This document shows positions 1-64,000 of a stretch of DNA of 64,000 bases, one piece after another. Source of the stretch: Pelomonas sp. Root1217. Its GTDB lineage: Bacteria; Pseudomonadota; Gammaproteobacteria; Burkholderiales; Burkholderiaceae_C. Made by a program: the position numbers and the translations under genes. The notes below the pieces were generated by a model that searched no databases, was not told where the DNA came from, and saw nothing but the letters and a program-made list of their open reading frames with translations. The stretch lies in assembly GCF_001425705.1 (NCBI RefSeq), contig NZ_LMDC01000001.1:1472486-1536485 (forward strand). Reading direction: 5' to 3'. The stretch's first letter is position 1. The number at the start of each line of letters is the position of its first letter.

Positions 1-609
1 GGTGCGGGTGGTGCCTACCTGCAAGCGACGGAGCAAACCGGCAAGAAGATCAAGGCGATGGTGCTGGGTGCGTCCTACACACAAGGCCCGCTGTATGTTC
101 ACGCTTCGTGGGGCGAGAACAAGTTTGAGAACCCCTTTACGCTGCTGAATCAAACCAGCGCCGGGGCGTTTGCTGCTTCAGCGGCACCCGGTTCGCCCGC
201 CAACATTGCGTTGACGACTCGCGGTGCGTACACCAGCGGCATTCTGGGCGCCAACGTCTTCAATACGGACTCGGCCGACATCAAGAAGCGCACCATGATC
301 ATGTTTGGTGCAACTTATCAGCTGACCCCGCAGCTGAATATTGGTGCCAACGCCTGGCTGACCGAGCAAACGCACTACGGCACGGCGCAGAATCTGGCAG
401 CTCCGTTTGCGAATGCTCTGGGCTTCGCGACAAACGCCAACACCAAGTCCAAGGCCAACTTCTTCGCCGTCGTCCTCGACTACGCCTTCTCCAAGCGTAC
501 GGACGCCTACCTGGAAATGGACTACACCAAGCTCAAGGGCGAGGTGCTCTTCCTGAACAACGCTGTCAAGCGTGGTGGCGCGATGGTCGGTCTGCGTCAC
601 CGCTTCTGA
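1..609 (+). CDS. Outer-membrane porin, C-terminal part (5' truncated by window edge)
   Basis: The reading frame is open from base 1 and ends at TGA 607-609, so this is the last 202 residues of a longer protein. The sequence alternates short polar turns with amphipathic strands (for example YAFSKRTDAYLEMDYTKL) and ends in VGLRHRF. The C-terminal phenylalanine is the classic signal for beta-barrel assembly and is typical of Burkholderiales general porins of the OmpC/PorB-like, gram-negative porin family. It would sit in the outer membrane and allow diffusion of small hydrophilic solutes. An ATG at 58 lies inside the barrel and is not the start. A strong terminator follows 38 bases after the stop, so it is transcriptionally separate from the ABC importer downstream. 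Substrate preference cannot be read from this fragment. Confidence 0.85.
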   Translation, partial: GAGGAYLQATEQTGKKIKAMVLGASYTQGPLYVHASWGENKFENPFTLLNQTSAGAFAASAAPGSPANIALTTRGAYTSGILGANVFNTDSADIKKRTMIMFGATYQLTPQLNIGANAWLTEQTHYGTAQNLAAPFANALGFATNANTKSKANFFAVVLDYAFSKRTDAYLEMDYTKLKGEVLFLNNAVKRGGAMVGLRHRF

Positions 610-646
610 TGCCGATGCGAGGCTTCGGCCTCGCGAAGCGTCTCAA

Positions 647-671
647 CGGGCCGCGAAAGCGGCCCGTTTTC
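647..671 (+). terminator. Rho-independent terminator after the porin gene
   Basis: An 8-bp perfect stem (647-654 with 659-666) with a GAAA loop is followed by TTTT at 667-670. A second hairpin lies just before it at 617-634 (7-bp stem, TTCG loop) and has no T-tract. The T-tract hairpin ends porin transcription and isolates the next operon, which starts about 100 bases later. Confidence 0.8.
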
Positions 672-766
672 TTTGGCGGCTCAGGCTCAGGGTGCTAGGG
701 CTTTCCCGGGAAGCTCCGGCTCCCGCACTTCGCCATGATCCCGCCTTCGCGCCGCGCAAAGTCTTC

Positions 767-1744
767 ATGCTGGTCTTCATTCTTCGCCGCCTCGTCCAGG
801 CTCTCGTCGTCATGCTGACGGTGGCCTTCATCGCCTTCATGCTGTTTCAGTACGTGGGCGACCCGGTCACGAATTTGCTGGGCCAGGATGCGACCGAAGA
901 GCAGCGCATCGCCTTGCGCAAGGATCTCGGCCTGGACCAGCCCTTTCCCGTGCAATTCGCGCGTTTCGCTGTCAACGCGGCCCAAGGTGAATTCGGCATC
1001 AGCCTGCGCCAGGGCCGCAAGGTTTCAAGCCTCATCGTCGAGCGCTTTCCGGCGACGCTGGAGCTCGCTCTCGTTGCCGGCCTGATCGCGCTCGGCCTGG
1101 GCATCCCGCTGGGCGTCTACGCGGCACTGCGCCGCGGCAAGGCGAGTGCACAACTGCTGATGACGGGCACGCTGTTCGGTGTCAGCCTGCCCAATTTCGT
1201 CATCGGCATCGTGCTGATCTGGGTCTTCGCGGTCGAACTCAAATGGTTGCCGAGCTTCGGCCGCGGTGAGGTCGTTGCCCTGGGAACGTGGACTTCGGGC
1301 CTGCTGACGCGGGACGGCCTGCTGCACCTCGTCTTGCCGGCCTTCACGCTGTCGGCCTTCCAGCTGACGCTGATCATGCGGCTCGTGCGCGCCGAGATGC
1401 TGGAGGTGCTGCGCACCGACTACATCCGCTTTGCCCGCGCCCGCGGCCTGACGGACCGCAGCGTCTACTTCGGCCATGCGCTGAAGAACACGCTGGTGCC
1501 CGTCATCACGATCACCGGCCTGCAACTCGGCTCGTTGATTGCGTTCGCCATCATCACCGAGCAGGTCTTCCAGTGGCCCGGCATGGGCCTGCTCTTCATC
1601 CAGGCCGTGCAGTTCGCCGACATCCCTGTGATGGCTGCCTATCTCTGCCTGATCTCGCTGATCTTCGTCGTCATCAATCTCGGCGTTGACCTCCTCTATT
1701 TCGCCGTCGATCCGCGCCTGCGCGTCGAAGGCAAAGCGCATTGA
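767..1744 (+). CDS. ABC transporter permease, DppB/OppB family
   Basis: A 325-residue inner-membrane permease of the binding-protein-dependent peptide/opine/nickel transporter class. It begins MLVFILRRLVQALVVML, the usual first transmembrane helix of OppB/DppB proteins. It carries the FGISLRQG-type periplasmic segment of the family and an EAA-type loop near DYIRFARARGL, which contacts the ATPases. The frame is open further upstream to 572, but that part reads through the porin terminator region, so ATG 767 is chosen; no clear ribosome site is visible. The length fits the family (about 305-340). It is the first gene of a tightly coupled four-gene set whose reading frames overlap or nearly touch. 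The substrate is unknown: peptide, opine or glutathione are all possible. Confidence 0.88.
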   Translation: MLVFILRRLVQALVVMLTVAFIAFMLFQYVGDPVTNLLGQDATEEQRIALRKDLGLDQPFPVQFARFAVNAAQGEFGISLRQGRKVSSLIVERFPATLELALVAGLIALGLGIPLGVYAALRRGKASAQLLMTGTLFGVSLPNFVIGIVLIWVFAVELKWLPSFGRGEVVALGTWTSGLLTRDGLLHLVLPAFTLSAFQLTLIMRLVRAEMLEVLRTDYIRFARARGLTDRSVYFGHALKNTLVPVITITGLQLGSLIAFAIITEQVFQWPGMGLLFIQAVQFADIPVMAAYLCLISLIFVVINLGVDLLYFAVDPRLRVEGKAH

Positions 1745-1746
1745 CC

Positions 1747-2691
1747 ATGGCAGTCGACGCCAATCCCAATCCCACCCCGTCGGCATCCGCGCTGCGCGGC
1801 TTCTTCGACGGCGACGTCTGGCATTCCTTCCGAAATTCGCCGGTTGCGATGCTGGCTGCCGCCATTGCGCTGGTCTGCCTTGTCTGCGCGCTGTTTGCGG
1901 AGTTTGTGGCGCCCCACAACCCTTTTGACCTGGCGACGCTGGAACTGATGGACTCGCTGAAGCCTCCGGCATGGGTCGATGGCGGCGAAGCCAAGTACCG
2001 GCTCGGCACGGACGGCCAGGGCCGCGACATCCTGTCGGCGCTGATGTACGGCGCGCGCATCTCGCTGCTGGTCGGCATTGCCTCCGTGCTGCTATCCATC
2101 CTGATCGGCGTCAGCCTCGGCCTGCTGGCTGGCTTTGTCGGCGGCCGCACGGACGCCCTCATCATGCGCATCTGCGATGTGATGCTGTCCTTCCCATCCA
2201 TCCTCGTCGCGCTGATGATCAGTGGCGTCGGCCGCAGCCTCTTCCCGCATGCTCCCGACATGCTGGCCTTCGTCGTCCTCGTGCTGGCGATTGCGCTGAC
2301 GGGCTGGGTGCAATACGCGCGCACCGTGCGTGGCTCGACGCTGGTGGAGCGCAACAAGGAATATGTGCAGGCCGCCCGCGTCATCGGCGTCGGCTCGCTG
2401 CGCATCATGCGCCGCCATGTGCTGCCCAACGTGCTCGGGCCGGTGCTGGTGCTGGCCACCATCCAGGTCGCCTCGGCCATCATCACCGAAGCGACCTTGT
2501 CCTTTCTCGGCGTCGGCGTGCCGGCGACCAGCCCGTCACTGGGCACGCTGATCCGCAACGGCAACGACTACCTGTTCTCGGGCGAATGGTGGATCACCGC
2601 CTGGCCCAGCCTGACGTTGGTGCTGATCACGCTCAGCGTGAACCTGCTGGGCGACTGGCTGCGTGACGCGCTCAACCCCCGCCTGCGATGA
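1747..2691 (+). CDS. ABC transporter permease, DppC/OppC family
   Basis: A 314-residue second permease of the importer. It has the OppC-type N-terminal cytoplasmic stretch followed by a first helix at about residues 35-55. A conserved LGTDGQGRDILSALMYGARIS segment lies just before the core membrane domain, with an EAA loop around EYVQAARVIG. ATG 1747 is three bases after the stop of the preceding permease; an in-frame TTG at 1741 overlaps that stop and is the alternative start. The last bases overlap the next gene as ATGA. It forms the transmembrane pore with the preceding permease. As with the other subunits, the transported solute is not deducible. Confidence 0.88.
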   Translation: MAVDANPNPTPSASALRGFFDGDVWHSFRNSPVAMLAAAIALVCLVCALFAEFVAPHNPFDLATLELMDSLKPPAWVDGGEAKYRLGTDGQGRDILSALMYGARISLLVGIASVLLSILIGVSLGLLAGFVGGRTDALIMRICDVMLSFPSILVALMISGVGRSLFPHAPDMLAFVVLVLAIALTGWVQYARTVRGSTLVERNKEYVQAARVIGVGSLRIMRRHVLPNVLGPVLVLATIQVASAIITEATLSFLGVGVPATSPSLGTLIRNGNDYLFSGEWWITAWPSLTLVLITLSVNLLGDWLRDALNPRLR

Positions 2692-3668
2692 CCGTCCCTT
2701 TGCTTGAAGTCAGCCACCTGCGGGTGGAGTTCCCGACCCGCCGCGGCACGCTGCTGGCGCTGGACGACATCTCTTTCTCGATCGCTCCCGGTGAGATCCT
2801 TGGCGTCGTCGGTGAATCCGGCGCCGGCAAGTCGCTGACCGGTGCGGCCATCATCGGTTTGCTGGACCCGCCGGGCCGCATCGCCGCGGGCGAGATCAGG
2901 CTCGCGGGCCGGCGCATCGACAACCTGCCTTACGAGCAGATGCGCCGCATCCGTGGCAAGGAGATCGGGGCTGTCTTCCAGGACCCGCTGACGTCGCTGA
3001 ATCCGCTCTATACGGTGGGCCAGCAACTCACCGAGACGATCACGACCCACCTGGATCTGAGCGCCGCCCAGGCCCGGGCCCGCGCCGTCGAACTGCTGGC
3101 GTCCACCGGCATTCCGGCGCCCGACGCTCGGGTCGATCATTTCCCGCATCAGTTCTCGGGGGGCATGCGCCAGCGTGTCGTCATCGCCCTGGCCCTGGCG
3201 GCCAACCCCAAGCTCATCGTCGCCGACGAGCCGACGACGGCACTGGACGTCTCCATCCAGGCGCAGATCATTGCGTTGCTGAAGAAGGTCTGCCGCGAGC
3301 AAGGCGCGGCGGTCATGCTGGTCACCCACGACATGGGTGTCATCGCCGAGACCTGCGACCGCGTCGCCGTCATGTATGCCGGTCGTATCGCCGAGATTGG
3401 CCCGGTGGCCGACGTCATCCACCACCCGGCTCACCCGTACACCGTCGGTCTGATGGGCTCGATTCCGGCGATGGACGAGGATCGCGAACGCCTGCTGCAG
3501 ATCGATGGCTCGATGCCGCGTCTCACTGCAATCCCGCCGGGATGCGCCTTCAACCCGCGCTGCCCTCGCGTTGTCGAACGTTGCCGCGTCGAGCGGCCCG
3601 AACTGGTCCAGGTTGGCGCGACGACTGCGGCATGCTGGCGGCCGGTCACCGTGGAGGTGCCGCGATGA
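2688..3668 (+). CDS. ABC transporter ATP-binding protein, OppD/DppD family
   Basis: A 326-residue cytoplasmic ATPase. Visible motifs are Walker A GESGAGKS near residue 44, the signature SGGMRQR, and Walker [15 protein letters not shown] followed by a conserved THDMG switch histidine. The C-terminal extension has the oligopeptide-transporter cysteine pattern (CAFNPRCP ... CR ... CW), which in OppD/DppD relatives can bind an iron-sulfur cluster; that function is inference here. Its start overlaps the permease stop by four bases (ATGA), indicating translational coupling. It powers import together with the next ATPase. Confidence 0.9.
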
Positions 3669-4660
3669 GCATGCCCCTCGTCGAGGTGCAGGACCTCGCC
3701 AAGATCTTCGACGTATCCCCGCCCTGGCTGAACCGCGTCGTTGAGCGCAAGCCCAAGGCCTTTGTGCATGCGGTGGATGGCGTGTCCTTCAGCATCGAGC
3801 GCGGCAAGACGCTGGCTCTCGTCGGCGAGAGCGGCTGCGGCAAAAGCACGGTCGCGCGCCTGCTTGTGGGCCTGTATGCAACGACGCAGGGCGCGGTGCG
3901 CTTCGATGGCGAGGACATCGCCAGGACGCTGGCCGGTGCCGGCGCCTTGAAGCTGCGCCGCCGCATGCAGATGATCTTCCAGGACCCGTATGCGTCGCTG
4001 AACCCGCGCTGGAAGGTGCTGGACATCGTCGCCGAGCCGCTGCGCGAGCACGGCCTGATCCCGGACAACGCGGAGGCCAGGCGGCGCGTCGGCGAGCTGC
4101 TCAGCTCGGTCGGCTTGAATCCGGCCGATGCGGAGAAATTCCCGCACCAGTTCTCCGGCGGTCAGCGTCAGCGCATCTCCATCGCCCGGGCGCTTGCGAC
4201 GCAGCCGGAGTTCCTTGTCTGCGACGAGCCGACGTCGGCGCTGGACGTGTCCGTACAGGCCCAGGTGCTCAACATCATGAAAGACCTGCAGCGCGAACGC
4301 GGTCTGACTTATCTCTTCATCTCGCACAACCTGGCGGTGGTGCGCCATGTGGCGGACCAGGTCGGCGTCATGTACCTCGGCCGCCTGGTCGAAGTGGCCG
4401 ACAAGGCCGAACTGTTCGCGCGGCCGCGCCATCCCTACACGCGCATGCTGCTGGATGCGATTCCCGACATCCACATGAGCGGCCGGGCCCGTACGCCGGT
4501 GCAGGGCGAAGTGCCCAACCCCTTGAATCCACCGAGCGGCTGCAGCTTCCACCCGCGCTGCCCACTCGCCAATGCGCGCTGCAAGACCGAACGGCCGGCG
4601 CTGCTGCAGATCAGGGGCGTGCGCGTGGCCTGCCACGCGGTGGAAGAAGGCCGGGACTAG
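3665..4660 (+). CDS. ABC transporter ATP-binding protein, OppF/DppF family
   Basis: A 331-residue second ATPase of the importer. It has Walker A GESGCGKS, signature SGGQRQR and Walker [15 protein letters not shown], and a C-terminal [10 protein letters not shown]...C cysteine region like its partner. ATG 3665 overlaps the stop of the preceding gene (ATGA). A second ATG lies at 3671. A long upstream open frame is a shadow of the preceding ATPase. The stop TAG (4658-4660) physically overlaps the stop of the oppositely oriented lptM, so there is no room for a dedicated terminator. No periplasmic binding protein or peptidase gene belongs to this operon in the window. Confidence 0.9.
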
Positions 4661-4806
4661 CGCGCAGGGCCAGACGCCGGAGCAGAGGCCGCGCCGGCCG
4701 GTTGGGGCAGGGTCAGCGGCCCCTTCTGCCCACAACCCGTGAGGGCGGTAAGGGTGATGAGCAGAGCAGCGACGCCCCCACCTACACTGACAGCAGTCTT
4801 GTTCAT
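4657..4806 (-). CDS. lptM: LptM-type small outer-membrane lipoprotein
   Basis: A 49-residue lipoprotein. The hydrophobic signal ends in LTGC at residues 22-25, followed by GQKGPLTLP, the hallmark of the LptM/YifL family. In Escherichia coli LptM assists maturation of the LPS translocon LptD/LptE at the outer membrane. After the motif there is only a short Ala/Pro/Ser tail, a little shorter than the enterobacterial protein. The start ATG lies 12 bases from the divergent cyaY start, an arrangement conserved in proteobacteria. In many relatives lysA or dapF follows lptM. Here it instead runs stop-to-stop into the ABC importer, overlapping its stop codon. Confidence 0.82.
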
Positions 4807-4818
4807 GCCGCCCAGTTT

Positions 4819-5151
4819 ATGTCCCTGTCCGACGCCGAATACCTCGCCAAGGCCCACGCCTTGCTCGCCCGTATCGAAGAGCAGATCGATGCCTGGCTCG
4901 AGAGTGATGTGGTGGACATCGACACCCATCGCACAGGCGGCTTGCTCGAGCTGAGCATGCCTGGGGGCAGCAAGATCGTGCTGAACACGCAGCCGCCGCT
5001 GCAGGAGATCTGGCTGGCGGCACGCTCGGGTGGCTACCACTTCAAGTGGGACGGCGCGCAGTGGGTGGACCGCGAAGGCCAGGAGTTCCTTGCCCGCTTG
5101 TCGCGATCGGCGAGCGAGCAGGCCGGGCAGACGCTGACGTTCAGCGCCTGA
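4819..5151 (+). CDS. cyaY: Frataxin-like iron-binding protein CyaY
   Basis: A 110-residue protein of the frataxin/CyaY family. It has an acidic first helix (ARIEEQIDAWLESD, VVDID) and the family core GGLLELSMPGGSKIVLN...QPPLQEIWLAARSGGYHF. The acidic ridge binds iron and the protein interacts with cysteine desulfurase IscS to tune iron-sulfur cluster assembly in the cytoplasm. ATG 4819 matches the usual MSLSDAEY start and is 12 bases from the divergent lptM start. A longer upstream frame runs through lptM and is rejected. The stop is four bases from the stop of the converging PBP1A gene. Confidence 0.93.
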   Translation: MSLSDAEYLAKAHALLARIEEQIDAWLESDVVDIDTHRTGGLLELSMPGGSKIVLNTQPPLQEIWLAARSGGYHFKWDGAQWVDREGQEFLARLSRSASEQAGQTLTFSA

Positions 5152-5155
5152 ACCT

Positions 5156-7549
5156 CTAACGTTTGAAGAGGTCCAGGATGGACTTCTTCTCATCCTCGGT
5201 TGTCGCACCCGGTACCGCGGCAGGTTCGCTGGACAGTTCGCGCACGCCGTTGCCGGTCGTGTATTCCTCGTAGAACCACTCGCCATTGACGTTGACGATG
5301 CCTTCCGGCGGCGTGATCTCGTCGACGGGCTTGTTCTTCAGCGCAAAGCCCATGTACTCGATCCAAACCGGCAGGCTCAAGCCTCCTCCCGTCTCACGGT
5401 CGCCGAGCTTGCGCGGCTGGTCGTAGCCGATCCAGACGATGGCGACGAGGTCCTTCTGGTAGCCGGCGAACCAGGCGTCCATGGAGTCGTTGGTTGTGCC
5501 GGTCTTGCCATAGATATCGGGGCGCTTCAGCGTTGCCTGGGCGCGGGCCGCCGTGCCGCTGCGCGTGACCTCCTGCAGCAGGCTACTCATCAGGAAGGCG
5601 TTGCGTGGCTCGATGGCGCGGGTGTCGTCGGTCAGCGTGACGGGCAGGGCTTCGTAGAGCAACCGGCCCTTGTTGTCGGTGATGCGGGCGATGAGCTGCG
5701 GGCTGACGCGATAGCCACCATTGGCAAACACCGAATAGCCCTGAGCCATCTGCATGGGCGTTACGGAGCCGGCGCCCAACGCCATGGTCAGATAAGCGGG
5801 GTGCTTCTCGGCCTCGAAACCGAAGCGCGTGATCCAGTCCTGCGCGTAGCGCACGCCGATGGAGTGCAGCACGCGGATCGACACCATGTTCTTGGACTTG
5901 GCCAGCGCCGTGCGCAGCGGCATCGGACCTTCGAACTTGCCATCGTAGTTCTTGGGCTCCCACGGCTGGCTGCCCGTCGTGCCGGCATCGAAGAACAGCG
6001 GCGCATCGTTGACGATGGTGGCCGGCGTGAAGCCCTTCTCCAATGCCGCCGAGTAGATGAAGGGCTTGAAGCTGGAGCCCGGCTGGCGCCAGGCCTGGGT
6101 CACATGGTTGAACTTGTTCTTGTTGTAGTCGAAGCCGCCGACCATGGCGTGCACCTGGCCGGTCTTCGGGTCCAGCGATATGAAGGCGCCCTCGACCTCG
6201 GGCAGCTGGGTGACCGTCCACTCGCCGCCGTCCTTTTGCTTGGTACCTTTGACGACGCGGATGACGGCGCCGCGGCGGATGCGGGTCTTGGGATTGCCCT
6301 TGTCGGACAGGCCGGAGGTGGCCGGCTTGAGACCTTCGCCGATGATGGCGATCACGTCTCCGCTTTGCAGCACCGCCGTCACCTTCTTGGGGTCGGCCTC
6401 CAGCACGACGGCAGCGAGCAACTCGTCGTTGGCGGGGTGGTCGGCCAGCACGAGCGCGATGCGCGCGTCCAGCTCCTTGTTGTCGCTCGGCAGGTCGGCA
6501 TAGGCCTCCGGGCCGCGGTAGACCTGGCGCTTCTCATAGTCGAGGATGCCGCGGCGCAGCGCGCGGTAGGCCGTGTTCTGCTCCGCGCTGTTCAGCGTCA
6601 GATAAACATTGAGGCCGCGCGAATAGGCTTCGTCGCCGTACTGGCTGAAGATCAGCTGGCGCGCTGCCTCGGCGACGAACTCGGCATGCGATACCGACTC
6701 CTGCACCGGGCGGATGCGCAGTTTCTCGGCCTTGGCTTCGTCGCGCTGCTCCTCGGTGATGTAGCCCGTCTCATACATCCGCTCGATGATGTATTGCTGG
6801 CGGATGTTGGCGCGGCGCGGGTTGTTGATGGGGTTGTAAGCCGACGGTGCCTTGGGCAGGCCGGCCAGCATCGCCGCCTCGGCGATGCTGATCTTGTCCA
6901 GCGTCTTGCCGAAGTAGATCTCGCTGGCTGCCGCGAAGCCGTGCGCGCGATGGCCCAGGAAGATCTGGTTCATGTAGATCTCGAGGATCTTTTCCTTGGA
7001 CAGCGCCGACTCGATCTTCAGCGCCAGCAGGATCTCGTAGATCTTGCGTGTGAAGGTCTTTTCCGTGGACAGATAGAAGTTGCGCGCCACCTGCATCGTG
7101 ATGGTGGACGCGCCCTGGCTGCGTGATTCGCCGACGTTGGCCAGGCCCGCGCGGATGATGCCCAGGTAGTCGACGCCGCCATGCTGATAGAAGCGCGCGT
7201 CCTCGATGGCCAGCACCGCCTCCTGCATGACCTTGGGAATTTCCTTGATTGGCAGATAGTTGCGGCGCTCCTCGCCAAACTCGCCCAGCAGCACGCCATC
7301 GGTGGATAGCACGCGCATGGGCAGCTTGGGTCGATAGTCCGTCAGGCCGCCGATGTCCGGCAGGTTGGGATAGGCCAGAGCCAGCCCCAGGGCCAGCAGC
7401 AGGCACATGGCCGCGATGCCGCCTGCCACGATGCCCAGAGCCCACAAGGCCCAGCGACCGAGACGGGAGCTCAGACCGGAGAGGGGAGGGGAGGTGGGAG
7501 TGCCGGCGGGCGAAGGACTGGGTGCAGCGGAGCGGGGCTTGTCGATCAT
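5156..7549 (-). CDS. mrcA: Penicillin-binding protein 1A (bifunctional transglycosylase/transpeptidase)
   Basis: A 797-residue class A penicillin-binding protein that polymerises and cross-links peptidoglycan. After a Pro/Ser-rich cytoplasmic tail there is one membrane anchor at about residues 31-60. The GT51 transglycosylase domain follows, with EDARF (catalytic Glu at 116) and the QGASTITMQVARN motif. The transpeptidase domain has the nucleophile motif SSFK at 492-495, SKN at 552-554 and KTGTT from 682. ATG 7549 is chosen because the 40 codons upstream look like non-coding sequence and the length then fits the family. It is divergent from pilM, as in many proteobacteria (ponA/mrcA-pilM). 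It converges on cyaY with four bases between stops. Confidence 0.95.
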   Translation of the reverse strand: MIDKPRSAAPSPSPAGTPTSPPLSGLSSRLGRWALWALGIVAGGIAAMCLLLALGLALAYPNLPDIGGLTDYRPKLPMRVLSTDGVLLGEFGEERRNYLPIKEIPKVMQEAVLAIEDARFYQHGGVDYLGIIRAGLANVGESRSQGASTITMQVARNFYLSTEKTFTRKIYEILLALKIESALSKEKILEIYMNQIFLGHRAHGFAAASEIYFGKTLDKISIAEAAMLAGLPKAPSAYNPINNPRRANIRQQYIIERMYETGYITEEQRDEAKAEKLRIRPVQESVSHAEFVAEAARQLIFSQYGDEAYSRGLNVYLTLNSAEQNTAYRALRRGILDYEKRQVYRGPEAYADLPSDNKELDARIALVLADHPANDELLAAVVLEADPKKVTAVLQSGDVIAIIGEGLKPATSGLSDKGNPKTRIRRGAVIRVVKGTKQKDGGEWTVTQLPEVEGAFISLDPKTGQVHAMVGGFDYNKNKFNHVTQAWRQPGSSFKPFIYSAALEKGFTPATIVNDAPLFFDAGTTGSQPWEPKNYDGKFEGPMPLRTALAKSKNMVSIRVLHSIGVRYAQDWITRFGFEAEKHPAYLTMALGAGSVTPMQMAQGYSVFANGGYRVSPQLIARITDNKGRLLYEALPVTLTDDTRAIEPRNAFLMSSLLQEVTRSGTAARAQATLKRPDIYGKTGTTNDSMDAWFAGYQKDLVAIVWIGYDQPRKLGDRETGGGLSLPVWIEYMGFALKNKPVDEITPPEGIVNVNGEWFYEEYTTGNGVRELSSEPAAVPGATTEDEKKSILDLFKR

Positions 7550-7766
7550 GAGCCGGCGGGGCGCGCCCGCGGGCGCGTTGGGAGGAGGCGCCGGATTATA
7601 GGAAGCGCTGCCTCGGCATCCTTGTATACCCGCGCGCACATCAAACCGTGTGCCAAACGACCGCTTCACATGTGTTTTTCAGTAGCTTGCAAGTCTGTTG
7701 AATCGTGTATGTTTAGCAACGTGGCGTTACCAGCTTGCGCCGAATTTCCGTTCGGTGTCAACGGCT

Positions 7767-7795
7767 TTGCTGCTAGCATTCAAGTAACTTATTAA
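7767..7795 (+). promoter_or_regulatory. Candidate sigma-70 promoter of the pilMNOPQ operon
   Basis: A TTGCTG hexamer (7767-7772), a 17-base spacer and TATTAA (7790-7795) lie 38 bases before the pilM ATG, in the A/T-rich part of the 284-base divergent region between mrcA and pilM. Spacing is ideal, while the -35 match is only moderate. No experimental support. Confidence 0.4.
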
Positions 7796-7833
7796 TAGTC
7801 CGATACGTAACTCGCGTGTCGGGAACAAAGGGC

Positions 7834-8913
7834 ATGGGAATACTTGACGCACTTTTGGGTCGCAAGCACCCCCCCCTGATTGGCCTGGATATCAGTTCAT
7901 CCAGCGTCAAGCTGGTGGAGCTGAGCCAGACCAAGAGCGGTGAATTCGTGCTCGAGCGCTTTGCCAGCGAGCCCTTCGAGAAGGGCTGGATTGCTGACGG
8001 CCAGATCGAGAAGTTCGACGAGGTGGCCGACGCAGTCCGCCGCGTCGTTGCGCGCAGTGGCAGCAGGACCCGCGACGCCGCCCTGGCCATGCCGCAGTCG
8101 GCCGTCATCACCAAGAAGATCATGTTGCCCGCCGGCCTGCGCGAGGAAGAACTCGAATTGCAGGTCGAGGCCGAGGCCAACCAGTACATCCCGTTCTCGC
8201 TGGATGAGGTCAGCCTGGATTTCTGCGTCATCGGCCCCAGCCCCACGTCGGTGGGCGATGTCGAGGTGCTGATCGCGGCGTCGCGAAAGGATCGCGTGCA
8301 GGATCGGCAAGGTCTGGCCGAGGCGGCCGGCCTGCGCCCGGTCGTGCTCGACATCGAGTCTCACGCGTCGCGCATGGCGATGGGCCGCTTGATCGCTGCC
8401 CTGCCCAATGAAGGCAAGGATGCCCTCGTTGCGCTGTTCGAGATTGGCGCAGACACCACCAGCCTCAAGGTGCTGCGCGACGACGAACTGCTTTACGACC
8501 GGGACCAGTCTTTCGGCGGATCCCAGCTGACACAGCTCATTTCGCGGCAATACGGCTTCTCCTTCGAGGAGGCCGAGCAGAAGAAGCTGGCCAATGAGCT
8601 GCCGGAGGACTATGAGACCAGCGTGCTCAACCCCTTCGTCGACAGCTTGTCCCAGGAAATCGGCCGGGCGCTGCAGTATTTCTTCACCAGCACGCCGCAT
8701 CACAAGGTGCACTACGTGATGCTGGCCGGCGGCACGGCCACTCTGCCCGGTCTGAAGGAGCGGGTGACGGACCTGACGGGTTTTGCCTGCATGGTGGTCA
8801 ATCCCTTCGAGAACATGGCCATGGGCTCCGCCGTGCGCGAGCCCAAGCTGCGTCGTGAGGCGCCGTCCTATCTGACCGCCTGCGGCCTCGCGATGCGGAG
8901 GTTCTTCCAGTGA
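7834..8913 (+). CDS. pilM: Type IV pilus actin-like assembly protein PilM
   Basis: A 359-residue cytoplasmic protein of the PilM/FtsA-like actin fold. It opens with GLDISSSSVKLVELS (phosphate-1 loop) and has the later nucleotide loop MLAGGTATLPGL. PilM binds the cytoplasmic tail of PilN and links the alignment complex to the pilus motor. ATG 7834 gives the usual MGILDALLG start; an in-frame GTG at 7816 would add six residues. It is the first gene of a five-gene operon in which each frame overlaps or abuts the next. The stop overlaps the GTG start of pilN. Confidence 0.95.
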   Translation: MGILDALLGRKHPPLIGLDISSSSVKLVELSQTKSGEFVLERFASEPFEKGWIADGQIEKFDEVADAVRRVVARSGSRTRDAALAMPQSAVITKKIMLPAGLREEELELQVEAEANQYIPFSLDEVSLDFCVIGPSPTSVGDVEVLIAASRKDRVQDRQGLAEAAGLRPVVLDIESHASRMAMGRLIAALPNEGKDALVALFEIGADTTSLKVLRDDELLYDRDQSFGGSQLTQLISRQYGFSFEEAEQKKLANELPEDYETSVLNPFVDSLSQEIGRALQYFFTSTPHHKVHYVMLAGGTATLPGLKERVTDLTGFACMVVNPFENMAMGSAVREPKLRREAPSYLTACGLAMRRFFQ

Positions 8914-9512
8914 TCCTGATCAACCTGCTGCCGTATCGCGAAGAACGGCGCAAGCGGCGCAAGGCTGCCTTCTTCGCCGGCCTGGGCTTTGCTGGCCTGG
9001 TCGGTGCCGGCCTTGTGGTGGCGGCCTACCTGATGCTGCAATTCCTGACCGCCGAGCAGCAGTCGCACAACCAGTACATCCAGAGCCAGATCTCTCTGCT
9101 CGAAGCCCAGATCAAGGACATCGCCGATCTGAAGGCCGAAATCGAGTCGCTCAAGGCGCGCCAGCGTGCCGTCGAGGACCTGCAGACGGATCGCAACACG
9201 CCGGTGCAACTGCTCAATGATTTGGCCCGGCTGGCCCCCGAAGGCATCTACCTGACGGCCATCAAGCAGGACGCCAAGCTCGTCACCATCAGCGGCATCG
9301 CCCAGACGAACGAGCGCGTGTCCGAGTTCCTGCGCAACGTGTCGCGCAGCTCGGAATGGCTGGAGAAGCCCGATCTCATCGAAGTCAAGCTGGCCAATGT
9401 CACGACCAACACGCGTGACCAGCGGCGCCTGCTGGACTTCTCGATGAAGGTCTCGATCAAGACCCCGCCGCGCGAGGCTGCGCCGGGTGCCGCAGCGCCG
9501 AAGAAGAGCTGA
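8910..9512 (+). CDS. pilN: Type IV pilus inner-membrane alignment protein PilN
   Basis: A 200-residue bitopic inner-membrane protein. The N-terminal INLLPYRE peptide at residues 4-11 is the conserved PilM-binding motif. One membrane helix spans about residues 20-47, followed by a periplasmic coiled coil (heptads around residues 60-95) and a ferredoxin-like domain. The start is GTG 8910, overlapping the pilM stop as GTGA, which implies coupling. PilN pairs with PilO to form the periplasmic ring below the secretin. The C-terminal Ala/Pro/Lys tail is likely flexible. Confidence 0.95.
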   Translation: MILINLLPYREERRKRRKAAFFAGLGFAGLVGAGLVVAAYLMLQFLTAEQQSHNQYIQSQISLLEAQIKDIADLKAEIESLKARQRAVEDLQTDRNTPVQLLNDLARLAPEGIYLTAIKQDAKLVTISGIAQTNERVSEFLRNVSRSSEWLEKPDLIEVKLANVTTNTRDQRRLLDFSMKVSIKTPPREAAPGAAAPKKS

Positions 9513-9518
9513 TCGCCC

Positions 9519-10208
9519 ATGGCCACCTCCACATCCAAGTTCGACCTGAACGCCTGGTTCGCCGACGTCGCGAGCCAGTTCCAGGGCCTCAATCCCAAGG
9601 AGCCGGGCCAGTGGCCGCTGCTGCCCAAGCTCGCCGCCTCGCTGTTCGTGATGGTGATCGTCGCCTTGGCCGGCTACTTTTTTGTGCTGTCCGACGTGCA
9701 GGCCGGCCTGGAAGCAGAGCGCGACCGTGAACCGCAACTGCGCCAGGACTATCACAACAAGCTGGGCCAGGCCGTCAACCTGCCCGAACTGCGCAAGCAG
9801 AAGAGCCAGGTCGAGGAATACGTGACCCAGCTTGAAAAGCAGTTGCCCGGCAAGGCGGAAATCGATTCCCTGCTGTCCGACATCAGCAGCGCTGGCGTCG
9901 GGCGCGGCCTGCAGTTCGAGCTGTTCCGGCCCGGCCAGGTGCTGATCAAGGACTATTACGCCGAGCTGCCGATCGCGGTCAAGGTGTCGGGCCGCTATCA
10001 CGACATCGGCGCCTTTGCCGCCGACGTGTCGAATCTGTCGCGCATCGTCACCCTGCACAACCTCGTGGTCGTCGCGCCCAGTGGCCCGCGCGACGCGAAC
10101 GGCCCCCTCAGCATGGAGGCCACGGCGCGCACCTACCGCTACCTGGACGCCACCGAAGTTGCCGAGCAGAAGAAGGCCGCGACCAAGACGGCGGGAGGCA
10201 AGAAATGA
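9519..10208 (+). CDS. pilO: Type IV pilus inner-membrane alignment protein PilO
   Basis: A 229-residue partner of PilN. A 37-residue cytoplasmic head containing NAWFADVASQFQGLNPKEPG precedes a single membrane helix at 38-58. A periplasmic coiled coil (about 60-115) and the family core GLQFELFRPG...YAELPIAVKVSGRYHDIGAF follow. The gap from pilN is six bases and the stop overlaps pilP by four bases (ATGA). It connects PilM/PilN to PilP and PilQ in the alignment subcomplex. Confidence 0.95.
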   Translation: MATSTSKFDLNAWFADVASQFQGLNPKEPGQWPLLPKLAASLFVMVIVALAGYFFVLSDVQAGLEAERDREPQLRQDYHNKLGQAVNLPELRKQKSQVEEYVTQLEKQLPGKAEIDSLLSDISSAGVGRGLQFELFRPGQVLIKDYYAELPIAVKVSGRYHDIGAFAADVSNLSRIVTLHNLVVVAPSGPRDANGPLSMEATARTYRYLDATEVAEQKKAATKTAGGKK

Positions 10209-10729
10209 AGCGCCTGCTGATGCCCCTTGCAGTGCTGCTGCCGCTGGCCGGTTGCGGCAGCGACATGGATGAGCTGCGCCAATGGATGGAGCAAGAGCGC
10301 AAGGAAGCCAAGACCACCGTCACGCCGCTGCTGCCGCCCAAGAAATTCCTGCCCCAGCCGTATGAGTCGGCGGCCGGCGTGGACCCCTACAGCCCGCAGA
10401 AGCTCAGCGTCGCGATCAAGCAGGAAGCCGCGCAGCCGAATTCCCTGTTGACGGCCGAGATCAGCCGTCGCAAGGAGCCGCTGGAGGCCTATCCGCTGGA
10501 CGGCATGGCCATGGTGGGCAGCCTGACGCGCGACAACCGCCGCTATGCGCTGTTGCGCGTCGACAACCTGTTGTATCAAGTCAAGGCCGGGGACTACCTC
10601 GGCCAGAACTTCGGCCGCATCACCAAGATCAGCGAGACCGAGATCACGTTGCGAGAAGTCGTCCAGGACGCTGCGGGCGAGTGGATCGAGCGCACCAGTA
10701 CCCTCCAGCTACAGGAGAAGGGACGATGA
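10205..10729 (+). CDS. pilP: Type IV pilus inner-membrane lipoprotein PilP
   Basis: A 174-residue lipoprotein with lipobox LAGC (lipidated Cys 17). A disordered linker containing LRQWMEQERKE binds PilN/PilO in known systems. The C-terminal HR-like beta domain contains LEAYPLDGMAMVGSL and YQVKAGDYLGQNFGRI, which docks onto the N-domains of PilQ. It bridges the inner-membrane ring to the secretin. The start overlaps pilO (ATGA) and the end overlaps pilQ by four bases. Confidence 0.95.
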   Translation: MKRLLMPLAVLLPLAGCGSDMDELRQWMEQERKEAKTTVTPLLPPKKFLPQPYESAAGVDPYSPQKLSVAIKQEAAQPNSLLTAEISRRKEPLEAYPLDGMAMVGSLTRDNRRYALLRVDNLLYQVKAGDYLGQNFGRITKISETEITLREVVQDAAGEWIERTSTLQLQEKGR

Positions 10730-12927
10730 ACAAGACACCGCAGGAGAATAAGTCGATGGGCCGTGGCTGGTTGGTGGGATTCGCACTCACGTTGCTGGCC
10801 GCCGCGCCGGCAGCTTGGGCACAGACGCAGATACGCTCGATCAATACCAGCCAGCAGGCGGGTGTGGAGGTCGTACGGATCGAACTGAGCGAGCCCTTGC
10901 AGGCCCTGCCGACCGGCTTCACGATCCAGGCGCCGCCGCGCATCGCCATCGATCTGCCGGGCGTCACGAACGGCGTCGGTCGCAACCAGATCGACATCAA
11001 CCAGGGAAATCTCCGCTCGGCCAATGTGGCACAGGCGGGTGAACGCTCCCGCATCGTGCTGAACCTGCGCCATGCTTCGGGCTACACGGCCAAGCTGGAG
11101 GGCAATGCCCTGGTCATCGTCCTCGACCCGGCGCCCGTGCAGCCCTTGCCCCAGGCCCAAGCTCCCGGCGAACCGGTCCATTTCGCACAGAGCCTCAACG
11201 CCGCACCTCAGCCGCTGCGCGATATCGACTTCCGTCGTGGCGCGGACGATGCAGGCCGCGTCATCGTCAACCTGCCCAGCAACCAGGTCGGCGTCGACAT
11301 CCAGCAGCAGGGCCATAGCCTGGTGGTCGAGTTCCTGCGGTCCAGCCTGCCGGAGAACCTGCGTCGCAAGATCGACGTGGTCGATTTCGGTACCCCCGTG
11401 CAAACCATCACCACGAGCCAGGTCGGTGATCGGGTGCGCATGCTGGTCGAACCCAAGGGCAACTGGGAACACAGCGCCTACCAGAGCGACAACCAGTTCG
11501 TCCTGGAGGTCAGGCCGCAGAAGGTCGATCCGAACAAGCTGACCCAGGGGCCCGGCTACGCAGGTGACAAGCTGTCGCTGAACTTCCAGAACATCGAAGT
11601 CCGGGCACTGCTGCAGGTCATTGCCGACTTCACCAACTTCAACGTCGTCACCAGCGATACCGTGACCGGCAGCGTCACGTTGCGCCTGAAGGACGTGCCT
11701 TGGGATCAGGCGCTGGACATCATCATGCAGGCCAAGGGCCTGGGCCTGAGGAAGTCCGGCAACGTGCTGTGGATCGCGCCCAAGGAAGAGCTCGCCACCA
11801 AGGAGAGGCTGGACCTCGAAGCCAAGGCGGCCATCGCCCAGCTCGAACCGCTGCGAACCCAGTCCTTCCAGCTCAACTATGTGAAGGCCGAGGACCTTGC
11901 CAAGGGCCTGACGGGTCAGGGCGCCACGTCATCCGGCAGTGGCGGTTCCAGCAGTGGTGGCAGCGGTACTGGTACCGGGACGCGCATTCTTTCGGCGCGT
12001 GGCAGTGTCATCTTCGAGCCTCGCACCAACCAGCTCTTCGTCTCGGATGTGCCGAGCAAGCTCGAAGAGATCCAGACCATGATCGCCAAGATCGACATCC
12101 CGGTGCGCCAGGTGCTGATCGAGGCGCGCATCGTCGAGGCCAACGACAAGTTCGGCCGCTCGTTGGGCGTCAAGCTCGGCGCCAACGATCTGCGCGGGCA
12201 GCAGGGGGGCATCCCGGGCTATAGCGTTGGTGGCGGCAACTATGTGACCATCGGTGGCAACTACAACGGCATCGGCTCCCAGACCAACCAAGGGGTCGCT
12301 GCCAATTACAACAACACCCAGTTCGTCAACCTGCCGGCGAACACGTCGTCCGACGCGTTCAGCGGCGGCACGGCAACCCAGGTCGCGCTGTCGCTATTCA
12401 GCGCCACCGCCAACCGCTTCCTGAACCTTGAGCTGTCGGCGCTTGAATCCGACGGCAAGGGCAAGGTCGTGTCCAGCCCGCGCGTCATCACGGCCGACCA
12501 GGTCAAGGCCCTTATCGAGCAGGGTGAGGAACTGCCTTATCAGGTGGCCACGGCCAGTGGTGCGACTTCCATCGCATTCCGCAAGGCCAACCTCAAGCTG
12601 GAGGTCACGCCGCAGATCACGCCTGAAGGCAGCGTCATCCTGAACGTGGACGTCAACAAGGACAGCCGCGGTACGTTGACGCCCCAGGGCTATGCAATCA
12701 ATACCAAGCATGTTCAGACGCAGGTGCTGGTCGAGAACGGCGGTACGGTCGTCATTGGCGGCATCTACACACAGGACGAGGGCGAGACCGTCAACAAGGT
12801 GCCGCTGCTGGGAGATGTGCCTTTCCTGGGCAACCTGTTCAAGAACAAGACCCGCACGACCTCCAAGACCGAGCTGTTGATCTTCCTGACGCCCAAGGTG
12901 GTCAGTGAACGGTCGACGGTGCGCTGA
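10726..12927 (+). CDS. pilQ: Type IV pilus secretin PilQ
   Basis: A 733-residue outer-membrane secretin through which the pilus exits. The signal peptide ends near WAQ (residue 31-33). Two AMIN domains (about 34-130 and 150-265) bind peptidoglycan. They are followed by the STN/N0 domain (LNFQNIEVRALLQVIADFT), a KH-like N1 domain interrupted by a Gly/Ser-rich linker around residues 403-418, and the C-terminal secretin domain with VTPQITPEGSVILNV and VPLLGDVPFLGNLF. ATG 10726 overlaps the pilP stop and has an AGGAGAAGGG ribosome site 5 bases away, so the longer frame from 10681 is rejected. It is the last gene of the pilMNOPQ set. Confidence 0.96.
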   Translation: MNKTPQENKSMGRGWLVGFALTLLAAAPAAWAQTQIRSINTSQQAGVEVVRIELSEPLQALPTGFTIQAPPRIAIDLPGVTNGVGRNQIDINQGNLRSANVAQAGERSRIVLNLRHASGYTAKLEGNALVIVLDPAPVQPLPQAQAPGEPVHFAQSLNAAPQPLRDIDFRRGADDAGRVIVNLPSNQVGVDIQQQGHSLVVEFLRSSLPENLRRKIDVVDFGTPVQTITTSQVGDRVRMLVEPKGNWEHSAYQSDNQFVLEVRPQKVDPNKLTQGPGYAGDKLSLNFQNIEVRALLQVIADFTNFNVVTSDTVTGSVTLRLKDVPWDQALDIIMQAKGLGLRKSGNVLWIAPKEELATKERLDLEAKAAIAQLEPLRTQSFQLNYVKAEDLAKGLTGQGATSSGSGGSSSGGSGTGTGTRILSARGSVIFEPRTNQLFVSDVPSKLEEIQTMIAKIDIPVRQVLIEARIVEANDKFGRSLGVKLGANDLRGQQGGIPGYSVGGGNYVTIGGNYNGIGSQTNQGVAANYNNTQFVNLPANTSSDAFSGGTATQVALSLFSATANRFLNLELSALESDGKGKVVSSPRVITADQVKALIEQGEELPYQVATASGATSIAFRKANLKLEVTPQITPEGSVILNVDVNKDSRGTLTPQGYAINTKHVQTQVLVENGGTVVIGGIYTQDEGETVNKVPLLGDVPFLGNLFKNKTRTTSKTELLIFLTPKVVSERSTVR

Positions 12928-12939
12928 GAATTCACCGAA

Positions 12940-12970
12940 TTGACGATGTGTCAGCTGCGCTGGCTACACA
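12940..12970 (+). promoter_or_regulatory. Weak candidate promoter before the Ig-repeat lipoprotein
   Basis: The 58-base gap after pilQ holds TTGACG at 12940-12945, a 5/6 match to the -35 box. A TACACA element at 12965-12970 follows with a long 19-base spacer. It could allow transcription separate from pilQ. I see no T-tract terminator in the gap, so read-through from pilQ is equally possible. Confidence 0.25.
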
Positions 12971-12985
12971 CGGGAGTGAGCAGAG

Positions 12986-15157
12986 ATGTTGAAGTTTGAT
13001 GTTTGGAGCCGGACTGCGGTTCGTGCGTTGTTGGGTGGTGTGCTGGCTGCAGCGCTCACGGCCTGTGGCGGTGGCGGTGGAAGCGCCGGTACACCGGTCT
13101 TCGATCCTCCGGCATCCACCCCGTCGGGCGCGGCGAGCGCGGTGGCGGCCGACCTCGTCGTCGTGCTGAACAAGTCCACGTTGACGAACACGGGGTCCGA
13201 TTCCATCACGGCGACGGTGACGTCCATCGACACCAACCGCGCCGCGATTGGCAACGTGCCGGTCACCCTTTCCGTCAATGCCAATGCGGTGGTGTCGACA
13301 AATAACGCGACAGCAACCAATGCCAGCGGCCAGTTGACGGCCACGATTACCCAGGGCTCGGACACTTCGGTTCGTCCCGTGACCCTGACCGTAGCCTCGG
13401 GCACTATTACGCGGGCGGTGACCTTCAATGTCGTCCAGCAGTCTTCGACCAACAATCCTCAGGCCAATGACCTGACGTTGACGCTGAGCGCGAGCAATAT
13501 CAATAACTCGGGCAGCGCAACGATCACCGCCACGGCTACGGCAGTGGACGGCAATAGAAACGCCTTGCTGGGCATTCCCGTGCAGCTTTCGGTGACAGAC
13601 CCCAGCGCCTTCCTCATCGCGCCCTCCAGCACTACAAATGCCAGTGGACAGGTGACGGGTACGGTCAACATCGGTCAGGATCGCTCGAATCGCACCATCA
13701 CAGTCGTTGCGACAAGCGGCAACTTGACGCGCACCGCGGCGTTCCAGGTCATTGGGGCAAACTTCTCGCAAGCCAGCCCGGTGCCGGCCGTTGCGACGGT
13801 GGGCGCCGCCGGTACCGTCCAATACACGCTGTCTGACGTGAACAGCAATCCGATGCCGGGCGTGACTATCAATGTCAGCGGCAACGGCGTGACCAGTGCC
13901 ACGGGGACGACGGACTTGAATGGCGCTTATACGTTCACTTACACCACCCCCAACGCCCCGGGAACCAATCTGACGATCAAGGCGGTAGCGGGCGGGCGCG
14001 AGTCTCTCGTGACGATTCCCATCGCAGGCGGCAGTACGACGGTGCCAGTGGCTGGCTCCACGCCTGTCGCGACGGCACTGAATCTGTCTGCCGATGTCGT
14101 CACGGTCAACACGTCCACCACCAACAACCAGGTGACCGTCAGTGCCATCTTCCGCGATGGCAGCAATGCACCCATCTCCAACGTTCGCGTGCTGTTCGCA
14201 GCAGCGGGCGACAACGGGACCGGCAAGATCGGCTCTGGGACAAACTCCGTTCTGTCGGATGCCTCGGGTACCGCCTCGACGACCTATGCCCCTGGCGCCG
14301 TCAGCAGCCCGACGAACGGCGTGACTATTCAAGCCTGCTGGAAAGTCAGCGACTTCGCGCCCGGCGCCACGGCTGGCAGTTGCGTGGCTGCGGGCGGCCA
14401 GTTGCTGACCACGACGCTGACCATCGTTTCGAATCCGGTGTCGATCTCGATCGGCACGGACAACACGGTCGGTGAGGGTGGCGCCGGTCTGACCTATGTG
14501 AAAAAGTACGTCGTGCTCGTTGTGGATTCAGCTGGCAATCCCAAGGCCGATGTTCAGATCACGCCGTCGTTGGATCTGGGTAGTTATTCGAAGGGGTTTT
14601 GGAAATACAACATCGCGAAGCGCCGCTGGGAGCTGACACCTCAAGGCGACTACGCGGCCGTCCTTGATGACGGTGTGTATATCGAGGGTGCACTCAACGC
14701 CATTTGCCCCAACGAGGATTTGAATCGGAACGGTGTCGTCGACGGCGGTGAAGACGTGAACGGCAACAAGCAGTTGGATCCCCGCAAGTCCGATGTCGCA
14801 ATCACGCTGGTGGGCGCTACCAAGACGGATGCAAACGGCGTCGCTGTGCTTCAGCTCGAGTACCCGAAGAGTCTGGGTACCTGGGTCGACTACAAGATCA
14901 CGGTCACTGCAGCGGGTGTCCTCAGCCCACCTGCTTACTACCCGATTGGTGTGCCGGTGTCCCTGCCGTCCAAGTCGTACTCCGCGCTTGTGGCTCAGGG
15001 TGTCGCTCAGGGCCAGACCTACGCGGCAAGCGTCGTTGACTACCTGTATACCTACACACAACTGCCGGTTTCTGCAGGAGACCTTACCAGCGAAACGCCG
15101 CCGCCGTTCGTGATCAGCCCTTATGGCACCAGCAGCAGCTGCGCCAGCCCGAAGTGA
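12986..15157 (+). CDS. Large Ig-repeat (Big_1/invasin-like) lipoprotein downstream of pilQ
   Basis: A 723-residue predicted surface or periplasmic lipoprotein: signal helix ending LTAC (Cys 27) followed by GGGGG. It then has consecutive Ig-like beta domains at about 50-155, 160-256, 258-347 and 358-492, each with alternating strands and the ASGQ/LNG/DASG turn typical of bacterial Ig-like domain 1 (intimin/invasin) repeats. A fifth domain (about 493-650) contains a calcium-loop-like stretch at 578-598 (D-x-N-x-N-G-x-x-D, then D-V-N-G-N). Third positions are visibly less G/C-biased than in pilQ. It lies 58 bases after pilQ and its last 35 bases overlap aroKB. The function is unknown. By position it may act with the pilus as an adhesin, secretin accessory or surface anchor; that is inference. 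Confidence 0.8.
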
Positions 15158-16868
15158 GGTGATTGCCCTCGTGGGCATGCCTGGCGGTGGCAAGTCCACC
15201 GTCGGCAAACAACTGGCACGCCAAATTGGCGTGCCTTTTGTCGATTCGGACCATGAAATCGAGCTGCGCATCGGCGGCAGCATCAAGCAGTTCTTCGAGC
15301 GCCATGGTGAGGACGCTTTTCGGGACCTTGAGACCGAGGTAATCGCCGAGCTGATCGCACGCCCTGGCGATCGCGTGCTGGCCACCGGCGGCGGTGCGGT
15401 GCTGAGGGAGCGCAATCGCGAGCTGCTGCATGGCGGCGCGACGGTGCTTTACCTGCGCTCCACGCCCGAGGACCTGTTCCGGCGTCTGCGCCACGACACC
15501 ACGCGGCCGCTGCTGCAGGTGCGCGACCCGCTGGCCAAGCTGCGCGAACTCCACCAGCAGCGCGACCCGCTCTATCGCCGCTGCGCCCACTACGTGCTGG
15601 AGAGTGCACGGCCTTCGGTGCATGCACTCGTCAACATGGCGTTGATGCAGCTGGAACTGGCCGGCCTGCTCGATCCGACGCGCGTGGCTGCCACTGTTGG
15701 GGCCGAGCCGCTTGATGCGGGCTTGACCGGACGCAGAGGGCCGCCAGCGGGGGCGGCTCTTACACTTGGCCGCATGCCTGCCACCGATACCGTCCGCATC
15801 CGGCTTCCCGACGACCGCAATTACGAGATTCGCATCGGTTCGGGCCTGCTGGACGAGCCTGCCAGCTGGCAGCATCTGCCCAAGGCGGCAACCGCCGTCA
15901 TCGTCAGCAACGAGACCGTGGCCCCGCTGTACGCCACTCGTCTGCGTGAACGCCTCCTGGCGGTCTACGGCCGGGTCGATGTCGTCGTGCTGCCGGACGG
16001 CGAACAGCACAAGGATTGGGACAGCCTGAATCGCATCTGCGACCACCTGCTTGGCCACGCGCTGGACCGCAAGACCGTGCTGTTCGCGCTGGGCGGCGGC
16101 GTCATCGGCGACATGACCGGTTTCGCGGCGGCCATCTACATGCGCGGCGTGCCCTTCGTGCAGGTGCCCACCACATTGCTGGCTCAGGTCGACTCGTCGG
16201 TCGGCGGCAAGACGGCGATCAACCATACGCTGGGCAAGAACATGCTCGGCGCCTTCTACCAGCCCGCGCGCGTCATCGCCGACCTGGACACCCTGGACAG
16301 TCTGCCGGACCGTGAACTGCGCGCTGGCCTGGCCGAGGTCATCAAGTATGGCCCGATCGCTGACGCCGGTTTCCTGTGCTGGATCGAGGACAACCTCGAC
16401 GCGATGCTGGCGCGTGACAAGGCCGTGCTCGGCTATGCGGTGCGGCGCAGTTGCGAGATCAAGGCCGACGTGGTGGGCCAGGACGAGCGTGAGCAAGGCC
16501 TGCGCGCCATCCTGAACTTCGGCCACACCATCGGCCATGCCATCGAAGCCGGTCTCGGCTATGGCGCGTGGCTGCATGGCGAAGCCGTTGCCTGCGGCAT
16601 GGTACTGGCGGCCGACCTGTCGCAGCGCATGGGGCTGATGCCGGCCGGCTTCGTCGAGCGCCTGCGCCGCCTGGTCGAGAGGGCAGGGCTGCCGGTGCAG
16701 CCGCCTCAGCTGGGCGCCGAACGCTATCTGTCGCTGATGCGGGTGGACAAGAAGGCGGAGGCGGGTGAGATCCGCTTCGTCCTCATCGAGACGATCGGCC
16801 GAGCCGGCCTGCACTCGGTGCCAGACATACATATCGTAGAAACACTGGCAGCGCACGGGGCGGCCTGA
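15123..16868 (+). CDS. aroKB: Fused shikimate kinase / 3-dehydroquinate synthase (AroK-AroB)
   Basis: One uninterrupted 581-residue frame joins two shikimate-pathway enzymes. Residues about 12-185 are shikimate kinase: P-loop [16 protein letters not shown] and GGGAVL substrate-site glycines. From residue 218 (M at 15774) it is 3-dehydroquinate synthase, with [30 protein letters not shown] and zinc-ligand segments around [10 protein letters not shown] and HGEAVACGM. The joining 30 residues (roughly 188-217, Gly/Ala/Arg-rich) resemble translated spacer. A separate aroB product from ATG 15774 is therefore possible in addition to the fusion. The kinase start is uncertain: ATG 15123 overlaps the Ig-repeat gene and GTG 15159 is the alternative. 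The domains catalyse steps 5 and 2 of chorismate synthesis. Confidence 0.88.
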
Positions 16869-16869
16869 G

Positions 16870-18006
16870 ATGTTCACGCCGCGCCCGGCCTACGCCGCCG
16901 ACCCGGCGCGCAGCCGCGGCCGCCGCCTGCCCGAGCCGGCCGCACCCACGCGCAGCGAATTCCAGCGCGACCGCGACCGCATCATCCACAGCACGGCGTT
17001 TCGCCGCCTCGTCTACAAGACCCAGGTCTTCCTCAACCATGAGGGCGATCTGTTCCGCACGCGGCTGACGCATTCACTGGAGGTCGCCCAACTCGGCCGC
17101 TCCATCGCACGCAGCCTGGGCCTGGACGAAGACCTGGTCGAGGCCGTGGCTCTGGCGCATGATCTCGGCCACACGCCGTTCGGCCATGCGGGCCAGGACG
17201 TGCTGGACGAATGCATGCGCGCCCATGGCGGCTTCGAGCACAACCTGCAGTCACTGCGCGTCGTCGATCAACTGGAGCAGCGCTATCCGGATTTCGACGG
17301 CCTCAACCTGTGCTTCGAGACGCGTGAGGGCATCCTCAAGCACTGCTCGCGACGGCATGCCGAACTCATCGAGGCTGTCGAACCTGGCGGCATCGCTACC
17401 CGCTTTCTGCGTGGCGGCCAGCCCAGCCTGGAAGCCCAGCTCTGCAATCTCGCCGACGAAGTGGCCTACAACGCGCACGACGTGGACGATGGCGTGCGCT
17501 CGGGCCTGATCGAGCTGGAACAGCTGCTGGATGTCGAACTGGTGCGGGAGCACTGGCGAGCGTCGCTGGATGCGCACCCCGGCCTGGCCGGCAAGCGCCT
17601 GCTGTTCGAGACGATCCGCCGCATGCTGTCGGCCCAGGTCTACGACATCATCGACGCCACGCGTGCGGCGCTGGCTGACGCAGCGCCCGATGGTGTCGAC
17701 GCCGTACGCCAGGCGGACAAACCGCTGCTGCGCTTCAGCCCAGACATGCGCACCAAGAGCACTGCGCTCAAGCGCTTCCTGTTCGGTAACCTCTACCGTC
17801 ACCCGCAGGTGCAATCCACGCGTGGCCGCGCCGAGCAGGTGCTGCGCGACCTCTTCGCGGCTTATTCGACCGACGCGACGCAGATGCCGGCAGACTTCGC
17901 CGAGCGCGCTGATCGTGAACGAGCCTGCGCCGACTACATCGCCGGGATGACCGATCGGTTCGCTATCCGCGAGCATCAAAGGCTGACAGGCAAGACGCTC
18001 TTCTGA
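16870..18006 (+). CDS. dgt: Deoxyguanosinetriphosphate triphosphohydrolase-like HD protein
   Basis: A 378-residue HD-superfamily dNTP triphosphohydrolase (dGTPase-like, type 2 subfamily). The metal ligands are visible as H68 in RTRLTHSLEV, the HD pair at 97-98 in ALAHDLGHTPFGHAG, and the later NLADEVAYNAHD with a conserved Asp. The N-terminus has the subfamily signature RSEFQRDRDRIIHSTAFRRL. It would hydrolyse dNTPs to nucleoside and tripolyphosphate, affecting dNTP pools. It starts one base after the aroKB stop, so it is probably the last gene of that operon. The length is shorter than E. coli Dgt (about 505) but usual for this subfamily. Confidence 0.9.
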   Translation: MFTPRPAYAADPARSRGRRLPEPAAPTRSEFQRDRDRIIHSTAFRRLVYKTQVFLNHEGDLFRTRLTHSLEVAQLGRSIARSLGLDEDLVEAVALAHDLGHTPFGHAGQDVLDECMRAHGGFEHNLQSLRVVDQLEQRYPDFDGLNLCFETREGILKHCSRRHAELIEAVEPGGIATRFLRGGQPSLEAQLCNLADEVAYNAHDVDDGVRSGLIELEQLLDVELVREHWRASLDAHPGLAGKRLLFETIRRMLSAQVYDIIDATRAALADAAPDGVDAVRQADKPLLRFSPDMRTKSTALKRFLFGNLYRHPQVQSTRGRAEQVLRDLFAAYSTDATQMPADFAERADRERACADYIAGMTDRFAIREHQRLTGKTLF

Positions 18007-18017
18007 TCCTATTTCAC

Positions 18018-18038
18018 AAAATGGGGTCGGAGTCGATT
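18018..18038 (+). repeat. Left inverted repeat of the REP-type transposase unit
   Basis: The 21-base sequence here (core GGGGTCGGAGTC) matches the reverse complement of 18055-18075 shifted to the right end at 18855-18875 at 17 of 21 positions. It lies 12 bases after the dgt stop and 47 bases before the transposase ATG. Confidence 0.7.
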
Positions 18039-18085
18039 ATCCTGGTCGCTTCTACCGTGGCCGCTGGGCCGACAAGGACGCACCC

Positions 18086-18811
18086 ATGGCCCGCCTACCC
18101 CGATTGATCCTGCCGGGTCAGCCCCACCATGTCATCCTGCGCGGCAACAATCGTCAGGCCATCTTCTTCAGTGACCACGACCGCGAGCACCTGCTGGTCG
18201 CATTGGCCGAGGTCGCGGTTCAGTATGGGGTGGCCGTTCATGCTTACGTGCTGATGGACAACCACCTTCACCTGCTGCTGACGCCGCCCGCTGTGGACGC
18301 TCTCAGTCGCATGATGCAAGCGCTCGGCCGCCGCTACGTGGCCTGGTTCAACACCCGTCATCAGCGCAGCGGCACGCTCTGGGAAGGGCGGTTCAGGGCG
18401 GGCTTGATCGAGGGCGAACGGCATCTGCTGGCCTGCATGCGCTACATCGAATTGAATCCAGTGCGTGCAGGACTGTGCCAAGACGCGGCGCAATGGCCCT
18501 GGTCCAGCGCCGCCCACCACCTTGGCCTGAAGCGCAGTGCGCTGGTCACGGAGCATGAACTGTATTGGTCACTGGGCAACACACCCTTCGAGCGCGAACA
18601 TGCCTATCGCGAGTTGATGGACCAGGGTGTCACCCTGCAGGAGCAAGCGCAGTTCACTGAGGCTGTGTTGCGGGGGCGGCCAGTGGGCGGCGCGGCGTTC
18701 CTGAATGCGCTGGGCGACATCCACCCGAAAGTCGCACTCAAACGGCCGCGCGGACGGCCGCGCAAAACGCCACTGGCGTCGTCGGAAACCAAGCCAACCG
18801 GAGTGGCATGA
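18086..18811 (+). CDS. REP-associated tyrosine transposase (RAYT, Y1/HUH family)
   Basis: A 241-residue TnpA_REP/RAYT protein, a single-strand DNA transposase domesticated in many genomes to mobilise short palindromic REP sequences. The HUH metal motif HLH is at 60-62 within LMDNHLHLLL. The probable nucleophile is Tyr 120 in MRYIELNPVRAG. The N-terminus MARLPRLILPGQPHHVILRGNN is typical. The C-terminal RPRGRPRK (220-227) looks like an AT-hook. The gene sits alone between dgt and gltB, bounded by the 21-base inverted repeats at 18018-18038 and 18855-18875. All motifs are intact and there is no frameshift, so it may be active. Confidence 0.92.
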   Translation: MARLPRLILPGQPHHVILRGNNRQAIFFSDHDREHLLVALAEVAVQYGVAVHAYVLMDNHLHLLLTPPAVDALSRMMQALGRRYVAWFNTRHQRSGTLWEGRFRAGLIEGERHLLACMRYIELNPVRAGLCQDAAQWPWSSAAHHLGLKRSALVTEHELYWSLGNTPFEREHAYRELMDQGVTLQEQAQFTEAVLRGRPVGGAAFLNALGDIHPKVALKRPRGRPRKTPLASSETKPTGVA

Positions 18812-18813
18812 CT

Positions 18814-18829
18814 ATGGCCCCATTTATTT
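18814..18829 (-). repeat. Partial copy of the transposase end sequence
   Basis: Read on the minus strand this gives AAATAAATGGGGCCA, resembling the start of the left repeat (AAAATGGGGTC). It begins three bases after the transposase stop and is probably a degenerate extra end or part of a hairpin end structure. Confidence 0.4.
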
Positions 18830-18854
18830 AACTTCATCACATTGATGGAAAATT

Positions 18855-18875
18855 AATTGACTCTGACCCTAATTT
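18855..18875 (-). repeat. Right inverted repeat of the REP-type transposase unit
   Basis: The reverse complement of these 21 bases matches the left repeat (18018-18038) at 17 of 21 positions, including the core GGTC-GAGTC. It lies 43 bases after the transposase stop and about 66 bases before gltB, so the mobile unit reaches into the gltB upstream region. Confidence 0.7.
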
Positions 18876-18882
18876 AATCAGG

Positions 18883-18911
18883 TTGCCGCAAATGCTGCAC
18901 TGCATTACGCT
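18883..18911 (+). promoter_or_regulatory. Weak candidate gltB promoter
   Basis: TTGCCG (18883-18888), a 17-base spacer and TACGCT (18906-18911) end 29 bases before the gltB start, just outside the right transposase repeat. Only half of the -10 positions match consensus. Confidence 0.25.
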
Positions 18912-18940
18912 CCCGCCCTGTTGTGTTCCAGGAGGGCGCT

Positions 18941-23713
<4,773 letters not shown>

Positions 23714-23724
23714 GGAGAGGGAGC

Positions 23725-25200
23725 ATGGGAAAAGTCACCGGCTTCATGGAGTACGAGCGTCTGGAAGAGGGCTACGAGCCCGTCCCCGCCCGCGTCAAGA
23801 ACTACAAGGAATTCGTCATCGGCCTGAACGTCGATCAGGCCAAGCAGCAGGGCGCGCGCTGCATGGACTGCGGCACGCCGTTCTGCAACAGCGGCTGCCC
23901 GGTCAACAACATCATTCCGGACTTCAATGACCTGGTCTACAAGGGCCGCCCGGAAGACTGGAAGAACGCGATCGTCGTTCTGCACAGCACCAACAACTTC
24001 CCCGAGTTCACCGGCCGCATCTGCCCCGCGCCCTGCGAGGCGGCCTGCACGCTGAACGTCAATGACGACGCGGTGGGCATCAAGTCCATCGAGCACGCCA
24101 TCATCGACCGCGCCTGGGCCGAGGGCTGGGTACACCCGCAGCCGCCCAAGGTGAAGACGGGCAAGAAGATCGCCATCGTCGGCGCCGGCCCGGCCGGCCT
24201 GGCCGCGGCCCAGCAGCTGGCCCGTGTCGGCCACAGCGTCACGGTCTTCGAGAAGAACGACCGCGTCGGCGGCCTGCTGCGCTACGGCATCCCGGACTTC
24301 AAGATGGAGAAGTCCCACATCGACCGCCGCGTCGAGCAGATGAAGGCCGAGGGCGTCGAATTCCGCACCGGCGTGCTGATCGGTGCGCTGCCCGAGGGCA
24401 GCAAGGTCACCAACTGGGCCAAGGAAACCATCAGCGCCGACGAGCTGAAGGCGCAGTTCGACGCCATCGTGCTGACCGGCGGCGCCGAGCAGTCGCGTGA
24501 CCTGCCCGTGCCCGGCCGGGAGCTGTCTGGCGTGCACTTCGCGATGGAATTCCTGCCGCAGCAGAACAAGGTCAACGCCGGCGACAAGCTGAAGAACCAG
24601 ATCCGCGCGGACGGCAAGCATGTCATCGTCATTGGCGGCGGCGACACCGGCAGCGACTGCGTCGGCACCAGCAACCGCCACGGCGCCAAGAGCGTCACCC
24701 AGTTCGAGCTGCTGCCCCAGCCGCCCGAAGTGGAAGACCGCCCGCTGACCTGGCCTTACTGGCCGATCAAGCTGCGCACCTCGTCCAGCCACGAAGAGGG
24801 TTGCGAGCGCGAGTTCGCCATCGCCACCAAGGAGTTCATCGGCGAGAAGGGGAAGCTGACTGGCGTCAAGACGGTGCGCCTGCAATGGCACGGCGGCAAG
24901 ATGACCGAGGTCGAAGGCAGCGAGCAGGTCCTGAAGGCCGACATGGCCTTCCTGGCCATGGGTTTCGTGTCGCCGGTCGCGACCATCCTGGAAGCCTTCG
25001 GCGTCGACAAGGATGCGCGCGGCAACGGCAAGGCGGCGACCGAAGGTGCGAACGCCTACAAGACCAATGTCGACAAGGTCTTCGCTGCCGGCGACATGCG
25101 CCGCGGCCAGAGCCTGGTGGTGTGGGCCATCCGCGAGGGCCGCCAGGCCGCGCGGGCGGTGGATGAATACCTGATGGGCGCGACGACGCTGCCGCGCTGA
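23725..25200 (+). CDS. gltD: Glutamate synthase (NADPH) small subunit
   Basis: A 491-residue GOGAT beta subunit that oxidises NADPH at an FAD site and passes electrons through iron-sulfur clusters to GltB. N-terminal cluster cysteines are at 46, 49, 54 and 58 ([13 protein letters not shown]), with a second set in CPAPCEAAC at 100-108. The FAD-binding glycines are GAGPAG at 153-158. A second dinucleotide fold ([10 protein letters not shown]) binds NADPH. A strong GAGAGGGAGC ribosome site precedes ATG 23725, 11 bases after gltB. A bidirectional hairpin terminator lies 25 bases downstream. Confidence 0.97.
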
Positions 25201-25224
25201 CAGCACCCCGGCACTCCACATGCA

Positions 25225-25250
25225 ACAAGGCCGCCCGAGGGCGGCCTTGT
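25225..25250. terminator. Bidirectional terminator between gltD and pilY1
   Basis: An 11- to 12-bp perfect G/C-rich stem (25225-25235 with 25240-25250) with a tight CGAG loop sits between the convergent gltD and pilY1 stops. AA/TT pairs at the base and following TGT-rich sequence are weak T-tracts in both directions. Confidence 0.7.
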
Positions 25251-25264
25251 CTGTGTTGCAGAGT

Positions 25265-28200
25265 TCAGTTATTGACCTGGATTTCGCGCCAGTTCAGGCG
25301 TTGCAAGCCGAGGTTGGCCGGCTTGCGCGTGTCGACCTTTTCAACCGGCTGACAGTTGTTGCCTGTGCAGTTGTCCTTGCCTGCGAGCAGCACGGACTTG
25401 CCGACACCGTTGATGTTGACGCTGTAGAAGGTCAAATCGATGACGACGCCATCCGTCTTGCTGACGTAGCAGTTCGAACCACCGCCGGTGAGGCCGCAGT
25501 AGCCCGAACCGAGGTCGATCGCATAGATGCGGCTGGTGCCGTTGGGCGCGCAGGCGTCGGTAGAGCTCGGGGATGTGGCCGCGAATGCGACGGTGCCATA
25601 GAAAGAGGTGGGGTCAGACAGCACTCTCCAGCCCGGCCCCCCGGCTGAAACACCGAGATCCACATACCAGCCGAGCTGGGTGGTCAGATTCAGCGTGATC
25701 TTGGCGTTCAGATCGGTCAGCTGCAGCATGTTGGCCACTGTCAGCGGGAAGGTGATACCCGCCGGCAGCGTCGAGGTTTGTCCCGTGACGGTGCCATCCA
25801 CGTCGAAAGCCGCGTTCGAGCCATCGATGATCGCAAAGAAGCGTTGCGCCTGAGTGTTGTTCAGGTCGGTGGCATCCAGCAGCCGACCAGTACCCACGGT
25901 GATGTAGCGGCGGTTGGTGCCGGGCTGCACGACGGGAAGGGGCTTGCTCGTGATGGGCAGGGCGCTGCCATTGGACCCCACCAAACTGGCAAACTTGACG
26001 GGGGCGGGATAGGCGGTAGTGCCGGTGACATCAACGCGCCAGACGTTGCCCATCAGATCGCCGCCGTAGATCGCGTCGGCGTAGCCATCAGTCAGGTCCA
26101 GCACGAAGGCGTTGATGTGGGCCATGCCTGCCTGATTGCTTGCAGAGCAGGCGGCGCAGTAGTTGTTGCCAGCAGTGGGCACGCTGGTGGTGGCAGCCAC
26201 CTTCTGCAGCAACGCACCCGTGCGCGGGTCGATGAAGAAGAAGTAGGCGTGGCCATCGGTGTTGTTGTAGCCCGAGCCCACCACGACGGTCCAACCCCAG
26301 CGGCGCGTCTTGACGACCACCGGCTGACCGTAGACATAGCCCAGGTCGGCATCCGTGAACTCCCACAGCACCTTTTGAGCCGCGATCGCCTCGGTCGTGA
26401 CCGAAGCGGGGTCGGTGATGTCGAGCGCGTACAGCGCCTTGCCACCCTTGCCCAGCCCGCCGACGAGGATGGTGCGCCAGTTCGTGGCGCCGACGACGCC
26501 GCCGGTGCGGCCGAGGTCGACGTCGATGGTCAACGGCGTGGCGTCCACCATGAAGTGGTGGAGGAAGGTCGGATTGCCGATGGACGCCAGGCCGTCGGTA
26601 CTGCCGGTGCCGCTCGGGCCGCTGAACAGGGCGCTGGGAAAGTAGGCCCAGATCTCCTTGCCCGGCGTGCTCGGATTGGTGTTGGGGAAGGTGCTCGTGG
26701 TCAGGCTGCCGTCCACGGCGTGAACCATGCCGTCGTTGGACGCGACGTAGACCATGGGCGGTCGAGCAGCGTAGGTGGTCTTGAAGGTGTCGTAGCCGGG
26801 GTTGTTGGCGGCGGAGTAGGGCGCTGCCGGTGCAGCGACGGGGCGGGCCTTCGCATTGACGATGTCGCCCAGCAGCTTGGCACGGTCCCGGTAGGCGTGC
26901 GTCGAGCCGGCCGCCGCGGACGACACCTCGTTGGTGCGATCACCGCGCAGGTAGTTCAGGTAATTGGCTGAATCGTTGCCGGAGACATAGGACGTGTCGA
27001 GGGCCGTCAACTGGGTGGCGGAAATGCCACTGGTGCCACCACCGCTGCGGAAGGGCACGCCGGCGCTCCCGTTGTAAGTGACGATCCTTCGCGCGGTGTT
27101 CCAGCCCGTGCCGGCGGCCTGCGTGTCCAGCAGGGTGGCGAAGGTCCACTGGCTTTGCAGGCTCGGCTCGCCCGTCGTCGCGTTGAAGGTGGTCAGGCTG
27201 GCTTCAAGCTCGCCCGTCCAGCTCTTCGCATCGAACTTGGTGGAGTAGGAGGCAACGCCGAGCGCCGAGACTTGGGGCAGGGCTGTCGAGAATGATGTCG
27301 AATAGGCAGAGAGCTGGGAAGCGATGCTGGAGAAGGTCTTGTTCAGGCCTGCCACCATCTGATCGGCCTGCGCGGCCGTGTAGTAGTTGTCGGGACGCGG
27401 CGAGCCATCCGGCAGGGTGTCGGTGGTCGTGGTCCACCAGGTCTTCGTCGACGCGTTGCTGGCGAACTGGGAGGCCGTCGCCGTGGCGTCCGTATAGTTG
27501 CTGGGTGGCTTGAATCCGCCGTATTTGGCAGCCAGGTAGAACTGGTTGTTGGACTTGAAGGCCTGGTATTCCAGAACGTCCAGCCAGTAGGTCTGGATGG
27601 TCTGGACGCCGCTCTTGTCGGTGCGGATGTCGTTGATGTTGGACCAGTAGGCCAGGCCGGCCATCAGCGCGCCGTTGTTGGTGCAGCAACCGCCGTAGCC
27701 CTGGACGGACGCAAGCGAATTGCCCAGGCCCTGCAGCACGCCGACCCGGTTGGTCCAGTCCGTGGCGTTGACGCCCGTATCGTTGCTGACTTCGGCAGGT
27801 TTGGACGGCTCGGACGAGCCCGTTGCCCCCGGCAGGTTGCGGTCTGCATGGGCATTGACGTCGCCGATGCCGAGGATGAAGTTGCGCTGGCAGGAATACA
27901 GAACGGGATCATCCCAGGTGGTGATGACCGGGAAGCCGTCGGCATAGGTCGACTTGGTTGCTGCATTGCCAGACATTGACGTCCAGGCGGGCACATTGCC
28001 CAGGTTGCGGTAGTACCGCTGCGCGGCGTAGTACAGCTCGCCAACGGGGTCGTACGTCTTGTAGGTACTGGGTGTCGAGATCTCGCCAAACTTGTTGAGG
28101 TAGTTCATCACCCCGCTGTTGCTGATCGAGATATTGAACTCGCTGTTCGTGGCGGCGGCATCCGTCGCATTGGGATCCGTGACCATGACGCCAGTCGTTG

Positions 28201-29161
28201 CATCCCACTCGGGGCCGTCCCCGTTGGCGACAGGGATGCCACCCGGCACCGGTTTCATCGGGCCGATGAACTTCTGCTTTGCACGCAGCACGCCGCCATC
28301 TCGACCGAGAGTGCTGTCGTTGAGGTAGCCGAATGCGCTGTAGCGAATCTTGTCCGAATACTTCTGCATCAGCCCGGTCGGCTTGTAGGAGCTGGCGCCG
28401 TACAGCGTGCAGTTCGCCTCGAGGCCTCCGGCAGACACGGAAGAGTCACAGACCTTCACGCGGATGAAGACCTCGTAGAGCGTGCCATGCGCGTAGGCCG
28501 CGCTGGGGTTGTAGTGCGTGGCCGCATTGCCGTAGTTGGGGGACGGAACGCCGGAGGTCGCCGTCATGAAACGCATTTTGTTGCCGAGGGACCAGATCCG
28601 CGTCGCGATGCCGGTGGCGGTGGAAAACGGCGTGGCGCCACCCACGGTGGCATTGGTAGAGACGCTGCTGTCAGGGAAGTTGCTGGTGCTGCCCTGGTTG
28701 CTGGCCCAGCCCTTTTCCAGCACGGTCAGCGTCGAGGTATCGAGGACGCGATAGCCACCCGTCAATGCCCACCGGAATGGATCGATGGTCTGCATCGACG
28801 CCCAGTTCAGGTAGTTGCCGCTCCATTTGCCCGAGCAGGTTCGATTGGTAGCCGCGCCGTCCGGATAAAAGTAGTTGTCCGTGCTGGTGCCGTTCGTGTA
28901 TCGGTAGGCGTAGCACTTGGCTGGGTCGAAGTAGCCAATGTAGGTACTGGCCGATGAGTAGGTGCGCGAGGGATGGGCCACACTGATGGCCGTCGGATAC
29001 TCCACCGACAGCGCCAGTGCGAGGTTGCCCGGCACGTTGACGGACGTGAACACCGGTTGGTCCGACAGCGCGACCTGGGCAGACGACGTCACGGCAAGTG
29101 TCGCGAGGCTGGCTGACAGCGCCAGACCGCGCACGAAGACAACAAGGCGGACTGCATTCAT
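25265..29161 (-). CDS. pilY1: Type IV pilus tip/biogenesis protein PilY1
   Basis: A 1298-residue exported protein. The signal peptide is about residues 1-28, followed by a large N-terminal region with several Cys residues that shows no clear von Willebrand motif. The conserved C-terminal beta-propeller (roughly 770-1200) includes [18 protein letters not shown] and [13 protein letters not shown]. The calcium loop usually found before the latter motif is reduced here to DLTDGYAD (1022-1029). PilY1 caps the pilus tip or regulates extension and adhesion. ATG 29161 has TGAGG 6 bases upstream; a TTG at 29173 is less likely. It is the last gene of the minor-pilin operon and ends at a terminator shared with gltD. 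Confidence 0.92.
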
Positions 29162-29189
29162 GGAAAACCTCAAAGCGCCCTGAGCGGGC

Positions 29190-29837
29190 TCAGTTGGTGG
29201 TGAAGGTGGACTGGAAGAAGGACAGCGTGTTGCGCGGCCCCTTCACTCGCAGCGTGATGCGGTAAATGGGCTGTTCAGGAACTGCGGACGGGTTCGCGTT
29301 GTTGGCGGCGCCGCTGTTGGTCTGCGAGTTGATCCATTCACTGGAGCCACCCCCGAAGACCGTCTGGTTGGCCATCGTGCAGGTGCTGCTGCTGCAGCCG
29401 CCCGTGGCCGTGGCCATGCGGTCGATCACATAGCGGACCGTGACACCCATGTCGGCAACGGTGATGTCATTGCTGGCGACCCCGACGGTGGTGAAGGTGG
29501 TGTCCGACAGCAAGGCATTCGGAATGCCCTGGGCATTGGTGGCCAGCAGCGTGGCGCTGTAGTTGGCGCTCGTCAGATTGGTGTTGCGAGTCGTCACGAC
29601 GGCCAGCGGTCCTGTGCGAACCGCGTCCATCGCAATTTGCAGCGCGCGCTCACCCTGATTCGTCAGGTCGCGCTTGAAGCCGATATTGCCGATCGTGAAC
29701 TGGCTGGAATTGATGGAGCGTGAGATGGCCACCGCACCGATCAGCAGGATGACCAGGGTGATGAGGGCAAAGATCAGCGCGATGCCGTGCTGGTTGTGCT
29801 TTGGCGACCGGAGGTGGGTGTGGATGCGCTTCATCAC
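29190..29837 (-). CDS. pilX: Minor pilin PilX
   Basis: A 215-residue type IV minor pilin of the PilX family. A short basic leader ends QHG, followed by the hydrophobic helix IALIFALITLVILLIGAVAISRS. As in other PilX proteins there is no Glu at position +5 after the cleavage Gly, unlike the other pilins of this cluster. The C-terminal domain has a Cys pair (GGCSSSTC). Two ATGs (29837 and 29834) are possible starts. It lies between pilW (six-base gap) and pilY1 (28-base gap). It is expected in the tip/priming complex with PilV, PilW, FimT and PilY1. Confidence 0.87.
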   Translation of the reverse strand: MMKRIHTHLRSPKHNQHGIALIFALITLVILLIGAVAISRSINSSQFTIGNIGFKRDLTNQGERALQIAMDAVRTGPLAVVTTRNTNLTSANYSATLLATNAQGIPNALLSDTTFTTVGVASNDITVADMGVTVRYVIDRMATATGGCSSSTCTMANQTVFGGGSSEWINSQTNSGAANNANPSAVPEQPIYRITLRVKGPRNTLSFFQSTFTTN

Positions 29838-29843
29838 GGCGGC

Positions 29844-30989
29844 TCAGCGGGAATAGCGGACATTGCGCAGCGGTACCGTGAACTCCACGACGCGGTAGCG
29901 CTGGTTCGCAGTACCGGTGGGTACGGTATAGGTGTAGGTGGCGCCGGCGCCAAGGTCGCTGAACATCGTCAGCGTGTCCGGCGTCACATCGGATTTTTCG
30001 ACCAGCTCGCTGCGCAGGATGAGGCCGACGCGAACGGCGTAGATGGACTGTAGATTTGTCTGGGCGACCGCGGTGCCTGACGTCAGCTCCGCGGCGGTGT
30101 AGCCCGCAGCGCTCGGTGCAATCCACGCCGTAACTTGTTCCAGTCCTGCGCGCACGGTATCGACGCCATACAGCACCCGCATGTCGACGACACCCTCGAC
30201 CAGAGCCTCGGCGTTGCTTGAACTCAATTTCAGCAGATCGTAGGAAAACAGCGTTGCGTTGTCACCAACGCCGAACAGCATGAATCGCGGTGGATTGCCG
30301 TTGACATTGCCCAGCAGTGACACAAAGGCGTTGCCGTTTGAGAAGCCAGTCAGTGCCAAACCATTGATGGTGTTGGCGGCGTAGGCCCCTCCGAAGGTCA
30401 GCGTCTGGGCGGCGCCGCCGGCGAAGCCGTTGCTCACCTGCTGCACCATGCAACCCACGCCCGCCTGGGACAGCAGCACCAGATCGCCTCCGCGGATGCC
30501 CAGTGTGTTGGCCAGCTTCAACTGGCCAGCGGCAGTGGACCTGGGCGAAACCGGCAGGGCCGACTCGCTCAATGCGGAGTTGCCCGTTGCCACGGCGATC
30601 ACGTCAGATCCGTTGGCGCCGGCGCCGGCGTGAATGATCAACGGCGCCAGCACATAGGTTTGCGGCACAGTGGCGAAGGGCGCCGGAAACGCGGCTGTTG
30701 CGGGCAGGAGTTGGGCGCCATTCAGCGACACATTCAGGTCGCAGCCGTAGTTCGCCGAAGAAGCTTGGCTGAAACCCGCGCCGGCGCTGCGCAGTTCGCG
30801 ATCCAGCAGAAAGGCCGCATAGGCGGTGTTGCTCGTCAGGTCATTGCCCGAAGTCACGCCGCGCCGCAGCGATTCCTGCCTGACCACCATCATCGAAATG
30901 GCCAGCGTCAGCACCAGGCCGATGGCGAGCGTCACCATCAATTCGATCAGGGAGAAGCCGCCGCAGGCGGTTGAAGGTGCGCGCCTCAT
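29844..30989 (-). CDS. pilW: Minor pilin PilW
   Basis: A 381-residue prepilin with leader MRRAPSTACGG and the class III cleavage motif G|FSLIELMVTLAIGLVL (Gly 11, Glu at +5), processed by PilD (gene at 44008-44937). The size and the LLDRELRSAGAGFSQ segment after the helix are typical of PilW. The start overlaps the pilV stop by four bases (30986-30989). It belongs to the tip-priming minor pilin set transcribed from pilE towards pilY1. Confidence 0.9.
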   Translation of the reverse strand: MRRAPSTACGGFSLIELMVTLAIGLVLTLAISMMVVRQESLRRGVTSGNDLTSNTAYAAFLLDRELRSAGAGFSQASSANYGCDLNVSLNGAQLLPATAAFPAPFATVPQTYVLAPLIIHAGAGANGSDVIAVATGNSALSESALPVSPRSTAAGQLKLANTLGIRGGDLVLLSQAGVGCMVQQVSNGFAGGAAQTLTFGGAYAANTINGLALTGFSNGNAFVSLLGNVNGNPPRFMLFGVGDNATLFSYDLLKLSSSNAEALVEGVVDMRVLYGVDTVRAGLEQVTAWIAPSAAGYTAAELTSGTAVAQTNLQSIYAVRVGLILRSELVEKSDVTPDTLTMFSDLGAGATYTYTVPTGTANQRYRVVEFTVPLRNVRYSR

Positions 30990-31396
30990 TGCGGAATCAC
31001 CACATCCGTGCTGTAGGTGTGCGTGTCGTTCGCGGCACCGGTCGATTGCACCGGTAGCCAGGTCACCGTGATGCGCGCGGTCGTCGCGTTCGCCGCAGTC
31101 ACCGTGCCCACGCCGTTAGGGACGCCGCCATTGGTAGGGTCCGAGGCACGTGCCGCCCAGGCAGCGACCACCGCTGCGGGTACGTTGACGGAATTGAGGT
31201 TGAGCATCTGCGCCGCCATCTCACTGGCCAGCATTGCTGCGCGCTGCGAATCTTCGCTGCTGACGGAAACCTGCAGCGCGCGGGCTTGCAGCGTGATCAG
31301 TCCCAGCAGCCCGAAAGAGATGATCAGGATGCCGACAAGGACCTCGATCAGCGAGAAACCACGGCTGGCACGGCGGGAGGGGGTCATCATGGGCAT
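30986..31396 (-). CDS. pilV: Minor pilin PilV
   Basis: A 136-residue prepilin with leader [13 protein letters not shown], cleavage before FSLIEVLVGILIISFGLLGL and Glu at +5. The LGLITLQARAL continuation is characteristic of PilV. Possible starts are ATG 31396 (overlapping the fimT stop), 31390 and 31387; 31396 is used, without a decisive ribosome site. It is co-directional and overlapping with fimT and pilW. Confidence 0.9.
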   Translation of the reverse strand: MPMMTPSRRASRGFSLIEVLVGILIISFGLLGLITLQARALQVSVSSEDSQRAAMLASEMAAQMLNLNSVNVPAAVVAAWAARASDPTNGGVPNGVGTVTAANATTARITVTWLPVQSTGAANDTHTYSTDVVIPQ

Positions 31397-31977
31397 CCTT
31401 CCGGCGCTGTCGAGGCCTTGTCCCGATCACACATGCGAATGGAGCCGGCCAAGCTGACCGTCACCCGCAGCCGGCGGTTTTCGGCATTGGAGGTCGCCGA
31501 CGTGATGTCGTAGCTGGCCGCTGCCGCCGTGCAGTCGACGCCAACGCCGGCCGGATCGCTCACGGTGGCCTGGCGGCCATCGCCGCCGAAGCACAGCGCC
31601 GTTTTGTTGGAGGTCAGGTTGACGCCAGATGACACGTCGGTCAGCACGCCGCACTGCACGGCTTCGGCTGCATCACCGGTCAGCAAGGCGTTGGGCACGG
31701 TGCGGGCCTGCCAATAGCTGCCTCCGGCAGCGGCCGTCGCCGCGGGATCGCAAGTCTTGCTGTTCGTCAGGAAGAACACGACTGTATGCGTGCGTCGCTG
31801 CGCCTCGCCCTGGGCCAGTCGCATGCCAGACTGCAGAGCGTCCGCGACCGTACGCACCCGCGAATTGCGGATCCAAGTCATGAAATTGGGCATGGCGACA
31901 GCGGTCAAGATGGCCAGGACGCTGACGGCCACCAGCAATTCAATGAGGCTGAAGCCTGAGCCACGGCGTATCAGCAC
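31387..31977 (-). CDS. fimT: Minor pilin FimT/GspH family
   Basis: A 196-residue prepilin, leader MLIRRGSG followed by [24 protein letters not shown], and a GspH/FimT C-terminal domain ([23 protein letters not shown]). GTG 31977 is chosen because AAGAAGGG lies six bases upstream and the leader then has normal length. The frame stays open to 32148, but that extension runs through the 3' end of pilE and is rejected. FimT proteins in some species bind DNA for natural transformation, so a role in uptake is possible but not shown here. Confidence 0.88.
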
Positions 31978-32432
31978 GGGTCGCCCTTCTTCATGATCCA
32001 CTTGCTGGTGCAGGTACTGCCCCAGCTGCTGGGAACAGCCGTTGTCGCTCGCACGTCCTGATGGTTGATCGTGAACGTGAAGCCCGAGGACGGGCCACTG
32101 CCCTCGGCCTGCAAGGTGAACCGAGTGGCATCCAGCGTGCCGGTGCAACTGACCAAGAAGTTCCCGAAGGTACGTGCTGAGGCCGTGGCGTTATTGCAGG
32201 GCGAGACGAAGGTCCCGACATTCGCGTAGGTGCGATTGTCCTGGTAGTAGCGCTCCATCTGCGCGCGCATCGTCGTCAGGCCGGAACTTGCATCAGACAG
32301 CCGACTGCGCGCCACATAGTCCCTGTATTGCGGGATGGCAACCGCTGCAAGGATGCCGATGATGGTCACCGCGATCATCAACTCGATGAGCGTGAAGCCG
32401 CGGGCTGCGGTGGAGCGGAGTCGATGGCGCAT
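31971..32432 (-). CDS. pilE: Type IV pilin PilE-like
   Basis: A 153-residue type IV pilin. The basic leader [12 protein letters not shown] is followed by [31 protein letters not shown], cleaved after Gly 12 with Glu at +5. A C-terminal Cys pair (CTSK...DPC, last residue) would form the D-region disulfide. The TYANVGTF and [12 protein letters not shown] segments are common to PilE-type minor and major pilins of Burkholderiales. ATG 32432 is chosen; upstream in-frame ATGs at 32447 and 32552 give overlong leaders. It is the first gene of the pilE-fimT-pilV-pilW-pilX-pilY1 operon. Whether it is the major subunit cannot be decided. Confidence 0.86.
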
Positions 32433-32735
32433 GGTGATGCTTTGCATGTCGGTGGAAGCTATTTTGGTAGCGAGGGGCGCCAGCGCGATACCGCTTGTCG
32501 CGAAGCAACGAACGCTGGTCGCAGCCGCGCGCCGATTCGTGAACTGGCGCACGTTTGGCGCGGTCGTGACAGTTGTTCAGAGGGTTGACGAAGGCATGCG
32601 GACGCTACAGCGCGGTGTCCTGGCTCCGCTCTTTATCGGCACGCCGGCAGGTCTGCCAAGGGTGAACCCCGTGGTTCTCGGTGTTTCCCCTATCATGGCG
32701 CCCTTTCTCCCGCCCCCGGCTTGCAGCCCGCCTGC
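32433..32735. other. Divergent regulatory region between pilE and mlaF
   Basis: This 303-base stretch carries no convincing gene. It must hold the promoters of the minor-pilin operon (leftward) and the mla operon (rightward). I could not recognise a good -35/-10 pair or an RpoN site on either strand. Short inverted words such as GCCGGCAGGTCTGCC occur without clear meaning. Confidence 0.5.
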
Positions 32736-33548
32736 GTGAAACCCTTGGCAATCGCACCTCTGATTGAACTGCGCAACGTCAGCGTCGGCTACGGCGACCG
32801 CGTGGTGCTGGACGGCGTCAACCTGAAGCTGGAACGCGGCAAGGTGCTGGCGCTGATCGGCACTTCGGGTGGCGGCAAGACCACCGTGCTGCGCCTGCTC
32901 GGCCGCCAGCTCAGGCCCATGAGCGGCCATGTGTTGTTCGACGGCCAGGACCTGGCGCCGCTGGACCTGGACGGCCTGTATGCCGTGCGCCGGCGCATGG
33001 GCATGCTGTTTCAGTTTGGCGCGCTGTTCACCGACCTCAGCGTCTTCGAGAACGTGGCCTTCCCGCTGCGCGAGCACACCGATCTGCCCGAGGCCATGAT
33101 CCGCGACCTGGTGCTGATGAAACTCAATGCGGTGGGCCTGCGCGGCGCGCGCGACCTGCTGCCCAGTGAAGTCTCCGGCGGCATGGCGAGGCGCGTGGCC
33201 CTGGCCCGCGCAATCGCGCTGGACCCGGACCTGGTGCTGTACGACGAGCCCTTCGCCGGCCTGGACCCGATCTCGCTGGGCGTGGCCGCCCGGTTGATCC
33301 GCGACCTGAACGACGCCCTCGGCCTGACCAGCATCATCGTCTCGCACGACCTGCACGAGACCTTCGAGATCGCCGACGAGGTGGCGATGGTGGCCAATGG
33401 CCGCATCGTCGCCCAGGGCACGCCGGACGAGCTGCGCCACAGCGATGACCCGCTGGTGCGTCAGTTCGTGGGTGCCGAGCCTGACGGGCCGGTGCGCTTT
33501 CACCAGCCTGCCGTGCCGGTGGCCGAGGATTTCGGGGTGGCGTCATGA
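32736..33548 (+). CDS. mlaF: Phospholipid ABC transporter ATP-binding protein MlaF
   Basis: A 270-residue ATPase of the Mla system, which moves glycerophospholipids between the outer and inner membranes and keeps the outer leaflet asymmetric. It has Walker [10 protein letters not shown] at 42-50, signature SGGMARR, Walker [14 protein letters not shown] and a SHDLHET switch. The start is taken as GTG 32736, giving [20 protein letters not shown]; a TTG at 32721 would add five residues. The stop overlaps mlaE by four bases. It is first in a six-gene cluster holding all Mla components. Confidence 0.93.
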
Positions 33549-34324
33549 TGGCACTGGCCGCCAACGTGGGCTTGAGCGTGCGCATGCTGCTCGCCGATCT
33601 GGGTGCTGCCGCGCGCCTGTTCGCCGCGCTGCTCGCCTGTTCGCCGCGTGCGCTGATGCGTTTCGTGCTCGTGCGCGAGCAGCTCTTCTATCTGGGCAAT
33701 CGCTCGCTGCTCATCATCGGCGTGTCGGGCCTGTTCGTTGGCTCCGTGCTGGCCCTGCAGGGCGACTATGCGCTGCAGCGCTACGGCTCGCGCGAGGCGG
33801 TGGGCCTGCTGACTGCGCTGAGCCTGGTGCGAGAACTGGGCCCGGTGGTCACGGCGCTGCTGTTTGCGGGCCGCGCCGGGACGTCGCTGACCGCCGAGAT
33901 CGGCTTGATGAAGGCCGGCGAGCAGCTCACCGCGATGGAGATGATGGCCGTGGACCCGGTACAGCGCGTGCTGGCGCCGCGCTTTTGGGGCGGGCTGATC
34001 GCGATGCCCTTGCTGGCCGCGGTCTTCTCGGCTGTTGGCATCATGGGCGGTTGGTTGGTCGACGTGCCGCTGCTGGGCATAGACCCCGGTGCCTTCTGGT
34101 CGCAGATGCAAGGCGGCGTGGACGTGTTCAAGGACGTCGGCAACGGCGTCATCAAGAGCCTGGTGTTCGGCGTGACGGTCACCTTCATCGCGCTGCTTCA
34201 GGGCTATGGTTGCCGGCCCACGCCAGAGGGCGTGTCGGCAGCGACCACGCGGACCGTCGTGCTGTCGTCGCTGGCCGTTCTGGCCCTGGACTTCACGCTG
34301 ACCGCCATGATGTTTTCGATTTAG
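33545..34324 (+). CDS. mlaE: Phospholipid ABC transporter permease MlaE
   Basis: A 259-residue inner-membrane permease of the MlaE family. It has the hallmark [40 protein letters not shown] region and about five hydrophobic segments. The start overlaps mlaF (ATGA) and mlaD follows after 12 bases. It forms the channel core that interacts with the MlaD ring and MlaF/MlaB in the cytoplasm. Confidence 0.95.
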
Positions 34325-34336
34325 GGAGAAGGAAGG

Positions 34337-34837
34337 ATGCAATCCTCTCGATATGACGCCTGGGTGGGCCTGTTCGTGTTGATCGGCGGCGCGGCGCTGC
34401 TGTTCCTCGCGCTCAAGGCTGGCAATCTGCTGAGCCTCAATTTCGATGCCACCTACCAGGTGTCGGCGCGTTTTGACAACATCGGTGGCCTGAAGCCCAA
34501 CGCGGCGGTCAAGAGCGCCGGCGTCGTCGTGGGCCGCGTCGAGTCGATCGTCTTCGACGACAAGACCTTCCAGGCCAAGGTGCTGCTCAATATGTACAAG
34601 AACACGCAGTTCCCCAAGGACAGTTCGGCCAAGATCCTGACCTCGGGCCTGCTGGGCGAGCAGTACATCGGCCTCGAGCCGGGTGCGGATGAGAAGAACC
34701 TCGCCAGCGGCGACATCATCCGGCAGACGCAGAGCGCCGTGGTGCTGGAAAACCTCATTGGCCAGTTCATCAACAGCAAGGCGTCGGACATGGGCAGCGC
34801 CGCAGCGGCAGTACCAGCCTCGGGGAGCAAGCCGTGA
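34337..34837 (+). CDS. mlaD: Phospholipid-binding MCE-domain protein MlaD
   Basis: A 166-residue protein with an N-terminal anchor (about 9-30) and one MCE domain (about 39-116: YQVSARFDNIGGLKPNAAVKSAGVVVGRV). The ILTSGLLGEQYIGLEPG segment that lines the hexamer pore follows. AGGGAGAAGGA gives a strong ribosome site before ATG 34337. The final bases overlap the GTG start of mlaA. It is periplasmic, tethered to the inner membrane, and hands lipids between MlaC and MlaE. Confidence 0.95.
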   Translation: MQSSRYDAWVGLFVLIGGAALLFLALKAGNLLSLNFDATYQVSARFDNIGGLKPNAAVKSAGVVVGRVESIVFDDKTFQAKVLLNMYKNTQFPKDSSAKILTSGLLGEQYIGLEPGADEKNLASGDIIRQTQSAVVLENLIGQFINSKASDMGSAAAAVPASGSKP

Positions 34838-35694
34838 ACCGTATCGTCCGCATGCTGGCCCTGTTTGTGCTGGCCCTGAGCCTGGCGGGTTGCCAGACCG
34901 TCAAGGGTGTCGGCACGCGCATCGAGCGGGCCGTCGACAAGGTCATGGGCTCCAAGGGCCAGCGACTGGACCCCTGGGAATCCTGGAACCGCAAGGTGTT
35001 CGCCTTCAACGAGAAGCTGGACGAGAACGTGCTCAAGCCCGTTGCGACGGCCTATTCCGAGCTCGTGCCTGCGCCCATCCGCACCGGCATCGACAACTTC
35101 TTCGGCAACATCGGCGATGCCTGGTCGGCGGTGAATCTCTTCCTGCAGGGGCGTTTCAAGGCCGGTGTTGAACAGGGCATGCGCTTTGCCGTCAACTCCA
35201 CGCTAGGCCTGGCCGGCGTGCTGGATATCGCGACCGAGGCGGGCCTCGAGAAGAACAGCCAGGATTTCGGCAAGACGCTGGGCAAATGGGGCATGGGTAC
35301 CGGGGCCTATATCGTCTGGCCGCTGTTCGGCCCGTCCTCGGTGCGTGATTCGCTGGCCCTGCCGGTGGACTGGCAGGCGTCGCCTGCGGTGGTGTTCGAC
35401 GATGGCCGCAAGCAGGTGGCCATCACGGCGCTCAACCTGGTCAACACCCGCGCCAACTTCCTGCGCGCCGGCGAAATGCTGGAAGGCATCGCGCTGGACA
35501 AATACACCTTTTACCGCGATGCCTATCTGCAGCGCCGCGGCAGCTTCGATGATGACGACGAGATCGAGCTGCTCGTGCCGGGCAATGGGGCTTCGGCGCC
35601 CGCTGCTGTGGCTTCGGCGCCCGAGCCGGCGGCGTCCGAACCCATGGCGAACGTGAAGAAGCCTGCCGAGGCGGCCTCAGCGGCGTCGCGGTGA
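34834..35694 (+). CDS. mlaA: Outer-membrane lipoprotein MlaA (VacJ)
   Basis: A 286-residue lipoprotein, lipobox LAGC with Cys 20, then DPWESWNRKVFAFNEKLDENVLKP and FFGNIGDAWSAVNLFLQG, the VacJ/MlaA signature. It sits with porins in the outer membrane and removes misplaced phospholipids from the outer leaflet for transfer to MlaC. The start is GTG 34834, overlapping the mlaD stop. The C-terminal Ala/Pro/Ser/Glu-rich tail after about residue 250 is low complexity. In enterobacteria mlaA is away from mlaFEDCB, whereas here it is inside the operon. Confidence 0.95.
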   Translation: MNRIVRMLALFVLALSLAGCQTVKGVGTRIERAVDKVMGSKGQRLDPWESWNRKVFAFNEKLDENVLKPVATAYSELVPAPIRTGIDNFFGNIGDAWSAVNLFLQGRFKAGVEQGMRFAVNSTLGLAGVLDIATEAGLEKNSQDFGKTLGKWGMGTGAYIVWPLFGPSSVRDSLALPVDWQASPAVVFDDGRKQVAITALNLVNTRANFLRAGEMLEGIALDKYTFYRDAYLQRRGSFDDDDEIELLVPGNGASAPAAVASAPEPAASEPMANVKKPAEAASAASR

Positions 35695-35782
35695 ACCCAT
35701 ACGCGAACGGTTACGTACCGGTAGCCAACCAAAATCCGGACTGGCGCGTTGAGCGCCCGTCCCGTTCAGAGAAAGCGAAACC

Positions 35783-36433
35783 ATGACTGTGCTGAATTCC
35801 CTGCGCCGCCGCCTGCTCACCGTGGCCACCCTGGCGACGTTGAGCCTTGGCCTCGTGCACGGCGCCCATGCGGCCGATGGCGGCACGCCGGACCAACTGA
35901 TCCGCCAGCTGTCGCTGGAAACCATTGAAGCCGTCAAGGCCGACAAGGACATCCAGGCCGGCAATGTCAACAAGATCATCGCCTTGGTCGATGCCAAGGT
36001 GATGCCTCACGTCAACTTCCAGCGCATGACGGCATCGGCCGTCGGCCGCTTCTGGCGCCAGGCCACGCCGGAGCAGCAGAACAAGCTGCAGGCCGAGTTC
36101 AAGACCCTGCTCGTGCGCACCTATGCCGGCGCGCTGACACAGGTGAAGGACCAGACCATCGGCCTGAAGCCGCTGCGTGCCCAGCCGAGCGACACCGAAG
36201 TCGTGGTGCGCACCGAGATCCGCGGCAAGGGCGACGCCATCCAGCTCGACTACCGCCTGGAGAAGGCCGGCGCCGAATGGAAGATCTATGACGTCAACGT
36301 GCTGGGCATCTGGCTGGCGGACCAGTACCGCAACAGCTTCGCCCAGGAGATTGGCGCCAACGGCATCGATGGCCTGATCAAGAGCCTGGCGGACAAGAAC
36401 GCCAAGGCCGGCGCTCCCGTCGCCAAGGGCTGA
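35783..36433 (+). CDS. mlaC: Periplasmic phospholipid-binding protein MlaC
   Basis: A 216-residue protein with a signal peptide ending near AHAA (about residue 31). The MlaC/Ttg2D fold follows: DAKVMPHVNFQRMTASAVGRFWRQATPEQQ and VNVLGIWLADQYRNSF, conserved family segments. It shuttles phospholipid across the periplasm between MlaA and MlaD. The 88-base gap after mlaA contains no obvious terminator. mlaB starts two bases after the stop. Confidence 0.94.
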   Translation: MTVLNSLRRRLLTVATLATLSLGLVHGAHAADGGTPDQLIRQLSLETIEAVKADKDIQAGNVNKIIALVDAKVMPHVNFQRMTASAVGRFWRQATPEQQNKLQAEFKTLLVRTYAGALTQVKDQTIGLKPLRAQPSDTEVVVRTEIRGKGDAIQLDYRLEKAGAEWKIYDVNVLGIWLADQYRNSFAQEIGANGIDGLIKSLADKNAKAGAPVAKG

Positions 36434-36435
36434 TC

Positions 36436-36744
36436 TTGAGCGGCCTGAAGCTGCCCGCGCGGCTGCGCATGGACGGCGCCCGCGCCGCCTGGGCGCAGAT
36501 GTCGCCCGCCCTGCGCGCCGAGGCCGCTCAGGTGCTGGCGGCGGCTGGCCACGAGGTCAGGCTGTCGGCCGCCGAGCTGACGGATTTCGATTCCGCGGCG
36601 TTGAGCGTGTTGCTGTCGGCCGGGCGCCAATGCACCGAGCAGGGCGCAACGCTGAAGCTGGACGACGCGCCCGACAAGCTGCGCGAGCTGGCCCGCGTCT
36701 ACGGCGTGGCCGAACTGCTTTGGCCGCCTGCCGCGGCCGTCTGA
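36436..36744 (+). CDS. mlaB: STAS-domain protein MlaB
   Basis: A 102-residue STAS-domain protein that binds MlaF and stabilises the Mla ATPase. The central LTDFDSAALSVLLSAGRQC contains the conserved Asp-Ser-Ala surface of MlaB proteins. TTG 36436, two bases after the mlaC stop, gives a full domain; ATG 36469 would cut the first strand. The stop abuts the stop of the convergent hexR gene with no spacer. Confidence 0.88.
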   Translation: MSGLKLPARLRMDGARAAWAQMSPALRAEAAQVLAAAGHEVRLSAAELTDFDSAALSVLLSAGRQCTEQGATLKLDDAPDKLRELARVYGVAELLWPPAAAV

Positions 36745-37611
36745 TCAGCCCGCGTAACGTTTCGCGCGCAGGTTCTTCTTGATCTCCTGCAGCATGGGCC
36801 GCAGGTGCTGGCCCAGCTTCAGCGCCACGCCCGTGGTCAGGATGTCTACTGCGATGAGGTGCAGCAGTCGTGACACCATGGGGCTGTAGCGGTCGAAATC
36901 CTCGGGGTGGTCCACCGCCAGCAGGATCTGGCTGGGGCCCAGGGCCAGTTGCGCCAACGGTGAGGCGCTGGCCGTGATGATGATGATGGTCGCGCCCTTC
37001 TTGCGCGCGATGTCGGCCGCATCCAGCAGGTCGCGGCTGCGCCCCGAATTGCTGATGATGACGGCGCAATCGCCGGGCTGCAGCATGGTCGCGCTCATGA
37101 GCTGCACATGGCCGTCGCTGGTCGCCGCCGTGTTCACGCCCAGGCGAAAGAATTTGTGCTGGGCGTCCTGCGCCACGATGCCAGAGTTGCCGACGCCGTA
37201 GAACTCGATGCGCCGGTTGTGGCGGGCCGAATCGGCCAGCGCGTCGATGGCGCGCTCGAAGGCGTGACTGGCCGCGTCGTTGCGGTAGTGCAGCAAAGCG
37301 GCGACGGCGTTGTCGACCACCTTGACGATGATGTCGCCCGTCTTGTCGTCCTCGTCCACCGCACGGTGCACGAAGGGCACACCTTCGTTGACGCTGCCGG
37401 CCAGTTTCAGCTTGAAGTCAGCCAGACCGTCATAGCCGACGCTGCGGCAAAAGCGCACGACGGTAGGCTTGGACACGTGCGAGCGGTCGGCCAGTTCGCT
37501 GACCGGCAGGCTGGCAAAGCTGCGGGCGTCAAGCAGCAGCAGTTTTGCCACCCGTTGTTCCGCGGGCGGCAGTGCCGGCAAGGCGGCTTTGACACGCTCC
37601 AGAATGCTCAT
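36745..37611 (-). CDS. hexR: RpiR-family transcriptional regulator HexR
   Basis: A 288-residue regulator: N-terminal helix-turn-helix of the RpiR type (about 1-77, with VSELADRSHVSKPTVVRFCRSVGYDGLADFKLKL) and a C-terminal sugar-phosphate isomerase (SIS) domain (about 120-250, with VGNSGIVAQDAQHKF and ISNSGRSRDLLDAA). HexR senses 2-keto-3-deoxy-6-phosphogluconate and controls zwf and glycolytic genes. It overlaps zwf by four bases in the same direction, so it would be co-transcribed with one of its likely targets. A candidate operator lies at 39111-39125 between zwf and tal. Confidence 0.9.
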   Translation of the reverse strand: MSILERVKAALPALPPAEQRVAKLLLLDARSFASLPVSELADRSHVSKPTVVRFCRSVGYDGLADFKLKLAGSVNEGVPFVHRAVDEDDKTGDIIVKVVDNAVAALLHYRNDAASHAFERAIDALADSARHNRRIEFYGVGNSGIVAQDAQHKFFRLGVNTAATSDGHVQLMSATMLQPGDCAVIISNSGRSRDLLDAADIARKKGATIIIITASASPLAQLALGPSQILLAVDHPEDFDRYSPMVSRLLHLIAVDILTTGVALKLGQHLRPMLQEIKKNLRAKRYAG

Positions 37612-39053
37612 TGCTCTTCAGCCCAGTGGAAACCATCACGCGCGACCAGTGCGCTTGCAGCGGCCGGGCCCCAGGAGCCTGCCGAATAGGGGCGCGGGCC
37701 GCTCGCGTCGGCCGCCCACGCATCAAGAATGGGCTCGACCCAACGCCAGGCCTGCTCCTGTTCGTCGCTGCGCACGAACAGGTTGAGGCGGCCCGCAATC
37801 GCATCCAGCAGCAGGCGCTCGTAGGCGCCGACGCGCTGCGTCGCGAAGGCCTTGTCGAAGTCCAGGTCCAGTGACACCGGCGTGAGTTGCTCGCCGTGGC
37901 CGGCGCCCTTCTGGGCCAGCAGTTGCAACTCCAGGCCGTCCTCGGGCTGCAGCTTGATGACCAGGCGGTTGGGCTGGCTTGCGCCGGGGAAGATCTTGTG
38001 CGGTACGGGGCGGAAGTTGACGACGATCTGCGCGTCGCGCTCCGCCAGCCGCTTGCCGGTGCGCAGGTAGAAGGGCACGCCGGCCCAGCGCCAGTTGTTG
38101 ACCTCGGTGCGCAGCGCGACGAAGGTTTCGCAGGCGCTGTCGGGCGGCACCTTGACCTCTTCCAAATAGCCCGGCACGGCCTTGCCCTCGATGCTGCCGG
38201 CGCGGTACTGGCCGCGCACGACGTCGCGGGCGACGCTGTCGGACGTGAAGGGCTTCAGCGAGCGCAGCACCTTGAGCTTCTCGTCGCGGATGGCGTCAGC
38301 GTCGTTGCGCGCGGGGGGCTCCATCGCGATCATGGTCAGCAGCTGCAGCGCATGGTTCTGGATCATGTCGCGCAGCGCGCCGGTGCTGTCGTAGAAGGCG
38401 CCACGCGTGCCCACGCCCAGGCGCTCGGCCAGCGTGATCTGGATGTTGGCGATGCTCTCGCGGCGCCACAGCGGCTCGAACAGCGCGTTGCCGAAGCGCA
38501 GCGCCATCAGGTTCTGCACCGAGGGCTTGCCGAGATAGTGGTCGATGCGGAAGGCCTGCGCTTCGGCGAAGACGCTGCGCACCGCGCGGTTGATCTCCTG
38601 GGCGCTGGCCAGGTCATGGCCAAGCGGCTTCTCCAGCACCACGCGCACCTTGTCGTGGTTCAGGCCGACGGCTCCGAGTTGCTGGCAAATGCCGGTGAAC
38701 AGGTGCGGGCTGGTCGCTAGATAAAGGACGACGGTGTCGGCGTTGCGCGCGTCCAGCCATTCCTTGAGCCCGGCGTAGTGATCGGGCTGTGACAAGTCCA
38801 TGCGACGGTAATGGATCAGCGCCGCGAAGCGCTCGAATTCCTCGTCGTTGGGACGCTTAGCGCCATCCACTTCCCGGAAGCGCTCCTTCAGCCATTCGCG
38901 ATAGCGCTCATCCGTCTGGTCGTCACGCGCGACGGCGAGAATACGGCCGCCTTCGGGCAGCTTGCCGTGCCGGAAGGCCTGGAACAGCGCGGGCATCAGC
39001 TTGCGCCATGTCAGGTCGCCGGTGCCGCCAAAGAACACGAGATCGAAAGACAT
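37608..39053 (-). CDS. zwf: Glucose-6-phosphate 1-dehydrogenase
   Basis: A 481-residue enzyme oxidising glucose-6-phosphate to 6-phosphogluconolactone with NADP or NAD, the entry to the pentose-phosphate and Entner-Doudoroff routes. The coenzyme fingerprint GGTGDLTWRK is at 9-18. The substrate and active-site peptide RIDHYLGK is at 169-176, and EKPLGHD lies near 141. The length is standard. The 3' end overlaps the start of hexR by four bases. It is divergent from tal-pgi. Confidence 0.96.
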   Translation of the reverse strand: MSFDLVFFGGTGDLTWRKLMPALFQAFRHGKLPEGGRILAVARDDQTDERYREWLKERFREVDGAKRPNDEEFERFAALIHYRRMDLSQPDHYAGLKEWLDARNADTVVLYLATSPHLFTGICQQLGAVGLNHDKVRVVLEKPLGHDLASAQEINRAVRSVFAEAQAFRIDHYLGKPSVQNLMALRFGNALFEPLWRRESIANIQITLAERLGVGTRGAFYDSTGALRDMIQNHALQLLTMIAMEPPARNDADAIRDEKLKVLRSLKPFTSDSVARDVVRGQYRAGSIEGKAVPGYLEEVKVPPDSACETFVALRTEVNNWRWAGVPFYLRTGKRLAERDAQIVVNFRPVPHKIFPGASQPNRLVIKLQPEDGLELQLLAQKGAGHGEQLTPVSLDLDFDKAFATQRVGAYERLLLDAIAGRLNLFVRSDEQEQAWRWVEPILDAWAADASGPRPYSAGSWGPAAASALVARDGFHWAEEQ

Positions 39054-39110
39054 CTGCGGGGTCTCCAGGCCAGCGTCTCCCTATGAGGCGAGGGTCGGCG
39101 CTAACCGTTG

Positions 39111-39125
39111 TGTAACTTAGTTTCG
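39111..39125. promoter_or_regulatory. Candidate HexR operator between zwf and tal
   Basis: The 15-base word TGTAACTTAGTTTCG agrees with the published gammaproteobacterial HexR consensus TGTAATWWWATTACA (recalled) at 11 of 15 positions. Its core GTAACTTAGTTTC is a near-perfect dyad. It sits 58 bases before zwf and 63 before tal, well placed to control both. Confidence 0.4.
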
Positions 39126-39187
39126 TGAAATACTATGCAGCAGTTTCTTCATCGGGTCAATCCGTTCGACCCGGATACAGGCAGCCC

Positions 39188-40129
39188 ATGAACCAGCTCG
39201 ACCAGCTCAAAACCCTCACCACCGTCGTTGCCGATACGGGCAACTTCCTGCAGCTCGCGCAGTTTGCACCGCGAGATGCAACGACCAATCCTTCACTGAT
39301 CCTGAAGGCGGTGCAGTCGCCCGACTACGCGCCGCTGCTGAAGGAAACGGTTGAAGCCCACCGGAGCAAGCCGCTGGACGAGATCGTCGACCAGGTCTTG
39401 GTGCGCTTCGGTCTCGAAATCCTCAAGGTCGTGCCTGGCCGTGTGTCCACCGAGGTCGATGCGCGCCTGTCCTTCGACAAGGCGGCGTCGCTCGCCCGCG
39501 CCCGCCGCATCATCGGGCTGTATGAAGCCGCCGGCATCTCGCGCGAGCGTGTGCTGATCAAGCTGGCCTCGACGTGGGAAGGTATCCAGGCCGCTGCCGA
39601 ATTGGAGCGCGAAGGCATCCGCTGCAATCTGACGCTGCTGTTCGCCTTCGCCCAGGCCGTGGCTTGCGGTGAAGCCAAGGTCCAGCTGATCTCCCCCTTC
39701 GTCGGCCGCATCTACGACTGGTACAAGAAGTCGGCCGGCAGCACTTGGGATGAGACGGCGATGGCCGGCGTCAACGATCCCGGCGTGAAGTCGGTGACGC
39801 AGATCTACGCCTACTTCAAGCAGCATGGCATCAAGACCGAGGTCATGGGCGCGAGCTTCCGCAACATCGGCCAGATCCAGGCGCTGGCAGGCTGCGACCT
39901 ACTGACCATCAGCCCCGATCTGCTCGCCCAACTTCAGGCCACCGACGCCAAGCTGGAGCGCGCGCTTGACCCGGCCAAGGCGGCGGCCATACCTGCCATC
40001 CACCTGGACGAAGCCGCCTTCCGCTTCGCGCTGAATGAAGATGCGATGGCCACCGAGAAGCTGGCCGAGGGCATCCGCCAGTTCGCCGTCGATGCCGGCA
40101 AGCTCGACAAGCTCATCGAGGCCGCCTGA
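39188..40129 (+). CDS. tal: Transaldolase
   Basis: A 313-residue transaldolase B-type enzyme that transfers a dihydroxyacetone unit between sugar phosphates in the pentose-phosphate pathway. The Schiff-base lysine is K125 in [13 protein letters not shown], and the DATTNPSLI motif is at 30-38. ATG 39188 ([18 protein letters not shown]) is the family start; the open frame back to 39125 lies in the promoter region. pgi begins one base after its stop. Divergent from zwf. Confidence 0.96.
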
Positions 40130-40130
40130 C

Positions 40131-41777
40131 ATGACGGCGCGCTGCGACCTGTCTCCCGTTTGGGCTGAACTGCAAGCCCATTTCGACCAAGACGGCGCCG
40201 CGAGCGGTCGCGGCTTCGATATCCGTGAGGCTTTCAAGGCGGATGCGGACCGCTTCGGCGCGCTGTCGTTTGAAGCGCCCGAGGTGTTTGCCGATCTGTC
40301 CAAGAACCGCATCGACGCGCCCACGCTGGCCCTGCTGCTGAAACTTGCGGCCGACTGTGGCCTCGAAGAGCGGCGCGATGCGCTGCTGCGCGGCGACCCG
40401 GTCAACCACACCGAAGGCCGCGCAGTGCTGCACACGGCGCTGCGCGCGCCGGCAGGAAGCAAGGCACCGTTCAATGCCGAGGTGCAAGCATCTCTGGATG
40501 CGATGCTGGCCTTTGCCGAGAGCGTGCGCCGCGGTGAGCGGGGCGAGATCACGGACGTCGTGCACATCGGCATCGGCGGCAGCGACCTCGGGCCCGCGAT
40601 GGTCGTGCAGGCGCTGCAGGCCTTTGGCCGCCGCGACCTGAAGCTGCATTTCGTCTCCAACGTCGACGGCCACGACCTGGCGCCGGTGCTGGCCGGGCTG
40701 GACGCGAAGCACACGCTGTTCGTCATTGCGTCCAAGACCTTCACGACGCAGGAAACGCTGGCCAATGCCCAGGCGGCCAAGGCCTGGTTCCTGGCCGCTG
40801 GCGGCACGGACGTTGCCCGTCATTTCGTCGCCACCAGCAGCAACACCACGGCCGCGGCCGCCTTCGGCATCGACACCGCCTTCGGCTTCTGGGACTGGGT
40901 GGGCGGCCGCTATTCGCTGTGGTCGGTCATCGGCCTGCCCATTGCCATCGCCGTCGGCGCCGACAACTTCCGCGAACTGCTGGCCGGTGCGCATGCGATG
41001 GACGAACACTTCGCGTCCGCACCGCTCGACCGAAATCTGCCGGTGCTGCTGGGCCTGATCGACATCTGGTATCGCAATTTCCATGGCTTCACGAGCCGCA
41101 GCGTCGCACCGTATCACCAGGGCCTGCGCCGGCTGCCGGCCTATCTGCAGCAACTGGAGATGGAGAGCAACGGCAAGGGTGTGGACCTGGAGGGCAATGC
41201 GCTGCCGCTGGGCACCTCGCCGGTCGTCTGGGGCGAGGCCGGCACCAACGGCCAGCACGCCTACTTCCAGATGCTGCACCAGGGCACGGACGTCATCCCG
41301 GTGGAGTTCATCGCCGTCAAACGCCCCAACCACGGCGCAGTCGTCGAAAAAGCGGGCGAACTGGCCGGGAAGCTGGCAGACCAGCATCGCAAGCTGCTGG
41401 CCAACTGCCTGGCGCAGAGCCAGGCATTGATGCAAGGCAAGACGGCTGCCGAGGCCCTGAACGAGAAGGCGCCCACAGCCTCCGCCACGCTGGACCCTGA
41501 CGTCTTGTCCCGCCACCGCAGCTTCCCCGGCAACCGCCCGAGCACGACCCTCGTGCTGGAGACGCTGACGCCGCGGTCGCTCGGTGCGCTGATCGCGCTG
41601 TACGAGCACCGTGTCTTCGTGACCGGCGCACTGTGGGGGATCAACAGCTTCGACCAGTGGGGCGTGGAGCTGGGCAAGGCGCTCTGCAACCAGTTGCTGC
41701 CGCGCCTGGACTCGGGCGACACGGCGGGCCTGGACGGCTCGACGGCCGGCTTGCTCAAGCGGCTGGTGGCCGCATGA
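40131..41777 (+). CDS. pgi: Glucose-6-phosphate isomerase
   Basis: A 548-residue phosphoglucose isomerase interconverting glucose-6-phosphate and fructose-6-phosphate. Family signatures are IGIGGSDLGP, GGRYSLWSVIGLP and the C-terminal INSFDQWGVELGK. ATG 40131 lies one base after the tal stop; the longer frame from 40035 overlaps tal and is discarded. The stop overlaps the next gene by four bases. Together with zwf and tal it lets carbon cycle between the upper glycolytic and pentose-phosphate pools. Confidence 0.96.
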   Translation: MTARCDLSPVWAELQAHFDQDGAASGRGFDIREAFKADADRFGALSFEAPEVFADLSKNRIDAPTLALLLKLAADCGLEERRDALLRGDPVNHTEGRAVLHTALRAPAGSKAPFNAEVQASLDAMLAFAESVRRGERGEITDVVHIGIGGSDLGPAMVVQALQAFGRRDLKLHFVSNVDGHDLAPVLAGLDAKHTLFVIASKTFTTQETLANAQAAKAWFLAAGGTDVARHFVATSSNTTAAAAFGIDTAFGFWDWVGGRYSLWSVIGLPIAIAVGADNFRELLAGAHAMDEHFASAPLDRNLPVLLGLIDIWYRNFHGFTSRSVAPYHQGLRRLPAYLQQLEMESNGKGVDLEGNALPLGTSPVVWGEAGTNGQHAYFQMLHQGTDVIPVEFIAVKRPNHGAVVEKAGELAGKLADQHRKLLANCLAQSQALMQGKTAAEALNEKAPTASATLDPDVLSRHRSFPGNRPSTTLVLETLTPRSLGALIALYEHRVFVTGALWGINSFDQWGVELGKALCNQLLPRLDSGDTAGLDGSTAGLLKRLVAA

Positions 41778-42394
41778 GGATCGTCTTTGATTTCGGCGGC
41801 GTGGTGTTTCGCTGGCATCCGGCCAGCTTCCTTGCGCGCATCTGGCCGCACCGCATCGAGACGCTGGAGCAGGGCGCGGCCGCGGCGGCGGTCTTCTTCC
41901 AGAACTACGGTGGCGACTGGGGCCTCTTCGACCAGGGCCTCATCGGCGCGGACGAGGTGGTGCGCCGCATCTCGGCACGCACCGGCTGGCCGTTGGGCGA
42001 CGTCGCAGCAGTCGTGCGTGCCGTGCCGGACGAGCTGATGCTGATCCCCGCCACCGCGGTGCTGATCCGCGACCTGCGCGCCGCGGGGCATACGCTGCAC
42101 TTCCTGTCCAACATGCCGGAACCGTACGCCGCTCACCTGGCCAAGGCGCATCCGCTGGCCGAGTGGTTCGAATCGGGTGTGTTCTCCAGCCACGTGAAGC
42201 AGATCAAGCCCAGTGCCGAGATTTTTGCCATCGCCGAGCGGCGTTTTGGCGTGCCACCGCAGGAACTGCTTTTCCTGGATGACCATCCGGCCAACATTGA
42301 TGCAGCGCTATCGCGTGATTGGCAGGCCTTCCTGTTCACCGACGCCGCGAGCGCGCGGCGTGAGCTGGTGTCGCGGCGCCTGCTCGGCGCTTGA
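41774..42394 (+). CDS. HAD-superfamily phosphatase, YihX-like subfamily IA
   Basis: A 206-residue haloacid dehalogenase-type hydrolase. Motif I is VFDFGGVV (the DFGGV variant of YihX-like members), motif II FLSNMPE, motif III Lys in VKQIKPS and motif IV FLDDHPANID. E. coli YihX dephosphorylates alpha-glucose-1-phosphate. A sugar-phosphate substrate fits the position directly after pgi with an ATGA overlap, but that is inference. The long upstream frame from 41633 overlaps pgi and is not used. It converges on yacG with 10 bases between stops. Confidence 0.85.
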   Translation: MRIVFDFGGVVFRWHPASFLARIWPHRIETLEQGAAAAAVFFQNYGGDWGLFDQGLIGADEVVRRISARTGWPLGDVAAVVRAVPDELMLIPATAVLIRDLRAAGHTLHFLSNMPEPYAAHLAKAHPLAEWFESGVFSSHVKQIKPSAEIFAIAERRFGVPPQELLFLDDHPANIDAALSRDWQAFLFTDAASARRELVSRRLLGA

Positions 42395-42404
42395 TCACGC
42401 CTGA

Positions 42405-42620
42405 TCAGTGCACCAGCGGTTCGCCGTCCGGCCCGTATTCATCCGGGTTCTGGGGCGGCGTGGCCGGCACGCGGAAGGACTCGCTGGCCCAGGCGCCAAG
42501 GTCGATCTGCCGGCAGCGCTCGCTGCAGAAGGGGCGCCACTTGTTGCTGGGTGCGAACACGCTGTCGCCGCCACATTGGGGGCAGCGCACGATGCGCTCG
42601 CCTTGAGTATTCGTCTTCAT
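42405..42620 (-). CDS. yacG: DNA gyrase inhibitor / zinc-binding protein YacG
   Basis: A 71-residue zinc-finger protein with ligands C13, C16, C32 and C36 (CPQC ... FCSERC) followed by [16 protein letters not shown], the YacG signature. In E. coli YacG binds GyrB and inhibits gyrase. ATG 42620 overlaps the zapD stop (ATGA); GTG 42626 would add two residues. It is last in the pilB-pilC-pilD-coaE-zapD-yacG run, a common proteobacterial order. Confidence 0.93.
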
Positions 42621-43372
42621 TGACACAGAGCCAGTTCGAAGCCGCTGTCTTCCTGGGCCAGCTTGAGCCGGCCTTCCTCATCCTGACGCATCAGGCGGAT
42701 GGAGATCATTAGCCGGTGGCCTGAAATCTCGGGGATCAGCCCGAGGCTGGGGTCGATGCGCATGCGCAGCAGCTGGTAGACGCGGCCAGCGGGCAGGCTC
42801 TGCTGGAACTGGCCCGCGGTGGCCGCCACCTTGTGCGGCGCGCCGGAGTCGCGCAGCAGGCCGAGCAGCACCTGCAGGGCCTCGGCCAGCGGCATCAGCG
42901 TCTGGGCCCAGGTCATCAGATCCTTGCGACGGCGCACCGGCAGCAGCTGCTGCCAGTTGTAATAGGCCGGCAGGTCGAACTCGCAGGTACCGCCGGGGAT
43001 GCTGATGCGGCTGCGGATGCTCATCAGCCACTCGTTGCCCGTCAGCGTCGCGCCCGCCTTGCCCGCCAGCGCGTTCAGGCGCTGGAAGGCGCCGTCGATG
43101 CGGGCGACGACTTCATCCAGGCGTGCTTCATCAAGGCCGGGGCTGCCACGGTAGCCGATGAACTGCGCCTTGTGCTTCTCGAGCTCCTTGAGCAGGTCGC
43201 TCTTGAGGTCGGCACGCGAGGCGACGTCCATGATCTCGAACAGCGTGACCAGGGCGAAATGATGGTCCAGCGCGGTTTCGCGCGACATCAGCGTGCCGAG
43301 GCGGTCGAACAGATGCTCGAGGCGAAGCATCGTGCGAATGCTTTCGTTGAACGGGTACTCGTACAGGACCAA
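42617..43372 (-). CDS. zapD: Cell division protein ZapD
   Basis: A 251-residue ZapD (YacF), which cross-links FtsZ filaments at the division ring. The conserved [19 protein letters not shown] opening is followed by helical and beta domains ([29 protein letters not shown]). I choose TTG 43372 because it gives the family N-terminus exactly, has GAGG five bases upstream and follows coaE by 22 bases. The frame is open to 43726, but that part is a shadow of coaE. The end overlaps yacG. Confidence 0.9.
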
Positions 43373-43394
43373 AGGTGCCTCGGGTGGACTGCGA

Positions 43395-44000
43395 TCAGGG
43401 CCGGGCGATTGTTTCACAGCCCCAGCGCTCGGCCAGGCTGAGAACCTCGTTTCTGAGCGCAACAAGCGGTATGCCATCGTTGTGAAGCACAGCATCGGCG
43501 GCCGCCCTGCGGGCTTTGCGGCTGGCCTGGGCGGCAATGGCGCCCATGACGCGTTCGCGCGTCCAGCCCGGGCGTTGCAGCACGCGTTCGATCTGGGTTT
43601 CGATGGCGCAATCGACGACGAGCACTCGGGCGACGCGCGCCCGCCAGCGACCGGATTCGACAAGCAGGGGCACGTCGAAGACAACAAGGCGGGCCGTCGC
43701 AGTCTCGGCCTGCGCCTGTGCTTCAACCGTGATCAGCGGATGCAGGATGGCCTCGAGCTGGCGCTTGGCTGCCGGGTCAGAAAAGGCCAGGCCGCGCATG
43801 CGGTCGCGGTCCAGGGCGCCGTTGACGCCAACGAAGTCCGCGCCGAATTGTTGGTGAATCGCGGGCATCGCAGCGCCGCCAGCCGCAGTCAGGGCGCGGG
43901 ATATCGCGTCCGTGTCGATGAGGGTGGCACCGGCTTCGCGTAGAAAGCCTGCGACCGTGCTCTTGCCGCTGCCAATGCCGCCGGTCAGCCCGACTCTCAT
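43395..44000 (-). CDS. coaE: Dephospho-CoA kinase
   Basis: A 201-residue kinase phosphorylating the 3'-hydroxyl of dephospho-CoA, the last step of coenzyme A synthesis. The P-loop GGIGSGKS is at 7-14, with IDTDAISR and the LPHPL-like segment LHPLI. ATG 44000 (MRVGLTGG) is the usual start, and the open frame up to 44123 lies in pilD. It is seven bases after pilD and before zapD in the same direction. Confidence 0.95.
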   Translation of the reverse strand: MRVGLTGGIGSGKSTVAGFLREAGATLIDTDAISRALTAAGGAAMPAIHQQFGADFVGVNGALDRDRMRGLAFSDPAAKRQLEAILHPLITVEAQAQAETATARLVVFDVPLLVESGRWRARVARVLVVDCAIETQIERVLQRPGWTRERVMGAIAAQASRKARRAAADAVLHNDGIPLVALRNEVLSLAERWGCETIARP

Positions 44001-44007
44001 CAAGGCG

Positions 44008-44937
44008 TCATGTCCAACCGAGCCAGCCCAGTACCGTCGGCTGGCCAGCAAACAGCACCACGAGGCCGCCGCCAGCCAGGAAAGGGCCGAAGGGCACGTA
44101 GCGGCCCTCACGCAGGCCGGCATTCATCTTCATGATGATGCCGATGACGGCACCGATCGCCGAGGCGCCGAGGACGATGGGCAACACCATCTGCCAGCCC
44201 AGCCAGGCGCCCAGCGCCGCAAGCAGCTTGAAGTCGCCATAGCCCATGCCCTCCTTCTTGGTGAGGAGCTTGAACACCCAGTAGACCGACCACAGCGACA
44301 GATAGCCGGCCAGCGCGCCGATCAAGGCCTTGTCCAGCGGAATCGTCCAGCCCATCAGGGCGGCAATCAGGCCGGCCCAGAGCAAGGGCTGGTTGATTGC
44401 GTCCGGCAGCAGTGTCGTGTCCCAGTCGATCATCGCCAGTGCGATCAGGGCAGCGACGAAGCCGCACCAGAGCAGCGTCGTCGGCTGGGCGCCAAAGCGC
44501 CAGGACAGGGCGGCGAAGGCGACGCCAGTGGCGGCTTCAATGATGGGATAGCGCTTGGAGATCGGTGCCTTGCAGGTGGCGCATTTGCCGCCCAGGCGAA
44601 GCCAGCCGATGACGGGCAGGTTTTCATGCCAGCGCAACTGATGGCCGCAATGTGGGCAGCGTGAACGAGGCGCGGCAATGGTGAACGGCGGCAGTGCCTC
44701 GATCTTTGTGCCGTAGGCATCCACGGCCTTGGCCAGCTTTTCCGCCTCGGGCAGCGGCACGCTGGCGACGCGCGCCATGGCGTCCGCGTCAGTGAGCTGC
44801 GCAGCCGACTCATGCAGCCACTGACGCTCCAACATCAGCGGCAGGCGGTAGACGACGACGTTGAGAAAACTGCCGATACAAAGACCGAAGATGCCGAGGA
44901 CCCAGGGTGACAGCAGCAGGCTGTAGTCCACCACCAT
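44008..44937 (-). CDS. pilD: Prepilin peptidase / N-methyltransferase PilD
   Basis: A 309-residue multi-spanning inner-membrane aspartyl protease that cleaves prepilin leaders and methylates the new N-terminus. The cytoplasmic loop has zinc-type cysteines C94, C97, C119 and C122. The catalytic aspartates are D171 in MIDWDTTLLPD and D234 in GMGYGDFK. The N-terminal FGLCIGSFLNVVVYRLP is the family signature. About eight hydrophobic segments are visible. The start shares one base with the pilC stop. It would process PilE, FimT, PilV, PilW and PilX encoded at 29190-32432. Confidence 0.96.
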   Translation of the reverse strand: MVVDYSLLLSPWVLGIFGLCIGSFLNVVVYRLPLMLERQWLHESAAQLTDADAMARVASVPLPEAEKLAKAVDAYGTKIEALPPFTIAAPRSRCPHCGHQLRWHENLPVIGWLRLGGKCATCKAPISKRYPIIEAATGVAFAALSWRFGAQPTTLLWCGFVAALIALAMIDWDTTLLPDAINQPLLWAGLIAALMGWTIPLDKALIGALAGYLSLWSVYWVFKLLTKKEGMGYGDFKLLAALGAWLGWQMVLPIVLGASAIGAVIGIIMKMNAGLREGRYVPFGPFLAGGGLVVLFAGQPTVLGWLGWT

Positions 44938-46160
44938 CAGACCACCTGGCCGAGCTTGAAGATCGGCAGGTACATCGACACGACGATGCCACCGATCAGG
45001 CCGCCCAGGATGACGATGATAAAAGGCTCCATCAGGCTGGACAGTGCCTTGACCGCCTCATCCACCTCGTCCTCGTAGAACTCGGCGGCCTTGGCCAGCA
45101 TGTGGTCCAGCGAGCCGGACTCCTCACCGATGGAAGACATCTGCAGCACCATGGTCGGGAAGACGCCCGTCGTCTGCATCGACGTCGTCAGTGCAGCGCC
45201 GGTAGAAACATCGCGCTGGATCTGTTCGGTCGCCTCAGCAAACACTGCATTGCCCGAGGCGCCGCCGACGGAATCGAGCGCCTCGACCAGCGGGACGCCA
45301 GCGGCAAACATCGTCGACAGAGTCCGTGTCCAACGCGCGATGGCGGACTTGTACATGAGGTCGCCGAAGACCGGTACCTTCAGGAGCAGGCGGTCCATGC
45401 GCTTTTGCATCGGCACGGAGCGCTTCCAGGTCTGCAGGAAGAAATAGATGCCGCCGCCAATCGAGCCGAAGATTGCCCACCAGTAGCTGACGAAGAACTT
45501 GGACAACGCGATGATGAAAAGCGTCGGTGCGGGCAGGTCGGCGCCGAAGGACTTGAACACGTCCTCGAATGCAGGAACCACGAAGATCATGATGACCGCG
45601 ACGACGATGAAAGCGACCACCATCACCGCGACGGGGTAGGTCAGTGCCGATTTGATCTTGTTCTTGATGGCGACCGTCTTTTCCTGATAAACCGCCAGCC
45701 GGTCCAGCAGCGCCTCCAAGATACCGCCCGCTTCGCCCGCCTCGACGAGGTTGCAGTACAGCGCGTCGAAATACATCGGGTGCTTGCGAAAGGCCGATGA
45801 CAGGCTCGTACCGGTCTCCACATCCTGCCGGATGTCGTTCAGCAGCCGCGTGAGGCGCGGGTTGGTCGCGCCGCGAGCGACGATGTCAAAGGACTGCAGC
45901 AGCGGCACACCGGCGCGCATCATCGTCGCGAGCTGCCGCGTGAAGATCGCGATGTCCTTCTGCTTGATCGCGCTGCCACCGCTGGCGCGGCGCTTCTTGA
46001 CCTTGTTGACCAGAATGCCCTGGCGACGCAAGGTTGCGCTGACCATGGCCTCGCCGCCGGCCCGGAGTTCGCCTCTGACGATCTTGCCATTGCGGTCCTT
46101 GCCCTCCCACTCGAAGACGAAGTCCTTGACGCTCTTTGCTGCGGCAGTGGCAGTAGCCAT
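44937..46160 (-). CDS. pilC: Type IV pilus platform protein PilC
   Basis: A 407-residue polytopic inner-membrane protein of the GspF/PilC family. It has two T2SF domains, each with the FTRQLATMMRAGVPLLQSF / WTRTLSTMFAAGVPLVEAL pattern, and membrane helices near 175-200, 215-235 and 380-405. The N-terminal segment FVFEWEGKDRNGKIVRGEL is typical. It couples the motor ATPases to pilin insertion. It lies between pilB (19-base gap) and pilD (one-base overlap). Confidence 0.96.
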   Translation of the reverse strand: MATATAAAKSVKDFVFEWEGKDRNGKIVRGELRAGGEAMVSATLRRQGILVNKVKKRRASGGSAIKQKDIAIFTRQLATMMRAGVPLLQSFDIVARGATNPRLTRLLNDIRQDVETGTSLSSAFRKHPMYFDALYCNLVEAGEAGGILEALLDRLAVYQEKTVAIKNKIKSALTYPVAVMVVAFIVVAVIMIFVVPAFEDVFKSFGADLPAPTLFIIALSKFFVSYWWAIFGSIGGGIYFFLQTWKRSVPMQKRMDRLLLKVPVFGDLMYKSAIARWTRTLSTMFAAGVPLVEALDSVGGASGNAVFAEATEQIQRDVSTGAALTTSMQTTGVFPTMVLQMSSIGEESGSLDHMLAKAAEFYEDEVDEAVKALSSLMEPFIIVILGGLIGGIVVSMYLPIFKLGQVV

Positions 46161-46179
46161 GCGCTCTCCTCGAGACTGA

Positions 46180-47916
46180 TTATTCGTTGGTGGCGGACAG
46201 CACTTCTTCCAGCGTCGTGACGCCGATGCGCGCCTTCACAAGGCCGGACTGGCGCAAATCGCGCACGCCTTCCTTCTTGGCCTGCTCGGCAATGTCCATT
46301 GCCGTTCCCTCAGCCAGGATGATGCGCTGGATGGCCTCCGTGACGGGCATCACTTGGTAAAGCCCGACGCGGCCGCGGTAACCATTTGTGCAGTTGCTGC
46401 AGCCGACGGCGCGATAGAGCTTCCAGCTGCCGTCGAAATCTTCCTCGACGAAGCCGGCCTTGATCAGGGCTTCGCGTGGGTAGTCGGCCGGCTGTTTGCA
46501 GTTCTCACACAGCCGGCGCACGAGGCGCTGAGCGGTGATGAGCAGCACGCTGGATGCAATATTGAACGGCGCCACGCCCATGTTGAGCAGGCGAGTCAGC
46601 GTCTTGGGCGCATCGTTGGTGTGCAGGGTCGACATGACCATGTGACCCGTCTGCGCCGCCTTGATCGCGATGTCGGCGGTTTCGAGGTCGCGGATTTCGC
46701 CGACCATGATGATGTCCGGATCCTGGCGCAGGAAGGATTTCAGCGCGGTCGAGAAGTTCAAGCCCGCCTTGTCATTGACGTTGACCTGGTTGATGCCGGG
46801 CAGGTTGATTTCGGCCGGGTCTTCCACGGTCGCGATGTTGACGCCCGGCTGGTTCAGGATGTTGAGGCAGGTGTAGAGCGACACCGTCTTGCCGGAGCCG
46901 GTCGGGCCGGTCACCAGGACCATGCCGTACGGGCGGTAGATGGCGGCGAGAAGGCGGTCCTTCTCGATCTTCTCGTAGCCCAGCGCCTCGATGCCCAGCT
47001 TGGCCGAGGAGGAGTCCAGGATACGGATGACGATCTTTTCGCCAAACAGCGTGGGCAGGGTGCTGACGCGGAAATCGATGGACTTGCTGCCGAACTTCAG
47101 CTTCATGCGCCCGTCCTGCGGCACACGTTTTTCGGAAATGTCCAGCCGCGAGATCACCTTGATGCGCGAGGCCAGTTTGTCCTTGATCGCAATGGGCGGT
47201 TGTGTGATTTCGCGCAATTCACCATCGACGCGAAAGCGCACGCGGTAGTGGAATTCGTAGGGCTCGAAATGCAAGTCCGAGGCGCGCAGATTGATCGCGT
47301 CGACCAGCATCTTCTGCAGGAAGCGGACGACGGGTGCGTCCTCGACGTCCGCCAGTTCGGCGGCCTCCTGCTGGGGCGTCGCATCCTCTTCGGCGATGTC
47401 GAAATCGAAGTCGCCGCCGGCCATGCTCTCCAGCGATTCCGCCGCGCTGGCGCCGGTGCTTGCCAGCATCTTGGCCAGCTTGTCATGCTCGACGATGACC
47501 CATTCCGGCTGCAGCTGGGTCGCGAACTTGATGCGTTCAATGACCTCGAGATCCGTGGGATCGGCGCCGCCGACGAAAAGGCGATTGCCGCGCCGCGACA
47601 GGGCCACGACCTGGTACTGCTGGGCCAGCTTGGCGTCGATGACGTTCTGCGGCATGCGCTGCGGGTCCATCGCCGACAGATCGAGCAGCGGCAAGGCCAG
47701 GGCGCTCGACAGGGTGTGCGCCAGATCGACTGGCGAAACCAGGCCACTTGCGATCACCGCGTTGACGAAACTGGCCTTCTTTTCCCTCGCCTGCTTGACG
47801 AGGTCTTCGGCGGCCTTGGCCTGGAGCTTGCCGGCGTGCACCAGCATGCGCGCTACTCCCGACAGGGAAGACTGAAGCGGCTCGGCGAGCGTGGTTTCCA
47901 CAGGCAGTTGCGTCAA
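46180..47916 (-). CDS. pilB: Type IV pilus extension ATPase PilB
   Basis: A 578-residue hexameric motor ATPase of the GspE/PilB family. The N-terminal MshEN-type domain (about 20-165) precedes the core with Walker A GPTGSGKT, Asp box ATVEDPAEINL, Walker B DPDIIMVGEIRD and His box STLHTNDA. Zinc cysteines form the pairs CENC and CSNC. It powers pilin polymerisation at PilC. The start is uncertain: TTG 47916 gives MTQLPVETTL without a good ribosome site, and an in-frame GTG at 47901 is an alternative. It is first in the pilB-pilC-pilD-coaE-zapD-yacG operon. Confidence 0.94.
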   Translation of the reverse strand: MTQLPVETTLAEPLQSSLSGVARMLVHAGKLQAKAAEDLVKQAREKKASFVNAVIASGLVSPVDLAHTLSSALALPLLDLSAMDPQRMPQNVIDAKLAQQYQVVALSRRGNRLFVGGADPTDLEVIERIKFATQLQPEWVIVEHDKLAKMLASTGASAAESLESMAGGDFDFDIAEEDATPQQEAAELADVEDAPVVRFLQKMLVDAINLRASDLHFEPYEFHYRVRFRVDGELREITQPPIAIKDKLASRIKVISRLDISEKRVPQDGRMKLKFGSKSIDFRVSTLPTLFGEKIVIRILDSSSAKLGIEALGYEKIEKDRLLAAIYRPYGMVLVTGPTGSGKTVSLYTCLNILNQPGVNIATVEDPAEINLPGINQVNVNDKAGLNFSTALKSFLRQDPDIIMVGEIRDLETADIAIKAAQTGHMVMSTLHTNDAPKTLTRLLNMGVAPFNIASSVLLITAQRLVRRLCENCKQPADYPREALIKAGFVEEDFDGSWKLYRAVGCSNCTNGYRGRVGLYQVMPVTEAIQRIILAEGTAMDIAEQAKKEGVRDLRQSGLVKARIGVTTLEEVLSATNE

Positions 47917-48066
47917 CGACGGAAAGAGCGAAGTCTGCCAATTGTGCCAGTCGGTAGCCGGGCGCGAGGCAAACGAATTCCAGGGATAACGGCAGGATTT
48001 CAGGGTCGCCGGTGGGACGGCTTGTCAGTTTGCTCAGCCCTCATCCCGAGGGGGCATCAAAAGATC

Positions 48067-48143
48067 TGGTCGGGGTGAGAGGATTCGAACCTCCGGCCTC
48101 TACGTCCCGAACGTAGCGCTCTACCAGGCTAAGCTACACCCCG
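48067..48143 (-). tRNA. tRNA-Pro (anticodon CGG)
   Basis: This 77-base gene folds into a standard cloverleaf on the minus strand. The 7-bp acceptor stem CGGGGTG pairs with CACCCCG, the D arm contains AGCTTAGCCTGGT, and the anticodon stem CTACG/CGTAG encloses the loop TTCGGGA with anticodon CGG. The T loop is GTTCGAATC. The discriminator A and CCA end are encoded. It reads proline codon CCG, abundant in this high-G+C genome. It lies 20 bases after ispB on the same strand. Confidence 0.97.
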
Positions 48144-48163
48144 ATGTCTTTTGCTTGAGGCGC

Positions 48164-49159
48164 CTATGAGTGGCGCTCAACCGACTGAATTGCGAATTCT
48201 AGCAGAGATTCCGTCCACCTATTTGGAGGCAGATGGCTGAGGCATTCGGCCGCGTGCCGCGCTTCGGTGCGCGCGGCCTCCCGGGTCGATTCGAGGGCGC
48301 CGGTTGAGCGCACGATGGCAACGATATCCTGCAGTTTTTCCTGCTCGCCCTCTTCGATGGCATGCCGAAGCAACGCGCGTTGCTCGCCGGTTGCTCGCTC
48401 CATCGCGATCAAAAGCGGCAATGTCGTCTTGCCCTCGCGAAGGTCGTCCCCGATGTTCTTGCCGAGCTCCAGGGCGTCTCCTTCGTAATCCAGCACATCG
48501 TCGATGAGCTGGAAGGCCGTTCCCAGTGCGCGGCCGTAGGCGGCGCAGGCCTCTTCGACCTCGGGTGAAGCGTTCGCGAGCACCGCGCCGAGGCGTGCGC
48601 TGGCTTCGAAGAGCTTGGCTGTCTTGAACCGGATCACGCGCAGATAGCTCTCCACCGTGATGTCCGGGTCGTGCATGTTCATCAGCTGCAGGACCTCGCC
48701 CTCGGCGATGACGTTGGTGGCCTCGGCCAGCACCTCCAGCACGCGCATGCGGTCGACCGACACCATCATCTGGAAGGCGCGCGAATAAAGGAAGTCCCCG
48801 ACCAGTACGCTCGCGGCGTTGCCGAACAGCGCGTTGGCCGTCGGCTTGCCACGACGCAGCGAGGACTCGTCGACGACGTCATCGTGCAGCAGCGTCGCCG
48901 TATGGATGAACTCGACGACGGCGGCCAGCTCGAAGCGCGCCGGCTTGGCAAAACCGAGCGCGTTCGCAAACAGCAGCACAAGCTTGGGGCGCATGCGCTT
49001 GCCGCCGGCATGCACGATGTAGTGCGCGATCTGGTCGATCAGTGCCACGTCGGAGGAGAGGCGCTGCGCGATGACCGCGTCGACCTGGGCCATTTCGTCG
49101 GCCAGCAGGGCGAGCACCTCAGCAACTTGGGATGGGGGCGAGGCTGACTCGACGCGCAC
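48164..49159 (-). CDS. ispB: Octaprenyl diphosphate synthase
   Basis: A 331-residue trans-polyprenyl synthase that builds the ubiquinone side chain. The first aspartate-rich motif DDVVD is at 93-97 and the second, IDDVLDYEGD, contains D220, D221 and D224. GGKRMRP (52-58) and the allylic substrate loop GEVLQL are present. The start is GTG 49159. It is divergent from rplU, as in E. coli and most betaproteobacteria, and followed on the same strand by the tRNA-Pro gene. The chain length is inferred from the family only. Confidence 0.93.
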   Translation of the reverse strand: MRVESASPPSQVAEVLALLADEMAQVDAVIAQRLSSDVALIDQIAHYIVHAGGKRMRPKLVLLFANALGFAKPARFELAAVVEFIHTATLLHDDVVDESSLRRGKPTANALFGNAASVLVGDFLYSRAFQMMVSVDRMRVLEVLAEATNVIAEGEVLQLMNMHDPDITVESYLRVIRFKTAKLFEASARLGAVLANASPEVEEACAAYGRALGTAFQLIDDVLDYEGDALELGKNIGDDLREGKTTLPLLIAMERATGEQRALLRHAIEEGEQEKLQDIVAIVRSTGALESTREAARTEARHAAECLSHLPPNRWTESLLEFAIQSVERHS

Positions 49160-49273
49160 GTGGACTCTCAGGCAAGGGATGTCGCGATTATAGAAACGGC
49201 GTCCGAGCGCTTACGGGTAAGGTCGGGCCGTACGGTTGTCGTGAGGCTTGCAGCCGACTCGCAAGTCGTCCCA

Positions 49274-49303
49274 TTGCCTCCGAGTGGGCCGTCAGGGTAT
49301 ACT
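49274..49303 (+). promoter_or_regulatory. Sigma-70 promoter of rplU-rpmA
   Basis: TTGCCT (49274-49279), an 18-base spacer and TATACT (49298-49303) form a good housekeeping promoter. Transcription would start near 49310, giving a leader of about 159 bases before rplU. Upstream of it, 49160-49273 holds only the ispB 5' region. Confidence 0.6.
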
Positions 49304-49309
49304 CGCGGG

Positions 49310-49468
49310 CTCTTTGCAACCCATGCCTTTTTGGTGTGTGGTCTGTCGAGGGGGAAAACCGACAAAACCGACAAAAAGGCCCGACGAGGGTGGCGGCGCT
49401 GGCTGAATGGCTGGTGTCAAGCTGCTGGAGCCGGGTGATTGCACCCCCTGAGGTGCGGAAGGATGAAT
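49310..49468 (+). ncRNA. Long 5' leader of rplU, possible autogenous control element
   Basis: From the inferred start near 49310 to the rplU ATG there are about 159 non-coding bases. They contain the tandem repeat AAAACCGAC twice (49355-49372) and several possible G/C-rich stems, for example GCACCCCCTGAGGTGC just before the ribosome site. Ribosomal protein operons often carry regulatory leaders that bind the protein. A link to L21 is only inference, and no known leader family was recognised. Confidence 0.3.
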
Positions 49469-49780
49469 ATGTACGCGGTCATCAAAACCGGCGGCAAGCA
49501 ATACAAGGTTGCTGCCGGCGAAAAGATCAAGGTCGAGTTGCTCGACGTGGAAGTCGGCGCTGAGGTCACCATCGACCAAGTGCTGGCCATCGGCAGCGGC
49601 GACGGCCTGACGGTCGGCGCTCCGCTGGTCGCCGGCGCTACCGTCAGCGCCAAGGTCGTCAGCCACGGCAAGCACGACAAGGTTCGCATCTTCAAGATGC
49701 GCCGTCGCAAGCATTACAAGAAGAGCCAAGGCCATCGCCAAAACTTCACCGAGCTGGAAATCAGCGCGGTCAACGGCTGA
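49469..49780 (+). CDS. rplU: 50S ribosomal protein L21
   Basis: A 103-residue ribosomal protein, the same length as E. coli L21. It opens [14 protein letters not shown] and contains [17 protein letters not shown], the rRNA-binding signature. ATG 49469 has GGAAGGA five bases upstream; an in-frame ATG at 49463 would add only two residues. rpmA follows after 37 bases. L21 binds 23S rRNA in the large subunit. Confidence 0.98.
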
Positions 49781-49817
49781 TCCCAGTCGTCTTTCGCTAA
49801 TTTCTAGGAGCTAACTC

Positions 49818-50081
49818 ATGGCACAGAAAAAAGGCGGCGGTTCCACACGGAACGGCCGCGACTCCAAGCCCAAGATGCTGGGCGTCAAGGCTTACGGCGG
49901 TGAACTGATTTCCGCAGGTTCGATCATCGTGCGTCAGCGCGGCACCAAGTTCCACGCAGGCGTCAACGTCGGCATGGGCAAGGATCACACGCTGTTTGCG
50001 CTGGTCGATGGCCACGTGTCCTTCGCCATCAAGGGCGAAAAGAACCGCCAGACCGTCGTCATCACGCCGCTGGCGGCTTGA
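49818..50081 (+). CDS. rpmA: 50S ribosomal protein L27
   Basis: An 87-residue ribosomal protein. The N-terminus [16 protein letters not shown] reaches the peptidyl transferase centre in known ribosomes, and [24 protein letters not shown] is the family core. TAGGAG lies about 7 bases upstream. Three tandem hairpin terminators follow, separating it from obgE. Confidence 0.98.
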
Positions 50082-50122
50082 TGATTGCGTGATCCGGACG
50101 GGTCGCCCGCCCGGATACTTCC

Positions 50123-50212
50123 AAGCCCCGGCTCGCCGGGGCTTTTGTTTTTGAGGTCCGGTTTGCCGGAGCCTTTGCTTTTTTGATCCGGCTCGCCGGG
50201 TTTGTTTTTTGG
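50123..50212 (+). terminator. Three tandem terminator-like hairpins after rpmA
   Basis: Unit 1 is a 9-bp stem (50123-50131 with 50136-50144), CTCG loop, then TTTGTTTTT. Unit 2 is a 5-bp TCCGG stem (50157-50161 with 50166-50170) followed by GCCTTTGCTTTTTT. Unit 3 is a CCGG stem (50188-50191 with 50196-50199), CTCG loop, then TTTGTTTTTT. The units repeat at about 30 bases and share sequence, which suggests tandem duplication of a terminator. Confidence 0.75.
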
Positions 50213-50229
50213 AAAGCCCGCGGCAGTGA

Positions 50230-52454
<2,225 letters not shown>

Positions 52455-52465
52455 GAGCGCCAACG

Positions 52466-53068
52466 TCAGTTGGGCGGCTCGCCGTCCGGCGGCGTTGCCG
52501 TTGTCTCCAGTGGCGCGTCCAGCGGCATTGGCCCGCTGTTGCGCTCCCGGTGCGAGGGCCGCATGCCAGCACGCAGATAGCGGTTGTGATGGTTGATGCG
52601 CGGCAGGTAGCGCGCCAGCTCCGTCAACGCCATCTCGTAAACGCCGCGCTTGAACTCGATAACGGCCTCCAGCGGCACCCAGTACTCGTTCCAACGCCAG
52701 GCGTCGAACTCCGGGTGATCGGTGGCGCGCAGGTTCATGTCGCAATCGCGCCCCACCATCTGCAGCAGGAACCAGATCTGTTTCTGGCCCCTGTAATGGC
52801 CACGCGCATCTCGCCGGATGAAGTGCTCGGGCACCTCGTAGCGCAGCCAGTCGCGCGTTCTCGCAATGATGCGCACATGCTCTGGTATGAGCCCCACTTC
52901 TTCGTGGAGCTCTCGGAACATCGCCTGCTCAGGCGTTTCACCGTGCTTGATGCCCCCTTGCGGGAACTGCCACGAGTGCGTCCGGATGCGTTTGCCCCAG
53001 AAGACCTCGTTGCGTTGGTTGAGCAGGATGATGCCGACGTTGGGGCGGAAGCCTTCACGGTCGAGCAT
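52466..53068 (-). CDS. rppH: RNA pyrophosphohydrolase RppH
   Basis: A 200-residue Nudix hydrolase that removes pyrophosphate from 5' ends of mRNA to trigger decay. The Nudix box is visible from [11 protein letters not shown] through [10 protein letters not shown]. The N-terminal [16 protein letters not shown] is the RppH signature. ATG 53068 has TGAGG six bases upstream; the TTG at 53080 is less likely. The C-terminal tail after about residue 160 is proline-rich and disordered, longer than in E. coli. Divergent from proS. Confidence 0.95.
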
Positions 53069-53170
53069 AATCAACCTCAAATCTCTAGTTGGTTCGATTA
53101 TTGCATCGGGCCGCGATGGTCACAGCGCCCTCGCTAACCCGCAGAGTTCTCCCTGTTTTGTCGTGACTTC

Positions 53171-53216
53171 GGCCGGGTTTTCACCCGGCCTTCGCATTTG
53201 CCAGGCGCTCTCCTGG
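53171..53216 (+). other. Paired hairpins in the proS leader
   Basis: Two inverted repeats precede proS by 20 bases: an 8-bp stem at 53171-53178/53183-53190 and CCAGG/CCTGG at 53201-53205/53212-53216. The first lacks a T-tract after the stem. They may be a leader structure or a weak terminator for upstream transcription. Confidence 0.35.
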
Positions 53217-53235
53217 CCTTTGATCCGGTCTGCCC

Positions 53236-54981
53236 ATGAAAGCCTCCCAGTTCTTTGTCTCCACCCTCAAGGAAGCGCCCGCCGATGCCGAGGTCGTCAG
53301 CCACAGGCTGATGATGCGCGCTGGCATGATCAAGCGCCTGGGCGCCGGCATATACAACTACATGCCGATGGGGCTTCGCGTCATCCGCAAGGTCGAGAAG
53401 ATCATCCGCGAGGAGATGGACGCGGCGGGAGCCGTCGAATGCCTGATGCCCGTCATCCAGCCTGCCGAGCTGTGGCAGGAAACCGGCCGTTTCGACAAGA
53501 TGGGCCCCGAGTTGCTGCGCGTGAAGGATCGCCATGGCCGCGACTTCATCGTCCAGCCGACCAGCGAGGAGGTCATCACCGACATCGCCCGCCAGGAACT
53601 GCGCAGCTATCGCCAGCTGCCCAAAAATTTCTATCACATCCAGACCAAGTTCCGCGACGAACGCCGTCCGCGCTTTGGCCTGATGCGCGGCCGCGAGTTC
53701 ACGATGAAGGACGCTTACTCCTTCGACCGCGATGTCGAGTCTGCAGGCCGCAGCTACGACAACATGTACGCGGCCTACGGCAAGATCTTCGACCGCTTCG
53801 GCCTGCAGTACCGCGCCGTGGCGGCGGACACCGGTGCCATCGGCGGCGATCGTTCGCATGAGTTCCAGGTCATCGCCGAGACCGGCGAAGACGCCATCGT
53901 CTATTGCCCGACCAGCGACTACGCCGCCAACATCGAGCTGGCGGAAGCGGTCGCGCTGCTGCCCGCGCGCGGCGAGGCGCTGCAGCCACTTGCCAAGACG
54001 CCCACGCCGGGCAAGGCCACCTGTGCGGAAGTCGCATTGCTGCTCGGCTTGCCGCTCGCGCAGACCGTCAAGTCGCTGGTACTGGCCACCGATGAGCTCG
54101 ACAGGGACGGCAATATCGCCAAGACCCAGGTCTGGCTGCTGCTCGTTCGCGGCGACCACGAGCTGAACGAAGTCAAGGCTGGCAAGGTCGAAGGCCTGAA
54201 GGGCGGCTTCCGCTTCGCGACCGGTGGTGAGATCGACGCTCACTTCGGCTGCAAGCCCGGCTACCTCGGCCCCATCGGCCTGAAGCAGCCGCTGAGGATC
54301 GTCGCTGACCGGACGGTCGCCGTCATGAGCGACTTCGTCTGTGGTGCCAACGAGGCCGACTTTCACTTCACCGGCGCCAACTGGGGCCGCGACCTGCCCG
54401 AGCCCGATGTCGTTGCGGACATTCGCAACGTCGTCGCCGGCGATCCCTCGCCCGACGGCAAGGGGCTGCTGGCCATCCAGCGCGGCATCGAGGTCGGCCA
54501 TGTCTTCTATCTCGGCACCAAGTACTCGGCCGCGATGAACGCGAACTTCCTGGACGAGAACGGCAAACCCAAGCTGATGGAGATGGGCTGCTACGGCATC
54601 GGCGTGACCCGCATCCTGGGCGCCGCCATCGAGCAGAACCACGACGCGCGCGGCATCATCTGGCCGGACGCCATCGCGCCCTTCACGGTGGTCATTTGCC
54701 CCATCGGCATGGACCGCAGCGAAGAGGTCAAGGTCGCCGCACACAAGCTGTACGAGGAACTCAAGGCGCTGGGCGTGGACGTGCTGCTGGATGACCGCGG
54801 CGAGCGCCCCGGCGCGATGTTCGCGGACTGGGAACTCATCGGCGTGCCGCACCGTGTGGTGCTGGGCGACCGCGGCCTCAAGGAAGGTCAGGTCGAATAC
54901 CAGGGCCGTCGCGATGAGGCTGCCACCAAGCTCGCCGTGGCTGATGTGGTCGGTCACCTGAAGGGCCTGATCAAGCTTTGA
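53236..54981 (+). CDS. proS: Proline--tRNA ligase
   Basis: A 581-residue prokaryotic-type class II prolyl-tRNA synthetase. Motif 1 region ([23 protein letters not shown]), motif 2 ([26 protein letters not shown]) and motif 3 ([20 protein letters not shown]) are visible. The YbaK-like editing insertion (about 225-390) removes misacylated alanine. The anticodon-binding domain is at the C-terminus ([14 protein letters not shown]...). Its substrate tRNA-Pro is encoded at 48067-48143. The next gene overlaps its stop. Confidence 0.97.
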
Positions 54982-55586
54982 AGCGCCGGTTGCTGCTGTC
55001 CAGCCTGCTCGCCGCGCCGCTGGCGGCGCGGGCGGGCGCCCAGGTCGAGGAGCCGCTGGCGGACTCGATGCGCTCGGCGCTGACGGCCTCCATCGCGCAG
55101 GCTGCGCCGCCGCGGCCGAAGTTCGAGGCCAGCCAGGTCGAGGAGCGCATGGCCTACCTGCGCTGGCTGGGCGCGATGAGCGAGCGTTTGAAGAAGCGCA
55201 AGAGCGAGACGCAGATCCGCATCGAATTCCTCGAGACGGTTTGGTACGAGGCCAAGCGCGCGGGCCTGGAGCCCAGCCTGGTGCTCGGCCTGGTGCAGGT
55301 CGAGAGTGGCTTTCGCAAATACGCGATCAGCATCGCCGGTGCGCGCGGCTATATGCAGGTCATGCCCTTCTGGGCCAAGCTGATCGGCGACGGTGATGCC
55401 GCGCGCCTCTTTCACATGCAGAGCAATCTGCGTTTCGGCTGCGTCATCTTGCGCCACTACCTGGACTTGGAGAAGGGCGACCTCTTCCTGGCTCTGGGCC
55501 GTTACAACGGCAGCCGCGGCCGGCCCGAATATCCGAACGCCGTATTTGCCGCGCGGCGGCAGTGGTTGCTGCCCGGCGAGAAATGA
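54978..55586 (+). CDS. Lytic transglycosylase, SLT domain
   Basis: A 202-residue periplasmic peptidoglycan lyase. The signal peptide is about 1-20 ([20 protein letters not shown]). The SLT/goose-lysozyme-like domain has catalytic Glu 109 in [14 protein letters not shown], followed by [12 protein letters not shown] and the [15 protein letters not shown] segment. The start is TTG 54978, overlapping the proS stop by four bases, so it is translationally coupled to proS. This neighbourhood is common in Burkholderiales. Confidence 0.9.
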
Positions 55587-55669
55587 CCCAGGGCTTTCCC
55601 GGCGTGGCTTGTGGCCGGGAGCGGTCAGGGCGCTAGGCTGTGAGGTTTCGTCCACAAGACAAGTCACCC

Positions 55670-57805
55670 ATGCCCGCTGCCAAACGCTTCGCGCCTCTTC
55701 TCCTGACGACATTGCTGGCCACCAGCCTGAGCTGGGCTCAGCAGCCCTCGGAAAACCCTCTCTTCACGCCCAGCCCGCTGCCGCTGCAATACCCGCAGTT
55801 CGACAAGGTGCGCGACGAGCATTTCGCCCCGGCCCTGGACAAGGGCATGGCCGAGCAACTGGCCGAAATCCAGGCCATCGCCGGGAACCCTGCAGCGCCC
55901 ACCTTCGACAACACCATCGTCGCGTGGGAGAAGAGTGGCCGGTTGCTGAGCCGCACCTCTACGCTGCTGTTCAGTCTGCTCGGTGCCGATGCCAACCCGG
56001 CCCGCCAGCAGTTGCAGACCGACTACGCCGCCAAGCTCGCCGCCCATCGCGACGCGGTGCTGCTCAACGCCAAGCTGTTCGCCCGTATCGAGGCCCTGTA
56101 CGCGGCGCGGGACAAGGCTGCGCCCAACGCCGAGGGCAAGCGCCTCATCGAGCGCTACCGCCGCGACATGGTGCGCGCCGGGGCCCGGCTGAGCGACGAG
56201 CAGAAGGTGCGCATGAAGACCATCAACGCCGAATTGGCGACGCTCGGCGCGCGCTTCAACAAGGCAGTGCTGGCCGAAGTCAATGACTCAGCCCTCGTCG
56301 TTGACAGCGCTGAGGAATTGGCCGGCCTGACGCCGGCCCAGATCTCTACCGCCTCGGAAGCCGCCAAGAAGAAGGGTCTGGATGGCAAATACCTGTTGAC
56401 GCTGCTGAACACCACCATCCAGCCGCAGGAGACCGAGCTGCAGAACCGCGCGCTGCGCGAGCGCCTGCACCGCGCATCCGTCGCGCGCGGCAGCCGCGGC
56501 AATGCCAATGACACGACGGGCATCGTGTCCCGCGTGATGACGTTGCGCGAGGAGCGCGCGGCCCTGCTCGGCTATGCGACGCCCGCCGCCTATGTGCTGG
56601 AAGAGGAGACGGCCAAATCTGCCGAGGCCGTCAACGCCATGCTGGGCAAGCTCGGACCGGCCGCGGTCGCATCAGCGAAGCAGGAGGCTGCCGAACTGCA
56701 GAAGCTTATCGACGCCGACCAGGCCGCCAAGAAGCAACCCAGCTTCGCCCTGCAGCCCTGGGACTGGAGCTACTACGCCGAGAAGCTGCGTGCCGCCAAG
56801 TACGGCTTCGACGAAAGCCAGCTCAAGCCCTATCTGGAGCTCACCAGCGTGCTGGAGCGCGGCGTGTTCTTCGCGGCCAACCAGCTCTACGGCATCAGCT
56901 TCAAGCGCCGCACCGACCTGCCCGTTTACCGCGACGACGTGCGCACCTACGACGTCTTCGACACCGACGGCAAGCAGCTCGCCATCTTCATCGCCGACCT
57001 CTACGCCCGACCCAGCAAACGCGGCGGTGCATGGATGAACGCCTACGTCAGCCAGAACGCGCTGGAGGGCACGCAGCCGGTTGTTGCCAACCACCTCAAC
57101 ATCCCCAAGCCACCGGCCGGTGAGCCGACGCTGCTGACCTGGGATGAGGTCAACACCTTGTTCCACGAGTTCGGCCACGCGCTGCATGGCATGTTCAACA
57201 AGGGCCAATATCCGGGCCTCTCCCGCGTGCCGCGCGACTTCGTTGAATATCCCTCGCAGGTCAACGAGGTCTGGGCCGACTGGCCCAGCGTGCTGGCCAG
57301 CTATGCCAAGCACTACCAGACTGGCGAGGCCATGCCGCGTGAACTGCTCGACAAGGTGGCGCGTGCCAAGCGCTTCAACCAGGGCTACACGACACTGTCC
57401 TATCTGAGCGCCGCCATCGTCGACCAGCGCCTGCACCAACTCAAGGCCGGCGAGGTCCCGGCGGCCGAAGGCATCATGGCCTTCGAGGCCAAGGTGCTGA
57501 AGGATGATGGCCTTGACTTCGGCCCCGTGCCGCCGCGCTACCGCCTGCCTTACTTCAGCCACATCATGGGCGGCTACTCGGCCGGCTACTACGCCTACAT
57601 CTGGAGCGAGGTGCTGGACGCCGACACCGTGGAATGGCTGAAAGCCCACGGCGGCTTGAAGCGTGCAAACGGCGACGCGCTGCGCGGCAAGCTGCTGTCG
57701 CGTGGCGGCAGCGAGGATGCAATGGTGCTGTTCCGGAACCTCGTGGGCCATGAGCCCGACATCAAACCGCTGCTGGAGCGCCGCGGCCTCGTCGTGCAGA
57801 AGTGA
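55670..57805 (+). CDS. M3-family oligopeptidase (peptidyl-dipeptidase Dcp type), exported
   Basis: A 711-residue zinc metallopeptidase. The N-terminal signal peptide (about 1-24, ending SLSWAQ) implies a periplasmic form. The M3 catalytic motif HEFGH is at 499-503 in LFHEFGHALHGMF, with the downstream third ligand region EVWADWPSVL and the substrate loop YFSHIMGGYSAGYYAYIWSEV. Dcp-type enzymes release dipeptides from short peptides. ATG 55670 gives the signal peptide; an upstream frame to 55640 lacks support. A hairpin without a T-tract lies in the preceding gap (55597-55620). It converges on ubiX with three bases between stops. Confidence 0.92.
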   Translation: MPAAKRFAPLLLTTLLATSLSWAQQPSENPLFTPSPLPLQYPQFDKVRDEHFAPALDKGMAEQLAEIQAIAGNPAAPTFDNTIVAWEKSGRLLSRTSTLLFSLLGADANPARQQLQTDYAAKLAAHRDAVLLNAKLFARIEALYAARDKAAPNAEGKRLIERYRRDMVRAGARLSDEQKVRMKTINAELATLGARFNKAVLAEVNDSALVVDSAEELAGLTPAQISTASEAAKKKGLDGKYLLTLLNTTIQPQETELQNRALRERLHRASVARGSRGNANDTTGIVSRVMTLREERAALLGYATPAAYVLEEETAKSAEAVNAMLGKLGPAAVASAKQEAAELQKLIDADQAAKKQPSFALQPWDWSYYAEKLRAAKYGFDESQLKPYLELTSVLERGVFFAANQLYGISFKRRTDLPVYRDDVRTYDVFDTDGKQLAIFIADLYARPSKRGGAWMNAYVSQNALEGTQPVVANHLNIPKPPAGEPTLLTWDEVNTLFHEFGHALHGMFNKGQYPGLSRVPRDFVEYPSQVNEVWADWPSVLASYAKHYQTGEAMPRELLDKVARAKRFNQGYTTLSYLSAAIVDQRLHQLKAGEVPAAEGIMAFEAKVLKDDGLDFGPVPPRYRLPYFSHIMGGYSAGYYAYIWSEVLDADTVEWLKAHGGLKRANGDALRGKLLSRGGSEDAMVLFRNLVGHEPDIKPLLERRGLVVQK

Positions 57806-57808
57806 AGC

Positions 57809-58372
57809 CTAGAGCCCGGCCCAGGATTTGGGCTGGGCGGCTGCGATGCCCGCCAGCTCGAGCACCCGTTCGACCGTTTCGTTGACCATCTCCTCGATCG
57901 TCTCGGGGCGGTGATAGAAGGCCGGCAGCGGCGGGAAGCAGATGCCGCCCATCTCGGTCACGGCGACCATATTGCGCAGATGGGCCAGGTTGAGCGGCGT
58001 CTCGCGCACCATCAGGATGAGACGGCGGCGCTCCTTCAGAGTCACGTCGGCGGCGCGGGTCAGCAGGTTGTCGCCCAAACCGTGAGCAATCGCCGCGAGC
58101 GACTTCATCGAGCAGGGCGCGACGACCATGGCGGCGGTCGCGAAGCTGCCGCTGGCGATGCAGGCGCCGACGTCTCCTGGCGCGTAGGCATGGTCCGCCT
58201 CGGCTTCCAGCGCGGAGCGGTCCAGGCCGAGCTCGTGGTGGGCATTGAGGATGCCGGCGGGCGTGGCGATCAGGTGGGTCTCGACGCCCAGCTCGCGCGA
58301 GCGGCGCAGCAGGCGCAGCGCATAGGCCGCTCCGGTTGCGCCCGTCAGCCCGACGACGAGCCTTTGGGTCAT
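57809..58372 (-). CDS. ubiX: Flavin prenyltransferase UbiX
   Basis: A 187-residue enzyme making prenylated FMN, the cofactor of UbiD decarboxylase in ubiquinone synthesis. The FMN-binding start VGLTGATGAAYALRLL, the VAPCSMKSLAAIAHGLGDNLLTRAADV segment and the MVRETPLNLAHLRNM motif are diagnostic. It overlaps the grxD stop by one base. It complements ispB at 48164, which provides the quinone tail. Confidence 0.95.
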   Translation of the reverse strand: MTQRLVVGLTGATGAAYALRLLRRSRELGVETHLIATPAGILNAHHELGLDRSALEAEADHAYAPGDVGACIASGSFATAAMVVAPCSMKSLAAIAHGLGDNLLTRAADVTLKERRRLILMVRETPLNLAHLRNMVAVTEMGGICFPPLPAFYHRPETIEEMVNETVERVLELAGIAAAQPKSWAGL

Positions 58373-58686
58373 CAGGCGGCCGTCAGCGCCTGCTGCAACT
58401 CACCCGACTCGTACATCTCCATCATGATGTCCGAGCCGCCGAGGAATTCGCCATTGACGTAGAGCTGGGGGATGGTGGGCCAGTTGGCGTAGTCCTTGAT
58501 GCCCTGGCGCACTTCCTCGTCTTCCAGCACGTTGAAGGTCTTGAGGTCGGTCACGCCGGCCGCCTTGAGGATCTGGATGGCGCGGCCGGAAAAGCCGCAC
58601 ATCGGAAACTGGGCAGTGCCCTTCATGAAGAGCACGACGCGGTTGGACTTGACCAGATCGTCGATGCGTTGCTGAACGTCGCTCAT
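58372..58686 (-). CDS. grxD: Monothiol glutaredoxin Grx4
   Basis: A 104-residue monothiol glutaredoxin with the CGFS active site (FPMCGFSGRA) and the GSH-binding WPTIPQLYVNGEFLGGSDIMMEM segment. Such proteins bind a [2Fe-2S] cluster with glutathione and deliver iron-sulfur clusters. ATG 58686 is preferred to in-frame codons up to 58707, since it matches the family length. Co-directional with ubiX. Confidence 0.95.
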   Translation of the reverse strand: MSDVQQRIDDLVKSNRVVLFMKGTAQFPMCGFSGRAIQILKAAGVTDLKTFNVLEDEEVRQGIKDYANWPTIPQLYVNGEFLGGSDIMMEMYESGELQQALTAA

Positions 58687-58741
58687 TGCAGTTCTCATCA
58701 AAGGCAAAACCGCAATTATCCCGGACAGACCCGCGCGGGCT

Positions 58742-59314
58742 TCAGTAGTTGTAAGCCAGGCCCAGTTGCAGCAGGGGCTTGAAGCGCAGATCGCGCATCG
58801 CGTCCTCGAAGCCCTGGGCGCTGCTGCGGCCCAGGCGCAGGCTGCCGTAGGAGCCTGACATCAGGCCGAAGTCGGCGCTGAAGGCCAGGCCGCTCTTGTG
58901 CACGCGGCCGGTGTAGCCGATGCCGACATAGGAGAGGTTGGCGTTGTCCAGCGAATAACCGTCCGGGCCGTTCAGCGACAGGCTGCGCCGGCCGGCGGAG
59001 ACCGGGCCGCTGCCCAGTGCCAGGCCGCCACTGCTTTGCGACATGGATAACGGGCCGAGCAGCAGGCCACCGGTGGCGCGCAGGCCACCGCGCAAGCTGG
59101 AGAAGCCGGAGCTGGTGAGGTAGTAGTCGCCGAGCAGGTTGGCGCTGAGCACACGGGAGCCGCCAAGATGGGGCTGCTGGGCCTCGCTGCCGCTGTCGAT
59201 ACTGTTCAACTGCAATCGCGCCTGCCAGCGCGGATTGGTGTTGTCGTCGGCCCAGGCCGAGACGGTGAAGAGAACAGAGAGGCTCAGTACTGCAGCGCTG
59301 GCGAGGCGGGCCAT
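58742..59314 (-). CDS. Unknown outer-membrane beta-barrel-like protein
   Basis: A 190-residue exported protein. The signal peptide is about 1-22 (VLFTVSAWADD), followed by alternating strands rich in Gly/Ser/Leu (GDYYLTSSGFSSLRGGLRATGG, YVGIGYTGRV, LAFSADFGLMSGSYGSL). The C-terminus is LLQLGLAYNY, an aromatic-ending last strand suited to outer-membrane insertion. CAGGAGA lies six bases before ATG 59314. I do not recognise a named family; small OmpW/OprG-like barrels are comparable in size but lack clear shared motifs. It sits alone between prmC and grxD. Confidence 0.75.
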   Translation of the reverse strand: MARLASAAVLSLSVLFTVSAWADDNTNPRWQARLQLNSIDSGSEAQQPHLGGSRVLSANLLGDYYLTSSGFSSLRGGLRATGGLLLGPLSMSQSSGGLALGSGPVSAGRRSLSLNGPDGYSLDNANLSYVGIGYTGRVHKSGLAFSADFGLMSGSYGSLRLGRSSAQGFEDAMRDLRFKPLLQLGLAYNY

Positions 59315-59425
59315 GATCGTCTCCTGCGCGGTGCATCGAGTGGCACCGGGATTTGATACTACGCCGGCCAGTCAGTTACGGGAATGAAGAACTGGCAGCA
59401 ATACATCACACATTTCGGGGCCCTT

Positions 59426-60235
59426 TCAGCTGGTTGCACGCCAGCAGCCGCCGCTGGCGCGGGGCCGGTCGGCGAGGTCGCGCCTCAATGTGGCCTGGGC
59501 AAAACCCCGTGCGGCCAGGCGGGCGGCGACCGCTTCGGCCTGGTCCCAGCCATGTTCCATCAGCAGCCAGCCGCCGTCGTTGATGTGTTGCGGTGCAGCA
59601 TCAATCAGGGTCTGAAGATCGGCCAGGCCGTCACCTCCGGGCGTCAGGGCTGTGATGGGCTCATGGCGCAGGGCCGGCAGATGCGGGTCATCGCCGGCGA
59701 TATAGGGCGGGTTGCTGACGACGAGGTCGAAGCGCCGGCCGGCCAGCGGCTCGAACCAGTTGCCGTGCCGCCATTCGACGGCCAAGCCCAGGCGCTCCCC
59801 ATTGGCGCGAGCAACAGCCAAGGCGTCAGCGCTGAAGTCGACGGCGGTCACATGAGCGCGCGGGCAGGCCGCCTTGATGGCCAGCGCGATGGCGCCGCTG
59901 CCGGTGCCGAGGTCGACGACGCTGGGTTGGCCAGGCAGCATGGCCAGCAATTCCAGCGCCCAGTCGACCAGGGTTTCCGTGTCGGGGCGGGGGATGAGGG
60001 TGGCCGGGGTGACCTGCAGCATCAGGCCGTGGAAAGGCTGCCAGCCGGTCAGGTGGGCCAGTGGTTCGCCAGCGGCCAGCCTGTTCAACGCCGCTTCGGC
60101 ATCGTGAACCGGCGCGTCGCCGTGGGTGATCAACCAGGCGCGGTCCTGGCCAGTCAGGTGGCTCAGCAGCGTCTGTGCATCGCCGCGCTCGACGCCGAGC
60201 CGGCGGGCGAGGGCAAGCGCCTCGTCGACGGTCAT
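59426..60235 (-). CDS. prmC: Peptide chain release factor N5-glutamine methyltransferase PrmC
   Basis: A 269-residue methyltransferase that modifies the GGQ glutamine of release factors using S-adenosylmethionine. The SAM loop [15 protein letters not shown] and the catalytic NPPYI motif are visible, and the N-terminal helical domain has [17 protein letters not shown] 60235 overlaps the prfA stop (ATGA), so substrate and modifier are coupled. The long upstream frame to 60550 is a prfA shadow. Confidence 0.95.
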
Positions 60236-61317
60236 GCGCGGCCTTCCTCCAGCTGCGCGAGTTGCTCGGCCGCCTGCGCGGCCAGCAGGCCGTGGATGAC
60301 GTCGGCGAGGTCGCCGTCCATGATCTGGCTGAGCTTGTAGAGGGTCAGGTTGATGCGATGGTCGGTCAGCCGCCCCTGCGGGAAGTTGTAGGTGCGGATG
60401 CGGTCGCTGCGGTCGCCGCTGCCGATCAGGCCCTTGCGCGTGGCGGCCTCCTTGGCGGCGCGCTCGCTGCGCTCCTTCTCCTGGATGCGGGCCTGCAGCA
60501 CCTGCAGCGCCTTGGCCTTGTTGCTGTGCTGGCTGCGGCCGTCCTGGCATTCGGCCACGATGCCGGTCGGCAGGTGGACGACGCGCACGGCGGAATCGGT
60601 CTTGTTGATGTGCTGGCCACCGGCGCCGCTGGCACGGAAAGTGTCGATGCGCAGGTCGGCCGGGTTCAGCGTGATGACCTCCGCCTCGTCGGGCTCGGGC
60701 ATCACGGCGATCGTGCAGGCGCTGGTGTGGATGCGGCCCTGGGTTTCGGTGGCTGGCACGCGTTGCACGCGGTGGCCGCCGGACTCGAACTTCAGCCGGC
60801 CGTAGACGCCGTCGCCCTCGATGCGTACGACCAGTTCCTTGTAGCCGCCGAGGTCCGACACGTTCTCGGACAGGATTTCGGTGCGCCAGCCCTGACCTTC
60901 GGCGAAGCGCAGATACATGCGCGCCAGGTCGCCGGCGAACAGGGCCGCCTCGTCGCCACCGGCGCCGGCGCGGATTTCGAGGAAGGCGTTGCGCTCGTCG
61001 TCCGGATCCTTGGGGATCAGCGCGAGCTGCAACTCTGCGTCGAGCGACGTCAATGCTGTCTCGTTGGATGCAATTTCCTCGCGGGCCATCTCCGCCATCT
61101 CAGCGTCCGCCAGCATGTCGCGTGCCGCGGCGAGATCGGCCTCGTGTTGCAGATAGCGCCGGTAGCGCTCGACCAGGCTAGACACCTCGGCCTGCTCCCT
61201 GGTCAGCGCGCGATAGCGCTTCATGTCCGATGCAATGCTGCCATCGGCGAGGAGGGCGTCGAGCTCGGCGAGGCGGAAGCCGAGGCGGTCGAACTGCTGG
61301 CGAAGGGAGTCTTTCAT
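60232..61317 (-). CDS. prfA: Peptide chain release factor 1
   Basis: A 361-residue class I release factor recognising UAA and UAG. The codon-reading PxT tripeptide is in [14 protein letters not shown]. The catalytic GGQ is in [17 protein letters not shown], and [14 protein letters not shown] is conserved. ATG 61317 gives the typical 360-residue length; TTG 61326 would add three residues. It lies 65 bases after hemA and overlaps prmC, the standard hemA-prfA-prmC order. Confidence 0.97.
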
Positions 61318-61382
61318 GGGCGGCAAACGTAAGGGCAGTCAGGGGCGGCGCTGGTGGCGCCGAGCGGCGAGCGAGATCGCCG

Positions 61383-62645
61383 CTAAGACTGCTTGCCGCG
61401 CAGAAAAAGGCGCGAGACGGTCTGCGCCAACTGCAGGCGCTGCTCGCCGTCGCTTGCGTGCAGTTCGGCCAGCGTGCCGTGCAACAGTTTCTGGGTGATG
61501 CCCTTGGACAGCGCGTCCAGCACCTCGTCCACATCCGCCCCCTTGGCCAGCAGCTTGCGGGCGCGGGCGATCTCGAGGGCCCGCCAGTCGTCGGCCTGGG
61601 CATGCAGGGCCTGGATCAGCGGCACGGTGTGGCGCTGGTCCAGCCAGTGCATGAAGCTCTGCACGCCGGTCTCGACGATGGCCTCGGCCTGGGCCACGGC
61701 GGCCTGGCGTTTCTCGCCGGCGGTCTGCACCTGGGCGGCGAGCTCGTCGACTGTATAGAGGTAGACGTCGTCCAACTGGGCGACCTCGGGCTCGATGTCG
61801 CGCGGCACGGCCAGGTCGACCATGAACATCGGGCGGTGCTTGCGTTTCTTCAGCGCCCGCTCGACGGCGCCCAGGCCGATCAGCGGCAGGCTGGAGGCCG
61901 TGCAGCTGACGACGATGTCGAACTCGTGCAGGCGCTCGGGCAGGTCGGCCAGGCGCATGGCCTCGGCGCCGAAATGGGTGGCGAGCTTCTCGCCGCGTTC
62001 CAGCGTGCGATTGGCCACGGCCATCTGGCGCGGCGTCTTGGCCGCGAAGTGAGTCGCGGTCAGCTCGATCATCTCGCCGGCGCCGACGAAGAGGACCCGT
62101 GTCTTGGCCAGGTCCTCAAAGAGCTGGCCGGCCAGCCGCACGGCAGCAGCGGCCATGCTGATGGAGTGGGCGCCGATCTCGGTGGAGCTGCGCACCTCCT
62201 TGGCCACCGAGAAGCTGCGCTGGAAGAGCTGGTGCAGCGTGGTGCCCAGCGCGCCGGCGTTCTCCGCCTCGCGCACAGCCTGCTTCATCTGGCCGAGGAT
62301 CTGCGGCTCGCCCAGCACCATGGAGTCCAGGCCGGCCGCGACGCGGAAGGCATGGCGAGCGGCATCGCTGCCCTGCATCACATAGGCATGCTCGCGCAAG
62401 GCGCCGGCCTGCACGCCGCCGGCATCGGCCAGCCAGGCGATGGCGGGTTGCACCAGGGCTGACGGTGCGGCCACATAGACCTCGGTGCGGTTGCAGGTCG
62501 ACAGGATGGCCGCCTCGGGCGTGCCGGACAGCTTCTGGCGCAGGCCGGTCAGTGAAGGGGCGAGCTGCTCGAGCGTGAACGCAAACCGCCCGCGCAGATC
62601 GAGCGGGGCGGTGTTGTGGTTCAGGCCGAGAGCAAAGACGGACAT
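61383..62645 (-). CDS. hemA: Glutamyl-tRNA reductase
   Basis: A 420-residue enzyme reducing glutamyl-tRNA to glutamate-1-semialdehyde, the first step of C5 haem synthesis. The start [18 protein letters not shown], catalytic Cys in [29 protein letters not shown] and the NADPH loop [10 protein letters not shown] are all present. ATG 62645 fits homologues; in-frame upstream codons to 62687 lie in the promoter region. No ribosome site is evident, and a -10-like TACAAT is very close upstream. Divergent from a small membrane protein gene. Confidence 0.96.
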
Positions 62646-62653
62646 GGGCGTGA

Positions 62654-62659
62654 ATTGTA
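62654..62659 (-). promoter_or_regulatory. Possible -10 element close to the hemA start
   Basis: On the minus strand TACAAT occupies 62659-62654, only eight bases before the hemA ATG at 62645. If used, the transcript would be leaderless or nearly so, consistent with the lack of a ribosome site. A matching -35 box is not clear. Confidence 0.3.
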
Positions 62660-62700
62660 GGATTCGCGGCTTTTCCGCATCTGACATCGGTCAAGCCCGA

Positions 62701-62976
62701 ATGAGCCCACTTGACGCCTTTTGGCACATTGCGAATCTCTTTGCCCCAGCCTGGGGGCTGGCGGCGCTACTGGCGTTGGCGATCAAGGGCCTGTGGCGGC
62801 GGGTGGCGAAGCCTCTGGCGTGGCAACGGTTGTGGGCCTGGGGTGCGGCGGGCGGCACGGCGGCCGCCATCGCCACGCTGATCCTGCTCGGCCGAGATGG
62901 CCGCATGGCGGGCTATGCCTTGCTGGTGCTCGGCGTGGCCTTGCCGCAATGGTGGCTGCTGAGTTTCAAGCGCTAA
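62701..62976 (+). CDS. Small inner-membrane protein of unknown function
   Basis: A 91-residue protein with about three hydrophobic segments (around 6-26, 46-62 and 68-86) separated by Arg/Lys-containing loops such as [21 protein letters not shown] 62701 is 55 bases from the divergent hemA start. The last 11 bases overlap the 3' end of miaB on the other strand. I do not recognise a named family. The tight position between hemA and miaB suggests a conserved hypothetical membrane protein rather than chance coding. Confidence 0.65.
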
Positions 62977-64000
62977 GCACGTCTTCCGTCGTCACGACCT
63001 CGCCGCGCAGCGAATGCGCGAAGGCCGTCGTGATGCGCACATCGACCAGCTGGTTCATCAGCCGCGGCGAGCCGGGGAAGTTGACGATGCGGTTGCACTC
63101 GGTGCGGCCCATCAGCTCCGAGACGTCCTTGCGCGCATTGCCGGTGACAAGCACCTTCTCGACCTTGCCCACCATGCCTTGCGAGATGGTGATGGCATGC
63201 GCCTCGATGGCCGCTTGCAGCTCCTGCAGGCGCTTGACCTTGACCTCGTAGGGTGTCGTGTCCTCCAGCGCCGCGGCCGGCGTGCCGGGGCGGGGGCTGA
63301 AGATGAAGCTGAACGAGGCGTCGAAGCCGACGTCGTGCACCAGCTTCATCAGCTTGGCGTGGTCTTCGTCCGTTTCGCCGGGGAAGCCGACGATGAAGTC
63401 GCTGGCCAGGCGCAGGTCCGGGCGGATGGCGCGCAGCTTGCGCACGATGCTCTTGAACTCCAGCGCCGTGTAGCCGCGCTTCATCGCCATCAGGATGCGG
63501 TCGCTGCCATGCTGGACGGGCAGGTGCAGGTGGTTCACGAGTTGCGGGATCTTGCCGTAGGCCTCGATGAGGCGGGGGCTGAACTCGTTAGGGTGGCTGG
63601 TCGTGAAGCGCAGGCGGCGGATGCCGGGGATCTCGGCGGCGTATTCCAGCAGCAGGGCCAGGTCGGCGAACTCGGCTGTTTCGCCCATCTTGCCGCGGTA
63701 GGCGTTGACGTTCTGCCCCAGCAGGTTGATCTCCATGACGCCCTGGTCAGCCAGGCCGGCGATCTCGGTCAGCACGTCGTCAAACGGGCGCGAGACCTCC
63801 TCGCCGCGGGTGTAGGGCACCACGCAGTAGCTGCAGTACTTGGAGCAGCCTTCCATGATGGAGACGAAGGCCGAGGCACCCTCGACCTTGGCCGGCGGCA
63901 GGTGGTCGAACTTCTCGATCTCGGGGAAGGAGATGTCCACCTGCGGGCGGCGCTGTTCGCGGCGGGCATCCAGCATGGCGGGCAGGCGGTGCAGGGTCTG
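62966..64000 (-). CDS. miaB: tRNA-2-methylthio-N6-dimethylallyladenosine synthase MiaB (5' end beyond window)
   Basis: A radical-SAM methylthiotransferase that adds a methylthio group to i6A37 in tRNAs; the last 344 residues are present. The frame is still open at base 64000 ([10 protein letters not shown] at the edge), so the N-terminal UPF0004 domain is missing only because the window ends. The radical-SAM cluster motif CSKYCSYC follows [27 protein letters not shown] and a C-terminal TRAM domain (about the last 65 residues) are visible. It converges with the small membrane protein gene and overlaps it by 11 bases. Confidence 0.95.

Follow-up and report, generated by a model that had tools for sequence, protein, structure and literature searches.

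A RAYT gene lies between dgt and gltB in Pelomonas sp. Root1217, with inverted repeats at its two ends, and this arrangement raises the question of whether the gene and its flanks form a mobile element or a gene that has been domesticated in place. The window, i.e. the whole stretch of 64,000 nucleotides that we analysed (G000:C1:1472486-1536485 of a 6.65 Mb assembly), has the gene order dgt, RAYT, gltB, all on the + strand. In our view this is probably a RAYT of the TIRYT type (subclass 2.1, RAYT group 1) that has been domesticated, is inherited vertically in single copy and is accompanied by low-copy cognate repeats.

The RAYT gene and its position between dgt and gltB

A reading of the sequence alone (hereafter, the sequence-only reading) had described an intact RAYT with complete HUH and Tyr motifs, and this description held. 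The open reading frame (18086-18811, + strand, 241 aa) is intact, HUH is H60-L-H62 (NHLH from residue 59), and the tyrosine is Y120 in YIELNP. The protein scores above the cut-offs of Pfam Y1_Tnp (53.5 bits, cut-off 23) and of the NCBIfam equivalog REP_Tyr_transpos (88.5 bits, cut-off 80). In an alignment of 34 proteins the catalytic residues are conserved, and in the C-terminal PRGRPRK tail G223 and R224 are invariant and P225 is nearly so. The AF2 model built on the 34-row alignment has a mean pLDDT of 89, with low confidence in the tail (about 45-68 from residue 211 on). Its top match in the PDB is 4er8, the structure of E. coli TnpA_REP in complex with a REP hairpin, with which a profile search agrees (4.8e-07). 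The tail may be an AT-hook; among the literature matches listed, RAYT and AT-hook occurred together only in a herpesvirus paper (PMC6441497) that is unrelated by title.

The motifs that Table 1 of Quentin et al. (2018; PMC6006769) gives for TIRYT, or TnpAY1 subclass 2.1 (RAYT group 1), namely NH.H, W[EQ] (WE here) and YIELNP in about 238 aa, are all present in the protein. Low copy number and the lack of a canonical REP are further points of likeness to that subclass, as the available text describes it. The same text gives subclass 2.1 a C-terminal HTH-like domain, whereas no Pfam HTH was found at E up to 10 in the four such RAYT proteins that we tested; the model does place C-terminal helices between residues 158 and 217.

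The gene is single-copy, the other RAYT-like matches in its own genome being just 38% and 26% identical. The former of these identities belongs to a second, longer RAYT-like gene outside the window (L002, G000:C1:1399870-1400226), which has a 433-aa open frame and an HTH-looking C-terminus. Weaker second RAYT matches recur in most genomes of the genus.

The upstream neighbour is dgt (deoxyguanosinetriphosphate triphosphohydrolase; 16870-18006, + strand; NCBIfam dGTPase equivalog, 612 bits, cut-off 390), and the downstream neighbour is gltB (glutamate synthase large subunit; 18941-23713, + strand; 1695 bits, cut-off 1047). RAYT lies directly behind dgt in 19 of 20 genomes of the genus (Roseateles/Pelomonas), the two matches being 57-189 bp apart; the 20th, G010, has an assembly that is 83% complete and gave no orthologous RAYT match. 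For a wider comparison we used 80 named loci, the best 80 of 586 relatives. In 79 of these gltB is directly downstream of RAYT, 141-353 bp (in one case 707 bp) past the RAYT match, and in the 80th, L169, the sequence ends 50 bases after the RAYT gene. The pair also occurs at loci labelled Nevskia or Chitinophaga (L173, L184, L189, L192 and L209), which could reflect either transfer or mislabelled metagenome bins.

Among 16 other genomes of the family, RAYT is directly behind dgt in four (G024, G026, G030 and G032), within 5 kb of it in eight, and elsewhere or on another contig in three (G023, G034 and G035); dgt was not found in G027. We also read 20 stretches downstream of dgt from family and order genomes: six have RAYT between dgt and gltB, seven have dgt and gltB without it, and seven contain no gltB. 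In three of the six, RAYT is just 31-40% identical to that of the window. These divergent genes at the dgt-gltB junction (L233, L234 and L235, from G038, G052 and G024, respectively), at which two 3' repeats were seen by eye, may be either deep orthologues or the result of repeated arrival at one site. Empty dgt-gltB sites, which the sequence-only reading had suggested seeking in related strains, do exist in seven genomes, all from other families of the order, with gaps of 157-358 bp between the matches and with no end repeats seen by eye; none was seen among the genus genomes examined.

One could envision that RAYT belongs to a presently mobile, IS-like unit with terminal inverted repeats that was recently inserted between dgt and gltB. 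The inverted ends, the intact HUH/Tyr motifs and the seven empty junctions elsewhere in the order speak for such a unit, and the HUH/Tyr fold and catalytic residues are those of IS200/IS605 elements (IS608, ISDra2). Unlike those elements, RAYT is not multi-copy and gives no sign of excision or re-insertion; our genome copy and synteny searches found neither multiple near-identical copies nor, among the genomes compared, a polymorphic insertion. The shared site in the genus, the RAYT-gltB pair in nearly all of the best 80 of 586 relatives, the lack of a second close copy and a divergence like that of Dgt all stand against this explanation, which we regard as extremely improbable, and on synteny we reject a recent insertion. 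The sequence-only reading had left open whether its unit of about 860 bases was mobile or domesticated; the second alternative is supported and the first is not. The gene is fixed in place.

The RAYT protein is under purifying selection. Across 153 pairs from 18 of the 20 genus genomes, RAYT has a median pN/pS of 0.25 and Dgt one of 0.145. In the same 18 genomes the pairwise pN of the two proteins is correlated (r 0.83), as joint inheritance of the genes would lead one to expect.

End repeats at the locus

Three repeat copies adjoin the gene. The 5' end repeat (TIR; 18018-18039, + strand) has the core GGGGTCGGAGTC at 18023-18034. On the other side, the proximal 3' repeat (18810-18830, - strand; core GGGGCCATAGTC at 18810-18821) overlaps the RAYT stop codon, and the distal 3' repeat (18854-18875, - strand) has the core AGGGTCAGAGTC at 18859-18870, 49 bp from the proximal core. 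The flanking 21-base inverted repeats of the sequence-only reading are exact as given (17 of 21 positions between 18018-18038 and 18855-18875), and with one more base (18018-18039 and 18854-18875) the match is 18 of 22. What it had called a partial copy at 18814-18829 is indeed a repeat copy, but it is better described as a conserved second 3' end, the proximal one. Because 2 of 1000 order-1 Markov resamplings of both flanks reached 17 of 21, the inverted pair taken alone is only moderately significant, or suggestive; the best 12-mer match of the flanks was reached in 163 of 1000 and is not significant. It is conservation in relatives, rather than the statistics of the pair, that settles the reality of the inverted ends.

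In the genus we scanned 18 loci, leaving out G001, whose locus is cut short, and G010. The 5' repeat was found in 18 of 18, and another 3' copy lies at 49-50 bp in 16 of 18, where some of the matches are weak (7-12 of 12 letters). At L014 and L022 the scan was anchored on the proximal copy itself, and both carry a 49-bp 3' pair. TATNCT follows the 5' repeat in 16 of 18 loci and the 3' copy in none of the 18. The end anatomy of the genus, one 5' copy and two 3' copies in fixed register, is thus conserved.

Among the best 80 of 586 relatives the distal 3' repeat was detected by pattern in 73 (all except L144, L164, L169, L193, L194, L203 and L213). In every one of the 73 the proximal core is at 48 (51 loci), 49 (18) or 50 bp (4), and no core was seen at the remaining spacings between 35 and 65 bp, with 0.23 expected per spacing from shuffling. 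Since the 73 loci are kin to one another, the fixed 3' spacing represents conservation and not 73 independent events. A strict pattern found the 5' repeat in just 32 of the same 80 loci, as compared with all of the genus loci, and outside the genus the 5' repeat is therefore looser or otherwise placed.

The repeats can be compared with the GGGGWSAS core of TIRYTs. Most relatives read GGGGTCAG, which fits, and the three copies of the window (GGGGTCGG, GGGGCCAT and AGGGTCAG) are each off by at least one letter. A canonical REP of the GTAG class is marked by a GC-rich palindrome with GT[AG]G at its foot; no such head was seen by eye in the three ends of the window. In 62 family-type loci, 354 of 434 cells of the distal-repeat palindrome are Watson-Crick pairs (permutation mean 340, p 0.0005; 220-223 when slid by one). 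This count left out 11 loci of the GACTC type, which is that of the window, and it is uncorrected for kinship among the loci; it offers modest evidence that the distal repeat may itself be palindromic. We also considered a 3' cruciform. Pairing of the proximal repeat with the left arm of the distal repeat (319 of 434 cells; permutation p 0.14) is not significant, and for this reason no cruciform is claimed.

A promoter-like sequence runs across the 5' repeat (18013-18043, + strand). It reads TTCACA-16-GATTAT (18013-18040), a 9 of 12 match (shuffles: mean 0.5, sd 0.6), and includes the genus-conserved TATCCT at 18038-18043; its first hexamer, TTCACA, shows no conservation in the genus. Judged from these letters, it may function as a promoter, and RAYT bound at the overlapping 5' repeat would then limit its own expression. 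A weak promoter-like sequence, TTGCCG-17-TACGCT, lies at 18883-18911, just past the distal repeat and upstream of gltB; it was noticed by eye and went unflagged in the promoter scan.

The proximity of the 3' repeats to gltB suggests another explanation, in which RAYT is a fixed passenger whose loss would disturb a gltB promoter beside the 3' repeats, the protein having no present role. It is in keeping with this proposal that the 3' repeats sit in the short stretch before gltB in all of the 73 loci where they were found among the best 80 of 586 relatives. The pN/pS of RAYT in the genus and the conserved catalytic residues argue against a protein without a role, as does the joint change of ends and dispersed copies described below, and we hold the passenger explanation to be improbable.

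Dispersed copies and repeat type between genera

That the ends are dispersed elsewhere as repeats, as the sequence-only reading had surmised, proved correct. With the 19-mer AAWKGGGTCRGAGTCRAWT as query, up to two mismatches and a reversed control, there are five matches in the own genome, two of which are the RAYT ends (control 0). Across 19 of the 20 genus genomes there are 113, of which 38 are RAYT ends (control 0). At three mismatches the own genome has at least 17 matches against one for the control, among the matches listed. No inverted doublets occur among its five matches. Because the 3' spacing is fixed and dispersed copies exceed the control, coincidental flanks can be rejected. The sequence-only reading had allowed for a fixed gene with such flanks and no other copies; the shared insertion in relatives agrees with that picture, but the dispersed copies and the fixed spacing do not.

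Of the 75 matches in the genus that are not RAYT ends, we fetched 74, in 71 loci (a match at the end of G001:C60 was left out), and added L137 from an exact search. Flank homology placed 68 of these 72 loci in 11 groups and left four single. The largest groups are groES-groEL (17 genomes), the hda-HAD junction (12) and C3 (12 loci). In C3 a DNA-alkylation-repair gene adjoins in 7 of 12, as judged by a pattern from a neighbouring frame that ends like the Pfam-tested DNA-alkylation gene; the locus of the own genome is not among the seven. Smaller groups lie at the start of an OHCU decarboxylase, of an outer-membrane efflux lipoprotein and of a DUF2783 protein, among others. Gene names come from one representative per group tested against Pfam, and the protein of C8 matched no Pfam family.

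At L067, L089, L124 and L120 the copy reads as the end of a protein: KIDSDPNL at the Hda C-terminus, MKLTLTPLF at the lipoprotein start, the DUF2783 start MNKLTLTPNF, and MSEIDSDPIF. We doubt that C9, at the start of a pseudouridine synthase, is an insertion: motif-free orthologues already read TTGACGCTGCCC, so this class of site resembles the repeat without a copy and some apparent copies may be convergent. Judged by eye, C4, C10 and the four singletons have the look of coding sequence or of chance matches.

The type of repeat differs between genera (all counts of types include RAYT ends). A GATTC-type pattern gave 24 matches in G025, four of which read GAGTCC, seven in G034 and six in G023, and the GACCCC type has 26 copies in G028; the control was 0 in 60 genomes. 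In ten genus genomes the GATTC pattern gave one or two matches each, all reading GAGTC except in G001, which has one GATTC copy. With up to two mismatches the GAGTC type is found in 19 of 20 genus genomes (control 0). With up to one mismatch it is found in 18 of 20, and outside the genus in G032 (16), G042 (5), G026 (1, its own RAYT end) and G050 (1, with no end repeat found at its RAYT), and in none of the other 36 genomes; there was one control match in all 60. The RAYT ends match the dispersed type of the same genome in the genus and in G023, G025, G028, G032, G042 and G057, the last with a dispersed doublet that reads GACTCCACTT like its RAYT ends. The exception is G034: it has GATTC-type copies, but at the ends of its RAYT the shared core is followed by GAGTAA and GATCAA. 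Between genera, then, end type and dispersed copies change together, in six of the seven non-genus genomes that we examined.

REPIN-like doublets, two inverted copies in one dispersed unit, occur in G025 (5), G034, G023, G057, G028, G015 and G009, in stretches that were picked because they held pairs; the copies are 57-79 bp apart, core to core, and that of G009 is a 28-bp palindrome. A near-perfect palindromic version of the repeat, ATTGGGGTCAGACCCCAATT, is found in G028 (L336, L337 and L346), with 26 copies in the one genome. The ends of two RAYTs of G057 (L342 and L343) are perfect palindromes whose stems differ (AAGTGG..CCACTT; GTAGAGGG..CCCTCTAC) but whose GGTCAGA loop is the same, and the ends of the second RAYT of G057 begin with GTAG before the palindrome.

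These features can be set beside three descriptions, each compared as far as its available text goes. TIRtrons, or TIRYTs (Di Nocera et al. 2013, PMC3733652), likewise combine a tyrosine transposase gene and flanking inverted repeats, dispersed families of moderate or low size, and dimers; in place of GTAG REPs they have a GGGGWSAS-like core, which most relatives fit here. What differs here from that description is the second 3' repeat at a fixed 48-50 bp, the lock to gltB, and dispersed copies kept at orthologous loci. For subclass 2.1 no REP-like sequences were reported (PMC6006769), whereas in related genera the ends are small palindromes, mostly imperfect and perfect in G028 and G057. With canonical REPtrons, or REPIN-RAYT systems (PMC2817692, PMC8049555), the locus has in common that RAYT is fixed and single-copy, that its ends co-evolve with the dispersed copies, and that inverted doublets occur. 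Unlike theirs, the repeats of the window have neither a GT(A/G)G head nor a GC-rich hairpin, and we found at most tens of copies where those systems have hundreds. Among the literature matches listed, GGGGTCAGAGTC occurred as text in papers unrelated by title; we would venture, weakly, that neither the double 3' end nor the retention of the groES-groEL site has been reported so far.

For a domesticated RAYT, the reading that we prefer, one could propose that the HUH/Tyr core recognises and cuts single-stranded repeat copies in the manner of TnpA_REP. On very rare occasions the protein would have given rise to new copies elsewhere, single or in doublets, which in most of the representatives read lie at the boundaries of genes, and the gene itself would no longer move. 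Since the genus has few copies, most of them at old sites that are shared, movement may have ceased.

Retained sites at groES-groEL and hda-HAD

Particular dispersed sites are retained in the genus, and one hypothesis for this is that RAYT and its dispersed repeats make up a small regulatory system, in which the protein would bind the repeats kept at groES-groEL, hda-HAD and other gene boundaries and alter the expression of the adjoining genes. The groES-groEL copy (L138 in the own genome, G000:C1:1293304) is an argument for it, since of the 19 genus genomes that could be resolved 17 have kept it; G003 has 8 of 12 bases and G017 none, losses that weigh against a regulatory site, and G010 is unresolvable. 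The mean pairwise identity of the core in the 17 genomes is 0.96-0.98, as compared with 0.32-0.33 in blocks 12 nt and further on the groES side, a spacer that is saturated (the ungapped comparison is lowered by indels). Because the 17 were found by the motif, so that core identity is partly ascertained, the 17 of 19 retained is the fairer figure. The near-constant distance to groEL also favours regulation: the repeat begins 35 nt upstream of the groEL ATG in 13 of 17 genomes and 32-36 nt upstream of it in all 17. The blocks on the groEL side, on the other hand, are conserved too (0.91, 0.55 and 0.78), so that translation may be what keeps the groEL leader. At the equivalent position G026 reads GATCTGACCCCAATTA and G032 has a weak form, again in favour, although both were read by eye; in the other genera of the family that were read the repeat is absent by eye.

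The hda-HAD site is intact, with up to two mismatches, in 12 of 20 genus genomes, which is consistent with a function. By eye, it is degenerate in G005, G007, G014 and G016, halved in G002, and absent in G003, G017, G010, G026 and G032, and the decay in the first five argues against one.

On balance we regard a small regulatory system as rather doubtful and a regulatory role as possible. Stated for the genus, the proposal is that the Roseateles TIRYT might act as a host regulator, with the kept groES-groEL and hda-HAD copies and a few other boundary copies as its candidate binding sites, and we offer it only tentatively on these comparisons. If it were true, a tamed transposase and its former ends would constitute a small regulon touching chaperonin, replication control and, via the double end on its own 3' side, glutamate synthase. 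What exactly RAYTs do is described as unknown in the available text of PMC8049555; now that a gene, its one-plus-two end anatomy and a few locus-retained repeats can be named, the question becomes testable. For subclass 2.1 as a whole, the fixed double 3' end of 48-50 bp is a structural constraint on any model of recognition.
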